Shown here piece after piece: positions 1 to 64,000 of a DNA stretch of 64,000 bases; position 1 is the stretch's first letter; each line of letters opens with the position of its first letter. Under the pieces are notes generated by a model. It made no database searches. It was not told the origin of the DNA and saw nothing but the letters and a program-made list of their open reading frames with translations. This DNA comes from Singulisphaera sp. (GTDB taxonomy: Bacteria; Planctomycetota; Planctomycetia; Isosphaerales; Isosphaeraceae), in NCBI GenBank assembly GCA_027451445.1, contig DAIDJG010000113.1:51186-115185 (forward strand), in the 5' to 3' direction. A program made the translations under genes and the position numbers.

Positions 1-151
1 GGCTGGGGATCAGTTCTTGCTTACGACCCTGGGGCCGGTCCGGCTGCGTCACGAGCGCAGCGATTGCGAAACCCTGATCGTGGAGATGAAGGAACGTCGG
101 CAACGCAAAGTCGCCCGTGCCGAACATGATGATGCGAGTGGGAGGAGGCAT
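1..151 (-). CDS. fmt: Methionyl-tRNA formyltransferase, N-terminal fragment (runs off the left edge)
   Basis: Reverse strand from the ATG at 151 reads MPPPTRIIMFGTGDFALPTFLHLHDQGFAIAALVTQPDRPQGRKQELIPS, which matches the Fmt N-terminus (MGTPDFAVP...VVTQPDRPxGRG). Not in the ORF track because it is under 60 aa. Directly downstream of def on the same strand. Confidence 0.88.
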   Translation of the reverse strand, partial: MPPPTRIIMFGTGDFALPTFLHLHDQGFAIAALVTQPDRPQGRKQELIPS

Positions 152-177
152 GGTTCGCCGTTCGCGGAAGTCGTGGG

Positions 178-771
178 TTAACCAGCGGCCGGTGCGGGCT
201 GATTCATTGCGTCGAGCTGACGGATGATTTCCGCATCGTTGGGATACTCACCCGATTCCTGCGCTTGCCGGAAGGTTCGCTCGAACTCGCGAAGTTTGCT
301 CGCTGCACTATGACGGGCCAGGGGGCCGAGCATGTCGATGAAGAGCTTGCCGGAGAGATGGTCAGTCTCGTGCTGAAATGCCCGGCTGAAGAGATCCTCG
401 CCGTCGGCGTGAATCTCGTTACCTTGAAGGTCGTACGCCGTCACCTTGATTTTCTTCGCGCGGCGGACGTTCGAGTACAGACCAGGGAAGCTCAGGCAGC
501 CCTCCTCGTTTTCGACGGAGGAGTGACGCTTGACGATCTCCGGATTGATGAAGACCTGCTCCTGGTCCTTCTGCTCCGGGTCGGCCGTCAGGTTCAGGAT
601 GAAAAACCGGTATGGTAATGCGACCTGGTTTGCCGCCAGACCGACCCCGCGCGCCGCGTACATCAGATCAAACATCTCACGCACCCACGAGCGCAATTCA
701 TCATTGATCTCGGTGACAGGGCGCGATTCGTAACGCAAGGCGGGATGGGGATATTGAACGATTCGAAGCAC
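178..771 (-). CDS. def: Peptide deformylase
   Basis: Motifs GVGLAANQV, EEGCLSFPG and QHETDHLSGKLFIDML. The ORF opens at 882, but a GTG at 771 with upstream CGGAG gives the typical N-terminus (M)LRIVQYPHPALR. Confidence 0.95.
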   Translation of the reverse strand: MLRIVQYPHPALRYESRPVTEINDELRSWVREMFDLMYAARGVGLAANQVALPYRFFILNLTADPEQKDQEQVFINPEIVKRHSSVENEEGCLSFPGLYSNVRRAKKIKVTAYDLQGNEIHADGEDLFSRAFQHETDHLSGKLFIDMLGPLARHSAASKLREFERTFRQAQESGEYPNDAEIIRQLDAMNQPAPAAG

Positions 772-933
772 GAGGAAACTCCGAGGGGAAAAGACCTTCC
801 GAGATTTCCCCATTGTAAAGCAAGCCAACCCGATACGCCAAGACAAGGTCCCGGCGGGCTCGAGATTCGGCGACCGAAACACTATGGCTGGAGCCGATGG
901 TGCGCATCCGCTCGCAGTTGAAAGAAATAATAT

Positions 934-991
934 TAACCCGAAGCGCGAGCGAGGGATAATTATATGATGCTCTCGCTCGCGCTTCGGGTTA
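934..991. repeat. Perfect 20-bp inverted repeat (taacccgaagcgcgagcgag / ctcgctcgcgcttcgggtta), 18-nt loop
   Basis: Arms 934-953 and 972-991 are exact reverse complements. Intergenic, between the 1041-1988 gene and def. Confidence 0.9.
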
Positions 992-1040
992 GTATATGAT
1001 GATTGGCCCCGATGTTTGGGCCATTGGGCCGCCAGGGGCG

Positions 1041-1988
1041 TTACCGAATTACCTTTCCGGGAATACCAAGCACCTGAGACGCCGCCAGGCTATCGCCGAA
1101 GGCTTTGAAATCCTTGAAAGTCCACACGACCTTCTTATCGCGAGTCACCTCGAAAAGCTGAGGGTTCGCCCTTCCTGCGTGACAGTTGCCGACGATCAGG
1201 TTGCCGTTCGGCAGGATTTCGACCATCGTCACCCACGCGAGGCGGATGCCGGGTAGTTCATCGTGTTCGAGGGCCCACACGACCTTGCTGTCGGGGTTGA
1301 CCTCGATCACGCGATTGCCGTTCCCCGAGGCGATGACCGTGTTCCCAGTCGGGAGGCGGAATGCTCCATAGACTTCGGTCCCGTGTCCCTCAACGCCATG
1401 ACCGGGGGAGCGGGGGCGTCCCGCGAGGTCGAGGGTGTAGCTCCATACAACCTTGCCCTCGCCGTCGTATTCTCGAACGGTACTGTCACCTTCATGACAC
1501 ACGAGGTAATGTCCGTTGTCGAGCTTGCGGACCAATCGCGTGTCGCGGTGAGCGTCAGGTTTGTCAACCTTCAGCGCGATTGCCTTGACGATCGTGCCGT
1601 CCCGATCGACCTCGATGATTCGGCGATTGCCCGACTCGGCGATCATGGTCAGGCCATTTTCAAGGCGCTGAAACGCGTGGACCTCGACGCGACCGTTGTA
1701 GCCCGCCTTCGGCTTCGATTCATGCCGCCAAACTTCCTTCTTTTCTGGGGTGACCTCGACAATCGTTGTGTCGTTGAGCGGAAAAAGCACATTCCCGTTC
1801 GGCAAGAGCGCGATGTCGTGCGCGGTCGTATGGGTGGGGACTTCCCATTCCACCTGTCCGCTCGCTCCCACGATCGCGACGTGGCCTCGGTCCTGGGCGA
1901 GGACGCGATAAGTGCGAGGCGAGCTATCTTCGCCGAACGCCGCCAGCGGGAACAGCATCAAAACAAACAATGCAAGGGTCGAGCGCAT
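1041..1988 (-). CDS. Secreted beta-propeller (PQQ-like/NHL-type repeat) protein
   Basis: Signal peptide MRSTLALFVLMLFPLAAFGE, then repeats such as ALLPNGNVLF, IEVDRDGTIVKA, REYDGEGKVVWSY, IEVNPDSKVVWAL, FEVTRDKKVVWTF. Confidence 0.8.
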   Translation of the reverse strand: MRSTLALFVLMLFPLAAFGEDSSPRTYRVLAQDRGHVAIVGASGQVEWEVPTHTTAHDIALLPNGNVLFPLNDTTIVEVTPEKKEVWRHESKPKAGYNGRVEVHAFQRLENGLTMIAESGNRRIIEVDRDGTIVKAIALKVDKPDAHRDTRLVRKLDNGHYLVCHEGDSTVREYDGEGKVVWSYTLDLAGRPRSPGHGVEGHGTEVYGAFRLPTGNTVIASGNGNRVIEVNPDSKVVWALEHDELPGIRLAWVTMVEILPNGNLIVGNCHAGRANPQLFEVTRDKKVVWTFKDFKAFGDSLAASQVLGIPGKVIR

Positions 1989-2034
1989 GACCTGCTCTCA
2001 GGTTCCATTGGGTGGGATCAAGACTCGGGTTCGT

Positions 2035-3525
2035 TTACGCGATCAGTTTCTCGATGGGCTCGGCCCCTTCGACGCCGACGAGCTTCTGGTCGAGGCCGTT
2101 GTAGAAGTAGCTCAGTCGGTTGGGGTCGACGCCGAGCTGGTTGAGCACGGTGGCGTGGAGGTTCTTGACGTGCAAGCGGTCGGTCATGGCGTTGCCGCCG
2201 AGTTCGTCGGTTTCGCCCACGCTCACGCCGCCTTTGATCCCGCCGCCGGCGAGCCACATCGTGAAGCCATAGGCGTTGTGATCACGGCCGGTCCCCTTGG
2301 CGTATTCGGCGGTGGGCTGGCGGCCGAATTCGCCGCCCCAGATGACTAGCGTCTCATTGAGGAGACCGCGCCGCTTGAGGTCTGTCAGCAGGCCAGCGAT
2401 CGGTTTGTCGGTTCGACCGGCATGGTAGGTGTGGTTCTGAACCAGGTCGCCGTGCGCGTCCCAGTTGCTGTCGTTGTGTGCCCCGCCTGCGTAGAGCTGC
2501 ACGAAACGGACACCACGCTCGACCAATCGACGAGCGAGGAGACAACGACGGCCGAAGTCCTGGGTCTTCGGGTCATCGATCCCGTAGAGCGCCTGTGTTT
2601 CGGCCGATTCCTGGCCAAGGTCCACTGCTGCGGGAGCGTGCCGTTGCATCGAAAAAGCCATCTCATAGCTGGCAACGCGCGCTGCGAGGTTACTGTTATC
2701 CGCGCGAGGCGCAAGATGTTCCTCGTTAAAGCTCCGCAGCGCATCAAGCGCCCGGCGTTGCATTGGCTCGCTCATTCCAGTCGGCCGTTTCAGGTCAAGA
2801 ACGGGGTCGCCCGCCGAGCGGAGGATCGTCCCCTGATAGCTCGCCGGCATGTATCCGCTCGACCAGTTCTTGGCGCCGCTAATTGGTCCGCCCGTGGGGT
2901 CGAGCATGACGACAAAGCCCGGCAAATCCTCATTCACGCTCCCCAGACCATAGTTAACCCATGATCCCAGGCAAGGGCTGCCGGAAAGCAGCTTGCCCGT
3001 ATTCATCTGAAGCATGGCCGAGCCGTGAATCGGCGAATCGGCGGTCATCGAATGGATGAACGCGATGTCGTCGACATTCTTCGCCAGGTGAGGGAAGAGC
3101 TCGCTGACCCACTTTCCGGAGTCGCCGTACTGGTGGAACTGCCACTTCGGGCCCACGACGCGGCCTTCGTTCTTCTTGCCGCCGCGGCCGAATGTTTTGA
3201 TCGGGATGGTCTGGCCATCCAGGCCGTACAGCTTCGGCTTGTAGTCGAACGTGTCGACGTGGCTCGGACCGCCGTACATGAACAAAAAAATGACGCTCTT
3301 CGCCTTGGGCGTGAAGTGAGGCTTCTTCGGCGCCAGTGGGTTGGCAAACGTGCCGGCAGTCTCGGCAGCGCCCGCGCGTTGTCCGAAGAATCCGTCTTGC
3401 GACAGCAATCCCGTGAGTGCCAGTCCGGTGAACCCTGCACCGGCTTCCCAGAGAAACTCGCGTCGAGTTCTGCGGCAGAAATCTCTGCCGTTCGTGTTCG
3501 TTATCGAGTCGGTCATTCGCTTCAC
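2035..3525 (-). CDS. DUF1501 domain-containing protein with Tat-type signal
   Basis: Twin-Arg signal RRTRREFLWEAGAGFTGLALTGLL; SVIFLFMYGGPSHVDTFDYKP and VIWGGEFGRQPTAEY...GRDHN typical of DUF1501. Adjacent to a PSD1 gene. Confidence 0.93.
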   Translation of the reverse strand: MKRMTDSITNTNGRDFCRRTRREFLWEAGAGFTGLALTGLLSQDGFFGQRAGAAETAGTFANPLAPKKPHFTPKAKSVIFLFMYGGPSHVDTFDYKPKLYGLDGQTIPIKTFGRGGKKNEGRVVGPKWQFHQYGDSGKWVSELFPHLAKNVDDIAFIHSMTADSPIHGSAMLQMNTGKLLSGSPCLGSWVNYGLGSVNEDLPGFVVMLDPTGGPISGAKNWSSGYMPASYQGTILRSAGDPVLDLKRPTGMSEPMQRRALDALRSFNEEHLAPRADNSNLAARVASYEMAFSMQRHAPAAVDLGQESAETQALYGIDDPKTQDFGRRCLLARRLVERGVRFVQLYAGGAHNDSNWDAHGDLVQNHTYHAGRTDKPIAGLLTDLKRRGLLNETLVIWGGEFGRQPTAEYAKGTGRDHNAYGFTMWLAGGGIKGGVSVGETDELGGNAMTDRLHVKNLHATVLNQLGVDPNRLSYFYNGLDQKLVGVEGAEPIEKLIA

Positions 3526-3528
3526 CTT

Positions 3529-6471
3529 TCAGTCGAGATACACGAACTCGTTGAGGTTCAACGCGACGAGACAGAACGACTTGAGAGCCGCCTCGGCACT
3601 CGCGCCATCCTGCGTTCGGAACGATTGGAGCAAATCCACCCCGCGCTGAATCTCCGAGGCCGACGGTTGCCGCGTGGTGACCAGCTTCAAAGCCAGTTCC
3701 ACTTGCTTCGTCACGTCGTCACCGGCCTCTCGTCGGAGTCTCTCGGCAAGGATGCCCGCCTGCTCGTTCAAGAACGCACCGTTCAGCATGCCGAGGGCCT
3801 GTGTCGGCTGCGTCGTGCTGAATCGGACCGGTGTCGAGCGATCCGTCTCTGCCAGGTCAAATGCGTCCAGGATCGGGGTGACCAGCGACCGCTTGACGTG
3901 GATGTAGATACTGCGCCGCGCCTGTTCCGCGGGGGGCGACTTTCCCCACCCCTTCCCGGGTATCGACTGCCCGGCCATAACCTCCGCGGGAATGTCAACG
4001 TACACGCCCGGCCCGTACTTCTTCAGGTTCAGAGTGCCGGTGACGGCGAGCACCGAGTCGCGAATTTCCTCGGCATTCAAGCGCCGCATGTCGAAACGCC
4101 AGAAGAGATCGTTCGCGGGGTCCTTGGCGAGCGCCTCGGGGTTTCCATGCGACGACATCTTGTACGCATTTGAGGTCATGATCGTGCGATGAAGCGCCTT
4201 GAGCTTCCAGCCGCCGCGGATCAGCTCGCTCGCGAGCCAGTCGAGCAGTTCGGGGTGCGTGGGCTTGTCGCCCTGGAGTCCGAAATTGTTGGGCGAACGG
4301 ACGATCCCTCGCCCGAAATGATGCTGCCAGACCCGATTGGCGATGACTCTGGCCGTCAAGGGGTTGCTCGGCGACGCGATCCAGTCGGCAAGCGCCCGGC
4401 GGCGGCCGCTCGTCTTGGCGCTGGGGTCGGGTGTCGGGATGACGGGAGCCTGGTCGCCGAGGACCTCGAGGAATCCCGGCGTAACTTTTTCGCCGGGGAC
4501 ATGAGGATTCCCTCGCAGCATAACGAACGTGTCCGGGGCATTGGGCCCATGTTCCGTGATGCACAACGCCTTCTCGGCGGGCACCTCGTGATCCAGGAGC
4601 CTTTGAAGCTCCCGGCGCAGTTTGCGATAGCGCTCGAACCGGTCGGCGCTTAGGATCGTGGCCCCCTCGTGCAAAATGACCTCGGCGAGACTCGCCTCCC
4701 GCTTCTCAACCGGCTTGTCCTGCCCGGAGAGCCTTCGCGAACTAAACTCAGGCCCGGACCAGGAAACCACCAGCCCGAGGCCTGCGGTACACTGAAAATA
4801 ATCGAGGCGGATCGGCACGCGCCCCTGCGCGAGTTGAATCTTGCCGACCTTGGGCTGCCCGACGCCGTGGATGCCATCGTAGAAGGCGACGACGTTACCG
4901 CCCACGGTCAGCCGGGAGCCGTCGTCGGAGTCGAGAGAGAACGTGTACTCACCGTCCTTGGGCACGATGAGCGTGCCCTCGAAGACGAATCCGAAAGCGT
5001 CGTCACGCGTGCGCGGACTGAGGTCGAACAGCCCCTTGGGGAGGACACCCGTGTCCTCGGGCTTGAGCGCATCGAAGTCCGGAAGTTGGTTCCAGGTGTC
5101 GCGGTAGAACCGGTAGTGCAACTCTTCGATGTCAGGCTGGCGCGTTTTCTCGATGCGTCTTTGCTCTCGGAACTCGTTTTCGATTTCGCTCAGGTCGGCC
5201 TGGATCTCGATGCGTTTCCGGTCCCTTTCGCGCACGGCGGTTTCGTAAGACGCTTGAGAATTCGGGCCGGTATCGAGCAGCACCTCGTCGGTGGGTCCGC
5301 CATTGCGGAAGTGGTTGATGTTTTGGAAGAAAGCGAGGAGTTTGTAGTAGTCTTTCTGCGGAATCGGGTCGAGCTTGTGGTCGTGGCAACGGGCGCAGTC
5401 GATAGTCAGCCCGAGGAAGACCTGGCCCGTGGTGGCGAGGATGTCGTCGAGCGCGTCATAGCGCGCCTGATCGCGGTCGCTCGGCTCATCGTCCCAGATT
5501 CCGAGCCGGTAATAGCCGGTGGCGATCCACGCGTCGTTGTCACGGTCGGGAAGTTCGTCACCAGCGAGTTGCTCGCGAATGAAGCGATCGAAGGGCTTGT
5601 CGTCGTTGAACGCGCGGATGACGTAATCACGATAGCGCCAGGCGTTGGGCTTGGGGTTATCGCGCTCGTAGCTGTTGGTTTCGGCGAAGCGCACCAGGTC
5701 GAGCCAGTGCCTTGCCCACTTCTCGCCGTACTGGGGCGAGTCGAGGAGGCGGTCGATCAATCGTTCGTAGGCGTCCGGGGTTTGATCGACCAGAAATGCC
5801 TCAACCTCTTTGGGCGAAGGCGGAAGTCCGGTCAGGTCGTACGTCGCGCGGCGGATCAGTTCGCGCCGGGAGGCCTCGGGATTGGCGTGCAAGCCTTTCG
5901 TAGTCAGACGCTCGAGAATGTATGCGTCGATAGGGTGGATCTGTTCCGACGCATTCGCCACCTTCGGCTTGGCTGGTACCGTGAGCGGAACGAACGCCCA
6001 GTGCGAGCGATCCTTCTCAGAGATCTGAAACGGGCCTCTCCGAGTTGGCGCCGGGGCGGACTCATCGCCGCCGGGCCAGGGGACACCCATCTGGACCCAT
6101 CGCGTCAGCGTCTCGATCTTCTCCTTTGGCAGCTTGCCCGAAGGCGGCATCTCCGGCCCTTTGTAGGTGATGGCTTCGATCAGGAGGCTTTCGTCCGGCT
6201 TGCCGGGAACGACGGCGGGGCCGGTGTCCCCCCCTGCGAGCACTGCGGAACGGGAATCGAGCCGCAGTCCGGCCTTCGGCTTCTTCGGACCGTGGCACTT
6301 CGCGCAGTGTTCGACGAGCAGAGGACGGACCTCCGACTCGAAGAATCGCACCTGTTCCGGGCTTGGAGGGGCGTCTTGTGCAAATCCCGGCATCTGCGCC
6401 GCGCTGAGAGTGACCAGGGCGAAGACGACCGTGACATATTCAAAACGCGGCATGGGACCACCGTCGAGCAA
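3529..6471 (-). CDS. PSD1 and planctomycete cytochrome C domain protein (DUF1549/DUF1553) with PA14 insertion
   Basis: CAKCHGPKKPKAGLRLDSR, CARCHDHKLDPIPQKDYY, RVIANRVWQHHFGRGIVRSPNNFG, and a PA14-like stretch GEYTFSLDSDDGSRLTVGG...RVPIRLDYFQCTAGLGLVVSWSGP. Confidence 0.93.
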   Translation of the reverse strand: MLDGGPMPRFEYVTVVFALVTLSAAQMPGFAQDAPPSPEQVRFFESEVRPLLVEHCAKCHGPKKPKAGLRLDSRSAVLAGGDTGPAVVPGKPDESLLIEAITYKGPEMPPSGKLPKEKIETLTRWVQMGVPWPGGDESAPAPTRRGPFQISEKDRSHWAFVPLTVPAKPKVANASEQIHPIDAYILERLTTKGLHANPEASRRELIRRATYDLTGLPPSPKEVEAFLVDQTPDAYERLIDRLLDSPQYGEKWARHWLDLVRFAETNSYERDNPKPNAWRYRDYVIRAFNDDKPFDRFIREQLAGDELPDRDNDAWIATGYYRLGIWDDEPSDRDQARYDALDDILATTGQVFLGLTIDCARCHDHKLDPIPQKDYYKLLAFFQNINHFRNGGPTDEVLLDTGPNSQASYETAVRERDRKRIEIQADLSEIENEFREQRRIEKTRQPDIEELHYRFYRDTWNQLPDFDALKPEDTGVLPKGLFDLSPRTRDDAFGFVFEGTLIVPKDGEYTFSLDSDDGSRLTVGGNVVAFYDGIHGVGQPKVGKIQLAQGRVPIRLDYFQCTAGLGLVVSWSGPEFSSRRLSGQDKPVEKREASLAEVILHEGATILSADRFERYRKLRRELQRLLDHEVPAEKALCITEHGPNAPDTFVMLRGNPHVPGEKVTPGFLEVLGDQAPVIPTPDPSAKTSGRRRALADWIASPSNPLTARVIANRVWQHHFGRGIVRSPNNFGLQGDKPTHPELLDWLASELIRGGWKLKALHRTIMTSNAYKMSSHGNPEALAKDPANDLFWRFDMRRLNAEEIRDSVLAVTGTLNLKKYGPGVYVDIPAEVMAGQSIPGKGWGKSPPAEQARRSIYIHVKRSLVTPILDAFDLAETDRSTPVRFSTTQPTQALGMLNGAFLNEQAGILAERLRREAGDDVTKQVELALKLVTTRQPSASEIQRGVDLLQSFRTQDGASAEAALKSFCLVALNLNEFVYLD

Positions 6472-6718
6472 AGGATCGTTACGGAGACGTAATCAGGCGG
6501 GAGAACCGGGCGGGCGCTGGGAAGCGGAATCTTCACAGGGGAGATCCGTCCCTCCTCAAGCATACTCCGTGCCACGAGCAGCGCACAGTCCCTCAAGCAG
6601 GGTTTCACAAGGTGAATTCCCCGTTACGATGCGGTGCGCCGCAGATCCTGCGCAACGAAATTCCAATGTCGGTTAGAGTCGAAACTCGCTTCTACGCCCT
6701 CGTTGGATTGCGTCTGCT

Positions 6719-6767
6719 GTTACATTATTGTAACCTGAATGGAGCATCAAGGTGACAATAAGGTAAC
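6719..6767. promoter_or_regulatory. Two operator-like inverted repeats, gttaca-N4-tgtaac (6719-6734) and gtgaca-N4-ggtaac (6752-6767)
   Basis: Two related 16-bp dyads spaced 33 bp centre to centre, just upstream of the sigma-54 activator gene. Confidence 0.5.
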
Positions 6768-6792
6768 ACTCGATCGCAGTGTACGGGAGCTC

Positions 6793-8586
6793 ATGGATTC
6801 CGCGTCGTCCGACTTGCTCTGGCGGAATGGCCGTGCGACCGAACCCTTGCTTGGTGCGATCGCTGACTCGGGGCAACTCGCCCGGCTTGCCGCGAGAGAG
6901 GGAGTCGATTTCTTGCTCGCGCTGAGCGCGGGAGTCTACCGTGCTTTGGGCGTGTCGGCCCTGGCCGCGTGCCTTCCCTATCGCAACAGCAATGATCTTA
7001 TGGAGGCACACCTGCGGGAGAGCGTGCTTCCGAGCGCGGGGGAAACGCTGGTAATTGCTGGTGTGATGGCGTCGGATCCCACGTGCTCCGTCAGGGAACG
7101 CCTCGACCGACTCAAGTCGTGGGGTGTACGGGGCGTGACCAACTATCCTACAGTCACACTCCTTGACGGCATGATGCGGAACGTGTTCGAGAGCGAGGGC
7201 TGCACGGTCGATGCTGAAATCGCGCTCCTGACGCAGGCGCGCCAATGCGGGCTCGACGCGGTGGCATTCACGGGCACCGACCCGGACGTCGCGGTCCGTT
7301 TTGCCGCGTGTGGAGTGAACGCCCTGATCGTCAGTCCTGGGCAGACGCGGCAGTTCGACGACATTCACGAGCGCAGAGACCGGCTTCAGCAAGCGATTCG
7401 CGAGCTCAACGTGGCGCTGAAGGCCGTCCGCAGCAAGCATCCGACGTTGCCTTGTCTGGTATTCGGCGGACCCATTAGCCTGCCCGAGGATCTGGAGCTG
7501 GTGTATCGCCAGACCAGTTTCGACGGCTTCGTCGGCGGCTCCGTCTTCGGACGCTACCCGGTCGAGTCGAGCGTGATGTCGACGTTTCGGCGGTTCAAGA
7601 GTGTCCGAATCCCTTCGGCAGATCCGGGCGAGGCCGGGCTCGGGCCGATGATTGGCTCGACGGACATCATGAGGCGCCTGTTCGGGCTGATCCGACGGGT
7701 CGCGACGTGCGACCTCAACGTTTGCATCGAGGGCGAATCGGGCGTTGGCAAGGAACTGGTTGCAACGCACATCCATCAGCTCAGCGGCCGGTCGCATGGC
7801 ACACTCGTGACGCTCAATTGCGGGGCCATCCCCGATTCGCTTCTGGAGAGCGAGCTCTTCGGCCACGAGCGCGGGGCGTTCACGGGAGCAGACCACCGCC
7901 GGCTAGGCAAGTTCGAGCTGGCGCATCAGGGAACGCTATTCCTTGATGAGGTCGGCGACCTCAGTCCGAGGGGCCAGGTCGCGCTCTTGCGCGCGATCCA
8001 GCAACGCGAGATCACGCGCGTGGGCGGCGATCGCTCGATCGCCGTGAACGTGCGCGTGCTGGCGGCCTCGAATCAGCCTCTCGCAGCGCTGGTGGAGCAG
8101 GGGAAGTTTCGGGCGGATCTCTACTACCGCCTCAACAACGTCGCCCTGACGGTCCCCCCGTTACGCGATCGGCTTGACGACATCCCCGCGCTTCTCGTGC
8201 CCATACTGGCGACGTTGCGCGTGCAGATGGGGCGGGCGTTTCTCGATGTCTCCCCTCAGTTTCGCGAGCGGCTTCGGCAGCACTGGTGGCCGGGCAACCT
8301 GCGCGAGCTCCAGCACGTGATCGCGCAGGCGGCTCTTCTCGAGGACGAGCCACTGCTCAAGGGTAAACACTTCGTTGCCATCGCGGCGCCCGCGAAGAAG
8401 TTTGCGGGGGCGCCGGTCGCTTCCTTAGCTGAGGCGATTGCGGGACGCCTGAAGACGGAACGCCGAGAGCAGGTCCAACAGGCTCTTCACGCCGCAAAAG
8501 GGAACAAGAGCCGCGCTGCGGAGCTCCTGGGTGTGAGCCGTAAGACGCTCTACGCCTGGTTGCACGAGTGGGATGTCGTCGAATGA
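6793..8586 (+). CDS. Sigma-54-dependent transcriptional activator with N-terminal TIM-barrel signal-transduction (PEP-hydrolase-like) domain and C-terminal Fis-type HTH
   Basis: GESGVGKE, ESELFGHERGAFTGAD, GTLFLDEVGDL, LRDRLDDIPAL, WPGNLRELQHV; HTH AAKGNKSRAAELLGVSRKTLYAWL; N-terminus DFLLALSAGVYRALG...VSPGQTRQFDDI matches the TIM-br_sig_trns family. ORF opens at 6739; ATG at 6793 has a GGGAG RBS. Confidence 0.9.
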   Translation: MDSASSDLLWRNGRATEPLLGAIADSGQLARLAAREGVDFLLALSAGVYRALGVSALAACLPYRNSNDLMEAHLRESVLPSAGETLVIAGVMASDPTCSVRERLDRLKSWGVRGVTNYPTVTLLDGMMRNVFESEGCTVDAEIALLTQARQCGLDAVAFTGTDPDVAVRFAACGVNALIVSPGQTRQFDDIHERRDRLQQAIRELNVALKAVRSKHPTLPCLVFGGPISLPEDLELVYRQTSFDGFVGGSVFGRYPVESSVMSTFRRFKSVRIPSADPGEAGLGPMIGSTDIMRRLFGLIRRVATCDLNVCIEGESGVGKELVATHIHQLSGRSHGTLVTLNCGAIPDSLLESELFGHERGAFTGADHRRLGKFELAHQGTLFLDEVGDLSPRGQVALLRAIQQREITRVGGDRSIAVNVRVLAASNQPLAALVEQGKFRADLYYRLNNVALTVPPLRDRLDDIPALLVPILATLRVQMGRAFLDVSPQFRERLRQHWWPGNLRELQHVIAQAALLEDEPLLKGKHFVAIAAPAKKFAGAPVASLAEAIAGRLKTERREQVQQALHAAKGNKSRAAELLGVSRKTLYAWLHEWDVVE

Positions 8587-8672
8587 CCTGATGGGGCTCG
8601 ACGTAACCTCACTCCTCATCCCGCGTCCGGAGCCCGGCGATACGCGACACCCCATGTGACCCGGATTGCCGG

Positions 8673-9524
8673 CTATTGCTGGACGATTTCACTGCCGTCC
8701 GGAGCCAGACCGGGAATGTTTGCACGAGCACTGGACGCGGTGTACGAGGAATCCGGGGCGTAACGAACCACTGGGCCTTCCCACGCCGTTTTGCCATCGA
8801 TGGACAATTCAATGATCTGCGCTCCGCCCAGCCGGCCGGCCGCGTAACTCCATTGCTTGCCATCAGACTCGAGGAACAGTGCCACTTCGGGATTGGTGCC
8901 GAACGTGGCGATGAAGATAGCTCCGTCGGCACGATCGGCGGTTGAAGGCGCGTAGCGGTCGACTGGTTGCGGCAGCAGGCGCAGCGCGCACGTCTCGCCC
9001 CGAACCACCTCTTTCCCGCTGAAGCGTTGAACGATCGCACGCATCTGACCTAGGCGTCGTGCAGCCGTATCGTGGGGACGCGGAGCATCCGACACGGGTT
9101 TGAATTCCAACGCGGTTCCCGCGGGCATCCAGCCAAAGTCGCCTCCGGTGACAACGAATCTGGCAGGAGTCAGGGAGAGATACTCGTAAACGATCCGAGG
9201 CCCGTCGAAGTCTCGACGACGCAATTCCGTGGTGATGATGGCTCGGGGCCTGCCCGTATCTCCCAGTTTCCAAACCGCGGCTGCGACGTACTGCCTTGCG
9301 GGGTCGGTGTAGCGGAAGATCGGCTTCTCCGAGAACTTCTTCGGAAATCCGTCTTCGCCGGAGCTCACCTGTGCGCTGGCTACCCGCTTCTGCATCAGCG
9401 CGAATCGCCTCGTTGTGAGCTGGTCGTCCTTTGTCTTTGCGGGATTGTCGTCTTGCGCGAATCCCAGGCTGGTCAAACACATCAGGGCCACCGCGAGGCG
9501 TCGATCGAATAGGCGGCACTTCAT
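8673..9524 (-). CDS. Secreted protein of unknown function, paralogue 1 of 3
   Basis: Signal peptide MKCRLFDRRLAVALMCLTSLGFAQ; shares LRLLPQPxxRY...DGAIF...GTxPEVxLxxE with the ORFs at 20894 and 21840. Confidence 0.75.
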   Translation of the reverse strand: MKCRLFDRRLAVALMCLTSLGFAQDDNPAKTKDDQLTTRRFALMQKRVASAQVSSGEDGFPKKFSEKPIFRYTDPARQYVAAAVWKLGDTGRPRAIITTELRRRDFDGPRIVYEYLSLTPARFVVTGGDFGWMPAGTALEFKPVSDAPRPHDTAARRLGQMRAIVQRFSGKEVVRGETCALRLLPQPVDRYAPSTADRADGAIFIATFGTNPEVALFLESDGKQWSYAAGRLGGAQIIELSIDGKTAWEGPVVRYAPDSSYTASSARANIPGLAPDGSEIVQQ

Positions 9525-9609
9525 GCTGTGGACTCCCCGTAGGGTTTTAATGACGCGGTCAAACCATACCCCAGTGTTTCTTAACGGAGGTGCGTGGCCG
9601 AGACGGCCG

Positions 9610-10692
9610 TCAAGGGACACGGACAGTTGTCGCGTGCGAAGCCAACGTGTCGAGATCTACCGGGATCCGCCGCACGGTCGCGCTTTTGAGCATCGGTTTA
9701 CCCTCGACGACATACACCCAGGCCGCGTCCGGCGTGAAAGCGGCGGGCAAAAGTGCGACCCCGGCGGCGATCTTGCGGGCACTTGACGGCCGGAATGTTG
9801 GTTCACCCGTTACTGTATCGATATTCACTCTGGCGACGCACAGGTCGCGCGTCTTTCCGAAATCCGTTGTGCGCTGGTACGCCAGGAGGCAACCCCCATC
9901 CGGAAGCGCCGTAACACTCGGCAGGCATTCCCAGGCGTCGTCCGCGTAGCCTGTCTCAGGCACCGACAGCGGACCCATTTCGGCGATGGCTGCGCCGTCA
10001 GGTGTAAGACGTAGCCACCAGAGGCGCGACGACGTGAAGTGACCCCGTATTGGCCTGTCCGCGATCTCGGCGATGAGTCGTCCGCCGAGGGCAGGGACCT
10101 TCGGCCACACGGGAGCTGTCACAAAGCAGTCACTCAGCCGTCGCGGTGCGCGTGCCCCATTTGCAAGCTTCACTTCGGTGACTTGCGAGTCGAAAGATCG
10201 CCCGTCGGAAAACGTGCATTGATAAAGCCTTCCGTCCATCGCAGCAAACAGGACACGTGGCTGTGCACCCGGGTACCAACAGGGGGGCGAGTTCAGGATG
10301 GGAGCGTCTGGGACGCACTCGAGCACGTGCCCACTGGGAAACGAAAGCCGCGCGAGGCCGAATTGCGCCACCAATCCGCTATCGTGTGACCCTTGGTACT
10401 GCACCCATAAGCCAGCCATTTGCCGTTGCTTGTCCTCGTCGATCCAGTCGCTGAACGAGACGTTCTGCAGGCCATAACCCGAGGGCAAAGCCAATCGCGA
10501 CACCTCGCCCGCCGCCGTGTCGAGCAGCCGCGGCGCCTGATCACCAATTGCCAGAAACACCCCGTCGATGGCCACCACGTGCGCCTCGCGAAAAGCACGA
10601 AAGCGACCGGACCGTGGCGCCCAGCGCGATACGCAAACCGCAACCGCGCAAGTAGCGATCGCGACGATCGACACAATCCTGATGAAATGCAT
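9610..10692 (-). CDS. Predicted secreted/anchored beta-propeller-like protein of unknown function
   Basis: N-terminal hydrophobic segment (MHFIRIVSIVAIATCAVAVCVS); repeated blade-like strands. Confidence 0.6.
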   Translation of the reverse strand: MHFIRIVSIVAIATCAVAVCVSRWAPRSGRFRAFREAHVVAIDGVFLAIGDQAPRLLDTAAGEVSRLALPSGYGLQNVSFSDWIDEDKQRQMAGLWVQYQGSHDSGLVAQFGLARLSFPSGHVLECVPDAPILNSPPCWYPGAQPRVLFAAMDGRLYQCTFSDGRSFDSQVTEVKLANGARAPRRLSDCFVTAPVWPKVPALGGRLIAEIADRPIRGHFTSSRLWWLRLTPDGAAIAEMGPLSVPETGYADDAWECLPSVTALPDGGCLLAYQRTTDFGKTRDLCVARVNIDTVTGEPTFRPSSARKIAAGVALLPAAFTPDAAWVYVVEGKPMLKSATVRRIPVDLDTLASHATTVRVP

Positions 10693-11103
10693 GAGTCGGC
10701 TCTTACGGCTTTGTGATCTTATGAACCGGCTCGTAACATAAGAATGCCGGCGATAGTATTCACAAGCCAGCAGCCGATTTCTCCCTGAAAGCGATAAAGT
10801 TAGGCTATTTCGACCTCAGTGGCACGTCTGACAGGTCCGTTCGGTGCTGGACGGGGTTGGAGGCGCCCCAACGGACGGTGGAGTCCATCGCCGCGCACCG
10901 CATGCCTTTTGCGAGCGCGGAGCCTATTCTCCCCCATCCCAAACAGGACCGGGGGAACAGGCGAAGGCGTTAACTTAAGACGTAATTTGGTCTCCTCTCG
11001 AAAAGGAGTGGGATTGTCGACGCCTGTGCACGCCAGCGGGCACGCTTTCTGGCGGCCCATCGCGGTTGGCGAATGCACAAGCAGACGAACGTTACTCCTG
11101 AGT

Positions 11104-13680
11104 TTACCGAGGCCGTGAGACAGGCGCGGTGTCCCCTGCTCGAGGGACAGGCGGCCGCGGGCGGTCGCTGCAAAAGAGCACGTAACGGCCGTCGGGCGAA
11201 ATCGCGAGGCCCTTGAGGACGTTGTCGAAGTGGTCGGGCTCCAACCGTCGTGGCACATCCGGCGTGTCCCGATCGAGACAGTAAAGGGCCATGCCTCGCG
11301 GCCCCGCGCCGACGAAGACGCAACGGCGTGCGGCCGCCGAGTACACGGGGTAGGATGGGCTGACGTCGAGCCTGGCAGTTTGGCGCCAGAGAACTTCGGT
11401 CCGCTGCGGCCGCGCAGGATTGCGGACGTTGAACAGGGCTATAAGTGCCTCGTCCTTATCCGGCATCGCTGCAATGATGGTGTCCTCGCCGGCCCATTCG
11501 GGATTGGAGTAGTAGGTATCCAGGCCGGCGATCGGACGCGACGATCCGTCGAGGTTCGCGAGCAACAACTCGCAAGGCAGGGAAAAGCCGACGATCAGGA
11601 GCCGTCGACCATCGGGCGACCACTTCGGGCGCCCGGGGTCCGCGACTCGGCGCGGCGCGGACCCGTCGATCCCCATGATGTAGATACCAGCCGGCCGATC
11701 GTTACCGGACAGGAGTTGGAACGCAATGTGCTGGCCATCGGGCGAGAAGCTCGGACAATTTCCCTCGCCCAGGTCGGTCAGCCCGCGCGACGAAATCATT
11801 TTGATGCGTGTGCGGCCGAACTTAGCGCCGGGGGACGCATCGAAAGCGAGTCGCTCGCCGTCGTTCGCCCAGCAGGGCGACCCGCACCAAAAATAGCCGG
11901 GGTCGGGCTCGGCGGCAACGCGGGTTACGGTGTGCTCGAGCACGTCGATCATGAACAGCCCAAACCGCTCGGCCTCGCTGGGGGCAAGAGGGGCCGGAGC
12001 GTGCTTCAGGTGGGCGACGAGCTTGTTGACGCCCGGCGGCACGTCGGCAAATTCTCCGGTGCGTGAACGAGCGGAGGACCTTGCGCCCTTGGTGGACGGC
12101 TGCCCCGTCGTGCCCTCGATGCGGTCTTGACGGGCCGTCGCTTCGAATGGGGAGAGGCCCGCCGCTGCCGGACGGGCGTCCGTCCATTCCCGGGCGACTC
12201 GGACGACCCTGCGCCCGCCCCGCTCGACGGTGATGACCTCATCGCGAATCGGCACCCCGTTCTTCACGGTCGTCACGGCGTGCGTTCCGGGACGCACACG
12301 GATTTCCTGCGGACCTGCGCCGTTGAGGACCAGCTCCTCGCCATCGACGCGAACCTTGACGTCGGGGTCGTCGACCTCCACGAGCAACGTGCCACCGGCC
12401 AGTTGGATGCGGATCAGCGTGGCGATGTGCTGCACGGCCTGGTGGACAGGGTCGGAGGCTCCCGCCGCGACGATCAAACCGCCGAGCGCGAGCACCCCGG
12501 CGGCCACCATCCGCCGGTTTCGCAGCCGCTTTTGCTTCCTAGGCTGCTCCGGCGCGGGCACGCCTTTAGGGTTGTGCAGGTGCGCCAGCCAGCGTCCCAA
12601 CAAGTCGGCGACCTCAGCAGCCGATTGGAAGCGATCGTCCGGGTCCCTGGCATGCAACCGCGCGATGATGTCGGCCAGCCATTCGGGGACGTCGGGGTTG
12701 ACCTCGCGGATCGGCCGTGGGCTCTCGTCACTCACCCGGCGCAGGACGGCCACGGTCGACCCCGCACGGTAGGGCGGCCGTCCGCATGCCATCGCGTACA
12801 ACACGCTCCCGAGGCTGAACAGGTCGGCCCGATGGTCCACGGCGTCGCCTCGAGCCTGCTCGGGAGCCATGTACTGCGGTGTCCCTGCAACGAGGCCGCT
12901 CTGGGTCACGCTCGCGTCATCGACGGCGAGTGCCAGCCCGAAGTCGGTAAGCTTGACGCGCTCTACGCCATTCTCCAGCAAGATATTCGACGGCTTGACG
13001 TCGCGGTGGATCAGGCCCCTCGCGTGGGCGGCCGCGAGGCCGGCGGCGGCCTCCCGACCAATGCGGACGATGTCGACCGGATCGAGCGGACCGGTTTGAT
13101 CGATCCGTTGCTGGAGCGACTTGCCCGCAACGTACTGCATGACGAGCCAGGGCAGCCTGCGTCCGGACTCGACCGCGTGGATGGCGACGACATGCTCGTG
13201 GCTAACCGCGGCGGCTGCCTTGGCCTCGCGGTAGAACCGCCGGCGCCCCACGGCCGCGCCCGTCAGGTGCGGCGCCAGGATCTTGATCGCAACGAACCGG
13301 TTCAAGGTGATGTCGTGCGCTTTGAGCACGACCCCCATCCCGCCTCGGCCGATCACCTCGAGGACGGCGTACGGTCCCAACTTGCCAATCTGCCCGGCCT
13401 CGTCCGGCGGGTCCAGGAAATCGAGCGAAACCTCTTCGGCCGCCCCGCAGTCCTCCGGGTCGTCCTCGCCTTCCGTTCCGAGGCAGCGCGCCTCGCGCCA
13501 CCAGCGAGTACCGGCCGCGAGCCGTTCGAGCCGCTCCTGGCAATGTCCGCACTTGTCGAGGTGCGCGATCGCCCGGGCCTTCTCCGTCTCCGGGAGTTCG
13601 TCGCGCAGCAGGCGCTCGAGGCGGTCCGCGTCGCAACGTGGATCGTAGGGTCCAAAGATCATGCCGCGGTTCTCCCTCAT
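11104..13680 (-). CDS. Serine/threonine protein kinase with N-terminal zinc-finger-like segment, TM, PEGA-like segment and C-terminal TolB/WD40-like propeller
   Basis: GPYAVLEVIGRGGMGVVLKAHD, LIHRDVKPSNILLENG, KLTDFGLA, GTPQYMAPEQ; HLDKCGHCQERLERL; CPSFSPDGQHIAFQ, PKWSPDGRRLLIVG, AISPDGRYVLF. Start taken as MRENRGM at 13680 (ORF opens at 13812). Confidence 0.93.
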   Translation of the reverse strand: MRENRGMIFGPYDPRCDADRLERLLRDELPETEKARAIAHLDKCGHCQERLERLAAGTRWWREARCLGTEGEDDPEDCGAAEEVSLDFLDPPDEAGQIGKLGPYAVLEVIGRGGMGVVLKAHDITLNRFVAIKILAPHLTGAAVGRRRFYREAKAAAAVSHEHVVAIHAVESGRRLPWLVMQYVAGKSLQQRIDQTGPLDPVDIVRIGREAAAGLAAAHARGLIHRDVKPSNILLENGVERVKLTDFGLALAVDDASVTQSGLVAGTPQYMAPEQARGDAVDHRADLFSLGSVLYAMACGRPPYRAGSTVAVLRRVSDESPRPIREVNPDVPEWLADIIARLHARDPDDRFQSAAEVADLLGRWLAHLHNPKGVPAPEQPRKQKRLRNRRMVAAGVLALGGLIVAAGASDPVHQAVQHIATLIRIQLAGGTLLVEVDDPDVKVRVDGEELVLNGAGPQEIRVRPGTHAVTTVKNGVPIRDEVITVERGGRRVVRVAREWTDARPAAAGLSPFEATARQDRIEGTTGQPSTKGARSSARSRTGEFADVPPGVNKLVAHLKHAPAPLAPSEAERFGLFMIDVLEHTVTRVAAEPDPGYFWCGSPCWANDGERLAFDASPGAKFGRTRIKMISSRGLTDLGEGNCPSFSPDGQHIAFQLLSGNDRPAGIYIMGIDGSAPRRVADPGRPKWSPDGRRLLIVGFSLPCELLLANLDGSSRPIAGLDTYYSNPEWAGEDTIIAAMPDKDEALIALFNVRNPARPQRTEVLWRQTARLDVSPSYPVYSAAARRCVFVGAGPRGMALYCLDRDTPDVPRRLEPDHFDNVLKGLAISPDGRYVLFCSDRPRPPVPRAGDTAPVSRPR

Positions 13681-13702
13681 CGAGGTCGAGACATCTTTCG
13701 GT

Positions 13703-14320
13703 TCAAACCGTGTCGCCTTCGTCCCAGGTTTCGTCCGTTTGCTCGATGCGCTGCCGCAGCCGGGCCATGACGCGGCTTTTGTTGTGGTAAACCGCACCGA
13801 CGCTGAGCCCAAGGGCCTCGGCGACGTCCTTCGGGGCCTGCCCTTCGACGCTCGTCAGCCAGAACGCCTGCCAGGTCAACGTGCGGAACTCAACGCGCAC
13901 CTGCCCAGCGGCCCACAGGAACAGCCTGCGCCGGTGTTCGGCCAGAAACAGCGCGGTCTCTTCCTGGGTCCGCGCGGGCTGGTCCTCCAGGATTCGCACT
14001 GCGGAGTCGCCCCCAGTGCCGGCCGGGTGGCGTTGACGCGCCACGAGCTGGTTCACGATCAGATTGCGTGCAATCCGCGAAAGCCAGGCACGAAACGATC
14101 CACGGGCCGGGTCCGGATCGTAACGCTCGATCGCCTGGACCACCGCGCGGAACACGTCCTGAATCAGGTCGGCCGCGTCCGATTCCTGCAACCCCTTGCG
14201 GCGAGCCAGTTGCTGAAGCAAGGGCGTGTAGATCTCGAGAAACTCCTCCCACGCCGGGCCGTCGCTCGGGTCGCGCAGCCGGACCAACAGGCTCGGGCTC
14301 GTGTTGGGCACATTGAGCAT
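13703..14320 (-). CDS. ECF-type RNA polymerase sigma factor (sigma-70 family)
   Basis: MLNVPNTSPSLLVRLRDPSDGPAWEEFLEIYTPLL, ESDAADLIQDVFRAVVQAI, FRAWLSRIARNLIVNQL, GLSVGAVYHNKSRVMARLRQRIE. Immediately upstream of the kinase, same strand. Confidence 0.93.
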   Translation of the reverse strand: MLNVPNTSPSLLVRLRDPSDGPAWEEFLEIYTPLLQQLARRKGLQESDAADLIQDVFRAVVQAIERYDPDPARGSFRAWLSRIARNLIVNQLVARQRHPAGTGGDSAVRILEDQPARTQEETALFLAEHRRRLFLWAAGQVRVEFRTLTWQAFWLTSVEGQAPKDVAEALGLSVGAVYHNKSRVMARLRQRIEQTDETWDEGDTV

Positions 14321-14741
14321 GAAAGAGGCCTCCCAGAAAGAAACACAACGCTCGGACGAAAGTCTGCCACGAGCGCGTCGGGATTTATGCGCGGATTTGC
14401 GGCAAGAGGCAGTACACCGGAGGTTTTCGGTCTGGACTGCCCCGTCGTTGTCCCAGGGATTAAGATTAACTTGGAGATTTCGGCCATTCAATTGCGATAA
14501 TGTGTTTGAACGTATTGAGAAAACTGAGTCACGTTTAACGTGCTGAAGAAGAGCAAAAAGCGGGCGTCGCCTTCGCAAACTGTCCTGATTTCATACCTGG
14601 CCGGAATCGAGGCTCACTTGGTTGAAAGTTACGTAGGCCGAGGAGCGGCCTCCTGGGGTGGACCGGCGTGCGCGTCCGAGATAAGCTCCAAATTGTGGGC
14701 AACGATTGCGGCACTTCGGCCCAGGAGGGTCCCCTGCGATG

Positions 14742-15143
14742 CGCGCGTCTCAGGTTCGCATCCGAACGCTGATGACCGGGGTCGGGTACGCAGGCGCCAG
14801 CATGGCCTATTTCCGCTGGACGCGGAACGTGGATGCGTTTGCGGACTCCAGTCCTCCTGTGCTCGAAATCGATCTTGCAGTGGAGCTTTGGGCAGCCGTC
14901 ACAATCTACTTGTTGGCGCTGTGGCATTACGGTCCGATCCTGTGGCGGCGGCGCTGCGCATTGCGAGCAGAACATCTTTCTGCCGAACAGGCTGCGAACC
15001 TGCGAGACTTCATGCTGCGATGGGATCTGGAGATCGAAGAACAGATTCGTGATCGTCGGGCGACCGACGAAGCGAACGATCGCGTTCTGGACTTGCAGGG
15101 GCCTGCGCCGGGTGTCGGCGATTGCGGCGGTTCCTGGCGTTGA
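14742..15143 (+). CDS. Possible small membrane protein; 3' end runs into a decayed aldolase sequence
   Basis: MRASQVRIRTLMTGVGYAGASMAYFRW...LAVELWAAVTIYLLALWHYGPILWRRR has TM character. No firm homology. Confidence 0.35.
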   Translation, partial: RASQVRIRTLMTGVGYAGASMAYFRWTRNVDAFADSSPPVLEIDLAVELWAAVTIYLLALWHYGPILWRRRCALRAEHLSAEQAANLRDFMLRWDLEIEEQIRDRRATDEANDRVLDLQGPAPGVGDCGGSWR

Positions 15144-15421
15144 CGTCTTGTGGATCGGCCACTTCGACCTGACGAACTCGCGGGGATTCCCGGCCGGTTC
15201 GATCATCCCGACTTCAAGAACGCCGTGTTGCAGGTGTGTGACGGCTGTCGCCAGCATGGCAAGGCACCGGGCGTCATGGTGGGCGATGTCGCCATTGGCA
15301 AGTCGCTCCTCGATCAGGGCTTTCGAATCATCGCTTACGGGGCGATCTGTGGCTGTATCCAGCGGCGGCGCGCGACGGCGCCACGGCGCTTCAAAGACAA
15401 ACGCACCATCCTTAGCCCGTA
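15082..15421 (+). pseudogene. HpcH/HpaI aldolase (2,4-dihydroxyhept-2-ene-1,7-dioate aldolase-like) C-terminal remnant with two frameshifts
   Basis: Frame 1 GLRRVSAIAAVPGVDVLWIGHFDLTNS; frame 2 GIPGRFDHPDFKNAVLQVCDGCRQHGKAPGVMVGDVAIGKSLLDQGFRIIAYG; frame 3 GDLWLYPAAARDGATALQRQTHHP-stop. The three pieces concatenate into the family C-terminus. Confidence 0.8.
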
Positions 15422-15795
15422 GACGATACACCCGGGACCCCCGATGAGCGCGGCTGACTGCCTCCTCAGGCCCTCGTTGAGTATCCCGCGTTTCAGCCGC
15501 TGGGTAGCGCGCGTGTTCAAAAATAGCCCGCGCAGATGCGCCTGATGATGGTCCCTTCAAGAACGAGACCGACCGCGGACACCACGATCATCAACCGCCG
15601 CGGCTGTCTTTCCGGGCAATTCGGTTTTCCCGCGGATTCGCCAAGGTCGGCGTGTCGCGCCGCGATTCTCTAATATCATCTCTTGCGGAGCCGGAAAGCC
15701 GGGTTTCAGTCCCAAGAGGTTCAACATAGAATCTCTGCCAATGATCCCACGCCAATCCGTGGGATTCGGTCCGCTCACGGAGGAGGTGCGAGGAG

Positions 15796-18039
15796 ATGGC
15801 GCCAAGGTCGGGGCGGATTCTTGCCGTTGGTTCCGAAGTCTTGCTGTTGACGCTGGTGGTGGGTTTCATGTCCGCCACCTTTTTCCGGAACCACGAGCAT
15901 TCGATCTGGATGGACGTCGAATTCTCGGGGTGGGTGGCGCCTGTCGCGAATCGCCTTGCCGAGGGGATTTCGCTCTACGGTCCGGGCGGCCATATCCCGC
16001 TGCCGCCACTGCCGTTCATTCTGATGTACGTGGTTTCAGGCGGCCACGCCACCTGGCTGACGGAGAGCGTGATGATCGTCGCTTTTCAATCAGCACTGGT
16101 GCTCATCCTTTACTTCGGCCTGGTCCGGCAGCTTCCTCGTCCGGTGCCCGTGGTCGCGTCGCTGCTCGCGGTTCCTTGTTACTTCGGCTGCGTCAAGACG
16201 ATCTTCTACGACGCGTGCACGCAAGCCCTCGTCGCGCTGACGGCCATCGTCTTCGCGGGGACGATGCGACGCATCGGCGAGACGCCGATTTCCGCTCGGC
16301 GCCGCTGGGCCGAGATGGTGTTTGTGGGGGCGCTCGCGGCAGCCACGATGCTCTCGAAGCAGTCGACGGGCGTCGGAATGGTGATGGGCTTACTCGTCAG
16401 TTTATTCCTGGGAATGCGCGGAGAGACGATTCGCTCGCGAGTGCAGAATGCCGTCGTGTTCGGACTGGCGACGGTGGGCTGCTGCCTGATTTACCCGCTT
16501 CTCGCATGGCAACATCTCTCTCTTAAAGGGATGTTCGTTGATATTTTTCTGACGGGTGCCGAGCCTAAAGGGGGGGCGCCTTTGCTGTTGACGACTGCGT
16601 GGGGGTTCTCCAAGACCGTCGTCGAGACGGTCCTCCCGGCATTGGTCTACGGCGTGGCGCTGACTGCGTTTGCTTGCCGCCGGGGCGAGGGCATCGCACC
16701 CGGCACCAGCGATCAGGGGCATTCCGGGTCTGTCGAACCCTTTAGCCTGGCCTCGGTTCTGCTGAGTTATACCGTCGTGCTCGCTGCACCCTGGTGGTTC
16801 GGAGTCTTCTCCGGTCGAGTACCGGACCAGGCCACGTACCTGGACAATCTGCTGAAGAGCCTGCGGATTCCGGTACTCTGGTCCGGTCTGATCTTCGTCT
16901 CGCTTTTGGTCTTGAGGGAGGCGTTCGGTCGGAACCAAACGGGCGGTGACCGCGCCACGGGCAGGCTGGCAATTCTGTGTCCGATCTTCCTGGGTGCCGC
17001 GTTCTTTAACAGTCTCTCGGTCGATACGTTTCGGTGGTTCGTCGACAACAATCCGCTCATTACGCTGGTCCTCGCCGGCTTCCTTTGTGGCGTCATGCGT
17101 CTCCTGGTCAACGGCTCGGGACGTGTCTCCTGGCGCGCCGAGATGGTTTTCGTGGTCCTTCTGGTACCGGTCTCAGGCTCGCTCTGGCAAAGCGTGGTCT
17201 CCCGAGTGTTCCTCGGGCATTTCTGCACGGTGGAGTGGCCCGAAGTCCGTCACCTGGCCGGGGCACGCATGACGGTCCGGGGTGCCGAGATGCGCCGGCT
17301 TGTTGCCGATGTCCGGCACGCTGCACCGGATGCGGCAAGGGACGAAGTGCTGCTACTCCCGAACGACCCGAACGTTGAGGCCTGGTTCGAGCGTCCTCGC
17401 CCCAAGCTTTCGAGCGCGATTATCTTTTCCGACCAGTACTGGGACCGCTATGTCGACCGCGACTTCCAAACACTGACGCGATCGATGCCAAAGGTGATCG
17501 TGATCGGTCCACGGAACTACTGGCGGCCATTTCAGCACCACTGGAATCAGAATCGCGGCTGTGAGCGTCTAATCGACCTGGTCCGTAATCAACTCTTGCC
17601 TGACCACTACCTCCTCCAACTCGCCCGCCCGATCCCCTTCTGGCTCCCTCCGACTCAGGAATTCATGGACGTTTACGTACGCAACGACGGTCCGCCGTTT
17701 CTAACCGCGGTCCATCCACAGCCATCAACTTCGGTCCGCGCGTCCGAGTGCCGCAGCGTAGCGGTCGCTTTCGGGTATCCGATCGACCCTGAAAGCGTGA
17801 ACGCCACCGCGATTCAGATTCTCCGTCCCCGCGCGGATGGCGGCTGGGAGCAGGTCCCACCGGCAACCCCGGCGGGAACGAAGCTCTCGGCGTCGGGTGA
17901 CCGCGCGTCCGTCGACATCGCGACTCCCTTGGCCGCGGGGCGATACCTGGTCCGCGTGGACGACTCCCTCCGGGATCGCGACGGCCGGCGCCGGCCCGAT
18001 GCATTCTACTCGCCGTTCGAGGTGGTCGCCGATCCGTGA
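15796..18039 (+). CDS. Polytopic membrane protein (GT-C/ArnT-like) with C-terminal SbsA/Ig-like domain
   Basis: About 10 hydrophobic segments; C-terminal SVAVAFGYPIDPESVNATAIQILRPRADG...ASVDIATPLAAGRYLVRVDDSLRDRDGRR. AGGAGG RBS upstream of the ATG. Confidence 0.72.
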   Translation: MAPRSGRILAVGSEVLLLTLVVGFMSATFFRNHEHSIWMDVEFSGWVAPVANRLAEGISLYGPGGHIPLPPLPFILMYVVSGGHATWLTESVMIVAFQSALVLILYFGLVRQLPRPVPVVASLLAVPCYFGCVKTIFYDACTQALVALTAIVFAGTMRRIGETPISARRRWAEMVFVGALAAATMLSKQSTGVGMVMGLLVSLFLGMRGETIRSRVQNAVVFGLATVGCCLIYPLLAWQHLSLKGMFVDIFLTGAEPKGGAPLLLTTAWGFSKTVVETVLPALVYGVALTAFACRRGEGIAPGTSDQGHSGSVEPFSLASVLLSYTVVLAAPWWFGVFSGRVPDQATYLDNLLKSLRIPVLWSGLIFVSLLVLREAFGRNQTGGDRATGRLAILCPIFLGAAFFNSLSVDTFRWFVDNNPLITLVLAGFLCGVMRLLVNGSGRVSWRAEMVFVVLLVPVSGSLWQSVVSRVFLGHFCTVEWPEVRHLAGARMTVRGAEMRRLVADVRHAAPDAARDEVLLLPNDPNVEAWFERPRPKLSSAIIFSDQYWDRYVDRDFQTLTRSMPKVIVIGPRNYWRPFQHHWNQNRGCERLIDLVRNQLLPDHYLLQLARPIPFWLPPTQEFMDVYVRNDGPPFLTAVHPQPSTSVRASECRSVAVAFGYPIDPESVNATAIQILRPRADGGWEQVPPATPAGTKLSASGDRASVDIATPLAAGRYLVRVDDSLRDRDGRRRPDAFYSPFEVVADP

Positions 18040-18467
18040 CTCAGAAGCCGAATAGAAAATTTTATAAATCCATAACGTCATTAATTCGTGCATCTATGGG
18101 GCGAAGCCGGCCTGGCGGCCGTGCGGCATTGACTGCGGCGTGGTGTCCCGATCGACTCAGCATCCTGGACCGCGACGACAGCCACTGCACGCGGGTTGAA
18201 AGCGATTCTCAATCGTAGCGGATGGCTTCCCAACCTCGATAAGAAGCCCGAACGTCCCCGCTCGCTCCTTTACTCGGCTTTGCTGTTGTAGCAGGCGCCG
18301 ATTTCCGTATAATGCCAACTCTGGAATCAGTATTTCTGCTTCCTGATATGCTCACGTTTAACTCATACACAGTCAGGCCAGCGCGGAACACTTGGGCCAC
18401 GGTCCGCCCTTCACGGCGCTGACGGCCGCGCACAATCCAATCCCAAACTCGACCAGACTGCCCGGCC

Positions 18468-20738
18468 ATGGCTCGGACGCCAATCGCCATGAATGAAAGC
18501 GCCCTCACCCGTTTCTTGGAAACGTTGCGCCGTGGGACGATCCTGCTGGCGGCGGCTCTGGTGGGCGGGGTCGCCGGGGCGATTTGGCCTCGCGCTGCGC
18601 TCCTCGCTCGTTATCTGTACTGGGCGCCGACATTGTTCCCCGACGATGTGGAACCGGCCGAATCCCTCTGGCCCCGACTCGGTCTGGCCTCCTGGGCCGC
18701 GATCGTCGCCGTGATTCTGACCATCCTGGTCATGGAGGAGCGGCGGGCTCGGCCGATAAAGGATCAAGGGTCGCTTCTGAGTCCGGCCGCATGGTTCATC
18801 CTGATTGGCGCGTTGACGGTGTTGCTCGCGGATGTCCTTGGACAGATGGCGGCAAGGGTTCGGTTTCCTGTGGACTTGCTCCTCTGGTCCGAGGGGCCTT
18901 TTGTGCAAGATATGATCAAGCTGAATCGGGGGCGGTGCCCCTATTCGCCGGCCGAGCTTAACAATTCCTTTGTCTACAACCCCGGGGCACCCCTCATCAC
19001 CTGGGCGATCTCTCGTCTTTGCGGCCGCACCACCGACCTTGCCTTCAGCCGGTGGATCCAGGTTGGCTTTGCGCTCGTGGCCTGCGGTTTAGCCTGGGTC
19101 TCCACCCGCGCGTTGGTTCGGCCATTGCCCGGCGATGCCCCCTCCGACGGCCCTTGGCTCAAACCTGTCGTCGTCTGGGGACTTGGTTTATTCGTGCTCG
19201 CATGGGGGCTGAATCCGATTACCGGCCCGTACCTGGACCTCTTGAACGCCGATGCGCTCGCACTTCTGACCGGGACCGCAGGGTTGACGGCCCTGGCCCT
19301 TCGACCGCGCAGCGACTCGAGCCGCTGGTTCCTCCTGGCGACGCCTGTGCCGATGTTGGCGCTGCTCGCCAAGCAGACGGGAGGCGTCGTCTGGCTGGGA
19401 ATGGTCCTCGGAGTCTGGATACAGGAACGAGCGGTCCGGGCCGCGGCACGGTTCGGTCTTGTCTCGGGTGCCTACATCGCGGCCCTCGTGTTGACGCTGA
19501 CCGTCTGGTCGCACGGATGGTGGTCTTTCTGGACGATCAAGGTCCTGGCCAAGCAACCCATGGTCGCGGAAATCGGCATCCTGATGAACCGGCCCGTGCT
19601 GCCGTCGCTCGCCCCACCGATGCTCGCGATCGCGGTGGCGGTCGCCATGGAACGACGACGGGCGTTCGCCGTGCGCGGACGCACTTTCTTATCAATGCTC
19701 CTGTATGCAACCCTTCTGGGCGGTTCAGCGCTCATCACAACGTGCAAGTTCGGCACGCTGGGAGCCAATCACTGGGGCGTCTCTGCGCTTGGAATCGCCA
19801 CCCTCGGCACAGCGGTGGTTGGCCGCGCTCTCTCCTCCTCGAACAATCACCGAATGTTAAAACTCGCGGCTCCTCTCGGACTGCTCGTTGCCATCGGCCT
19901 CCATCATCGCATGATTCGTCCGCAACCCGGGCCCGAGGAATACCGCTCAGCCGCCCTCTTCCGTCAAGTCATCGCCCAGACTGACCTCGACAAGACCCTC
20001 ATCGATCACGGGAGCTTGCCATACCTCGAACGCAATATTATCCCCTGTGATCGAAGCGTCCCTATTTATGAAACCGTCACCGGCGGCGTCGATCACGTCG
20101 ACGGAACCGTCAACCGGATTTACTCTCAAAAATACAGAAATATTATATGCCATAAATATCCTCAAATGGGGTGGTATCTTCAAATGCAGGGCGCGATCGG
20201 GATCGCGTACGACGTTAAAGCGCAGTTTCCAGGCGCGAGGCGACGTTCCGTGGTGTCACACCTGCTAGGTGACTTCGTCGTTTTCGAGCCCAAGCCTGCC
20301 GAGGCAATGCAACAGCAACCAACCTTCGTGCTCACCACCTCACCCGTCGTCGGACAGCGAACGGGCCGAGCCCCATCCAGGGTGAATGTCCGCTTCAGCC
20401 GTCCCATGAATCCACTGACACTCACACCCGACTCAGTTTACTTAGTGGCACTCGATCCCGATCGAGGGGTCTCGAAATGGCCTGAGGATGCCACCGACCT
20501 GCGCTACGATGTGAGCTCGCACTCGGTCGAGATTGCAACGCCGTCCTTCCTCTGGCCGGGTTGCTACTCCATCGTCGTCACCGACGCCGTTCGGGACCTT
20601 GCTGGTCAGCAAGTCTGGCCCGGTTGTTTCTCGGGTCGGATCGATGTGAATCGATTCCGGTGGCAGGTCAATCCGCCGGACCATCTTCACGTACCCGAGA
20701 TGGCAAGAGCCCAGGGCACGCTGCATTTGCGGCATTAG
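18468..20738 (+). CDS. Polytopic membrane protein (GT-C-like) with C-terminal SbsA/Ig-like domain; same architecture as the preceding gene
   Basis: Multiple TMs; C-terminal RVNVRFSRPMNPLTLTPDSVYLVALDPDRG...SVEIATPSFLWPGCYSIVVTDAVRDLAGQQ. Confidence 0.72.
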   Translation: MARTPIAMNESALTRFLETLRRGTILLAAALVGGVAGAIWPRAALLARYLYWAPTLFPDDVEPAESLWPRLGLASWAAIVAVILTILVMEERRARPIKDQGSLLSPAAWFILIGALTVLLADVLGQMAARVRFPVDLLLWSEGPFVQDMIKLNRGRCPYSPAELNNSFVYNPGAPLITWAISRLCGRTTDLAFSRWIQVGFALVACGLAWVSTRALVRPLPGDAPSDGPWLKPVVVWGLGLFVLAWGLNPITGPYLDLLNADALALLTGTAGLTALALRPRSDSSRWFLLATPVPMLALLAKQTGGVVWLGMVLGVWIQERAVRAAARFGLVSGAYIAALVLTLTVWSHGWWSFWTIKVLAKQPMVAEIGILMNRPVLPSLAPPMLAIAVAVAMERRRAFAVRGRTFLSMLLYATLLGGSALITTCKFGTLGANHWGVSALGIATLGTAVVGRALSSSNNHRMLKLAAPLGLLVAIGLHHRMIRPQPGPEEYRSAALFRQVIAQTDLDKTLIDHGSLPYLERNIIPCDRSVPIYETVTGGVDHVDGTVNRIYSQKYRNIICHKYPQMGWYLQMQGAIGIAYDVKAQFPGARRRSVVSHLLGDFVVFEPKPAEAMQQQPTFVLTTSPVVGQRTGRAPSRVNVRFSRPMNPLTLTPDSVYLVALDPDRGVSKWPEDATDLRYDVSSHSVEIATPSFLWPGCYSIVVTDAVRDLAGQQVWPGCFSGRIDVNRFRWQVNPPDHLHVPEMARAQGTLHLRH

Positions 20739-20893
20739 GCGTATGCTGAAAAGAGGACGTTCGTATTCTCCGCACGCTGAAAAGAGCTCGTTTTTTCGCT
20801 GCGGTACCCAGACGGCTCGGTGACCTCGAGAACGCTTTCGGCCGCTTGCGAGCTGTCCGGGCGCAACACGCTGAAAGGGCTTGGACGCGTCGA

Positions 20894-21745
20894 TCAACGG
20901 TCGGATGCGGTGCGCGGCCCAACGTCCCAGCGCACGCAATACGGCTTCGCTGGGTCGGTATCGTTCGCGTCGACGGGCACTTCCCACACGACGCGGTCGC
21001 GGTGTTTCGCGGCAAGGCTATGATTGGACATCCGCGCGAATGCGTAGTGCCAGGCAGGCCCGCCTTCCGCCGGCCGCTCGTCGATCAGCAGCAGAACCTC
21101 CGGGTCGGTCGCCAGGACGAATGCGAAAATTGCGCCGTCGGACCTGGATTCGTAGCGATAGAGCGGCTGCGAAAGCCTCCGAAGTGCGGTCGCCCCCTTT
21201 TCGAGGTCGACCGATGCCCTGAATTCGCGCGTTAGTTCGCGCATCTGGCGCAGGCGTTCCGCCGCCGTCGCCGCGGGTCGGGGGGCACCCGGGATTGGTA
21301 CTGGTTTGATTCCAGGGCCCACGGGATGCCACAGCGGCCGCGCGTCGAGCGAGGCGACCAGCGGAACCGTCGCCAACGAGTGAAACTCATGCGCCTCTTG
21401 AACGCGTCCATCCCACTGATACCGGAAGAAGCAGGCGAAGGCTTGCGGTTGGCCGTCCGCGACCCAGACCAACGCCACACCACCGCTGATTCGGATCGGG
21501 TTGGTCCAGTCGAGAGCCGACTCGGTCTGGAGAGACAGTACGGTTTCCGGCGTTGTCTTCAGGGTGAGCCGGTACTCCGCCGCTTCCCTCTTCCAGCGCT
21601 TCCCCAGTGGCTTGTCACCCGCCATCGCCTCCCGAGCGGGAGCCTTTTCCGCCTGGTCCTGGCCTGGAACCTCGAGGGCGGTTGTTAGCGAGGCCGCAAC
21701 AACGATGGTGCGCAGCATGAACCGGTTTCGTATCAAGGTCGGCAT
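20894..21745 (-). CDS. Secreted protein of unknown function, paralogue 2 of 3
   Basis: ORF opens at 22024 but overlaps the upstream gene. Start at MPTLIRNRF (21745) or MLRTIVVAASLTTALEVPGQD (21718) gives a signal peptide. Shares WTNPI, HEFHSL and TDPEVLLLI with paralogue 3. Confidence 0.72.
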   Translation of the reverse strand: MPTLIRNRFMLRTIVVAASLTTALEVPGQDQAEKAPAREAMAGDKPLGKRWKREAAEYRLTLKTTPETVLSLQTESALDWTNPIRISGGVALVWVADGQPQAFACFFRYQWDGRVQEAHEFHSLATVPLVASLDARPLWHPVGPGIKPVPIPGAPRPAATAAERLRQMRELTREFRASVDLEKGATALRRLSQPLYRYESRSDGAIFAFVLATDPEVLLLIDERPAEGGPAWHYAFARMSNHSLAAKHRDRVVWEVPVDANDTDPAKPYCVRWDVGPRTASDR

Positions 21746-21839
21746 CGGTGCACCACGAAGAACACGATGCGCAAAGAAGGACACGTCTTTGTCGCTTGCG
21801 CGAAAGGGGCCTGCACGACGAATCACTGAACTTGGTGAA

Positions 21840-22712
21840 TCACTTGTCGGTCGGTTCCGGCCGGTCCGTGCGGGAAATCTCGTCGATCTGGCGATCGCGA
21901 TACGCCCGGTAAAGTTCCAGGGCGTCGTCTTCATTTGCACGATTGCTACCTCGAACGGATGACCAGATCTCCTTGTCGTGATACTGCACGTACAAATTCT
22001 GATCGGAGAACCGCCCGATGGCATAATGGAATGCGGAATCGTTGTGGATCTTCACAACTTCAATCAACAGCAGGATCTCGGGATCGGTTCCGGCACTTGT
22101 GACGAAGGCATAGAGTGCGCCATCGACGATTTCGGGATCGGTGCTTTGATACCGGAACAGAGGGCGCGGGAGCAGTCGCAGATTCCACGTTCGATCGTTC
22201 TTTTCGGTGTGCGCCGCAAATCCATTGGCGAGATCCCGCATTTGCAATTGCCTCATTCGAGCGGAATCCGCCGGCTTCGGAGCGTCGGGAACCGGCAACC
22301 GTTTCAAAGCGCCTCGGGGCTCCCACTGATTCTCACCGTCACGCTTAGGGATCAAGACTGCCGTCGAGAGTGAATGGAACTCATGCACGACGACGCGCTT
22401 GCCCTGGGCTTGCACAGGGCGGGAATACATGGAGCCGATCAGTTCCGGTCGACCCTTCCAGGTCCAGATAAACACAGACCCATTCTGGCGATAAATCGGA
22501 TTGGTCCAGGTATAGACGGGTTCCGGTCGTAGTTCGAGTTTTTCGGTGAACCCCGGGTCTCTGAAGATGGTGAAGCCCTTGGCCTCGCGCAGATCCAGGG
22601 CCTGAAGCTGCTTGATGAATGACGCTTCGGGGACGTTCGCGTTCGCGTCGTCAGCCGCGACCGCTGCGCACTCAAAAGCCGTGGCGACGATCAGCATACA
22701 ACCGATTCGCAC
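21840..22712 (-). CDS. Secreted protein of unknown function, paralogue 3 of 3
   Basis: GTG at 22712 gives signal (M)RIGCMLIVATAFECAAVAADD (ORF opens at 22769). Contains TWTNPI, HEFHSLSTAVLIP, LRLLPRPLFRY, GTDPEILLLIE. Confidence 0.72.
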   Translation of the reverse strand: MRIGCMLIVATAFECAAVAADDANANVPEASFIKQLQALDLREAKGFTIFRDPGFTEKLELRPEPVYTWTNPIYRQNGSVFIWTWKGRPELIGSMYSRPVQAQGKRVVVHEFHSLSTAVLIPKRDGENQWEPRGALKRLPVPDAPKPADSARMRQLQMRDLANGFAAHTEKNDRTWNLRLLPRPLFRYQSTDPEIVDGALYAFVTSAGTDPEILLLIEVVKIHNDSAFHYAIGRFSDQNLYVQYHDKEIWSSVRGSNRANEDDALELYRAYRDRQIDEISRTDRPEPTDK

Positions 22713-23303
22713 TACCCCAAAAACGTGATCGCATGAATGAACTATTTTACTAATAAATATTATTAGCATTCTTTAAACCTGTTGCACCCAATCGGCTATG
22801 AACGAGAAGCCAACTACCGCGGCGGTCGGGGGGCCGTGTTCCGGCGCGACGCTCGAGGCGCTGATCCCCCTCGGTGACAGTATGTCCGTCCACTCTTCTT
22901 CCTCCCTCCACCATCCTCTTTTCTTTCATCTCTTTTTCGCTTGAAGTCAAAGCAATCAACTGTTCGTCCTTCCTTGTCTTTTCTTAAGCCGAAAAAGCGT
23001 ATTCCATTTCGACTTGCGACCTTGTTCCATTCCGATTGGGCCGTCGTTCAATCAACGGTCGTGGGCATTCCGCACCTACCAGAGCGCCGCCGCTCAGCTT
23101 TGAGGTCGGCGGGCGCGTCGCAAATGCGTAACGCCCCATCACGGTCTTGGCCTCCAAAGCCGAAGCGCGTTCGAACTCCGAGGAATCAGGCGGGGAGTTC
23201 CTTGTGTTGGCTGCATGCACGGTTAGAATAAGGTCCGCGATCCCGCCCAGGCGATTGCAACTTCCCGCCACACCGTTAGCACCCTCCGTTGAGGAACGTC
23301 GGA

Positions 23304-26300
23304 ATGAAGTCACAACCCGAGTGTAGGTTTGGCCTAAGGCGCGTTGCGTTTGCGGTTGGTTTCGCACTCGCCTTGATCGCTCCCATCACCGCTTCGGCCG
23401 ACGACGCGGCCAAAGCCGCACCGCCGCTCGAGCTCAAAAAGGGCGACCGCATTAGCATCATCGGCAATACTCTGGCCGATCGGATGCAGCACGATGGCTG
23501 GCTCGAAACGTACTTGCAGAGCCGGTTCCCGAAGCACGAGCTCGTGCTGCGCAACCTCGGTTTCTCGGGCGATGAGCTGACGATCCGCCTCCGCTCCGCC
23601 AACTTCGGTTCCCCAGACGATTGGCTCTCGGGCGGCCAAACCGACGTGATCTTCGCCTTTTTTGGGTACAACGAGTCGTTCGCGGGCCGGGAAGGACTCG
23701 GTAAGTTCAAGCAGGACCTTGCAAACTTCATCAAAAGCTCCCTCGCTCACAAGTACAACGGCGAGAGCGCACCGCGCCTGGTCCTGTTCTCTCCCATTGC
23801 TCACGAGGATCTCCACGACCGCAACCTCGTCGATGGAACCGAGAATAACGAGCGTCTGGGGCTCTACACGGACGCCATCAAGGAAGTCGCCGAGGGGAAC
23901 GGCATCCTCTTCGTCGACCTGTTTCATCCGACCCAGGCGCTCTACAAAAACGTCACCACGCCTTTGACGATCAACGGCGTCCATCTCACGGAGGAGGGCA
24001 ACCGCCGCCTGGCGGAGATCATTGAGCGGGGTCTCTTTCCGGGATCGGCAGCGCCTCCACGCGATGCCAAGGCGCTCGAGAAGCTGCGGCAGGCGATCCT
24101 GGACAAGGATTTTTACTGGTTCAACCGTTATCGGACCGTCGACGGCTATTCGATCTACGGCGGCCGCGCTGACCTCACCTTCGTGGCCGGCCAGACCAAC
24201 CGCGTGGTCATGCAGCGCGAGATGGAGGTCCTCGATGTCATGACCGCCAACCGCGACAAGCGGATCTGGGCCGTCGCTCAAGGGGGCGACCTGAAGGTTG
24301 ACGACAGCAACACACCCGAGTTCATCCCGGTCAAAACGAACAAGCCGGGTGCGGGACCGAACGGCGAACACGTGTTCCTGTCGGGCGAGGCCGCGATCGA
24401 GAAAATGCGGCTTGCCAAGGGGATCAAGGTGAACCTGTTCGCGTCCGAGAAGGAATTCCCGGAGCTCGCGAAGCCTGTCCAGATGTCGTTCGACACAAAA
24501 GGACGCCTTTGGGTCGCCGCCTGGCCAACCTATCCGCACTGGAAGCCGAAGGAGGAGATGAACGATAAGCTCCTGATCTTCGAGGACACTAACGCGGATG
24601 GCAAGGCCGACAAGGTCAAGGTCTTCGCAGACAATCTCCACTGTCCCACGGGCTTCGAGTTCTACAACGGCGGCGTCCTGGTCGCGCAGGCCCCGGACCT
24701 GATGTTCCTCAAGGATACCGACGGGGACGACAAGGCGGACGTGCGAACGCGGGTCCTCAACGGACTCGACTCGGCCGATACCCACCACACGTCCAACAGC
24801 TTCAACCTGGATCCGGGCGGTGCGCTCTACTTCCAGGAGGGGACGTTCCACCACACGCAGGTCGAAACTCCGTACGGTCCGCCCCAGCGAAGCGCGAACG
24901 CGGGCGTCTTCCGGTATGAGCCCAGGTCGCAGAAGTTCGACGTTTATGTGCCTTTCGGTTTCGCAAACCCGCACGGTCACGCCTTCGACCGGTGGGGACA
25001 GGACTTCGTGTACGACGGCACCGGTGCGAATCCCTACCACGGTACGCTGTTCTCGGGGCACCTCGACTTTCCCCAGAAGCACAACCGCCCGCCGCAAGTT
25101 TACCAACAGCGCACACGTCCTTGCCCGGGCGTGGAGTTCATCTCCACCCGCCACTTCCCCGAGTCGTTCCAGAACATTCTGCTCGTCGCCAACGTGATCG
25201 GCGACCAGGGGATCCTTCAGTACAAGATCGAGGACAACGACGCGAGCTTCAGCGGCACGGAACTGCCGCCGCTCATCATGTCGAGCGACCCCAATTTCCG
25301 CCCGTCTGACCTGGAAGTCGCGCCCGACGGGTCGATTTACTTCCTCGACTGGCAGAACCCGATCATCGGCCACATGCAGCACAACCTGCGCGATCCGAGC
25401 CGCGACCGAACCCACGGCCGCATCTACCGAATCACGTACGAAGGCCGGCCGCTCTTGACGCCGCCTAAGATCGCGGGCGAGCCGATTGAGAAGCTCCTCG
25501 ATCTCCTCAAGGAGCCCGAGTCCCGCACGCATTACCGCGCCAAGATCGAGCTCGGCGGACGCGACACAAAACAGGTGATCGCCGCCGTAGACAAATGGGT
25601 CGCCGGGCTCGACAAGAGCGACCCGAACTACGAGTTCCTGGTCCTCCAGGCGCTCTGGGTCTATCAGTATCACAACGTCGTGAATACCGACCTGCTGAAG
25701 CGCGTCATTGCATCCCCCGACTTCCGCGCTCGAGCCGCCGCCACCCGCGTGCTCTGCTACATGCGTGACCGCGTGCCCGACGCCCTCGATCTCCTCAAGA
25801 AGCTCGCGGCCGATTCGTATCCGCGTGTCCGTCTCGAAGCGATCCGTGCGGCCAGCTTCTTCACGGTGCCTGAGGCGATCGAGGTACCGCTGATCTCGAC
25901 CGATCACCCGACTGACGAGTACCTCGACTACACCCGAGGGGAGACGATGCGGGCGCTGGAGCCGTACTGGAAGAAGGCGGTCAGTGAGGGCCGTTCGATC
26001 CAGTTCACGAGCGCTGCGGGGGCACGGTTCTTTCTGAAGGGAGTAACCACGGACCAGCTCCTGAAGATGAATCGCAGTCAGGCGATTGACCTCGAGTTGC
26101 TGTTCCGCAACGGAATCCGTGATGAGGTGCGCCGCGAGGCGCTCGTCGACCTGGCGAAGCGAGAGAAGAAGGACGAGTTGCGTGTGCTTCTCGACGCGAT
26201 CAACAACCAGGACGGCCAGAAGGGCGAAACCGATTCCAGCGTCGTGTTCGACCTCGTGCGGCTCCTGACCGGCCGGCCCGTGGCTGAATTGGCCAAGGCC

Positions 26301-28322
26301 CGTGGCGATCTCGAGCGAATGGCGTCGAGCGCTCGATTGCCGGTTACGAGGCAACTCGGCTACGTGGCGCTCATTGCTGCGGACGGCAGCATCGACAAGG
26401 CCTGGCAGACGGGGACACAGTCCACGAAGGCCCTGGTCGACCTGCTGAACGCGATGCCGCTGATTCGCGATCCAGGGCTTCGGGCGGAGCTGTATCCCAA
26501 GGTGGAACCGCTCTTAACCAACTTGCCCCCATCGTTGGCGGGCAGCGCGGCGGCGAAGGGCACGCTCGGGCGGTTTGTCCGCATCGAGTTGTCGGGGCGG
26601 AAAACCCTCACGCTGGCCGAGGTGGAAGTGATCAGCGGCGGCAAGAACATCGCGAACGCGGGCAGGGCATCGCAGAAAAACACAGCCCACGGTGGCGACG
26701 CCAAACGCGCGATCGACGGCAACAAGAACCCCAGCTTTGGTGGCGGAGGCCAAACTCACACCGAAGAAGACACCAACAACCCCTGGTGGGAGGTCGACCT
26801 CGGCTCCGAGGTCCCGATCGAGGAAGTCATTGTCTACAATCGCGCCGATGGCGAGCTCGGTAATCGCTTGAACAACTTCACGTTGAAGGTGCTCGATAAC
26901 GGGCGCCACGCGGTCTTCGAGAAGAAAAAACTCCCGGCCCCAAAACCACGTACGGCCTTTGCCGTTGGTGGCGGCGGCTCACAGGACCTGGTTCGCCGGG
27001 CCGCCATGAATGCCCTGACGTACGTTCGCGGCCAGGAGGTACCCACGTTCAAGGCGCTCGCCCGTTTCGTTCGCGAGGACGTCGATCGGCACGCGGCGAT
27101 TCAGGCACTCCAGCGCATCCCGGCGACGCATTATCCACCGGAAGATGCAAAGCCGCTCCTCGAGAGTCTCATTGCATACATTCGCAAGCTCCCGGCGGAG
27201 GACCGCACCGCGCCGCCGGCGCTCGACGCGCTCCAGCTCGGCGACTCGCTTGCGGGCGTCTTGCCGCGCGACCAGGCGACCCGGTTGCGCCGGGAGCTCG
27301 GGGAGCTGGGGGTACGGATCCTGCGACTGTCGACCCTGCCCGAGCAGATGCTGTTCGACAAGGACCGGCTCGTCGTGCAGGCCGGGAAACCAGTGCAGAT
27401 CGTCTTCGAAAACAACGATCTCATGCCGCACAACTTCGTCATCACGCAGCCCGGAGCGCTCGAAGAGGTGGGTCTTCTGGGCGAGTCGTCGGCGACCCAG
27501 CCAGGCGCACTCGAACGCGGCTACGTCCCTGTGTCAAACAAGATCCTGCTGTCGAGCCGGCTCATTCAGCCGCGCGACATGCAGAAGCTGGACTTCAAAG
27601 CGCCGGGGCAACCCGGTGTCTATCCCTACGTGTGCACGTATCCGGGCCACTGGCGCAGGATGTTCGGTGCGCTCTACGTTGTCGAAGATTTGGAGCAGTA
27701 CCTCGCCGATCCCGAGGGTTACCTGGCGAGCCACCCGCAGTCGATCGCCGATCCTCTCCTCAAGTACACAGGCCCTCGCAAGGAGTGGAAATTCGACGAC
27801 CTCGCCTCGACCGTCGAACACATCGACCACGACGGCGGACGGTCGTTTGCCAACGCCAAGCAGATGTTCCAGGTGGCAAACTGCGTCGCCTGCCACAAGC
27901 TCAACGGCGTGGGGAACGAGATCGGTCCCGACCTGGCGAAGCTGGACGCCAAACAGATGCCGCTTGACATCCTCAAGAGCATCCTGGAGCCTTCCGCCAA
28001 GATCGAAGATAAGTATGCTTCGTATCTGTTCGACACCAGGTCGGGGAAGGTCGTGACAGGCATGATCCTGGAGGAGAATGCCAAGCAGGTGAAGGTCATC
28101 GAGAACCCATTGGCGAAGACGCAACCGTTGATCCTGGGGAAATCCGAGATCATCGAGCGCCAGAAGTCGCCCGCCTCGATCATGCCCAAGGGGCTGCTCG
28201 ATAAGCTCTCGCGAGAGGAGGTGCTCGACCTCATCGGGTACATCACCGCGCGAGGCGACCAGAAGAGCAAGGTGTTCCAGGGCGCACACGATCACGGGCA
28301 CGAGCACGGTTCGTCGCGCTAA
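23304..28322 (+). CDS. PVC-type heme-binding CxxCH multidomain protein (SGNH/GDSL hydrolase + glucose/sorbosone-dehydrogenase-like propeller + HEAT-like + discoidin-like + cupredoxin + cytochrome c)
   Basis: Signal peptide; GDRISIIGNTLADRMQHDGW and DVIFAFFGYNESF (SGNH); KPVQMSFDTKGRLWVAAWPTYPHW; RFVRIELSGRKTLTLAEVEVISGGKNIA; MPHNFVI...YPYVCTYPGHWRRM (type-1 Cu-like); NCVACHKLNGVGNEIGPDL (c-type heme). Confidence 0.93.
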   Translation: MKSQPECRFGLRRVAFAVGFALALIAPITASADDAAKAAPPLELKKGDRISIIGNTLADRMQHDGWLETYLQSRFPKHELVLRNLGFSGDELTIRLRSANFGSPDDWLSGGQTDVIFAFFGYNESFAGREGLGKFKQDLANFIKSSLAHKYNGESAPRLVLFSPIAHEDLHDRNLVDGTENNERLGLYTDAIKEVAEGNGILFVDLFHPTQALYKNVTTPLTINGVHLTEEGNRRLAEIIERGLFPGSAAPPRDAKALEKLRQAILDKDFYWFNRYRTVDGYSIYGGRADLTFVAGQTNRVVMQREMEVLDVMTANRDKRIWAVAQGGDLKVDDSNTPEFIPVKTNKPGAGPNGEHVFLSGEAAIEKMRLAKGIKVNLFASEKEFPELAKPVQMSFDTKGRLWVAAWPTYPHWKPKEEMNDKLLIFEDTNADGKADKVKVFADNLHCPTGFEFYNGGVLVAQAPDLMFLKDTDGDDKADVRTRVLNGLDSADTHHTSNSFNLDPGGALYFQEGTFHHTQVETPYGPPQRSANAGVFRYEPRSQKFDVYVPFGFANPHGHAFDRWGQDFVYDGTGANPYHGTLFSGHLDFPQKHNRPPQVYQQRTRPCPGVEFISTRHFPESFQNILLVANVIGDQGILQYKIEDNDASFSGTELPPLIMSSDPNFRPSDLEVAPDGSIYFLDWQNPIIGHMQHNLRDPSRDRTHGRIYRITYEGRPLLTPPKIAGEPIEKLLDLLKEPESRTHYRAKIELGGRDTKQVIAAVDKWVAGLDKSDPNYEFLVLQALWVYQYHNVVNTDLLKRVIASPDFRARAAATRVLCYMRDRVPDALDLLKKLAADSYPRVRLEAIRAASFFTVPEAIEVPLISTDHPTDEYLDYTRGETMRALEPYWKKAVSEGRSIQFTSAAGARFFLKGVTTDQLLKMNRSQAIDLELLFRNGIRDEVRREALVDLAKREKKDELRVLLDAINNQDGQKGETDSSVVFDLVRLLTGRPVAELAKARGDLERMASSARLPVTRQLGYVALIAADGSIDKAWQTGTQSTKALVDLLNAMPLIRDPGLRAELYPKVEPLLTNLPPSLAGSAAAKGTLGRFVRIELSGRKTLTLAEVEVISGGKNIANAGRASQKNTAHGGDAKRAIDGNKNPSFGGGGQTHTEEDTNNPWWEVDLGSEVPIEEVIVYNRADGELGNRLNNFTLKVLDNGRHAVFEKKKLPAPKPRTAFAVGGGGSQDLVRRAAMNALTYVRGQEVPTFKALARFVREDVDRHAAIQALQRIPATHYPPEDAKPLLESLIAYIRKLPAEDRTAPPALDALQLGDSLAGVLPRDQATRLRRELGELGVRILRLSTLPEQMLFDKDRLVVQAGKPVQIVFENNDLMPHNFVITQPGALEEVGLLGESSATQPGALERGYVPVSNKILLSSRLIQPRDMQKLDFKAPGQPGVYPYVCTYPGHWRRMFGALYVVEDLEQYLADPEGYLASHPQSIADPLLKYTGPRKEWKFDDLASTVEHIDHDGGRSFANAKQMFQVANCVACHKLNGVGNEIGPDLAKLDAKQMPLDILKSILEPSAKIEDKYASYLFDTRSGKVVTGMILEENAKQVKVIENPLAKTQPLILGKSEIIERQKSPASIMPKGLLDKLSREEVLDLIGYITARGDQKSKVFQGAHDHGHEHGSSR

Positions 28323-28434
28323 GCTCGATGGTTTGTGCCAACGCGAACGCAGGGTGGATTGGGCCCATGGCGGCAACATCCACCCTCTCCTAGCGTAGGC
28401 ATCGGTATCGACGCAACGGTCGGGGTGTCGCGAA

Positions 28435-28570
28435 CCCCTCACCCCGCCGCTGCGCGGCGACCCTCTCCCACAAGGGGAGAGGGCTGTTTTTCGCACGGCC
28501 TGTCGCAGGAGCAAACCACCCTCTCCCCTTGTGGGAGAGGTCGGCCCTCAACGAGGGTCGGGTGAGGGGT
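28435..28570. repeat. REP/BIME-like element, unit A (28435-28483) then inverted unit B (28519-28570)
   Basis: cccctcaccccgccgctgcgcggcgaccctctcccacaaggggagaggg ... ccctctccccttgtgggagaggtcgg...gggtgaggggt; the second unit is largely the reverse complement of the first. Confidence 0.88.
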
Positions 28571-28695
28571 GCGAGTGAAACCGTCCATTCGCCCGTTGTC
28601 CAGATACCAATGTGTAGCTCGGGGAACCGGTTGCCAGGAATCGGCCCGGGTCAAGCGGTGCGACGGAGCGGAACCGAGGAGTCGCGAAAAATATT

Positions 28696-29439
28696 ATGCA
28701 GGTTTCGCTATTCATCACATGCTTCAACGATACGATCTTCCCGAAAACGGGGCAGGCCGTTGTTCACCTTCTGGAGCGTCTCGGCCATGTCGTCGACTTT
28801 CCGGCCGATCAGACCTGCTGCGGACAGATGCACTACAACACGGGGTATCAGCGCGAGGCCATCCCGCTGGTGCGCCGATTCGTCGAGGTGTTCCGCGACT
28901 CCGAGGTCGTCGTGTCGCCGTCGGCCTCGTGCGTGGGGATGGTCCGGGAACTGTACCCGCGTGCTGCCGAACTGGCAGGGGATCACGAGTTAGCGAAGTG
29001 CGTGGAGCACCTGATACCACGGGTCTTCGAGCTGACGGAGTTCCTGGTGCAGAAACTTGGCATCGAGGATGTCGGGGCCTATTTTCCGCATCGGGTGACC
29101 TACCATCCGACGTGCCATTCACTGCGGATGATCAGTGTCGGCGATGCACCGCTGCGCTTGCTCCGCAATGTCCGAGGCATGGAGTTAGTTACGCTGCCCC
29201 GCGCTGAGGAATGCTGCGGCTTTGGCGGCACGTTTGCGGTCAAGAATGCCGATACCTCCATGGCGATGCTCGGTGATAAGCTGCGCTGCGTGCTCGACAC
29301 GAGGGCCGAGTATTGCGTCGCGGCCGACAACTCGTGCTTGATGCACATCGGCGGGGCCTTGCACCGCCAGAGGGCAGGCGTGGGTATCCTTCACATCGCG
29401 GAAATACTCGCCTCGACGGAGAAGGGGGGGCATCGATGA
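28696..29439 (+). CDS. lutA: (Fe-S)-binding CCG-domain protein, lactate utilization LutA
   Basis: Two CCG domains: ITCFNDTIFP...TCCGQMHYNTGY and YHPTCHSLR...EECCGFGGTFAVKN. Followed by lutB and lutC. Confidence 0.94.
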   Translation: MQVSLFITCFNDTIFPKTGQAVVHLLERLGHVVDFPADQTCCGQMHYNTGYQREAIPLVRRFVEVFRDSEVVVSPSASCVGMVRELYPRAAELAGDHELAKCVEHLIPRVFELTEFLVQKLGIEDVGAYFPHRVTYHPTCHSLRMISVGDAPLRLLRNVRGMELVTLPRAEECCGFGGTFAVKNADTSMAMLGDKLRCVLDTRAEYCVAADNSCLMHIGGALHRQRAGVGILHIAEILASTEKGGHR

Positions 29440-30869
29440 AATACGAGCCGTTACCCACTCGCCCGGGCATTCGATTCGAAGATGCAGCACGCGCTGCGCT
29501 CGACAACACGCAGCTCCGCCGCAACATGGGCAAAGCCACGCAGACCATCCGTGCGAAACGGGCGGTGGTTGTCGAGGAGTTACCCGACTGGCAAGCCTTG
29601 CGCGAGGCGGGCCGTGCCATCAAGGAACGCACGATCCGCCACCTGGATCAGTATCTGCTCGAGCTCGAAGCATCGGTTCAGAGAGCCGGGGGACAGGTCC
29701 ACTGGGCGCGCGACGCGGCGGAAGCCAATCGCATTGTGACGTCGATCATCCAGGCAGAGAAGGCCCACGAGGTCATCAAGATCAAGTCGCTCACGACCGA
29801 CGAAATCGGGCTCAACGAGGCGCTCCTCGAGGAAGGGATCGAGGCCGTCGAGACCGACCTGGCCGAGCTGATCGTTCAGCTCGCGGGCGATCGATCGTCC
29901 CATATTCTCGTTCCGGCGATCCACAAGAACCGCTCGGAGATTCGCGACCTCTTCCAGCGCAAGCTGGGCCACTCGAACCTTTCCGACGAGCCCAAGGTGC
30001 TCGCGGCCGCGGCCCGAGCGCATCTGCGACGCAAGTTCCTCACCGTTCCGGTCGCCGTCAGCGGCGCCAACTTCGGTGTGGCGGAGACGGGTACGATCTG
30101 CATCGTCGAATCCGAAGGCAACGGCCGGATGTGCCTCACTTTGCCCCGGGTCCTGATCTCGATCATGGGCATCGAGAAGATCATTCCCGCCTGGCGCGAT
30201 TTCGAGGTCTTCCTCCAGCTTTTGCCGCGCTCGTCGACGGGCGAACGCATGAATCCCTACACCTCGTTCTGGACGGGCGTGGCACCCGGAGACGGGCCTC
30301 GCGCGTTCCACCTTGTCTTGCTCGACAACGGCCGATCTCGGGTACTGGCCGACCCCGTCGGGCGCCAGGCCCTCTACTGCATCCGCTGTAGCGCTTGCCT
30401 CAATATCTGCCCGGTCTACGAGCGCACCGGCGGCCACGCCTATCATTCGGTCTACCCGGGTCCGATCGGCGCGATCCTGACGCCGCAGCTCGTCGGCGTC
30501 GCCAACGCAAGCTCGCTGCCCTACGCCTCGTCGCTCTGTGGTGCCTGTTACGAAGTCTGCCCGGTCAAAATCAACATCCCCGAGGTCCTGATCCATTTGC
30601 GAGGCGAGGTCGTCCGCGAGAAGCAGGATCACCCCACGCCAGGAGGCCCGGACGTTGAGGGGCTCGCGATGAAGTTCCTCTCCTACGCATTCTCCGATCG
30701 CAAACGCTACGAGCGGGTCCAAAAGGTCGGGCGCGTGGGACAGCGGCTGATGACGCGAGGGGGCGTGATCGACCGTCTCCCTGGTCAGCTCGGCGGCTGG
30801 ACCGCGATGCGCGACGTGTTTCCCGTAGCCCCCCAAACGTTTCGGGAATGGTGGAGCGCACGGTCATGA
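29436..30869 (+). CDS. lutB: Lactate utilization iron-sulfur protein LutB
   Basis: CIRCSACLNICPVYERTGGHAYHSVYPGPIGAILTPQL and LCGACYEVCPVKINIPEVL. ATGA overlap with the lutA stop; ORF opens earlier at 29313. Confidence 0.95.
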   Translation: MKYEPLPTRPGIRFEDAARAALDNTQLRRNMGKATQTIRAKRAVVVEELPDWQALREAGRAIKERTIRHLDQYLLELEASVQRAGGQVHWARDAAEANRIVTSIIQAEKAHEVIKIKSLTTDEIGLNEALLEEGIEAVETDLAELIVQLAGDRSSHILVPAIHKNRSEIRDLFQRKLGHSNLSDEPKVLAAAARAHLRRKFLTVPVAVSGANFGVAETGTICIVESEGNGRMCLTLPRVLISIMGIEKIIPAWRDFEVFLQLLPRSSTGERMNPYTSFWTGVAPGDGPRAFHLVLLDNGRSRVLADPVGRQALYCIRCSACLNICPVYERTGGHAYHSVYPGPIGAILTPQLVGVANASSLPYASSLCGACYEVCPVKINIPEVLIHLRGEVVREKQDHPTPGGPDVEGLAMKFLSYAFSDRKRYERVQKVGRVGQRLMTRGGVIDRLPGQLGGWTAMRDVFPVAPQTFREWWSARS

Positions 30870-31543
30870 GCACCGCACGCGATGATATCTTGAGCCGCAT
30901 CCGAGGCGCTCTCGAGGATATTCCCTCCGCAGAGCGTTCGGAGCATGTCGCGATACCGCGCCGGTACAACGAACAGGAGTCGATTCCGCACCCCGAGCTC
31001 GTCGATCGTTTCATCGCGCGGGTTCGAGAGTACAAGGCCCAGGTTCGCCGTGTTACACAGGATTCACTCGCGGCATCGATCGCCTCTGCGTGTACGGCTC
31101 GAAGCGTTCGGCGTTTGTTGGTCCCGGCGGATCTTCCCCCAGGCTGGGCGCCGGTGGCGATCGAACTCGTTGTTGATCGCGCGCTGACTTACGAACAACT
31201 CGAAGCGTGTGATGGGATCCTGACGGCCTGCACGTTGGGTATCGCCCAGACGGGAACGATCGTTCTCGATAGCGGTTCGGGGCAGGGCCGCAGAGCCGCG
31301 ACCCTGTTACCCGACTATCATCTGTGCGTGATCTACGATGATCAGATCGTCGGGTTGGTGCCCGAAGCAGTGGCTCGATTGAATGACGTCGCCCACCGTC
31401 CCGATCGGCCAATTACCTGGATTTCTGGTCCGTCGGCGACCTCAGACATCGAATTGAACCGGGTCGAGGGGGTGCACGGGCCGAGAACGCTCGAAGTGCT
31501 CGTTGTCGAAACCGTGCGTACGGCGACGTCGACGGACGGCTGA
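30866..31543 (+). CDS. lutC: Lactate utilization protein LutC (LUD domain)
   Basis: GILTACTLGIAQTGTIVLDSGSGQGRRAATLLPDYHLCVIYDDQIVGLVPEA; ATGA overlap with the lutB stop. Confidence 0.94.
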   Translation: MSTARDDILSRIRGALEDIPSAERSEHVAIPRRYNEQESIPHPELVDRFIARVREYKAQVRRVTQDSLAASIASACTARSVRRLLVPADLPPGWAPVAIELVVDRALTYEQLEACDGILTACTLGIAQTGTIVLDSGSGQGRRAATLLPDYHLCVIYDDQIVGLVPEAVARLNDVAHRPDRPITWISGPSATSDIELNRVEGVHGPRTLEVLVVETVRTATSTDG

Positions 31544-31604
31544 ACCGAATTCTCAACCCAGCCGACGAACGGTCATCCGCCCCAACGTCCTTTTCGGTCG
31601 AGGT

Positions 31605-32573
31605 CTAGGTGCGGCCGTGGTGCCGGTTTGCCGCAGAGGAGAGCAAGTACAGTGACACGAACGTATAGATCACAATCAGGACGATTCCCGTTGTGATGCG
31701 ATCCATGTCGAGACGTTCGGTAATCGGCTGAATGATCTCGCCAGCGCTATTCGGGTCATCGGAAGCTGAAACAGGGCGCTCAATGACTTTCGTCTCACTG
31801 TTGGCCTCAAAGACGGGCATGATGATGAGCGCGATAACGTTAAGCACAACCGCAAAGGTCAGCGCCGCCAGGAGCGTCTTCGGCGATTTCCCCTTGAGGA
31901 ATTGCAAGGATGCCCAGATCGCGAACAGGCAAAACGGAATGAAGTAGCGCCAGCCATACTGCACACCGGACAACGACTGGTAAACCGAATACGCCGCAGC
32001 CGCGGTGCTTCCGAGGAAGCATACTCCGCCGACGAGCATGACGTGCAGGGGGAGACCCATCGAGGGCGCGGAGGGCGGAGGGGCAAGGTCATCGTCGAGC
32101 CCCACGCGCATGCCCGTTTCGAGGTCGAGCCCGCAAGTCTGGCAAATGGACATCCCTGCTGGCACGAATCCAGAGCATGTGGGGCACCGCCGCGCTTTCG
32201 CGCGTGCTTCCGCCGCGTTCGGCCGGCGCGCAACCGGTTTGTCATCCTCGAAAAGCGCGAGCGCATCGCCTCCACCACGAGCGGGGCGCGAAGGTCTGGA
32301 CTCCGATTCAAGTTCCCCCAGCAAGGGAATATCGAACGTCTCTCGGAGATTGCCAGCGGAGGTCGGCAGATCGATGTCTCCGTGTCCCCGCTGCTTGATC
32401 TCCTCGGAAGAAGGATCTGCCGGCACGGCATCGTGAACCGACAAAGTGCCCGACGGAGCGGGCTCCGCGTAGAACTTCGTGCCGCATTTAGGGCACTTCA
32501 GGCGCTTGCCCGCCGCCTCTTCGGGAATGTTTAAGGTGGTCTTGCACTGGGTGCAATGAGTCGTTCGCGCCAT
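31605..32573 (-). CDS. Zinc-ribbon (MJ0042-type) membrane protein of unknown function
   Basis: MARTTHCTQCKTTLNIPEEAAGKRLKCPKCGTKFYAE, second ribbon CPTCSGFVPAGMSICQTCGLDLETG, then about four TM segments. Confidence 0.8.
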   Translation of the reverse strand: MARTTHCTQCKTTLNIPEEAAGKRLKCPKCGTKFYAEPAPSGTLSVHDAVPADPSSEEIKQRGHGDIDLPTSAGNLRETFDIPLLGELESESRPSRPARGGGDALALFEDDKPVARRPNAAEARAKARRCPTCSGFVPAGMSICQTCGLDLETGMRVGLDDDLAPPPSAPSMGLPLHVMLVGGVCFLGSTAAAAYSVYQSLSGVQYGWRYFIPFCLFAIWASLQFLKGKSPKTLLAALTFAVVLNVIALIIMPVFEANSETKVIERPVSASDDPNSAGEIIQPITERLDMDRITTGIVLIVIYTFVSLYLLSSAANRHHGRT

Positions 32574-33262
32574 AGCTCCTTGGACCCCTGACTGCTTTCG
32601 AACCCTGGGACCACGCTCCGCTACGTTCTGGGGTCTAGCCAAGTCCGTCTGGGACACTCTCGTCTTCATTTTACTCTTGCCTCGGGCATCGCGAACAGGA
32701 GGAATTGCCACAATTTCAACGCCATTCACAGGAATTTCTTAGGAGAGATCTCCGAAGGCGATGAGTCTTTGCTGCGACCAAACCGATCTTGGAGAAGCGT
32801 TGGGCCGTATTCGACAAGTGGGTTTTGTTGCGTGAGTCACGGACTCGCCCAAAAAAGCATGCCACTTTCCGTGTTGGGGCCGGAATCCTGGCCACCAGGG
32901 TCCGATCAAACATCGACCGTCAGCTACGCGGACAACTCCATTCGCCCATGCAATCATTGCGGCTTCTGAGAGGTTGTCAAGAGTTCTACTCGGTTTGTCA
33001 GAAAGGCACGCCCTGCTTTCGAAACACGGCAATGGCGCCGAGTCCGGTCGATCCCAATTGTCATACGATCTGAAGACGGGTTTGGATCGCTACTTGATTG
33101 TGCTTCGCGACATTCTTGACCCCACGCGCGGCGACCGTTAGTGTCAGGCATTAAGGGTTGCTGCGGGGCCGTTTTGTACGCCGGCAAGAATCCAGGACGA
33201 ACGATGGGCTGACCGCTCCTCCGGTTCGCCTTCCTCTCTTACCTTTTGTGGAGATCACTTCC

Positions 33263-34741
33263 ATGAGTGAGACGCAGTCAGTCAGCCGTCGGGGGTTCTT
33301 GGAAACCGCGGGAATCGCGACGGGCGCGGTGATGGCGGCGGGTACGTTTGCCCATCCGGCCATCGGTAAGGTCAAAGGGGCGAACGACCGAATCAACTTC
33401 GCGATCCTCGGCCCTGGCGGACGGGCTCAGGCGCACATCAACGTGCTGCTCGCGATGAAGGACGAGGAGAAGCCCGTCGATATCATCGCGGTCGCGGACG
33501 TCTATCAGAAGAACCGCGAGAACGCGCAGAAGAAGACGAAGTGCAAACAGGCCGAGGTCGATTACCGCAAGGTTCTCGAGAACAAGGACGTCGATGCGGT
33601 CGTCATCGCGACGCCGGACCACTGGCACGCCAAGATGTCGATTGACGCGATGGAGGCGGGCAAGGACGTCTACTGCGAAAAGCCGATGACGCACACGATC
33701 GACGAGGCCCGCCGTGTCTCCGAAACACAAAGGCGGACCGGCCAGATCTTCACCGTCGGTGTCCAGTCGACGGCCGACCCGCGCTGGAAGATGGCCAATG
33801 AAATGATCACGGCCGGGAAGATTGGCCACGTCATGCAGGGCCAGACGAGCTACTACCGGAACAGCAACGGCGGCCAGTGGCGCTACTATCATCTCACGGA
33901 AGACATGAGCCCCAAGACGGTCGACTGGAAGATGTTCCTTGGCACCGAGTTCGGGCTCGCGCCGGACATGCCGTTCAACCGCGCAAAGTTTGCGCAGTGG
34001 CGCTGCTACTGGGAGTTCGGCGGCGGCATGTACACCGACCTGTTCGTGCACCAGCTCACCCACCTGATCCAGGCGATGGGCGTCCGCTTCCCCAGGCGTG
34101 TGGTGGGCGGCGGCGGCCTCTACCTCGAGTACGACGGGCGCGATGTCCCTGACGTGGCGACGGTCGTGGCCGACTACGACGAGGGCTGCCAGGTCATCAT
34201 CTCCGCCACCATGTGCAACGACGTCCAGCTTGGCGAGGTGATCCGCGGGCACACCGGCAACATTCGCTTCGCCGGCGTTCCCAAGGATGGTTTCAACCTG
34301 GCCTCGCAGGACCACGCGCTCAAGGGCAAGCCCGCCCCTCCCGGTGGCAACATGGGCGAAGGTGGAGAAATCTACAAGCCCGAGCAGCCTCGTGACGACA
34401 CGCGTGCACTTTGGGAGCACTTCATGGGCTGCCTCCGCTCACGGAATCCCGAAACGCTCTGCCCGGCGGAAACCGGCTACGCGGCGATCACGACCGTGAA
34501 TATGGGCGTGCAGTCGTACCGCGAGGGCAAGGCGCTATTCTTCGACAAGGGGACCGGCGCGGTGACCGAGGCCGACAGCTCGTGGGCCGTGCGCTGGGAG
34601 ACGATGAGCAAGCTCCGTGCGAAGCCGCATCAGGTGATTGGCTGGACCGCCGGTGAAACCGGCTCGCTGCTGGTCGCGCCCGACTACCAGAAGCTGGAGG
34701 GCGACTGGATCGACGGGAAAGACCCCGCCGCGAAGGCGTGA
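33263..34741 (+). CDS. Gfo/Idh/MocA family oxidoreductase with Tat signal
   Basis: MSETQSVSRRGFLETAGIATGAVMAAG; INFAILGPGGRAQAH; VVIATPDHWHAKMSIDAMEAGKDVYCEKPMTHTIDEA. Confidence 0.95.
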   Translation: MSETQSVSRRGFLETAGIATGAVMAAGTFAHPAIGKVKGANDRINFAILGPGGRAQAHINVLLAMKDEEKPVDIIAVADVYQKNRENAQKKTKCKQAEVDYRKVLENKDVDAVVIATPDHWHAKMSIDAMEAGKDVYCEKPMTHTIDEARRVSETQRRTGQIFTVGVQSTADPRWKMANEMITAGKIGHVMQGQTSYYRNSNGGQWRYYHLTEDMSPKTVDWKMFLGTEFGLAPDMPFNRAKFAQWRCYWEFGGGMYTDLFVHQLTHLIQAMGVRFPRRVVGGGGLYLEYDGRDVPDVATVVADYDEGCQVIISATMCNDVQLGEVIRGHTGNIRFAGVPKDGFNLASQDHALKGKPAPPGGNMGEGGEIYKPEQPRDDTRALWEHFMGCLRSRNPETLCPAETGYAAITTVNMGVQSYREGKALFFDKGTGAVTEADSSWAVRWETMSKLRAKPHQVIGWTAGETGSLLVAPDYQKLEGDWIDGKDPAAKA

Positions 34742-34772
34742 GCCGGTCGTTAACGCGACGCGTAAGCATGGC

Positions 34773-34813
34773 ACGACCGGCCCTGGAGTTTGACTCCGGG
34801 GTCGGTCGTTTTT
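34773..34813 (+). terminator. Rho-independent terminator after the Gfo/Idh/MocA gene
   Basis: acgaccggccctggag-tttga-ctccggggtcggtcgt followed by a short T run. Confidence 0.85.
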
Positions 34814-34815
34814 GT

Positions 34816-35997
34816 TCAGACGTTCGTCAAGAACTCGGGAGCCTGCGCAGGAGTTGAGGACGGTTCATACCACCGGCCCGCGACGCAGGTCGAAACGAGT
34901 TCAAAAGAACGCAGCGCGGGCACGTGGTGGAAGCGGACCAGGTTCGCTTGCGCTTGCGGTTTTAGGTCGGGTGTCGGTCGGCCGAGAAGGCGTGCGGGGT
35001 TACGTGTAACCGTGGCGATGGCTTCAGCGAGCGTCAGTTCACTCGCCTGGAGCAAGTTTGCGATCCCCACGTCGAGATCCTGGTTGGAACCTGCAAGATA
35101 AGGAGTGCCCGCGACGACGACCTTCCCGGATGGGTCTACCGCCCATTCGCCATAGCGGCCCGGCGGGAGGCCCGCGAGCGGGCTTGCGTCACTGACCAGG
35201 ATCAGCCGCTCTGGCCCTTTGGCCCGGGCGAGCACGCGTAACGTGGAGCGCTCGAGGTGGTGGCCGTCGGCGATGAGCGAAGCTGTGAGCTCATCGAGAG
35301 CGGCTTGCTCCCAGATGGGATTGGGATGGCGGGGCAAGGTCGCGACGATTCCATTGCCGAGATGGGTGCTCAGTCGGGCACCCGCGTCGACTGCCGCGCG
35401 CAGGGTTTCGGCGTCTGCGGCGGTGTGTCCGAGCGCAATGGTCACACCGGCGTCCGTTGCACGTCGGATGAACTCCAGCGCCCCGGGTCTCTCGGGAGCC
35501 AGAGTAATCAGAACCACGCGGCCACCGCTTGCTTCTTGCAACTGCAGGAACTCATCCCAATCCGGCCCGCGCACGGCAGACAGCGGGTGGGCCCCGCGGT
35601 ATCCGTCGAGCTCTGAGATCGACGGTCCCTCCAGATGAATCCCCACGACGAGTTCGTTCACATCGGGGAATGCGTCACACGCGGCGGCGATGGCGCTTAC
35701 GCCCTTGAGCATGCCTTCAGGCGACGCGGTGATCAGGGTCGGGCACAAACGCGCGGTGCCGAGCGAGCATTGAGCGCGAATGATGGCGGCGGCCTGCTCT
35801 CGGCTCAGAGCCGGGTCCGAAAATGAGATACCCCAGCGGCCGTTGAGTTGAATGTCCCAGAATGCAGGGGCGACCCATTCGTCGTCCGCAGTGACCTGCT
35901 CCGGCCCCTCCCCGGGAAGGATTCGAGCGATGTTGGTACCTTCGAGCTCGACACAAACCCATTCCCCGGTCTCGAAGTGGCGCGCGATCACGTTCAT
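34816..35997 (-). CDS. nagA: N-acetylglucosamine-6-phosphate deacetylase-like amidohydrolase
   Basis: VVGIHLEGPSIS...GAHP, IALGHTAADAETL, STHLGN, LILVSDASPLAGLPPGRY, NPARLLG. Confidence 0.85.
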   Translation of the reverse strand: MNVIARHFETGEWVCVELEGTNIARILPGEGPEQVTADDEWVAPAFWDIQLNGRWGISFSDPALSREQAAAIIRAQCSLGTARLCPTLITASPEGMLKGVSAIAAACDAFPDVNELVVGIHLEGPSISELDGYRGAHPLSAVRGPDWDEFLQLQEASGGRVVLITLAPERPGALEFIRRATDAGVTIALGHTAADAETLRAAVDAGARLSTHLGNGIVATLPRHPNPIWEQAALDELTASLIADGHHLERSTLRVLARAKGPERLILVSDASPLAGLPPGRYGEWAVDPSGKVVVAGTPYLAGSNQDLDVGIANLLQASELTLAEAIATVTRNPARLLGRPTPDLKPQAQANLVRFHHVPALRSFELVSTCVAGRWYEPSSTPAQAPEFLTNV

Positions 35998-36021
35998 GAA
36001 CGGTTCCCTCAGTAGCCCCGA

Positions 36022-37623
36022 TCAACGGCGCGCCAGTGCGGCGCCGATGAAATCGCGAAAGAGCGGGTGCGCCCCGGTCGGCTTCGACTTGAACTCAGGA
36101 TGGAACTGAACGGCGAGAAACCAGGGGTGACCGGTGAGTTCGACGATCTCGACGAGCGTGCCATCGGGGCTGACGCCGCTCGCCACAAAGCCCTGTTCCT
36201 CGAATTGTGCGCGATAGACGTCATTGAACTCGTATCGATGCCGGTGCCGTTCGCGAATCTGCTCTTTGCCGTAAGCCTTTCGCGCCAGGCTGTCCGGAGC
36301 AAGCAGGCACTCCCAGGAGCCCAGCCGCATCGTCCCGCCTCGCTGCTCGACCGCTTCCTGCTCCTCCATGAGTGAGATGACGGGGTAGGGCGTCTCGCGG
36401 TCGAACTCGGTGCTGTTCGCGCCTTCCATCCCCAGGACGTCCCTCGCGAATTCGACCACCGCGCATTGCATTCCCAGGCAGATCCCAAAGAACGGAATTT
36501 GCCGCGTCCTCGCATAGCGGATGGCTTCAATCTTGCCTTCGATTCCCCGCATTCCGAACCCGCCCGGCACGAGGATCCCATCGACCCCCGCCAGCAAGCT
36601 TGCCGCCGCGCCGTTGGTCACGTTCTCGGCTTCCACGCGATGGACAACGACCCTCGTTCGGTGCGCGATCCCCGCGTGATCGAGCGATTCGTAGACCGAC
36701 TTGTAGGCATCCCTGTGCTTCATGTACTTGCCGACCACGGCGATGCGCACCTCGTGGGCAGGATTCTTCACCCGGTCGACCAGATCGCGCCAGTCGCTGA
36801 TATCGAGCGAACCGGTCTTGAGGCCGAGCCGCTTCACCAGCATCTCGTCGAGTCCGTTGTTCACGAGGCTCAGCGGGACCTCGTAAATCGAGAACTCCTT
36901 GTCGCGCTCCTCGATAACCGCCTTCTTCTCAACGTTGCAGAAGAGGGCGATTTTCTCCTTTTCGTCGTTCGGGATGGGATGTTCGGTGCGGCAGATGAGG
37001 AGGTCGGGCTGGATACCAATCTGTCGCAGAGCGCTGACGGAGTGTTGCGTGGGCTTGGTCTTCAGTTCCGCCGCGGCCTTGAGGTAAGGAACGAGCGTCA
37101 GGTGAATAAACAGGCAGTTCTCGCGTCCCACGTCGAGCGCAAACTGGCGGATCGCCTCGAGGAACGGCAGGCTTTCGATGTCGCCGATGGTGCCGCCGAT
37201 CTCGGTGATCACGACGTCCACATCGTCGTTCACGAGCTTCAGTACGGCGGCCTTGATCTCATCGGTGACGTGGGGGATGACCTGAACGGTGCGCCCTTCG
37301 TAGTGGATCCCGGCGCGTTCTTTCTGAATCACGGACAGGTAGATCTGGCCCGTCGTGTAATTGCAGTCGCGCGTGAGCGGTGCCTGGGTGAAGCGCTCGT
37401 AGTGTCCCAGATCGAGGTCGGTCTCCGCGCCGTCGTCGAGGACATAGACCTCGCCGTGCTGGTACGGGCTCATCGTTCCGGGGTCGACGTTGATGTAGGG
37501 ATCGAACTTCTGGAGCCGGACCCGCAGGCCTCGGTGCTCCAGCAGCATCCCGATCGAGGCGCACGTGAGACCCTTACCGAGTGAGCTGACCACTCCCCCA
37601 GTTACGAAAATATGCTTCGCCAT
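36022..37623 (-). CDS. pyrG: CTP synthase
   Basis: [106 protein letters not shown]. Confidence 0.98.
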
Positions 37624-37842
37624 CGTTGTTTCCGCTGAACCCTCGACGCTCATCGCCCGGCCGCAAGGACCACACTATACCATGAAGGACGAAGGCCCGT
37701 CCTTAGCGGTTCGGCGGTGACGGAAGGCGCAAAGGTTCGGTCGGACATCCTGCGCAAGAATTGAGGCGACATCTCTGCGAAGATCCGCGCGCGTCAAATC
37801 TGCCCTGGGTCCGAACACGTCCGTAGAAGCGTCGCTTGCGAC

Positions 37843-38442
37843 TTATTTGGAAGCCGTGCCGGCGGCTTGCTTCACTTTCGGATCGCCGTGTGTGTCATCG
37901 GGCTTCTTCGATCCGCTGTTCGCCTTCGCCAGGAGGGTCTCCTGGACCTGGTGGCGCAGCATTTCATTGGGGTCCACATAGAGCTTCGGCCCAACCGACG
38001 AAACGGCCGCGAATTGCCCGGTCGGTCCGGCCGCTCCCGGCGCCTTGCGTTTGTAGATGATGCGACACTCGCGGATGTGGGTCATGTCCTTCTCTTCGAA
38101 CGAAGCGGCTCGCTCGACCTTTCCCAATCGAACCATCTGGTTGAGCGAGGTGAGGTAGGGGGCCGTTTCGATGTCGGTCTTCCGCCCCACGTCGATGGTG
38201 CGCTGGCCCTCGTCGACCTCTTCCGCTCGAACAATCTCGTACCCCTCCGGGAAATGCCGCATCATGAGCTCGTCGGCCTCGCCGCGGAAGTTAAGCTTCG
38301 TAAAGTAGGTGTTCGCGGGGATCGCGACAACGCCGAACTCATTGTCCTGATAGACGTAGCGTGCAACAGGGGGGGTGGCACACCCGGCGACGGCAAGCCA
38401 GACCAGGCCGACGCAGGACGCCTTGATTTCGCTCCGCCTCAA
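37843..38442 (-). CDS. Putative lipoprotein of unknown function
   Basis: Lipobox VWLAVAGCATPP; otherwise no recognised domain. Confidence 0.7.
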   Translation of the reverse strand: MRRSEIKASCVGLVWLAVAGCATPPVARYVYQDNEFGVVAIPANTYFTKLNFRGEADELMMRHFPEGYEIVRAEEVDEGQRTIDVGRKTDIETAPYLTSLNQMVRLGKVERAASFEEKDMTHIRECRIIYKRKAPGAAGPTGQFAAVSSVGPKLYVDPNEMLRHQVQETLLAKANSGSKKPDDTHGDPKVKQAAGTASK

Positions 38443-38837
38443 ACGGCTCTCCTTGCCCTAAAAACGAGAGCGCGACGACCAAAATGCGGCCGCCGCCGGG
38501 ATCGTGATGGGAAATGACCCGCTCGGCGCTCTCGAGAGATATGTCAGGGCGGCGATCTGTATAAGCGGACGACACACGCGTGTCAACCTCGGTTTCTCGG
38601 ACTTCGTGAACACCTGCGGCGCTGCAAGCACCGAGTCAGATCCAGATTAGTAAGGTGGTGGATTTGAGCTTGCTCAAGTTCGCTCCGAAGGAATAATCAC
38701 GGGCGGTACGTCCAGTCGGGACGATTCCCCAGGTCGGACGGCGACCGTGGACCTCACGGTCCGCGAGAGGACTGCGTGAGGCCTACGAGCGTTGACCGCT
38801 CGCCTTATAGCTTGCGTCCTCAGGAGGAGGTTTCTCA

Positions 38838-39170
38838 ATGGCGACTGCGCAGGACATCCGGTCGAAGCTGGAATCGCTTACCACCGAAGAATTTGATGCG
38901 TTTGACAACCAGTTCCCGTTCGACGGTCAGTTACGATCGCCGGCAGGCTATGAGCGGTTGTTTTACGACCAGCCACAGTTGGAGCCTGCGTTTTGCCGGA
39001 TGCTCGGACTCCCCTCAGAAAGTGAGAAGGTCACGCAAGCAACCATCGACTCCGCAGCGGCGGCGAAACTCAGCGCGCGGGCCTCGATCGATTCGGCACG
39101 CTGGGCAAGGGTCGCAGGTCTGTGCTCGCTGGCTGCCCTGGCCGTCTCGGTGGCAGCGCTCTTCCGGTAA
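38838..39170 (+). CDS. Small hypothetical protein with C-terminal TM segment
   Basis: AGGAGG RBS upstream; C-terminal VAGLCSLAALAVSVAALFR. Confidence 0.6.
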   Translation: MATAQDIRSKLESLTTEEFDAFDNQFPFDGQLRSPAGYERLFYDQPQLEPAFCRMLGLPSESEKVTQATIDSAAAAKLSARASIDSARWARVAGLCSLAALAVSVAALFR

Positions 39171-39316
39171 TCGCGATAAACGGGGCAAATTGCCCACGAC
39201 TTTAAGTTGTACCCAGCGTAGGAACACCACAGCGCCTGCTTGTTCCGGTGCTGAATCGCCGATTAGAATGAACACGGTCGAGTTTCTGACTCTTCCGACC
39301 GTGGGAGCCGTCCGCG

Positions 39317-40474
39317 ATGCCTCCGATTACACTGAACCGCCGCCGTTTTCTCGGCTGCTCCGCCGCGGCGAGCCTGGCTCTTTCCCAGGGCCGTGTCGGT
39401 GAAGCTAACGGGGACAAGGGCCCCGTACGGCTCGCGGTGATCGGACTCGGAACACGGGGTACGACGCTGCTGCGAACGCTCCTCGAACTCCCCCAGGCCC
39501 AGGTTATCGCGGTTTGCGACTCGGAGACACGGCATCGCGAGCGGGCGATTGGAATTGTCGAGCGAGCCAAGGCAACGCGAGTCGCCGGGCTGGAGCGGCC
39601 CGAACAGGTGCTCGAGCGCGAGGATATCGACGGTGTGGTCGTCGCGCTTCCGTGCGATCTCCACGCGCCGGTCTATTGCGGCGCCCTCAAGGCGGGCAAG
39701 CACGTCTACGCGGAAAAACCCTTGGCCCTCACCGTGGACGAGTGCCGGGCGGTCCAGGCGGAAGCAGAACGAACGCCCGAACTCATTTTCCACATAGGAT
39801 TTCAGCGCCGATCGAACCCTCGCTATCGCGAAGGTGTGGAGCTCATCCGACAAGGCGACCTGGGCAAGCTGATCTTTGGCTCCGCGGCCTGGGTCAGCAG
39901 CAACGGGCCGATGAATGGGCATGACGACTGGTTGGCGAGGCGTGCGCGGTCGGGCGACTGGATGGTGGAGCAAGCGGTGCACGTCTGGGACGTGTTCCAC
40001 TGGATCGCGGGCGGGCCGCCGGTTCGCGCGTTTGGTCAAGGGAATCGCGAACTGTTCACAGGACTACAGCCGACGCGCGATGTGACCGATCATTACTCCG
40101 TCCAGCTCTTCTGGGCGAGCGGGTTTCACGTGTCGTTCCTGCACAGTTGGGTTGCGCCGGCTGACGACCGTTTTACGGGCGTGACGCTGCAGGTCATGGG
40201 TGAAGGTGGCGGCTTCGATTTCGGTTCCGGAGCACTAACGTTCCGTGACAAGGCGCGCGCCCGCCAAACGCTCCAGCCCGGTGCTCAGCCGGACACGCGC
40301 TTCGCGCTCCAGGCCTTCGTCGATGCGATTCAAGCGGAGAGCCCGGTGGCTCCGCCGCTCAGCCTCGTCGAAGCGCGGGACGCTACGCTGACAGGACTGC
40401 TTGTCCGGAAGGCCGTCGACGAGCGACGGATCGTCACGATGGAAGAGATTTGCGCAGAGGTGTCGTCTGCCTGA
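39317..40474 (+). CDS. Gfo/Idh/MocA family oxidoreductase with Tat-like signal
   Basis: MPPITLNRRRFLGCSAAASLALSQG; VRLAVIGLGTRGTTLLR; DGVVVALPCDLHAPVYCGALKAGKHVYAEKPLALTVDE. Confidence 0.93.
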   Translation: MPPITLNRRRFLGCSAAASLALSQGRVGEANGDKGPVRLAVIGLGTRGTTLLRTLLELPQAQVIAVCDSETRHRERAIGIVERAKATRVAGLERPEQVLEREDIDGVVVALPCDLHAPVYCGALKAGKHVYAEKPLALTVDECRAVQAEAERTPELIFHIGFQRRSNPRYREGVELIRQGDLGKLIFGSAAWVSSNGPMNGHDDWLARRARSGDWMVEQAVHVWDVFHWIAGGPPVRAFGQGNRELFTGLQPTRDVTDHYSVQLFWASGFHVSFLHSWVAPADDRFTGVTLQVMGEGGGFDFGSGALTFRDKARARQTLQPGAQPDTRFALQAFVDAIQAESPVAPPLSLVEARDATLTGLLVRKAVDERRIVTMEEICAEVSSA

Positions 40475-40645
40475 CGTGGAGCAGGAAACTGGAGGCGCCC
40501 TTGACCCTTGGACGCGATCGCGTCACGATTCGGTAGGTAGAAGCGCATAGGCTTACCTCGTGTCTCCACACCGAACCCGCGGCGACGAAAGCCGCACCGC
40601 CGCAGACGCCCAATGTCCCCATTCGGTCTTCAGGGAGGAATACCG

Positions 40646-40909
40646 ATGACCTTCGAGCAATGCCACGCCACGCTTGTTTCCATCCGTCGCCAGCAGGGCA
40701 CATCCCGGCCCAGCGTGCGTGTTGATTACGCGGGTACAGTGATCCGCGGCCGCCTCGCTCGCACGGATTGTGATCCTGGGAGCCGGCATGATCAGTCGTC
40801 CCCCTACGGGTTGCTCGTGCTCGAGAATCTCGGTCTGAGCCGTTTCCCCGAGACGATCCTTCAAATCGCCGACATCCCCGAAGGGGGACTGAAGCCGCTC
40901 GAAGATTGA
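40646..40909 (+). CDS. Small hypothetical protein
   Basis: ATG at 40646 (MTFEQCHATLV...) preceded by GGAGG. Confidence 0.5.
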   Translation: MTFEQCHATLVSIRRQQGTSRPSVRVDYAGTVIRGRLARTDCDPGSRHDQSSPYGLLVLENLGLSRFPETILQIADIPEGGLKPLED

Positions 40910-40918
40910 CTCGTTCCT

Positions 40919-41917
40919 TCAGCGTGGCAGCATCGGAAGGTCCACCACATCACCCGTGGTGGTACCTTCCGGAAGCGCAACCTGGACCGTCGTGCCCGCT
41001 CGCGCCTGCACGACGCGGATCATCACCAGCGCGATCGGGCTGTTCCACCCGGGCGAGAACGCTGACGACGTCACGCTTCCCACCAACTTCCCTTCCGACT
41101 CCAACGGAGTCCCCGGCGCTGGGACCGTCAAGCCGTTGATCCGCAATCCCTTGAGAACCTTGTTAACGTGCCCCAGCGCGTCGAGCCGGGCCACCGTCTC
41201 CTGACCGAGGTAGCAACCTTTCACGAAGCTGATGGCGCGTGCGTCGCGGTCGAGTTCCTGGGGCAGGTTGTCCGCTAACACGTCCTTTCCGAATGCCGGC
41301 GTGCCCGCTTCGATCCGAAGCGTCTCAAACTGTTCGGCATCGAGTTCCGCCAGCCCCATCGGGAGCCCTTGCGAGCGGATCCCGTCCAAGACGGTGTTCC
41401 CGTCCGCCCGAGCAAAGATGACCGTTAGGCCAGGACGCCCCGTGGGTGACTCGCGGACGATCCGGACGTCGCAATTCGCGATTCGTGACGTAGCGTGGTC
41501 CAGCTCCTTTTCCGAAGGGACCGATCCTCCGCAGCGCAAAACGAGTTCCTCGGCCTGCGGTCCGACAAGATGATACTCGGATGTGGAATCGCTAATATCG
41601 TCGAGCTCCACCTCGTCAAACACGCCGTACTTTCGAAGGTGGGGCAAGACGTGCTCCAAGCCGCCGGGAGCCGTTCGCAAGAGGATTCGATCGTCACTCG
41701 CCAACAACGTGACGAACCCCAACGTCTTGCCTTGAGGGCTCGTCACGAACGCTTCGCAACCGGCGCCAACGGCCAGGCGTTTCACATCGTTTGTCGTCAG
41801 GTTATGCAGAAACTTGGCGCGATCCGGCCCTTTAACTTCCAGTCGGGCGGCGTGGGACCTGTCGTGGAGTGCAACCGCGGCCGTGGCGGCGTCATAGCCG
41901 GAGTCGGAATGGCTCAT
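40919..41917 (-). CDS. ygfZ: YgfZ/GcvT-family folate-binding protein
   Basis: AARLEVKGPDRAKFLHNLTTNDVKRL; signature VKGCYLGQETVARLDALGHVNKVLKGL. Confidence 0.92.
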   Translation of the reverse strand: MSHSDSGYDAATAAVALHDRSHAARLEVKGPDRAKFLHNLTTNDVKRLAVGAGCEAFVTSPQGKTLGFVTLLASDDRILLRTAPGGLEHVLPHLRKYGVFDEVELDDISDSTSEYHLVGPQAEELVLRCGGSVPSEKELDHATSRIANCDVRIVRESPTGRPGLTVIFARADGNTVLDGIRSQGLPMGLAELDAEQFETLRIEAGTPAFGKDVLADNLPQELDRDARAISFVKGCYLGQETVARLDALGHVNKVLKGLRINGLTVPAPGTPLESEGKLVGSVTSSAFSPGWNSPIALVMIRVVQARAGTTVQVALPEGTTTGDVVDLPMLPR

Positions 41918-41934
41918 TAGCGGGAATCCTCGAT

Positions 41935-43134
41935 TCAGTCTGCGGCGGACGCTCGTGTCCGTTCCGCATGGCTCAGAACGACGCACGAGTGGCTGGCCGC
42001 CACGAGTCGGCGTGCTTCCTCGGGCCGCGAAAGCGCGATCATTGCAAGCTCCTCCACCTCGTCGGAGTCCAGCGCACTAAGGAGGTACACGTCGGCCCAC
42101 GCAAGCGCCTTTGCAATGCGGAGCGCGACGGGGTAGTCCGAATCCCGTTCATGCCCGCGTAAGGCCGCCAGCCGCGATTGAGGATCGTCCTTTCCGAGCA
42201 ATCGGCCGACCGCGGGACCGAACGTTCCCTCGGTCCGGGAGAGAACAACGATCTTGCCACCACGCTGGACGAGGTTTTCCGCGGTTGCCAGACCGTCCGC
42301 GAGATCCTCAATCGTCGCAGGTGCATTCGGCTGGCCGATGCCAGCCACCACGAGGTCCGCACGGTCGCTGGCCTCGAACGACCAGAGCCGGTCGAGCGCC
42401 TTGATCGCGTCGCCTCGCACGGTGGTCTCCAGGCCCGCGAAGAACTCCAGGATCCCTTTCCCACCGGGAATCATGCCGAGATGAAACTGACTTCCCAGGA
42501 GCCAGCTTACCTCGCTCGACGCCAGGAGCGCGGACGAGGGGCGTTCGGGGGTTGGTCTGCCCTCGGTCTGCAAACGAAACGATCGGCGGGTTTCGGTATC
42601 ACTAAGCCCCGGGAATAAGACGCTCCAGGGGCCGCGATAGCCCAGGACGGGATCATAGCCGATGCCACCGACGGGTAGTACGAAGTCGGCATCCGTGACA
42701 CGACGGTTCAGATAGACCCGGAGTCCTTCTTTCGTCGTCGCGAGGTAAGCAAGCTGCTCGCGGTCTTCCGGGTCATGCTGGACAGACTCCACGCCGGCAG
42801 GCAGGCCCTCTCGCGGAATGGCGCTCGAATCGGAAGGCCAAAGGACGGTGATGGAGTCGGGCTCGACTCCGGCCTCGTTGAGGATTCGGCAGGCGGTTGC
42901 AAGGACAAACTGAACCTGCGGGATCCCAGGATCCGCGGCGATCGTGACCCGGTCACCGGGAACGACCGCACTGCGCAGAGGAGGGTACTCGCGAGGCCGT
43001 TCGAGGGCATCGAGAAGCGACGATTGGACGTTTTCCAGACAAGGTGCTGACGGTCCCTGCCAGTGAGCAACCAGACGTTCTTCCGGAACGTCCAACTCGA
43101 GGCGATCATTTCCAAATGCGACCTCAACGCGCAT
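41935..43134 (-). CDS. LarA-like (DUF2088/lactate racemase domain) protein, probably not a canonical racemase
   Basis: GDRVTIAADPGIPQ, PVLGYRGPWSVLFPGLSDTET, GQPNAPATIEDLADGLATAENLVQRGGKIVVLS. Overall LarA-like layout. Confidence 0.78.
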   Translation of the reverse strand: MRVEVAFGNDRLELDVPEERLVAHWQGPSAPCLENVQSSLLDALERPREYPPLRSAVVPGDRVTIAADPGIPQVQFVLATACRILNEAGVEPDSITVLWPSDSSAIPREGLPAGVESVQHDPEDREQLAYLATTKEGLRVYLNRRVTDADFVLPVGGIGYDPVLGYRGPWSVLFPGLSDTETRRSFRLQTEGRPTPERPSSALLASSEVSWLLGSQFHLGMIPGGKGILEFFAGLETTVRGDAIKALDRLWSFEASDRADLVVAGIGQPNAPATIEDLADGLATAENLVQRGGKIVVLSRTEGTFGPAVGRLLGKDDPQSRLAALRGHERDSDYPVALRIAKALAWADVYLLSALDSDEVEELAMIALSRPEEARRLVAASHSCVVLSHAERTRASAAD

Positions 43135-43509
43135 AAAGATCCTTGCCTGGCAGGACAGACGTTGTTCCCTTCGGACGGCTTACAAGGCGTAAGCCATGAT
43201 AGAACCCAGTGAGGACCGCGGTCAAGCAAGGCGGTCGTAATGCTACAATCATATTACTGAGTCTATCCAATCGAGTGGCCTCGATGAATTGACGCGCCGT
43301 TTTGATGGCGTGGCGAGTTTCCGTGTGCAAGCCGGCGCCCCGATGAACAAGGCGCGGTGGCGGGTGGAGCGACCGAGAATTTCGACCGTCGGGTAACGTC
43401 TTTCGTGATTTCCCCCATCGATTTCGGAGGATTGCCCCGATAAGATTGGGAGAACCACTCTCCTTATCTCGCGGAACCATGTCCGCACCCCGTGCGTCTA
43501 AGGTCTACG

Positions 43510-44145
43510 ATGTTCGGCTGTCACGAAGACAAATGCCTCATCGACGCTTGCCGCGCAGGTCACACGGAGGCGTTTGGCGTCCTGGTAAGTCGTTACCAGG
43601 ACCGCCTTTACCCCACCGTCCTGCGGCTGGCGGGCTGCGCCGAGGACGCCCAGGATTTGATGCAGGAAGTGTTTCTCAAGGCGTTTCAGAAGCTGGATCG
43701 GTTTCACGAAGAAAGTTCGTTTTACACCTGGATCTACCGAATCGCGGTCAATCTGACGCTGAGTGGCCATCGCCGACGACGGACGGTGACGCGGTGGCGG
43801 CAGGAAGCACAGATCTCCGCGCTCGACGCTGCGGGCGACGCGCACGAGAGTGATCCTTCGATACCTTTGGAGCGAGCGGAACGGGACCGCATGATTCAAA
43901 ACGCTCTCAACACTCTGGCCCCTGACCAGCGAGCCGTTGTGGTGATGAAAGAGTTCGACGGGCTACGCTATGAGGAGATAGGGACGATCCTGGGCATCCC
44001 TGTCGGCACAGTGCGCAGCCGACTGCACCGGGCGCGTTGTGAGCTCCGTGACAAGCTTCGCGGACTGGTCGAATCGGAAATGTCGGCGGGGCACCCCTCG
44101 GAAAAGAGCGCCGTGGGCGCCTGGCGGGATGTCGAAAACCCCTAA
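43510..44145 (+). CDS. RpoE-like ECF sigma factor
   Basis: FGVLVSRYQDRLYPTVLRLAGCAEDAQDLMQEVFLKAFQKLDRF, FYTWIYRIAVNLTLS, LRYEEIGTILGIPVGTVRSRLHRARCELRDKL. Confidence 0.95.
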   Translation: MFGCHEDKCLIDACRAGHTEAFGVLVSRYQDRLYPTVLRLAGCAEDAQDLMQEVFLKAFQKLDRFHEESSFYTWIYRIAVNLTLSGHRRRRTVTRWRQEAQISALDAAGDAHESDPSIPLERAERDRMIQNALNTLAPDQRAVVVMKEFDGLRYEEIGTILGIPVGTVRSRLHRARCELRDKLRGLVESEMSAGHPSEKSAVGAWRDVENP

Positions 44146-44209
44146 CGATGAGTGCTCGGTAGGCAAGACGCTCGGATCACTCACCGATTTTTGAAACCCA
44201 AGAGACGCC

Positions 44210-45382
44210 ATGAACCCCGACGACGAGATTTTCCTGAGCGCCTACCTGGACGGCGAGTTGAATCCTCGCGAGCAGCTCCGCGTCGAGTCATTGCTCCGAA
44301 GCGATCCGCGACTCGCCGCCCGGTTGCATCATCTGGCCTCCGTGCGGGAACTCGTCGCCGGCCTCTCTCGACCGCTGCCCCCTCACGACGTGTCGACGAT
44401 GGTCGTCGCCCGTCTGCGGGAACAACAAGAGCGCAGATTCTGGAAACGACCGTTTGGTGGGCGGCCGGCTTCAGTGATCGCCGGCGTGAGCGCCGCGGCA
44501 GCACTCATCCTTATGGTGGTCGGCTTCGCCCTGCGATCGTCCGAGGACCACGCGGTGCGCGGTCCGCTGGCCGCTCGTCATATCGCCACGAACCGGCCAC
44601 AGGCCTCTCTGCCTACACCGGTCGAGGTGTCGACAGTGCGGCCAGCGTCCCCGAACGCGTTGAGTCAACCGCGACACTCCGATCGTTCGACCGAGGATCT
44701 CGCGCTCGCGACTCAGAGTGAAGATCAGTTCCGCCGGATCCTCGACAACCCGAATCTGAAACGAATCTTTATCGTGACGGATCAGATCGGTGGTCGGGCA
44801 TCGGAAAAAGTGAACAAACTTGTCGAGTACATGCCGCGCATCGATTCCACGTTCGCCCGGGTGACGATCGCCGAAGGGATCATCATTGACCCCAAGCATC
44901 CCGGTGAAGCCCAGGTCTTTGCGGTCGCCGTGAACGACCAGGAGTTGAGACAACTCCGCGGTGACCTTCAAAACGCATTTCCTGACGGCAGCGTCGAGGA
45001 AGAACAGCCCGAACCGGCTCTCGTCACACAACTCGCGGATATCGGGCAGGTGAGCATTCTGCCGGGTACGTCGGTGCCCAGGCTCGTATCCTCGTCTCGG
45101 GTTCAGGAGCGAAACGCCTTGAAGGCCGATCGTCCGGTCATCGCTCCAGACCCGCCGGCCGAGGACGACGTCGACGAGCCGGGCATCGAGCGGTATCGCA
45201 GTGCCCCGGCAAACGTCGCCGAGCTCCATCAACCCCCTGGCAGTCCACGACCAGGCCGGGTTGCGGACGAGAAACGGAAGCAAACGCCTGACTTCAGCCG
45301 GAATTCGGTCCGCGTCGCGAGTATTGATCGCATGAGGCGAAACCGGGCCAACATCGTCCTCATCTGGGTCGCATCGCGCTGA
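44210..45382 (+). CDS. Putative anti-sigma factor with one TM segment and long C-terminal domain
   Basis: MNPDDEIFLSAYLDGELNPREQLRVESLLRSDPRLAARLHHL; TM VIAGVSAAAALILMVVGFAL; directly downstream of the ECF sigma. Confidence 0.8.
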   Translation: MNPDDEIFLSAYLDGELNPREQLRVESLLRSDPRLAARLHHLASVRELVAGLSRPLPPHDVSTMVVARLREQQERRFWKRPFGGRPASVIAGVSAAAALILMVVGFALRSSEDHAVRGPLAARHIATNRPQASLPTPVEVSTVRPASPNALSQPRHSDRSTEDLALATQSEDQFRRILDNPNLKRIFIVTDQIGGRASEKVNKLVEYMPRIDSTFARVTIAEGIIIDPKHPGEAQVFAVAVNDQELRQLRGDLQNAFPDGSVEEEQPEPALVTQLADIGQVSILPGTSVPRLVSSSRVQERNALKADRPVIAPDPPAEDDVDEPGIERYRSAPANVAELHQPPGSPRPGRVADEKRKQTPDFSRNSVRVASIDRMRRNRANIVLIWVASR

Positions 45383-45649
45383 GATCGTTGCGTGACAGCC
45401 AGGGAACACCATCGTAATAAGGGAAGATCGTCCGAGATTCGACCGGCAAGATCCGATGGACTCTCAGCGCCGAGCGTCTCGCCTTCATTCAATCGGACTG
45501 TCAACAATACGGTTTGTGAGCCTGGAGTGATCTGGGTGCGGGGGACGATCGTCCCCATTTGATACGAGCGTCACGCTGACTGTTATCCCCGATGTTCTTT
45601 GCTGCCCGTGATTTACAATTTGGCCAACGACTTCATCGGACGTTGCGAC

Positions 45650-46729
45650 TCAGTGTCCCGCCTGGCGTGTCAGCGTGGGATCCGGCTGCCAGAGGTAGAG
45701 GAACGTCGGAAGCTTGGTGCGTTCCAATCCGGGGTAGCTCAGCGGAATCAACTCCGATTGGAGCGGAACGTTGGGGACAATCGCGTAGAGCGAACGAGCC
45801 GGACGCCCTGCGCGTTGGAACAGGATCACTTCGGATCCGCCGATTCCGGCGAGTTTCTCAGCTTCGGCAACCGCGTCGTCGGGGTACCCGAGGGCATCGA
45901 TCATTCGGCGTTCGAGGGCTTTGGTCGCGGGCACGATTCGCCCGTCAGAGATTTGTTTCCAATCGTGGTCGGACATCGAGCGACGTGCACCTCGTACGCG
46001 GGCGGCGAATCGATCACGAAAGCCGTCGGCCATATCCTGGAAGAGGGCTCTGGCCGGCTCTTTCAGCGGGAGCGTCACGGTTCCCATATCGACCAGGTCG
46101 CCCGCCTTCACCGCGTCGGTCCGAACATTAAACGTGGCGAGTGCTTCCTGGAGATTCGCGTGATTAACAATCGTTCCCACGGCGCCCGTGATGCTCGTAG
46201 GCAGCGCGAGGATCCGGTCGCAGCCAACCGCGACGTAGAAGGCTCCGCCGGTCGCAACATCCATCAAGCACGCCACCACGGGTTTATGGGTGCCGACACG
46301 AAAGCGCCGCAGTTCCTCCGCCATCAGGTCCGAGGCTGCCACGCCGCCTCCCGGGCTATTGATGCGCAGGACGACCGCCCGAACCCTCGGGTCTCCGGCC
46401 GCCGCCTCGAGCTTTTCGCGGAAGGAGGCGACGGGGTTCTCACCGACCGAGTACACGCCTGTGAAATTCTGGTTGAGGATCAGCCCATCGATATCCACGA
46501 CGGCGACTCGAGCCGACTCGGCTCCGTGCGCGCCGGCTCGAACCACATTGGGAAGTACCGGTCCCGGGTCAACTGCGGACGGCAGGCGAACGTCGATGCT
46601 CCCCTGGACGCCGGTGGATACGTTGGCCTCGGTCGAAATGTGGCCGGACAAGGGGATGCTGTGGCAGCCCATGGCAGTCAGGCAAACCAGAGCTGCCAGA
46701 AACCACGCTTTTCGGTCTCGCAAATGCAT
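45650..46729 (-). CDS. sppA: SppA-like signal peptide peptidase (S49) with lipoprotein signal
   Basis: LTAMGC lipobox; RVAVVDIDGLI; VRAVVLRINSPGGGVAASDLMAEEL; KPVVACLMDVATGGAFYVAVGCDRILALPTSITGAVGTI. Confidence 0.9.
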   Translation of the reverse strand: MHLRDRKAWFLAALVCLTAMGCHSIPLSGHISTEANVSTGVQGSIDVRLPSAVDPGPVLPNVVRAGAHGAESARVAVVDIDGLILNQNFTGVYSVGENPVASFREKLEAAAGDPRVRAVVLRINSPGGGVAASDLMAEELRRFRVGTHKPVVACLMDVATGGAFYVAVGCDRILALPTSITGAVGTIVNHANLQEALATFNVRTDAVKAGDLVDMGTVTLPLKEPARALFQDMADGFRDRFAARVRGARRSMSDHDWKQISDGRIVPATKALERRMIDALGYPDDAVAEAEKLAGIGGSEVILFQRAGRPARSLYAIVPNVPLQSELIPLSYPGLERTKLPTFLYLWQPDPTLTRQAGH

Positions 46730-46836
46730 CGTTTGACATCCTTGTCCAACCCAGGCGAGATCCCCCTTCTCCTGGTTATCGGTCAGGACGCAAGGAAACT
46801 TGCCCGACAAATCGTTACGACCGGAAAGGCTTTCCC

Positions 46837-47730
46837 ATGTTAGCCTTCGCTATTCTTCTGACGCTTTCCGTGCCGGGGGCAGCGGATGTCGAGCCGACAC
46901 ATCGTGACAACGAGGTTTATCACGTGCTCCTCAACGAGGGTCTAAAGTTGAAAGGAACGCACGTCGAATTTGATAAGCCTATTTTGATCGATGGCCAGTC
47001 CGCCGACTCCCAGCGCAAGGCATTAGCCCACGTCGCTGGATCCGATTCCCGGCTCGAAGAACTGCTCCGCGATTCGGTCACTGCGCCTTCGGTCCTCAAG
47101 CTGCGTGACGAGACCCTGAAGAACGGCGACGTCATTCGGCGCGGCGATCTCTGGTTCGTCGTTCGCGCGGATCTGGACACCATCAAGCCAGAAGAGTTGA
47201 GCCGTAAACAGGCCGAAGGCAAGCCGGTTTCTGCGGGCAACATGCGTTTCGCAACACACTTGCTTAACGGCGGAGAGCAACTCGATCGAGGGCTGATCGG
47301 CGCTCATCGCAGGAAGGAAAACCACGAGGAGTGGTTCGCTCACATCGACGGGCGCTTGCTCGATCGGATCGAAGTGCGAGCGACGGACCATATTGTCGCG
47401 ACGCGCTCCAAGGACTCGTGGGTCTTCGCGTCGCAAACCGATTCAAGGTTCAATGACGACAAGAGTTATCCCAATCGCTGGCGGGAGCTCGAAGCAAAAG
47501 GAGAGGAATCGAAAGCCAAAGGGTCGCTTTATCCAGGTGGAGCAAGCTATGTCAAGATTAGCCGGCTCGCGGACCCGGCGGGGGCGTTGCTTGTCGAATC
47601 GCATTTCGCGTTTTTGGAGCCACACGCCTGGTTCGATGGCGAGCCAATCTTGCGCTCAAAAATCAATCTCATCGCCCAGGACCAAATCCGTCGCTTGCGG
47701 CGCGACCTTGCGAAGGCGAAGTCACAATAG
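46837..47730 (+). CDS. Secreted protein of unknown function
   Basis: Signal MLAFAILLTLSVPGAAD; no recognised domain; divergent from sppA. Confidence 0.7.
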   Translation: MLAFAILLTLSVPGAADVEPTHRDNEVYHVLLNEGLKLKGTHVEFDKPILIDGQSADSQRKALAHVAGSDSRLEELLRDSVTAPSVLKLRDETLKNGDVIRRGDLWFVVRADLDTIKPEELSRKQAEGKPVSAGNMRFATHLLNGGEQLDRGLIGAHRRKENHEEWFAHIDGRLLDRIEVRATDHIVATRSKDSWVFASQTDSRFNDDKSYPNRWRELEAKGEESKAKGSLYPGGASYVKISRLADPAGALLVESHFAFLEPHAWFDGEPILRSKINLIAQDQIRRLRRDLAKAKSQ

Positions 47731-47923
47731 ATGGTAAACTGCGTAATCCTTCGCGACCCGCGCCACGGTTGCGGGCGGGGCCTTTCCTTGCCAAAATGAT
47801 TTCTGTCGCCAATCAGTGTGTCGCCAGGCACCCGAGACGGGAAACCCGGGGCGATCGCTTATTGGACTATTCAAGAGCGCGTTCTACGGTCGAACGGAAC
47901 TCGGAAATCGGATCAGACGACTC

Positions 47924-48880
47924 ATGATCGAGGTGCGGCGACTTTCCAAACGCTATGGGGCTGTGCTCGCCGTCGACGAGATCTCGTTTACGGTCGGGCG
48001 CGGTGAAATCGTCGGGCTGCTCGGCCGGAACGGGGCGGGCAAGACCACGACGATGCGGATTCTGACCACTTACCTGGCGCCGACGAGTGGCCGATCTACG
48101 CTGGCTGGCCACGACGTCCTCGATGAACCGCTCGAAGTGCGACGGCACGTGGGCTACCTCCCCGAGAACGTGCCGCTCTACCCCGAGATGCGGGTCAGGG
48201 AGTACTTGAAATTCCGTGCCAAGCTCAAGGATGTGCCACGATCGAAGCGGCGGACCGCGATCGACCACGTGATCGAACGTTGCAAGCTCGAAGACGTCAG
48301 GGACCGTATTCTCGGCCAGCTTTCGAAGGGCTACCGTCAGCGCGTCGGGTTGGCCGAAGCCATGATCCACGACCCCGACATCCTGATCCTCGACGAGCCC
48401 ACGGCGGGGCTCGACCCGATTCAAATTCGCGAGGTCCGTGCGCTCATCCGCGAACTGGGCGACAAGCATACGATCCTGCTGTCGACGCACATCATGTCCG
48501 AGGTCGAGGCCGTCTGTGGCCGGGTCATCATCATCGCGGAAGGACGCATCGCGCTCGACGATCAGCTCGCCAACCTGCAAACCGAGCCCTCGATCGTGCT
48601 CGAGGCGCGTGGACCTGCGGACGCGATCCGGGGCGCACTCGAGACGACACCGGGCGTCGCGCGGGTGACCGTCACCCAGCGGATGGACGGTTGCGCAACG
48701 TTCGAGGTTCGTACGCACAACGACGCCGACCTCCGCGAAGCCCTGGCCCAGCGGGTTGTGCAAAACGGCTGGCCGCTCCGTCAGCTTGATCGGAAACACA
48801 CCACTCTCGAAGACCGCTTCATCCGGGCTGTGACCGTCGAGACCAGCTCCGAAGTCCAACGCGAACGCGAGGCCGGCTGA
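47924..48880 (+). CDS. ABC transporter ATP-binding protein (GldA-like)
   Basis: GLLGRNGAGKTTTMRIL, LSKGYRQRVGLAEAMIHDPDILILDEPTAGLDP, ILLSTHIMSEVE. Start at MIEVRRLSKRYG. Confidence 0.96.
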   Translation: MIEVRRLSKRYGAVLAVDEISFTVGRGEIVGLLGRNGAGKTTTMRILTTYLAPTSGRSTLAGHDVLDEPLEVRRHVGYLPENVPLYPEMRVREYLKFRAKLKDVPRSKRRTAIDHVIERCKLEDVRDRILGQLSKGYRQRVGLAEAMIHDPDILILDEPTAGLDPIQIREVRALIRELGDKHTILLSTHIMSEVEAVCGRVIIIAEGRIALDDQLANLQTEPSIVLEARGPADAIRGALETTPGVARVTVTQRMDGCATFEVRTHNDADLREALAQRVVQNGWPLRQLDRKHTTLEDRFIRAVTVETSSEVQREREAG

Positions 48881-48882
48881 AA

Positions 48883-49647
48883 ATGCGACATGTCCTCACT
48901 CTGACGCGCCGCGAGCTCGGAGCGTACTTCCTCAGCCCGATGGCGTTTTTGATTCTTTTGGCGTTCCAGGCGATCGCGTGCATCAACTTCTGGGACCTGG
49001 TCGACCGGCTGTCGAGACACCAGCAGGGCTTGACCAGCCTCAGCGATCCGATGAACGTCTATGTGTCGGGAAGCACGCCCTTCTGGATCGCGATCCTGGT
49101 CGCCGTACCTGCGCTGACGATGCGGTTGATTGCCGAGGAACGGCGGAGCGGAACAATCGAGACACTCCTGACCATCCCGGTCACTGAAACCGAAGTCGTG
49201 GTCGCGAAATGGCTGGCGGGCCTGATGATGTTCTGGATCATGCTGCTGCCGTTCGTTGTTTACCTGCCGTTCCTGTACTTCCAGGCCAAGTTTTACTTCG
49301 ATGTCGGGCCGCTCATCTCGCTGGCGATCGGGCTTTCCACGCTGGGCATGATGTTCGTCGCAATCGGCGTCTTCTTCAGCTCGTTGACGCGTAACCAGAT
49401 CATCGCGGCGATCTGGACGTTCCTTCTATTGTTCATGTTCATTTTATTGACGATGCTGGTTTATTTCTACGCCGTGTCGGCCCAGTTGAGCTGGGCGGAA
49501 GCGATGCGCTTTGTTGCCGTGCTGAACCAGGTCCAGACCTTCGGCACGGGCCGGCTCGATATCCGATTCGTGTCACTGCATCTCTCGGTCTGCGTGTTCA
49601 TGCTGTACCTCACCGTGAAGGTCCTGGAAACGCGGCGGGCGCAGTGA
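48883..49647 (+). CDS. ABC transporter permease (GldF-like)
   Basis: LTLTRRELGAYFLSPMAFLILLAFQ, RLIAEERRSGTIETLLTIPVTETEVVVAKWLAGL; six hydrophobic segments. Confidence 0.93.
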   Translation: MRHVLTLTRRELGAYFLSPMAFLILLAFQAIACINFWDLVDRLSRHQQGLTSLSDPMNVYVSGSTPFWIAILVAVPALTMRLIAEERRSGTIETLLTIPVTETEVVVAKWLAGLMMFWIMLLPFVVYLPFLYFQAKFYFDVGPLISLAIGLSTLGMMFVAIGVFFSSLTRNQIIAAIWTFLLLFMFILLTMLVYFYAVSAQLSWAEAMRFVAVLNQVQTFGTGRLDIRFVSLHLSVCVFMLYLTVKVLETRRAQ

Positions 49648-49702
49648 CCAACGCAATTCTCAACGCGCTCCGAGGGAGCCTGAAGGAACCGAGTCGCCTC
49701 TG

Positions 49703-51517
49703 ATGAGAAACCTCGAATACGTCGGACACTTTTTCCAGATGACGGCGGTATGGGTCGGCGGCCTGGTGCTGGCGGCGTTCCTCGTCCTGTTCTGGGCCAT
49801 GCGAGGCGCACCGATCGGCCAGGCGGTCGAGGGCGAAGGGGACGAGTCGCCCCACTCGGGCTATCGCGATCGCGTGATCGCGGCGATGGTCCTGGGCCTG
49901 ATGCTGATTCTCACCGGTGCCTATGTCGCCATGGCTCATGGCGTACGTTGGTCTCTTCCGATCTTTGTGGTCGGCTTCGGCATCGTGCTCTGGTTGATCG
50001 CCGTCAACCGTCGGTATCGGCACGGGAGCCCAGCGCTGCGCCGGACGATCAATATCGCGGACGCGGCGTTGAACGCCGGCCTGCTTGCGGGCGTCTTGAT
50101 CATCGGCAACGTCCTGGCCTTTCGCTACGGTGGCCGCGTCGTCGACTTCACTCGTGAGAAAATGTTCTCACTCGCGTCGCTTTCCGTCAATGAGGTCAAA
50201 GCGCTCGAAAAGCCGGTTCGATTCACGGTCTTCTACGGCAGGAGCCCCTTGGCGGTCCTGGAGATGGCCCGCGTTCAGGATTTGCTCGAACTCTACAAGG
50301 CGGAGAACCCGGCGAACATCACGATCGAGACGATCGACCCTTATCGCGATCGCGACCAGTTTGAGCGGCTCACCAAGCGCGTGCCCGACGTTCAGGTCAA
50401 CAACGAGGGTGGGATCGTCATCGAATACGGCGAGGGTGACGATGCCCAGCGCCTCGTTGTTCCAAACAGCAATCTCTTCGAGTTCCCGAGGCACGACCGA
50501 TTTCAGAAGAACGTGGAGAAGTTCATCTCATCCTTCAATGGCGAGACCGTGGTCACTGCCGCCTTGCGCAAGGTCCGCGAGAAGAAGCGCCCGAGGGTCG
50601 CGTTCATCATCGGCCACGGCGAGCCGTCCACGCAGGATCTCGACGTGCGACAGCCCGGTCTGGGTCTCTGGCGCTCTCGGCTCACGACCATGGGAGACGA
50701 GGTCCTCGACATCAATCTCCTGAACGAAGAGATCCCTCGCGACGTTTCGGTCGCGATCGTCGTGACGGGGAAGAACGCGTTCAAGGAGGACGAGGTTCGG
50801 CTGCTTCGGAAATACCTCGTGGGTGGCGGAAGGCTGCTGATGCTCGTCAGCAATGGGGCTCTGACCGGTCTCGACGACTTCCTCAAGACCTACAACATCA
50901 CGATCGGATCGGGAATGGTCGTTGACCCCAAGTTCAACTACCGTCGCGTGAGCCTGGTGAGCGTGCAAAACCGAGGCGCTGTCCATCATCCCATCGTCGA
51001 TCCGCTGACGACGAGCTCGATCCTGCTCTTCAACGGAACGCCCCTCAACGTCATGGACCCGGCGAAAGGGAAGCCGAATCCGGCCGAGATCGCCACGCCG
51101 ATTTTGCGGACGAGCCCCGCTTCCTGGGCTGAGACGGACTTGAAGAGTCGGCAAGCGACGCAGGGTCCAGACGATCAGAAAGGCCCCTTGACCGTCGGAG
51201 TGGCCGTCACCGATCGGGGCAACCCCGATCAGGGTCAGCCGGAAACGACTCCCCGCCTTGTCGTCTTCGGCAGCGTGGGAATGGCCGAGAACCAGTGGCT
51301 GACCGTCGAGCCCGCCAACCTCGATTTGTTGATGAACGCGGTGAGCTGGTTGCAAGGCCGTCAGGGCGATGTCGGCATCTCGCCCAAGACCCACGAGGAC
51401 TTGCGACTGGCGGTCGACCCGATTTTGCAAGGCCGTCTGATTCTGGTCCCAACGACGATGTCCGTCCTGATCATCGTCAGCCTGGGGCTAATTACGTACG
51501 CGACACGTCGAGAATAA
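49703..51517 (+). CDS. GldG-like ABC transporter auxiliary membrane protein
   Basis: VVDFTREKMFSLASLSVNEVKALEKPVRFTVFYGR, RVAFIIGHGEPSTQDLD, C-terminal TM. Confidence 0.9.
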   Translation: MRNLEYVGHFFQMTAVWVGGLVLAAFLVLFWAMRGAPIGQAVEGEGDESPHSGYRDRVIAAMVLGLMLILTGAYVAMAHGVRWSLPIFVVGFGIVLWLIAVNRRYRHGSPALRRTINIADAALNAGLLAGVLIIGNVLAFRYGGRVVDFTREKMFSLASLSVNEVKALEKPVRFTVFYGRSPLAVLEMARVQDLLELYKAENPANITIETIDPYRDRDQFERLTKRVPDVQVNNEGGIVIEYGEGDDAQRLVVPNSNLFEFPRHDRFQKNVEKFISSFNGETVVTAALRKVREKKRPRVAFIIGHGEPSTQDLDVRQPGLGLWRSRLTTMGDEVLDINLLNEEIPRDVSVAIVVTGKNAFKEDEVRLLRKYLVGGGRLLMLVSNGALTGLDDFLKTYNITIGSGMVVDPKFNYRRVSLVSVQNRGAVHHPIVDPLTTSSILLFNGTPLNVMDPAKGKPNPAEIATPILRTSPASWAETDLKSRQATQGPDDQKGPLTVGVAVTDRGNPDQGQPETTPRLVVFGSVGMAENQWLTVEPANLDLLMNAVSWLQGRQGDVGISPKTHEDLRLAVDPILQGRLILVPTTMSVLIIVSLGLITYATRRE

Positions 51518-51560
51518 AGCAATCCTTGCTATTTCGGATACCGTCTCCAAGAGTGACGCG

Positions 51561-53888
51561 ATGAAGAAGCATCACAAAACCCATATCCTGCTGATTTTGT
51601 TCGTCACCGGGCTTTTCGCTCTCTGGTGGGCCGATGTGGGTGGTCCTCCGACGGAGAGCGAGTCGGCGTTCGTATTGCCGGCACTCAGAAAGCCGGACGC
51701 GAAATCGGTTCGGCGCATCGTCATCGAAAGCCCCAAGGGGACCGTCGCGTTCGAGCGCACGGAGGACGACGACTGGCAGATGAAGGAGCCCTCCGACGTC
51801 GCGGCCAACTCCGCGATGGTGAAGACGCTGCTTGGCAACCTGACGAAGTTGATGCCCTCCGAACAAGCCGGGAAAATTCAGGATTCGGGCGATCAATTCG
51901 GTTTTGCCAGCCCCGCAGCGACCATCAAGATTTTCGCCGAGGATTCGAAGACGCTGCTCACCGGCCTGGAAATCGGTGCGCCGGTCCAGGGGTTCAAGGA
52001 TGAACGCTATGTTCGGCCCCTGGGGGAGAAACGCATCGAGGTCGTGGATAGTCGGCTCTTGAGCCAGGTCGAGTTGCCACCCATCGATTGGCGGGAGAAA
52101 ACCCTCTTCGATGTTCCGTCGTTCTACGTTGCCCGCCTGACCGTCACGGGACCCGGGCGCGAATTGACCATTCAGCGCGAAGAGGCTCACTGGGAGATTC
52201 TGAATCCGATCCAGGCACCCGCCGATGACGAGAAGGTCGAAGGGATCGTCGCGGAGCTTTCATCGCTGCGTGTGGCCGACGGCGAAAAGGGATTCGTGGC
52301 TGATAACGCCGCCAACCTGGCACCGTACGGCCTCGACAAGCCGGACATGGTCGTCACGCTCAAACAGAAAGCGGAGTCACGGCCCGATCAAGTGATGCTC
52401 GTGGGCAAGGAGGTCCCCGACAAACCTGACCACCGGTACGCGAAACGCGCGAACCAGGACGACGTGGTGATGATCGACGCGAAGGGCCTCCTCGACCTGG
52501 GCAAGAAACCCAACGCCTACCGCAGCCTGAAAATCGCGGATGTGACTCCCGGCAAGTGCTCGTTCATGACGTTTCAGTTGTCGGGCAAGACGATCAAGCT
52601 GTCGCACGGCGCCGACGGTTGGGAGCAACTCGAACCGCTCCGCCAAAAGGCGGACGCCACCACGGTGACCAACTTTCTTCAACGCCTCTCACAGCTATAC
52701 ACGACGGAGTACCTCGATCCGAGCCAGGTCAACGAGCCGACCCTCGACCCGCCGGTTGTGGCGATCAAGGTCTGGCAATTCGAGGGGAATGAGAAGCCCC
52801 CCGCCACGGCTCCCAGCGAACCGACGGGCGCGCCTCGCGTGAATCTTCGCCTGGGCCGGATCGACGCGATTCGCAAGTCGATCTACGGTCAAATTGAGGG
52901 CGACAGGTCGATTCTCGCACTTCCCGAAGCGTTCCGGGAAGTCGTTCCGAAGAACGAGCTCACCTTCCGAGATCGCACGCTTCTCACGATCGGCGCGACG
53001 GAGTTCAGTCACCTGACCGTGGTCCAGGGCAAAACCAAGTATGAAATCCAGGCGCCGAACACGCCTGGGACTTCGCTTCACTGGCAATTAACGGAACCGG
53101 TTACCGGACAGGCGGACGACGAACAGGTCACGAAGGCGGTGCTTCTGATCGGTAACCTGCGGGCGTCGGAGTTCGTCACACTCGACATGGGTGACGGGAA
53201 GGCCTACGGGCTCGATGAGCCCGGCCTCACGATCACCTGGACGCTACACAAAGAAGCGGAGAAGGGCAAAGCGGATTCGACGGGAACCTTGCGAATCGGA
53301 TCGCCGATCAAGGGGACCGACCTCTACTACGCGAACCTGTCCGGGAGCGCGATGGTCTTCAAGCTCACGTCCGAGTTCGTCCAACCGTTTTTCGGCGAGT
53401 TCCGTGATCATCGCGTGCTGACATTCGAACCGTCGCGCGTGCAGCGCATTGTGTTCCGCTGGCCCGGCCGGTGGCTCTCACTCGTGCCCACGATCGAACA
53501 AAAGGGGCTTCCCCCGAAGTGGCATTCCGAGTTCGGGCAAGACACGACGGGTTTTGACGTCTCGAAAATCAACGCACTGATCGAGCAACTCGCCAAGCTT
53601 CAGACCGACCATTTTGTTCAATACTACGGACTGTTTACCGAGGCCTACGGTCTCACGCCGCCGCGCGTGAGTGTCGAATTCCAGTTCGACGGTCAGTCCA
53701 AGAAGGTGCTCCGCGTCGGCAACCAGAGTGAAAGCGGCCCACTCTATGCCACCACGGAAAACAGCAACGCCGGCACGGTCTTTACACTCTCCGGTCCAGC
53801 CTGGGTGGAGCTCACCAAGGCGCCGAAGCGCGCAGATGACCTTCCGGATCAGGTCTTTCAGATGCCGGCGCAGGGCCAATCGAAGTAG
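51561..53888 (+). CDS. DUF4340 domain-containing protein
   Basis: N-terminal TM; repeated W.i..P....AD...v..ll..L..l pattern; AAATIKIF, GFASP, YGLDEPGLTITWTL. Last gene of the Gld-like cluster. Confidence 0.88.
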   Translation: MKKHHKTHILLILFVTGLFALWWADVGGPPTESESAFVLPALRKPDAKSVRRIVIESPKGTVAFERTEDDDWQMKEPSDVAANSAMVKTLLGNLTKLMPSEQAGKIQDSGDQFGFASPAATIKIFAEDSKTLLTGLEIGAPVQGFKDERYVRPLGEKRIEVVDSRLLSQVELPPIDWREKTLFDVPSFYVARLTVTGPGRELTIQREEAHWEILNPIQAPADDEKVEGIVAELSSLRVADGEKGFVADNAANLAPYGLDKPDMVVTLKQKAESRPDQVMLVGKEVPDKPDHRYAKRANQDDVVMIDAKGLLDLGKKPNAYRSLKIADVTPGKCSFMTFQLSGKTIKLSHGADGWEQLEPLRQKADATTVTNFLQRLSQLYTTEYLDPSQVNEPTLDPPVVAIKVWQFEGNEKPPATAPSEPTGAPRVNLRLGRIDAIRKSIYGQIEGDRSILALPEAFREVVPKNELTFRDRTLLTIGATEFSHLTVVQGKTKYEIQAPNTPGTSLHWQLTEPVTGQADDEQVTKAVLLIGNLRASEFVTLDMGDGKAYGLDEPGLTITWTLHKEAEKGKADSTGTLRIGSPIKGTDLYYANLSGSAMVFKLTSEFVQPFFGEFRDHRVLTFEPSRVQRIVFRWPGRWLSLVPTIEQKGLPPKWHSEFGQDTTGFDVSKINALIEQLAKLQTDHFVQYYGLFTEAYGLTPPRVSVEFQFDGQSKKVLRVGNQSESGPLYATTENSNAGTVFTLSGPAWVELTKAPKRADDLPDQVFQMPAQGQSK

Positions 53889-53946
53889 CGCGACCTGGGG
53901 CCCGTGCACCATTCCGTTTGACGAATCCCAGCGGCTGCAACGATTG

Positions 53947-54107
53947 TGGGAGGGCGAGGCTCTGTCCGAGCCAGCCTTGTTCTGATGACGAGTCTTCGAG
54001 TCAGCGGAACATCGCGTGTAACGAGCGCGCGTGGTCACGCAGTGATCCCGCGGCTCGAAGACTCGCCGCATGATCAAAGCTGGCTCGGACGAAGCCTCGC
54101 CCTCCCA
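53947..54107. repeat. About 160-bp imperfect inverted-repeat element (arms about 60 bp, loop about 40 bp)
   Basis: tgggagggcgaggctctgtccgagccagcc...gagtcttcgag (53947-54007) versus reverse complement of 54048-54107 tgggagggcgaggcttcgtccgagccagct...gagtcttcgag. Confidence 0.88.
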
Positions 54108-54159
54108 AATCTAGACGCGACGCTGCCTTCATTTCTAAATATTGTTTTCGCGCTATCCC

Positions 54160-55644
54160 TTAGTCCAGTGCGATCGTCACCGTCTTGAGCTCGGTGTAGT
54201 TATCGAGCGCCTTTTCACCGAGCTCCCGTCCGATTCCGCTGCGCTTGAAGCCTCCGAACGGCGCGGCGGCGTCGAAGACATCGTAGCAATTGACCCAAAC
54301 GGTCCCGGCCCGAACGCGGGAGGCGATGGCGTGCGCTTTGCCGATGTCGCGTGTCCAGACGGCGGCCGCGAGGCCGTAATCGGTCGTGTTGGCACGTTCG
54401 ATCACTTCCTCGATCTCGCGGAACTTGATCACCGACAGGACGGGGCCGAAGATCTCGTCGCGCGCGATGGCCATGTCGTCCTTCACGTCGGTGAAGATCG
54501 TCGGCGAAATGAAATAGCCCTTGTTGCCGAACCGCTCGCCACCGGTGACGCACTTGGCCCCTTGATCGCGCCCCTTGGCGATGTACGACATGATCTTGTC
54601 GAATTGGGCCTGATCGACCTGCGGCCCTTGTTGCGTCGACGCGTCGAACGGATCGCCGAGCTTGCGCGCCTTGACCTTCGCCGCCAGTTGGTCGACGAAG
54701 CGGTCGTGAACCGTGTCCTGCACGAACAGGCGGCTTCCCGCGCAGCAGCACTGGCCCTGGTTGAGATACAGCCCGAGCAACGACCCGTTAACCGCAGCCT
54801 CGAGATCGGCGTCGGCGAAGACGATGTTGGGGCTCTTGCCTCCGAGCTCGAAGGTGATGCGCTTGAGCGAGTCGGCCGCCCCTCGCATGATGATCTGGGC
54901 TGTGCGGCCTTCGCCGGTGAACGCGAGTTTGTCCACGCCCGGGTGTGCGACGAGCGCGGCGCCGGCGGTCTCACCGAACCCCGGTACGATGTTGATCACG
55001 CCTTCGGGATACCCCGCTTCGAGCGCGAGCTCGCCCAGCCGCAGTGCGCTGAGAGGGGTCTGCTCGGCGGGTTTGAGTACGACGGTGCAGCCGGCCGCGA
55101 GGGCAGGGCCCCACTTCCAGGCGATCATCAGCATCGGAAAGTTCCAGGGAATGATCTGCCCGGCGACGCCCACCGGCTCGCGGCGGGTGTAGCAGAAGTA
55201 GTTCCCTCGGATCGGGATCGTCTGGCCGTGGATCTTGTCGGCCCAGCCGGCGTAGTAGCGGAAGCAGTCGATCACCAGGGGCAGGTCGGCGTTTCGGCTC
55301 TCCTGGATGGGCTTGCCGTTGTCGAGCGTTTCCAGCTCGGCGAGTTCGTCAATGTGCTGTTCGATCAGGTCGGCGAGCCGATTCATCATCCGGCCGCGGT
55401 CGCGAGCGTCCGTCTTGCGCCAGGGGCCGGTGTCAAACGCGCGTCGGGCGGCCTTGACGGCGAGATCGATGTCGGTGGCATCACCTTCGGCGACCTCGGC
55501 GATGGGTTCTTCAGTCGCGGGGTTGATCGTCGCGAACGTCTTGCCGCTGACGCTATCCCGCCACTGGCCATTGATGAGCAGCTTGGTCTGGAACGCCTTG
55601 CGGGTCTGGCGCCGAGGCTCGGTCACGGTTGCCATGATTCGCAC
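54160..55644 (-). CDS. NAD(P)-dependent aldehyde dehydrogenase
   Basis: [63 protein letters not shown] (catalytic Cys). Confidence 0.97.
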
Positions 55645-55740
55645 TCCCTTGTTGGGGCGGAGAGATAGATAGCCCTCTTGCGAGAGTCCCTGCCTTCATC
55701 TTAGCGGTCGAGCCGAACCGCGGCCACTTGCCCGACTCGC

Positions 55741-56826
55741 TCACCACTTATCGATCGGGCCCGAAGGGACGGGCACTCTCGGCTCAAAGTGGCCCGGCAG
55801 CGGGGCGGAGGGGCCTTCTGCTCGGATCTCGGCAACGGTCTCGTCGAAGAGGGAGACGCTCTCTAGTTTGATCAACCGGTGGTAGAGAGCTTTGGGCGGC
55901 CGGATCAGATGGCTGTACCACTTGATGATCTTGCGGAATTGCAGGCACGCCAGGCGCGCACCCCGGCGGTTGACGAGGCCGTGGAAGTGCCGCTCCATCA
56001 CATCCACGCGCTCTTCGAAGGTCGGCTCGGGACCAGGGTCCCCGCATTCGGTCCACCGGGCAAGCTGCCGAAAGATGAACGGGTTTCCGAGCGCTCCCCG
56101 GCCGATCGAGATCGCCGCGCAGCCGGTCTGCCGGAACGTCGCCTCGGCGTCGTACAGCGTGCGAATATCCCCATTCGCGACGATTGGCATCGCTTTCACG
56201 GCCTCGACGACGGCCCGGATCCCATCGCGGTTGACGTTGCCTTTGAAGCCCTGTTCGCGCGTCCGCCCATGCACGATGACCGCAGCGACGCCAACCTGCT
56301 CGAAGGCCCTCGCCAGACCAGGAGCGGTGAGACTCTGATCGTCCCAGCCGAGCCGCATCTTCACCGTCACGGGCACATCGACGGCTTTCACAACGCTCTC
56401 AACGAGCGCAACGGCCGAGTCGGTCTGGCACATCAAGGCAGAGCCGCCCCCTGTTTTCACGACCTTCCTTACGGGACAGCCCATATTGATATCGACGATC
56501 GAGGCACCATGGTCGACAACCCAGCGAGCCGCACGCTGCATTTCGTCGTGGACGTGGCCATAGAGTTGGATCGACATCGGCCGGTCCTCGGGGCACGTCT
56601 CCGCAAGGTCAAAGGCTTTGCCTCGCTGCTCGATCAACGATCGCGCGTTGACCAGGTCGGTGGTCGCCAAACCCAGGCCGCCGCATTCCCGCACGGCCAG
56701 GCGAAACGCCAGGCTTGTGTAGCCCGCCAGCGGCGAGAGGAAGAAGCGCGAAGGAATCGCCACCGTCCCCAGGCTCAGAGGTTCACGCAAGAGGGGCGGC
56801 GGTGAGGGGTAATTCGAGTCGTCCAT
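55741..56826 (-). CDS. dus: tRNA-dihydrouridine synthase (DusB-like)
   Basis: FFLSPLAGYTSLAFRLAVRECGG, VDINMGCPVRKVVKTGGGSALM, VTVKMRLGWDD, VIVHGRTREQGFKG, PIVANGDI. Confidence 0.95.
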   Translation of the reverse strand: MDDSNYPSPPPLLREPLSLGTVAIPSRFFLSPLAGYTSLAFRLAVRECGGLGLATTDLVNARSLIEQRGKAFDLAETCPEDRPMSIQLYGHVHDEMQRAARWVVDHGASIVDINMGCPVRKVVKTGGGSALMCQTDSAVALVESVVKAVDVPVTVKMRLGWDDQSLTAPGLARAFEQVGVAAVIVHGRTREQGFKGNVNRDGIRAVVEAVKAMPIVANGDIRTLYDAEATFRQTGCAAISIGRGALGNPFIFRQLARWTECGDPGPEPTFEERVDVMERHFHGLVNRRGARLACLQFRKIIKWYSHLIRPPKALYHRLIKLESVSLFDETVAEIRAEGPSAPLPGHFEPRVPVPSGPIDKW

Positions 56827-56983
56827 GTCGCTCCGTCGCGGAAATCGGGGGTTCAGGCAGCCAGTTTGCGGAGCCCTTCTGGGCTCAGGGGGCCAGGGAT
56901 GACGCGACCCAACGCTGTGCGCTGACAAAACCTTGACCGATTGATTCTAATCAACGGCAGATTCTCCAACGAGAGGAACTGGC

Positions 56984-58189
56984 GTGCGGACGACGGCTGA
57001 ACTCGATGCCGAGCAATGGGTCCTGTCGAGTGCTGAGGGTCAGCGACTCCTCGCGCAAGTCAGCGCCGTTCCTTCGCCGGGTCCGACCGAGATCACCCGC
57101 TGGCGACGCGACCAACCTCGCGAAGTCGTGGAGGCGGCCCTGCGGCTCGCGCTCGCGAGGCGCCGAGGGGCCTCGAAGTTCGCCCGGGCGTCAGAGATGT
57201 GGCTCGATCCAATCGGCCTCGAGCAGGCCACGTCGGAGACGGTCGCTCGACATAAAGCGCGGCGATTTGCTGGCGAAAATGTCGTCGACCTCTGTTCGGG
57301 AATTGGCGGGGACACACTGGCGCTCGCCGCCGAGTCGATGGTCACGTGCGTCGATGCAGACGAAGGAATGTGTCGGCGCGTGGCATGGAACGCGCGTGTT
57401 TATGAGGTCGGAGAACACATCACCGTCGTCCAGGGGCAGGTCGAGGAAACTTGTATTCCGGAAGGCGTCCTGGTTCATATCGACCCCGATCGCCGAGCCG
57501 GTAGCGCGAAGCGGGCTCGCACGTTGAGCGAATACGTGCCCGGGCTCGGGTTTCTGATTTCATTATTCCGCAACACGCGCGGCGGGGCGATCAAGCTGAG
57601 TCCTGCAAGCGATTTTGCGACCCACTTTGGCGATCAGCCGGTCGAGATGGAGCTCATCAGCCTCGGGGGCGAATGCAAAGAAGCGACGATCTGGTACGGC
57701 GACCTAGTCACCTGCCGCAAGCGAGCCACAGCCTTGCCATCGCGAGTCACCTGGACCGATCGCGACCACGCCCTCACCGATTCGGTAGCGTGTTCCGATG
57801 TACTGCGATGGGTCTTTGACCCTGATCCCGCGCTGATCCGTGCTGGGCTGGTCGACTCGTTTGCCATGGTGCATTCGCTGGCTCGCGTCGCTCCCGGGAT
57901 CGACTACCTCACAGGCCCCGAATGCCTGGCCACGCCATTTCTGTCAGCCTTCGAGGTCGCCGAAACGCTGCCTCTGGATCTGAAGAGACTCAAACGCTTC
58001 CTTGTCCAGGAGCAGATCGGTCCGCTCGAAATCAAAGTCCGCGGACTCGACCTGCGGCCCGAGGCGCTGAGAGCGCAGCTCCGGCTCGCGGGCAACAGGC
58101 CGGCAACCCTGCTGCTCGTCGGCGGCCGAGGTCCCTCGCGCGCGATCGTTGCGTTGCGGAGGAATGGGGCACTTCCTGGAATCGGCTAG
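56984..58189 (+). CDS. Class I SAM-dependent methyltransferase with THUMP-like domain
   Basis: GTG start; VVDLCSGIGGDTLALAAE, VDADEGMCRRVAWNARVY, VHIDPDRRAGSAKRA; C-terminal LEIKVRGLDLRPEALRAQLRLAGNRPATLLLV. Confidence 0.9.
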   Translation: MRTTAELDAEQWVLSSAEGQRLLAQVSAVPSPGPTEITRWRRDQPREVVEAALRLALARRRGASKFARASEMWLDPIGLEQATSETVARHKARRFAGENVVDLCSGIGGDTLALAAESMVTCVDADEGMCRRVAWNARVYEVGEHITVVQGQVEETCIPEGVLVHIDPDRRAGSAKRARTLSEYVPGLGFLISLFRNTRGGAIKLSPASDFATHFGDQPVEMELISLGGECKEATIWYGDLVTCRKRATALPSRVTWTDRDHALTDSVACSDVLRWVFDPDPALIRAGLVDSFAMVHSLARVAPGIDYLTGPECLATPFLSAFEVAETLPLDLKRLKRFLVQEQIGPLEIKVRGLDLRPEALRAQLRLAGNRPATLLLVGGRGPSRAIVALRRNGALPGIG

Positions 58190-58273
58190 GCCCAATACCG
58201 TTCAAATAGTGCTAAGGCGTTTGAGAGAGCAGTGGGATGGGTTTCATGTCGAGGCGAAGGCGTATTCCAAACA

Positions 58274-58398
58274 CCTCTCCCCTTGTGGGAGAGGTCGGAC
58301 GCGCAGCGGCCGGGTGAGGGGTGCCGGGGGACCGCGCCGCGTACTCCCTCCCCTCACCCCGCCGCTGTGCGGCGACCCGCTCCCACAAGGGGAGAGGG
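58274..58398. repeat. REP/BIME-like element, unit B (58274-58322) then inverted unit A (58350-58398)
   Basis: cctctccccttgtgggagaggtcgg...cgggtgaggggt ... cccctcaccccgccgctgtgcggcgacccgctcccacaaggggagaggg; same units as 28435-28570 in the opposite order. Confidence 0.88.
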
Positions 58399-58487
58399 AT
58401 ATTACAAGGCGATGCGTCGTGTCAAGCTACGACTCGTCGAACGGTATTGCGGCTAGGCCCCATCCTCCGCCAAACGACAAAACCCGT

Positions 58488-61400
58488 TCAAACCGGCTCG
58501 ACGTCTTCCACCTGCGGAGCGACCGCTTCCGCCATGTCGGACTTCGTGTCGCCGTTCGATCCATTAGTGTCACTCGACTCGCCGTTCGCGTGGCCGTCCG
58601 AATCGCTCGCGGCCGCCACGGGCTCAGGCTGTGGCGGAGGAGGTGTGAACGTAACACCACGCCGGGCGAACCGTTCCTTGACGCCGGGGAGCCAGTCCTC
58701 GCCAGGAATCGCGTAGGGGCGGAACTTCTCAGCACGCCCTTCTTCCTCGCTGTGGTAGAGTCCACGCGAGCTGCCGAGCTTGCCCGCCGTCGGCGCGTCG
58801 ATGAGCGAGCTCGAATCGTTCTGGCTCATCTGGAACAAGACGCGCATCTCGAATTCCTTGAGCGACTGACGGTCGAACGAGCGGTTAAGGTTATTGAGGC
58901 TGTCGCACCACACGATCGTGTGCACGTTGACCGGCGGGCCATCGCGCAGGATGTTCGCGAAGTTCTTGGACGCGGGGACCTCCTTCTCCTCGCCGTAGCG
59001 CGAGAAGCTCCCGTAATCATCGTCGCTCTTCCGCAAGTCGCGGAGACGCGGGAGGTCGAAGATGATGATGAAGATGAGCGCCTGGTCGCCCGTCGTATCG
59101 GTCTGCCGGCGCTCGACTTCGGCTGCGATCTCCGACATGTTGGGAGCGAGCTCGCGCCAGCCAATGAGCTTGATCGAGTGCGGCAGGTACGTCGCGATCT
59201 CGGCGAGCTTCCCGTTGTTGACCGAGTCGGCTGGGCTGCCATCGATGAGGTAGAAGCGAACGTCCTTCGGGCTGCGCTGGGCGGCGAGACTGATCATCGA
59301 CATGCTCAAGATGCCCAGCGCCAGCACGTCGTTCTGGCCCACGACGAGCACGTTGCTGCCGCTTTGCGGCCGGAACGTCGCACAGGTCGGGTCCTTGATG
59401 GCGATCGCCTCGCCGAGCCACGCATAGTCGGCCTTCGGATCGACCGGCCAGTCAGGTGCGCTAATGAGCCGGTCGAGGATATGATTCATCGCCGGAATGG
59501 CCGGCAGGTTCCCTTCGAAGACGATCTGCTCGACCGGCGGCCGGTGCAAGTCGGCGTACATCTTCTGCAAGGTTTGCAGGTATTTCACCCGCTTGCCGTC
59601 CGGCAGCCAGACGACCTGGAAGACGTTATTCCCTTCGACCAACCCGTTCGCGTCGTTGTAAATCGCTTCACCGGGCCTGGTGAGCAACCGCGCGGCCGAG
59701 TTGTCGTCGCTCAAGATGAGGTGCGCATCGGCCTCGTTGCACTGGAGGGCGATGCGCACGGCCATCTGACCGAGCGTGGCTCGCGAGACCGAGAATGCAC
59801 CACCGAGCGTCTGCGAGCCCAGCATCACGTGGATGCCGAATGCACGGCCCTGCCGGACGAGGCGGTCGAGTAAAAGCGCAACGTCCTGGGCGACCTTGTC
59901 GTCCTCAGTGAAGAATTCCTGGAACTCGTCGACGACGAACAGAATACGCGGTAGCGCTTCCTTCCCATTCGTCACCTCTCGGAATCCGCGCAGATCCTGG
60001 ACACCGAGCTCGCGGAATCGCTCGCCGCGTTCCTTGAGCTCGAGGTCGAGCTTCTGCAGCACGCTCAACCCGAACTCGCGTTCGCTTTCCACTGCGATGA
60101 CGCGGGCGTGCGGCAACCCGTATTCGGCGTAGACCTTGAATTCGACACCTTTTTTGAAGTCGATCAGGTAAAGCTGCAACTGGTCGGGACTGTATCGGAG
60201 CACGCCGTTCATGATCAGCGCGTGCAAGAGCGTCGACTTACCGGAGCCCGTCTTGCCAGCGATCAGGCCGTGCTGCGAAGTGCCCTTGCCGAGGAGCAGG
60301 CTCTGGTGCTTGGTAGCACCAGCACGACCGAGCGGGATGTCGATGATCTTGGCCGTGTCGCCCGTCCAGAATTCTTCGGGCTTCGGCGCGATGAACTCGA
60401 ACGGCACCTCGACACGGTTGGCGTCGCGTGCCTTGGTCCCCACGACGTGCATGAGCTTGGAGACCGTCTCCTGGGGCGGCGGCGCGTCGAGTTGGAGCGG
60501 ATACTTGCCGAACTCCGGCTCACGCCAGGCGAGCTTCCCGTCGCGCCAGTTAAACTGGACGCAGGGAGCCTCGAGATCCTTGAGCTGAATGTTCGAAGGA
60601 AGCTGCTGCTTGATGTCCATCGACACCAGCGTGAACACGCCGCAGCGCGCTCCGCTATTGGCGATGCTCACCAGCCGTCTTGCCGCCGATTCACTAAAGC
60701 CGGCCGGGAAGTTCGCAACGACCAGGATGCGGTACGGCTCAGCGACTTCGCCGGCATGGATGTTGTACTGCTCGATCGTCTCGAACTCATTCCGCAGGTA
60801 CAACTGAATCACGTTCTCCATGTGGGCCGAGAGGTCCGCGAGCTTCTGCTCGATGTGAGGCGTCTCGGTCCAAATCCGGTCGGTCACGAGGAGGTCGTGA
60901 TAATCGCCGAGGTGCATGAACGCCGCGAAGTTCTCACCGAGCCCGACGGGGTCGATGATCGTGAAACGCACCTTGCCCGGCGGAATCGACGTCAGGTAGC
61001 GGAGCATTCCCGTGAGCAAGAACCGGTTCGCGTCATTCCGTCCCGCCTCTGCGGTCTTGATCAACACCGAAGACTGAATGGGGAACGGCAACAGCGCGGG
61101 CATCGTGAACGATGTCGGCCCCATCGCCTTGAGACGGGGATCGGTCGGGATCCCCTGGGGGATGTCGCTGAGGTCGACAGTGAACTCGCCAAAACGCATT
61201 CCTGGAGGAGCAACCTTGGGCATCTGCCACGCGTCGAGATCCTGGTGATCCCAATCGAGGAACGCGTTCGAGGCGACCTGATTCACCTCGTTGAGCACGG
61301 CGGCAACACCGTTGAGCCCGCCTTGCCAACGATTCGCCATCGTGTTCCACGCTTCTTCGTACATTTTCTGCGTGGTGGCTTTCTGCTGCTGGTATGCGTC

Positions 61401-62675
61401 CTGAAGCTGTTTGAGGTCGCGCTCGAATTTCTCCTTCATGTCGCTGAGGAGTTTCGGATATTTCTCGTCCGCTTCCTTCAGGGCTTGCGCTCGCCGCTCT
61501 TGAATCGCCGTCAGGAGCGCAGGGTACTTGGCGTCGGCCTCTTTCGACTCCTTGACGCGCCACTCTTCCAGGTCGGAGATGAGACGAGCGGCCTTTTTCT
61601 CCGATTCCTTGATGGTGTTTTCCCGTTTCTCGTCGATCTCAACCTTGCGCCGTTCGAAGTTTGCCTTGGCCCAGGCGCGAGTCTGTTCCATCAGCGCCTG
61701 GCACTCTTCCAGGGATTTCACAAGCGGCGGATAGTAGATGGCCACCTTTTGCCTGGCCACGCCTCCGAGCCAAATGCGGACCCCGACTGCTGCACCGATC
61801 GCGACGACCACACCCGCCCCGGCTCCAATCGGAATGCCCAGACCGAGGCCAGCGATCAGACCGCCCGCGACTGCGGCTCCCAGGAACAGGAAGGGCCAGA
61901 TGAAGGATTGAGGCCGGAGGAACTTCGGCAGCTTGAGCTTCGACAACGTGTCGATTTGCTCGTCCGCAACCTTGAGCTTCGCCTGCAACTGTTCGAGCGG
62001 TGACTGTGGGTCGGCAGGAACCTCCGAAGCATTTTCGGCGGACGCGGTCGCCTCGGGCTTGCTCGTGGCGGCGGGCGGGTTCTCCGCCGGCGTAGACGTT
62101 GAGCCGTCAGCGGGTGCAGGCGGTGTGTCCGACGTTGCAACCGGTGTTGAGCTCTCCGCCGGCACGGGGTTCTTGGGCGCGAACGGACGACACGCGGCGA
62201 GCGGCCCTTCGGCGTCGGCCTGAAGCGCCTGGAGTTGCTCGTCCGCGGCCTTGATTTCGTTCTGCGTCTCCTTGTTCTGCTTGAGCGATCCGTCCTTGGC
62301 GGCTTCGAAGACGGCAAGCGCCTGCCACTTCGTTTCTTCCTGTTCCTTCTTCGCGGATTTCCTACCGGACTTGACGCGGGCCTCGATCCTGGCGCGTGCG
62401 TCGGCGTACTCTTTTTCCGTCGACTGCTTTTCCGCTTCCGCCTTGCGCGCGATCTCAGCGCGCACTTGTTGGTAGCGCGTCTGGGTGGCGTCAGTCTCCG
62501 ACTTCGCCGCGGCCGTCAGCCGCACCTGAGCGTCGCGCGCTGCCTTCGCTTCCGCCTCTTTTCGTGCGTAAAAGACGGACTCGGTGTCGGTCTCCGCCGT
62601 GGCGCGCTCGGCGGACAGTTTTTCGAGGGTCCGAATCGCCTCGACTTCTTTTTGAATCAGTGGTGATTCCGGCAT
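58488..62675 (-). CDS. FtsK/SpoIIIE-family multi-ATPase membrane protein (EssC/EccC-like) with long N-terminal coiled coil
   Basis: Coiled coil (aa ~1-165), Pro/Thr/Ala linker, paired TM FIWPFLFLGAAVAGGLIAGLGLGIPIGAGAGVVVAIGAAVGV; canonical ATPase GLIAGKTGSGKSTLLHALI ... PRILFVVDEFQEFF; flanking degenerate P-loop modules (VLIKTAEAGRNDANR; VLVVGQNDVLALG). Start at MPESPLIQ (62675). Confidence 0.93.
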   Translation of the reverse strand: MPESPLIQKEVEAIRTLEKLSAERATAETDTESVFYARKEAEAKAARDAQVRLTAAAKSETDATQTRYQQVRAEIARKAEAEKQSTEKEYADARARIEARVKSGRKSAKKEQEETKWQALAVFEAAKDGSLKQNKETQNEIKAADEQLQALQADAEGPLAACRPFAPKNPVPAESSTPVATSDTPPAPADGSTSTPAENPPAATSKPEATASAENASEVPADPQSPLEQLQAKLKVADEQIDTLSKLKLPKFLRPQSFIWPFLFLGAAVAGGLIAGLGLGIPIGAGAGVVVAIGAAVGVRIWLGGVARQKVAIYYPPLVKSLEECQALMEQTRAWAKANFERRKVEIDEKRENTIKESEKKAARLISDLEEWRVKESKEADAKYPALLTAIQERRAQALKEADEKYPKLLSDMKEKFERDLKQLQDAYQQQKATTQKMYEEAWNTMANRWQGGLNGVAAVLNEVNQVASNAFLDWDHQDLDAWQMPKVAPPGMRFGEFTVDLSDIPQGIPTDPRLKAMGPTSFTMPALLPFPIQSSVLIKTAEAGRNDANRFLLTGMLRYLTSIPPGKVRFTIIDPVGLGENFAAFMHLGDYHDLLVTDRIWTETPHIEQKLADLSAHMENVIQLYLRNEFETIEQYNIHAGEVAEPYRILVVANFPAGFSESAARRLVSIANSGARCGVFTLVSMDIKQQLPSNIQLKDLEAPCVQFNWRDGKLAWREPEFGKYPLQLDAPPPQETVSKLMHVVGTKARDANRVEVPFEFIAPKPEEFWTGDTAKIIDIPLGRAGATKHQSLLLGKGTSQHGLIAGKTGSGKSTLLHALIMNGVLRYSPDQLQLYLIDFKKGVEFKVYAEYGLPHARVIAVESEREFGLSVLQKLDLELKERGERFRELGVQDLRGFREVTNGKEALPRILFVVDEFQEFFTEDDKVAQDVALLLDRLVRQGRAFGIHVMLGSQTLGGAFSVSRATLGQMAVRIALQCNEADAHLILSDDNSAARLLTRPGEAIYNDANGLVEGNNVFQVVWLPDGKRVKYLQTLQKMYADLHRPPVEQIVFEGNLPAIPAMNHILDRLISAPDWPVDPKADYAWLGEAIAIKDPTCATFRPQSGSNVLVVGQNDVLALGILSMSMISLAAQRSPKDVRFYLIDGSPADSVNNGKLAEIATYLPHSIKLIGWRELAPNMSEIAAEVERRQTDTTGDQALIFIIIFDLPRLRDLRKSDDDYGSFSRYGEEKEVPASKNFANILRDGPPVNVHTIVWCDSLNNLNRSFDRQSLKEFEMRVLFQMSQNDSSSLIDAPTAGKLGSSRGLYHSEEEGRAEKFRPYAIPGEDWLPGVKERFARRGVTFTPPPPQPEPVAAASDSDGHANGESSDTNGSNGDTKSDMAEAVAPQVEDVEPV

Positions 62676-62765
62676 ATGATCCAAACCCGTGGTTCGAGTG
62701 GCCCATCAACATGGTGCGGAAGGGTTGAGCGAGCCCTCGCGGGCTTCGACCGATAAGCGGGTGCG

Positions 62766-62972
62766 TCAGGAACACTCCTGACGCACCTTGGCCATGACCT
62801 CTGCGATCTTGTCCATGCCGCGCGCGGCCTGGACCGCCTGGCTCTCCATGGGGAAGATGTGGTTCTTCTCAAAGTCGAGCGCGACTTTGTCCGACCACTG
62901 CTCGCGGGCGATCTCCCAACGCTCGCGCAGGTTCTTGACGGCTCGTTCGAGGCGCGGTGCTCCCGAGGCCAT
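62766..62972 (-). CDS. 69-aa (incl. stop) helical protein with W-S-D-K motif; candidate WXG100-like partner
   Basis: MASGAPRLERAVKNLRERWEIAREQWSDKVALDFEKNHIFPMESQAVQAARGMDKIAEVMAKVRQECS. GAGGA RBS upstream of the ATG at 62972 (ORF opens at 62999). Confidence 0.78.
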   Translation of the reverse strand: MASGAPRLERAVKNLRERWEIAREQWSDKVALDFEKNHIFPMESQAVQAARGMDKIAEVMAKVRQECS

Positions 62973-63004
62973 GGACGTTTTCCTCGCTGTTCGGACCAAT
63001 CAAG

Positions 63005-63685
63005 TCAAGTCGTGGGTTGCGTTTGCTGTGAGTTGGCAGCCGTTTCCTCAGCCGCCACGGCGGGAGCGGCCTCTGTGGTTGCGGCCGTCTCGGTGGTGGC
63101 CGCCGTCGCGCTCGCCTGGCCGGTTGCTGCGCTGGCGCTGCTCGTGGCCGGTGCCGCCTGGTCGGCGCCGCCCTTGGCGGGCACGAAGCGCGGGGTGTCG
63201 GGGGCCTGGAGCGCCAGATAAGCGTCGAGTGAAGCGACCATCCGATCGAGTGCCGCCAGCGTGTTTTCGAAGTTGCCGGCCAGGTGGTCGCCCAGCGGCT
63301 GTGAGTGCGCGTGATATTCCGTGATCGCGTGCTCCAGCACGGGAATCCAGCGCCTCACTTTCTCGTACTTCTCCTCCGCTTCAGCCAGCCGTCGCTGCGC
63401 GAGGCGGAGATTCTCTTTCTGTTCGGTATCCGAGATCGCTTCGCTGCTCGAGGCCGCGAGCCGGCGGCGGTGCAACTCGCTCCGTGCGATGCCGACTTCT
63501 TCGTTCCGGCGCTTGATCTGGGCCTTCCAGTAGGTGAGCTGCTCGCGCTCAAGCCAGTCGCGAGTGCGGCGGACTTCCATCTCAACCGAGCTAAGAACAG
63601 CGCGAGCGTCCTCGGAAAACGTGATCAGCCCGACCTTGATGTCTGTGAGCGCGGCGACGGATCGGACATTCGCGGACTGGCTCAT
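63005..63685 (-). CDS. Helical/coiled-coil protein with Ala/Thr-rich C-terminal tail, unknown function
   Basis: Long heptad-like helices (NLRLAQRRLAEAEEKYEKVRRWIPVLEHAI), tail SSASAATGQASATAATTETAATTEAAPAVAAEETAAN; GAGGA RBS; 5-bp gap to the next ORF. Confidence 0.8.
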   Translation of the reverse strand: MSQSANVRSVAALTDIKVGLITFSEDARAVLSSVEMEVRRTRDWLEREQLTYWKAQIKRRNEEVGIARSELHRRRLAASSSEAISDTEQKENLRLAQRRLAEAEEKYEKVRRWIPVLEHAITEYHAHSQPLGDHLAGNFENTLAALDRMVASLDAYLALQAPDTPRFVPAKGGADQAAPATSSASAATGQASATAATTETAATTEAAPAVAAEETAANSQQTQPTT

Positions 63686-63695
63686 GGCAGGTTCC

Positions 63696-63968
63696 TCAAC
63701 GTTGCTGCAGGTATTCCTCGACGCGGTCGGCCTTCCTCATCAGGAAGGGCACGTGCTGGTTGGTCGCTTCGACGAAGTGAGCAACGACCTTCAAGGTGTT
63801 CTCGAACTCCTCGCAGAACTTCTCGTGCTCCTTGTCGCGCCAGGTTTGACCGAGGCCGACGAGCTGGCCGTGGAGGGCTGTCATCTGGTTCATCAGTTCG
63901 TCGTTGAAACGACGAAGCTGTCCCGCGAAACGCCGGAGTTCCGCTGGGTCAACAATTGCTTGTGCCAT
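63696..63968 (-). CDS. WXG100-superfamily-like 90-aa helical hairpin protein
   Basis: MAQAIVDPAELRRFAGQLRRFNDELMNQMTALHGQLVGLGQTWRDKEHEKFCEEFENTLKVVAHFVEATNQHVPFLMRKADRVEEYLQQR; W at the turn between two predicted helices, size and layout of WXG100. Confidence 0.85.
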   Translation of the reverse strand: MAQAIVDPAELRRFAGQLRRFNDELMNQMTALHGQLVGLGQTWRDKEHEKFCEEFENTLKVVAHFVEATNQHVPFLMRKADRVEEYLQQR

Positions 63969-64000
63969 GGGATAGCCTCGGGATGGGTTAACCTGGTGCG

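What the first reader, a model, noticed from the sequence alone, without database searches (positions are those of the whole stretch)
58488..63968. Candidate minimal type VII (Esx/EssC)-like secretion operon in a planctomycete
Seen: four co-directional genes with 10, 5 and about 80-90 bp gaps encode a WXG100-sized helical hairpin (90 aa), a 226-aa helical protein, a 68-residue helical protein and a ~1396-aa membrane FtsK/SpoIIIE ATPase. Known: T7SS in Actinobacteria/Firmicutes pairs WXG100 substrates with a multi-ATPase EccC/EssC. Inference: this is a diderm T7SS-like exporter. Nothing resembling EccB/D/E, EsaA, EssA/EssB or MycP is visible in the window, although the operon may continue past the right edge.
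Basis: partly seen in the sequence, partly recalled or inferred. Interest (0 to 1): 0.88.

Follow-up and report, generated by a model that had tools for sequence, protein, structure and literature searches.

The report
Minimal type VII-like export operon
A four-gene operon conserved across many planctomycetes encodes two tiny hairpin proteins, a long helical hairpin protein and a membrane-anchored motor related to the type VII secretion ATPase, so bacteria with two membranes probably carry a stripped-down relative of a secretion system known mainly from Gram-positive bacteria.

Summary
In detail: four minus-strand genes lie where described. The small start-codon details differ slightly, and the contig ends at the window edge. 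The 90-aa protein is a true WXG100-fold hairpin: it passes the Pfam cut-off, and AlphaFold pLDDT is 93.5. Its bend motif is W-R-D in 46/46 relatives, not W-x-G. [quoted passage not shown]

The gene order is widely conserved in Planctomycetota. Genes 1, 2 and 4 also co-occur in the same ~40 of 294 sampled genomes, even where they lie far apart. EssB- and EccB-like parts are absent from this genome.

The kind has been noticed before: a 2012 table footnote covers planctomycetes, H. pylori HP0062/HP0066 is a pair of this kind, and a 2024 paper describes cassettes in defence islands. New here are the four-gene chromosomal, membrane-anchored form and an effector slot that holds a toxin-less long hairpin. 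Most likely it is a minimal type VII-like exporter. Export itself is inferred, not shown. Verdict: new variant of a known kind.

The parts
63696..63968 (-). WXG100-fold hairpin protein, 90 aa, with W-R-D at the bend (residues 43-45)
   Evidence: Pfam WXG100 32.4 bits over cut-off 27.3; 44/44 relatives match the model; AF2 two-helix hairpin 8-39/46-89, pLDDT 93.5; Foldseek top hits EsxB, HP0062, EsxA
63005..63685 (-). long helical hairpin protein, 226 aa: helices 8-80 and 87-158, then a disordered Pro/Ala/Ser/Thr/Glu-rich tail; candidate substrate or effector chassis
   Evidence: AF2; 54-row alignment; no Pfam family; tails of relatives variable and without a toxin domain; same slot holds nuclease-tipped proteins in relatives
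62766..62972 (-). 68-codon second WXG100-like small helical protein, W-x-D in 61/61 relatives (alternative TTG start at 62999)
   Evidence: ribosome-binding site and start; alignment; motif counts; profile cross-match with the first protein; 9/53 relatives weakly match WXG100
58488..62675 (-). EccC/EssC-related ATPase, 1395 aa from ATG (1398 from TTG at 62684): helical N-terminus, two membrane helices, helical region, three FtsK-type domains
   Evidence: FtsK_SpoIIIE 5e-32; EssC 1e-32, EccCa 2e-31, FtsK 6e-6; PDB profile search: EccC 1.6e-35, YukB 1.6e-25, FtsK 1e-8
61779..61892 (-). two adjacent predicted membrane helices of the ATPase (residues 265-302)
   Evidence: hydropathy; 63 of 76 long relatives have two, 11 have one, 2 none
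60615..61073 (-). first FtsK-type domain of the ATPase, Walker A site degenerate (approximate bounds)
   Evidence: 81-sequence alignment shows no GKS/T or DE motif
59610..60392 (-). second FtsK-type domain, active: Walker A GKTGSGKS at 60234-60257, Walker B VDEFQEFF near 59910-59936
   Evidence: both motifs conserved in 81/81 relatives
58695..59432 (-). third FtsK-type domain, Walker A site degenerate (VGQND) (approximate bounds)
   Evidence: no GKS/T in 81 relatives

Best explanation
The operon encodes a minimal, membrane-anchored type VII-like protein translocation machine of a branch marked by W-x-D hairpin proteins. Proposed working: the ATPase is held in the inner membrane by two helices and assembles into a ring like other FtsK-family motors; only its middle domain burns ATP, while the outer two act as docking and regulatory rings. 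[quoted passage not shown] The 226-aa protein is the most likely cargo. It sits in the gene slot that in a Helicobacter plasmid relative carries a nuclease tip. In planctomycetes the tip is gone and a disordered tail remains, so the exported product is probably a structural or adhesive helical protein rather than a toxin. Shown: folds, motifs, co-conservation, co-occurrence, membrane helices (predicted), kinship to EccC/EssC. Inferred: complex formation, export, cargo identity, crossing of the inner membrane only.
For: WXG100 fold and family. ATPase closest to EccC/EssC/YukB, far from FtsK; tree of active domains puts the planctomycete ATPases (SH-aLRT 97) with five plasmid relatives (96), apart from EssC/EccC and from FtsK. 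Same gene order in about 44 loci across Isosphaeraceae, Gemmataceae, Pirellulales and Phycisphaerales contigs. Co-occurrence in 294 Planctomycetota genomes: hairpin gene in 40, long-hairpin gene in 39, ATPase in 39; hairpin and ATPase together in 38 (Fisher p 3e-44), including 8 genomes where the genes are far apart (linkage counted by me from the listed coordinates; shared ancestry not corrected for). Predicted membrane helices. Relatives on plasmids keep the small hairpins next to the ATPase, with a long helical protein in the slot: Helicobacter has a WHH/colicin-DNase tip (Pfam 44.6 bits over 25.1) followed by a SMI1/KNR4 gene, the usual toxin-immunity layout.
Against: No secretion data. 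No accessory membrane parts found: EssB and EccB families absent from the genome, so how a two-helix ATPase would form a pore is open. The long-hairpin protein has no toxin domain and no second copy apart from the one beside the paralogous ATPase. A second cluster in the same genome lacks an adjacent WXG100 gene, and several relatives are lone ATPases, so the parts are separable. Authors who saw soluble relatives in defence islands doubted an EssC-like mechanism because those lack membrane helices. Kinship of the long hairpin to the nuclease-tipped proteins rests on gene position and weak profile scores (3e-6 to 4e-4 for three, none for Helicobacter).
Confidence: 0.6

Rival explanations
1. A cytoplasmic or membrane-tethered conflict (defence) module: the ATPase and hairpins assemble on the long helical protein as a sensor or abortive machine, with no export.
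For: Relatives sit in defence-like islands: Caballeronia plasmid cluster with vWA, Card1-like CARF nuclease, PP2C, kinase and AAA genes; CoCoNuT-linked cassettes; TerY-P-linked WxG/FtsK in H. pylori; Rhodococcus copy near TerD genes.
Against: In planctomycetes no defence gene is conserved beside it, no specific PADLOC system is recognised, the ATPase has membrane helices, and there is no nuclease tip.
Confidence: 0.2
2. A cell-envelope or membrane-organising scaffold: the hairpins and the long coiled protein form a structural assembly driven by the ATPase, related to the unusual planctomycete cell plan, without secreted cargo.
For: Toxin-free long hairpin with a disordered tail, chromosomal and broadly kept, single copy of the hairpin gene in all genomes that have it.
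Against: Present in only 40 of 294 genomes of the phylum, so not part of the basic cell plan; W-x-D relatives elsewhere pair with a nuclease-tipped protein.
Confidence: 0.13
3. A DNA translocase of the FtsK/HerA kind with helical adaptor proteins.
For: FtsK_SpoIIIE Pfam match.
Against: EccC/EssC models outscore FtsK by more than 20 orders of magnitude in E-value; WXG100 partner conserved; tree separates it from FtsK.
Confidence: 0.04

Closest known systems
[quoted passage not shown] 2012, PMC3482391, table footnote naming planctomycetes)
   Same: WXG100-fold protein with a three-domain ATPase of which only the middle is active
   Different: footnote gives no loci, no partner genes, no membrane anchor; here four chromosomal genes, two hairpin proteins, no sign of mobility in the window
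H. pylori HP0062 / HP0066 (PMC3397514, PMC4978471)
   Same: HP0062 is the best PDB sequence match (1.8e-11), has W-R-D in the bend and an FtsK-type gene nearby
   Different: Campylobacterota; published cluster mentions a nearby HNH/EndoVII-superfamily nuclease, absent here
EssC-like cassette of Type III-A CoCoNuT defence islands (PMC11090510)
   Same: three domains with only the central active, N-terminal helical/coiled-coil region, two WXG100 proteins, a coiled-coil protein
   Different: those lack membrane helices and carry a REase-like nuclease on the coiled coil; the planctomycete form has membrane helices and no nuclease
T7SSb (EssC/YukB, EsxA) and T7SSa (EccC)
   Same: WXG100-fold protein encoded beside a multi-domain membrane ATPase
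   Different: W-R-D motif, one active ATPase domain, no EssB or EccB in the genome; ATPase scores far below the EssC and EccC cut-offs (112.8 of 778.4, 109.3 of 509.15)

Membership tests
WXG100 superfamily | two-helix hairpin of about 100 residues | tested here: met
   AF2 pLDDT 93.5 and Foldseek to EsxB/HP0062/EsxA, TM 0.7-0.9
WXG100 superfamily | match to the curated family model | tested here: met
   32.4 bits over 27.3; 44/44 relatives match at E<=0.01
WXG100 superfamily | W-x-G at the bend | tested here: not met
   W-R-D in 46/46; HP0062, described as ESAT-6-like, also has WRD
WXG100 superfamily | dimer formation and secretion | not testable with these tools
   needs protein work
T7SSa / T7SSb | EccC or EssC ATPase (equivalog) | tested here: not met
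   best family by E-value but far under the curated cut-offs
T7SSa / T7SSb | more than one ATPase domain with intact Walker motifs | tested here: not met
   only the middle of three in 81/81
T7SSa / T7SSb | accessory membrane parts EccB (a) or EssB (b) | tested here: not met
   PF05108 and PF10140 absent from a 96% complete genome; PF10140 rang over cut-off in one control genome, PF05108 in none
T7SSa / T7SSb | EccD, EccE, MycP, EssA, EsaA | not tested
T7SSa / T7SSb | ATP-driven export of WXG100 proteins | not testable with these tools
   experiment needed
W-x-D / EssC-like mobile cassette (Zhang 2012; Bell 2024) | three FtsK-type domains, only the middle active | tested here: met
W-x-D / EssC-like mobile cassette (Zhang 2012; Bell 2024) | two WXG100-like proteins | tested here: met
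   P0004 and, less firmly, P0002
W-x-D / EssC-like mobile cassette (Zhang 2012; Bell 2024) | coiled-coil protein fused to a nuclease | tested here: not met
   long helical hairpin present, no toxin domain seen among 54 aligned sequences
W-x-D / EssC-like mobile cassette (Zhang 2012; Bell 2024) | ATPase without membrane helices (Bell 2024) | tested here: not met
   two predicted helices in 63 of 76
W-x-D / EssC-like mobile cassette (Zhang 2012; Bell 2024) | mobile location | tested here: inconclusive
   found on chromosomes, one phylum-wide clade, hairpin not found in viral contigs; far relatives are on plasmids

The most novel reading that the evidence does not exclude
Planctomycetota have domesticated a mobile toxin-export cassette into a chromosomal, membrane-anchored, toxin-free type VII-like exporter of a long helical surface protein: a working type VII-like secretion system in diderm bacteria made of only four proteins.
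Probability: 0.33. Interest if true: 0.78.

Novelty: new variant of a known kind. Interest (0 to 1): 0.62.

Why it matters
Recent reviews in the library place type VII secretion in Actinomycetota and Bacillota. A compact, widely conserved relative in cultivated diderm planctomycetes, with only one active ATPase domain and no EssB or EccB, would show what the minimal core of this export principle is. It would also give a tractable place to test whether the branch exports protein at all, a question open since HP0062 of H. pylori was solved and since the 2012 and 2024 reports of such cassettes.

Tried and rejected
Upstream extension: the contig ends at the window edge; relatives show no conserved upstream gene. 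Phylum-wide search with the full ATPase failed twice; repeated with a 581-aa core. YukD hit taken at first as a T7SS part: rejected, it heads an E2-E1-JAB ubiquitin-like operon. Separate toxin effectors built on the long hairpin: none in the genome. Known defence system: PADLOC gives only generic HerA/FtsK-type matches. Phage origin: no hairpin relatives in viral contigs, only distant ATPases. Foldseek on the long hairpin gave generic coiled coils only. Exog_C hit of the 68-residue protein: below the cut-off, dropped.

Full report
What is there. On the minus strand, 63968 to 58488, lie four genes: a 90-aa protein, a 226-aa protein, a 68-residue protein and a 1395/1398-aa ATPase. The first three have good ribosome-binding sites in the sequence. 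The 68-residue protein starts at ATG 62972, so the second gap is 32 bp. The contig ends at the window's right edge, so the sequence upstream of the first gene is not available in this assembly. The genes downstream are unrelated by eye (a tRNA-dihydrouridine synthase-like frame and a methyltransferase-like frame).

The small proteins. The 90-aa protein matches Pfam WXG100 over its cut-off (32.4 vs 27.3 bits) and all 44 family members scanned match too. AlphaFold gives a two-helix hairpin with pLDDT 93.5; Foldseek's best PDB hits are B. anthracis EsxB, H. pylori HP0062 and S. aureus EsxA. Its profile finds HP0062 first among PDB sequences (1.8e-11). The bend is W-R-D in all 46 sequences, as in HP0062. 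The 68-residue protein is invariant for W-x-D in 61 sequences. Its profile and that of the 90-aa protein hit each other's members weakly (hhalign E 4e-4 but probability only 34%), and 9 of 53 relatives weakly match WXG100. I read it as a second, short WXG100-like protein, with moderate confidence.

The 226-aa protein. It has no family. AlphaFold gives two helices of about 72 residues each packed as a long hairpin, then a disordered tail. Tails differ in length and content among relatives and show no domain. The genome has only two members of this family, each beside an ATPase of this type.

The ATPase. NCBIfam: EssC 1e-32, EccCa 2e-31, FtsK 6e-6, the same trend in 29 family members, always far under the EssC and EccC cut-offs for the window protein. 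A profile search of PDB finds EccC first (1.6e-35), then ESX-5 EccC and YukB, with FtsK at 1e-8. In 81 sequences the middle domain keeps G-x-TGSGK-S and VDEFQEFF without exception, while the first and third have lost them. Two adjacent membrane helices are predicted in 63 of 76 long relatives. In a tree of active domains the planctomycete ATPases group together (SH-aLRT 97) and with five plasmid ATPases (96), apart from EssC/EccC and from FtsK; several branches are long, so the deep order is uncertain.

Conservation. A genome scan found 253 relatives; nearly all of the best 80 are titled as planctomycetes, including isolates with complete genomes. The hairpin gene is recognised in 45 of these 80 loci, in 44 of them upstream of the long-hairpin, short-hairpin and ATPase genes on the same strand; many of the others are cut by contig ends. 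A second, WXG100-less cluster occurs in this genome (C562) and in other Isosphaeraceae. In 294 Planctomycetota genomes the hairpin gene is found in 40, the long-hairpin gene in 39 and the ATPase in 39; hairpin and ATPase co-occur in 38, with one ATPase-only genome (Fisher 3e-44, without correction for shared ancestry). By my count from the coordinates, 26 of the 38 have hairpin and ATPase within 6 kb, 8 have them far apart, and 4 cannot be judged because of short contigs. Keeping all parts after the operon has broken up argues that they work together.

Relatives elsewhere. Plasmid searches found the same core in other phyla. In a Helicobacter plasmid an 89-aa W-x-D protein (W-G-D) is followed by a 340-aa helical protein with a WHH/colicin-DNase tip, a SMI1/KNR4 gene, a 77-aa protein and the ATPase. 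In a Caballeronia plasmid a WXG100 protein 38.6% identical to ours precedes a 436-aa helical protein whose C-terminus I read as restriction-endonuclease-like, in an island with vWA, Card1-like nuclease, phosphatase and kinase genes. Pfam does not recognise that C-terminus, but the published cassette has exactly such a fusion. Rhodococcus and Deinococcus plasmids have comparable sets. The long-hairpin profile gives weak scores to the equivalents in three of these (3e-6 to 4e-4 in a very small set) and none to Helicobacter. So the slot argument is positional first, homology second.

What was known. Zhang et al. 2012 note, in a table footnote, solo WXG proteins with a three-domain ATPase active only in the middle, naming planctomycetes, and call them mobile versions of T7SS. 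HP0062 and HP0066 of H. pylori are described as paralogs of a WxG/FtsK pair that makes up a minimal type VII set. [quoted passage not shown] A 2024 study of T7SS variants treats Bacillota and Actinomycetota only. No paper in the open library pairs WXG100 with planctomycetes in a secretion context, apart from the 2012 footnote; subscription papers are not held.

Mechanism and limits. The best-supported reading is a membrane-anchored, minimal type VII-like exporter whose likely cargo is the long hairpin with or without the small hairpins. The fold, motifs, membrane helices and co-conservation are computed results; assembly, export and cargo are inference. Against it stand the lack of EssB and EccB, the absence of any secretion data, lone ATPases in some genomes, and the alternative seen in defence islands. 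The finding is a new variant of a known kind, not a new kind.

Noticed in passing
G000 C240, locus L139 3403-8675 (minus strand): Operon of a YukD-like ubiquitin-fold protein (106 aa), an E2-like (UQ_con), an E1-like (ThiF), a JAB protease and a membrane M48 peptidase: a bacterial ubiquitin-like conjugation system in the same genome.
   Followed up: partly
L005 7340-12281 (G000 C562): Second paralogous cluster (ATPase, 79 aa, 223 aa) without an adjacent WXG100 gene; the same short form occurs in other Isosphaeraceae.
   Followed up: partly
L153 584-7371 (unverified 'Bacteriophage sp.' clone MT836827.1, human faeces): Distant ATPase relative next to a ThiF-type E1 gene and a 349-aa protein with a W-N-D hairpin-like N-terminus and an HExxH motif (HELGH) in the C-terminal part; Pfam names no peptidase.
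   Followed up: no
L021, L052; L068, L070, L081: Relatives of the ATPase without recognisable hairpin genes: one group beside a GNAT-like acetyltransferase, another (Phycisphaerales; clear in L068 and L070) beside an oligopeptide-transporter-like gene (names by eye).
   Followed up: no
L141, L142, L143 (G024); L144 (G152): Genomes in which the hairpin, long-hairpin and ATPase genes lie far apart yet are all kept; the long and short hairpins stay paired in L143 and L131.
   Followed up: partly
window 58274-58397: Inverted repeat with 48-nt arms, 85% complementary, 28 nt apart, just downstream of the ATPase stop; looks like a dispersed palindromic element.
   Followed up: no
L126 8466-14454 (Rhodococcus pseudokoreensis plasmid): ATPase relative in a row with Hsp70, TPR/J-domain-like and GrpE genes, suggesting chaperone-coupled versions of the cassette.
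   Followed up: no
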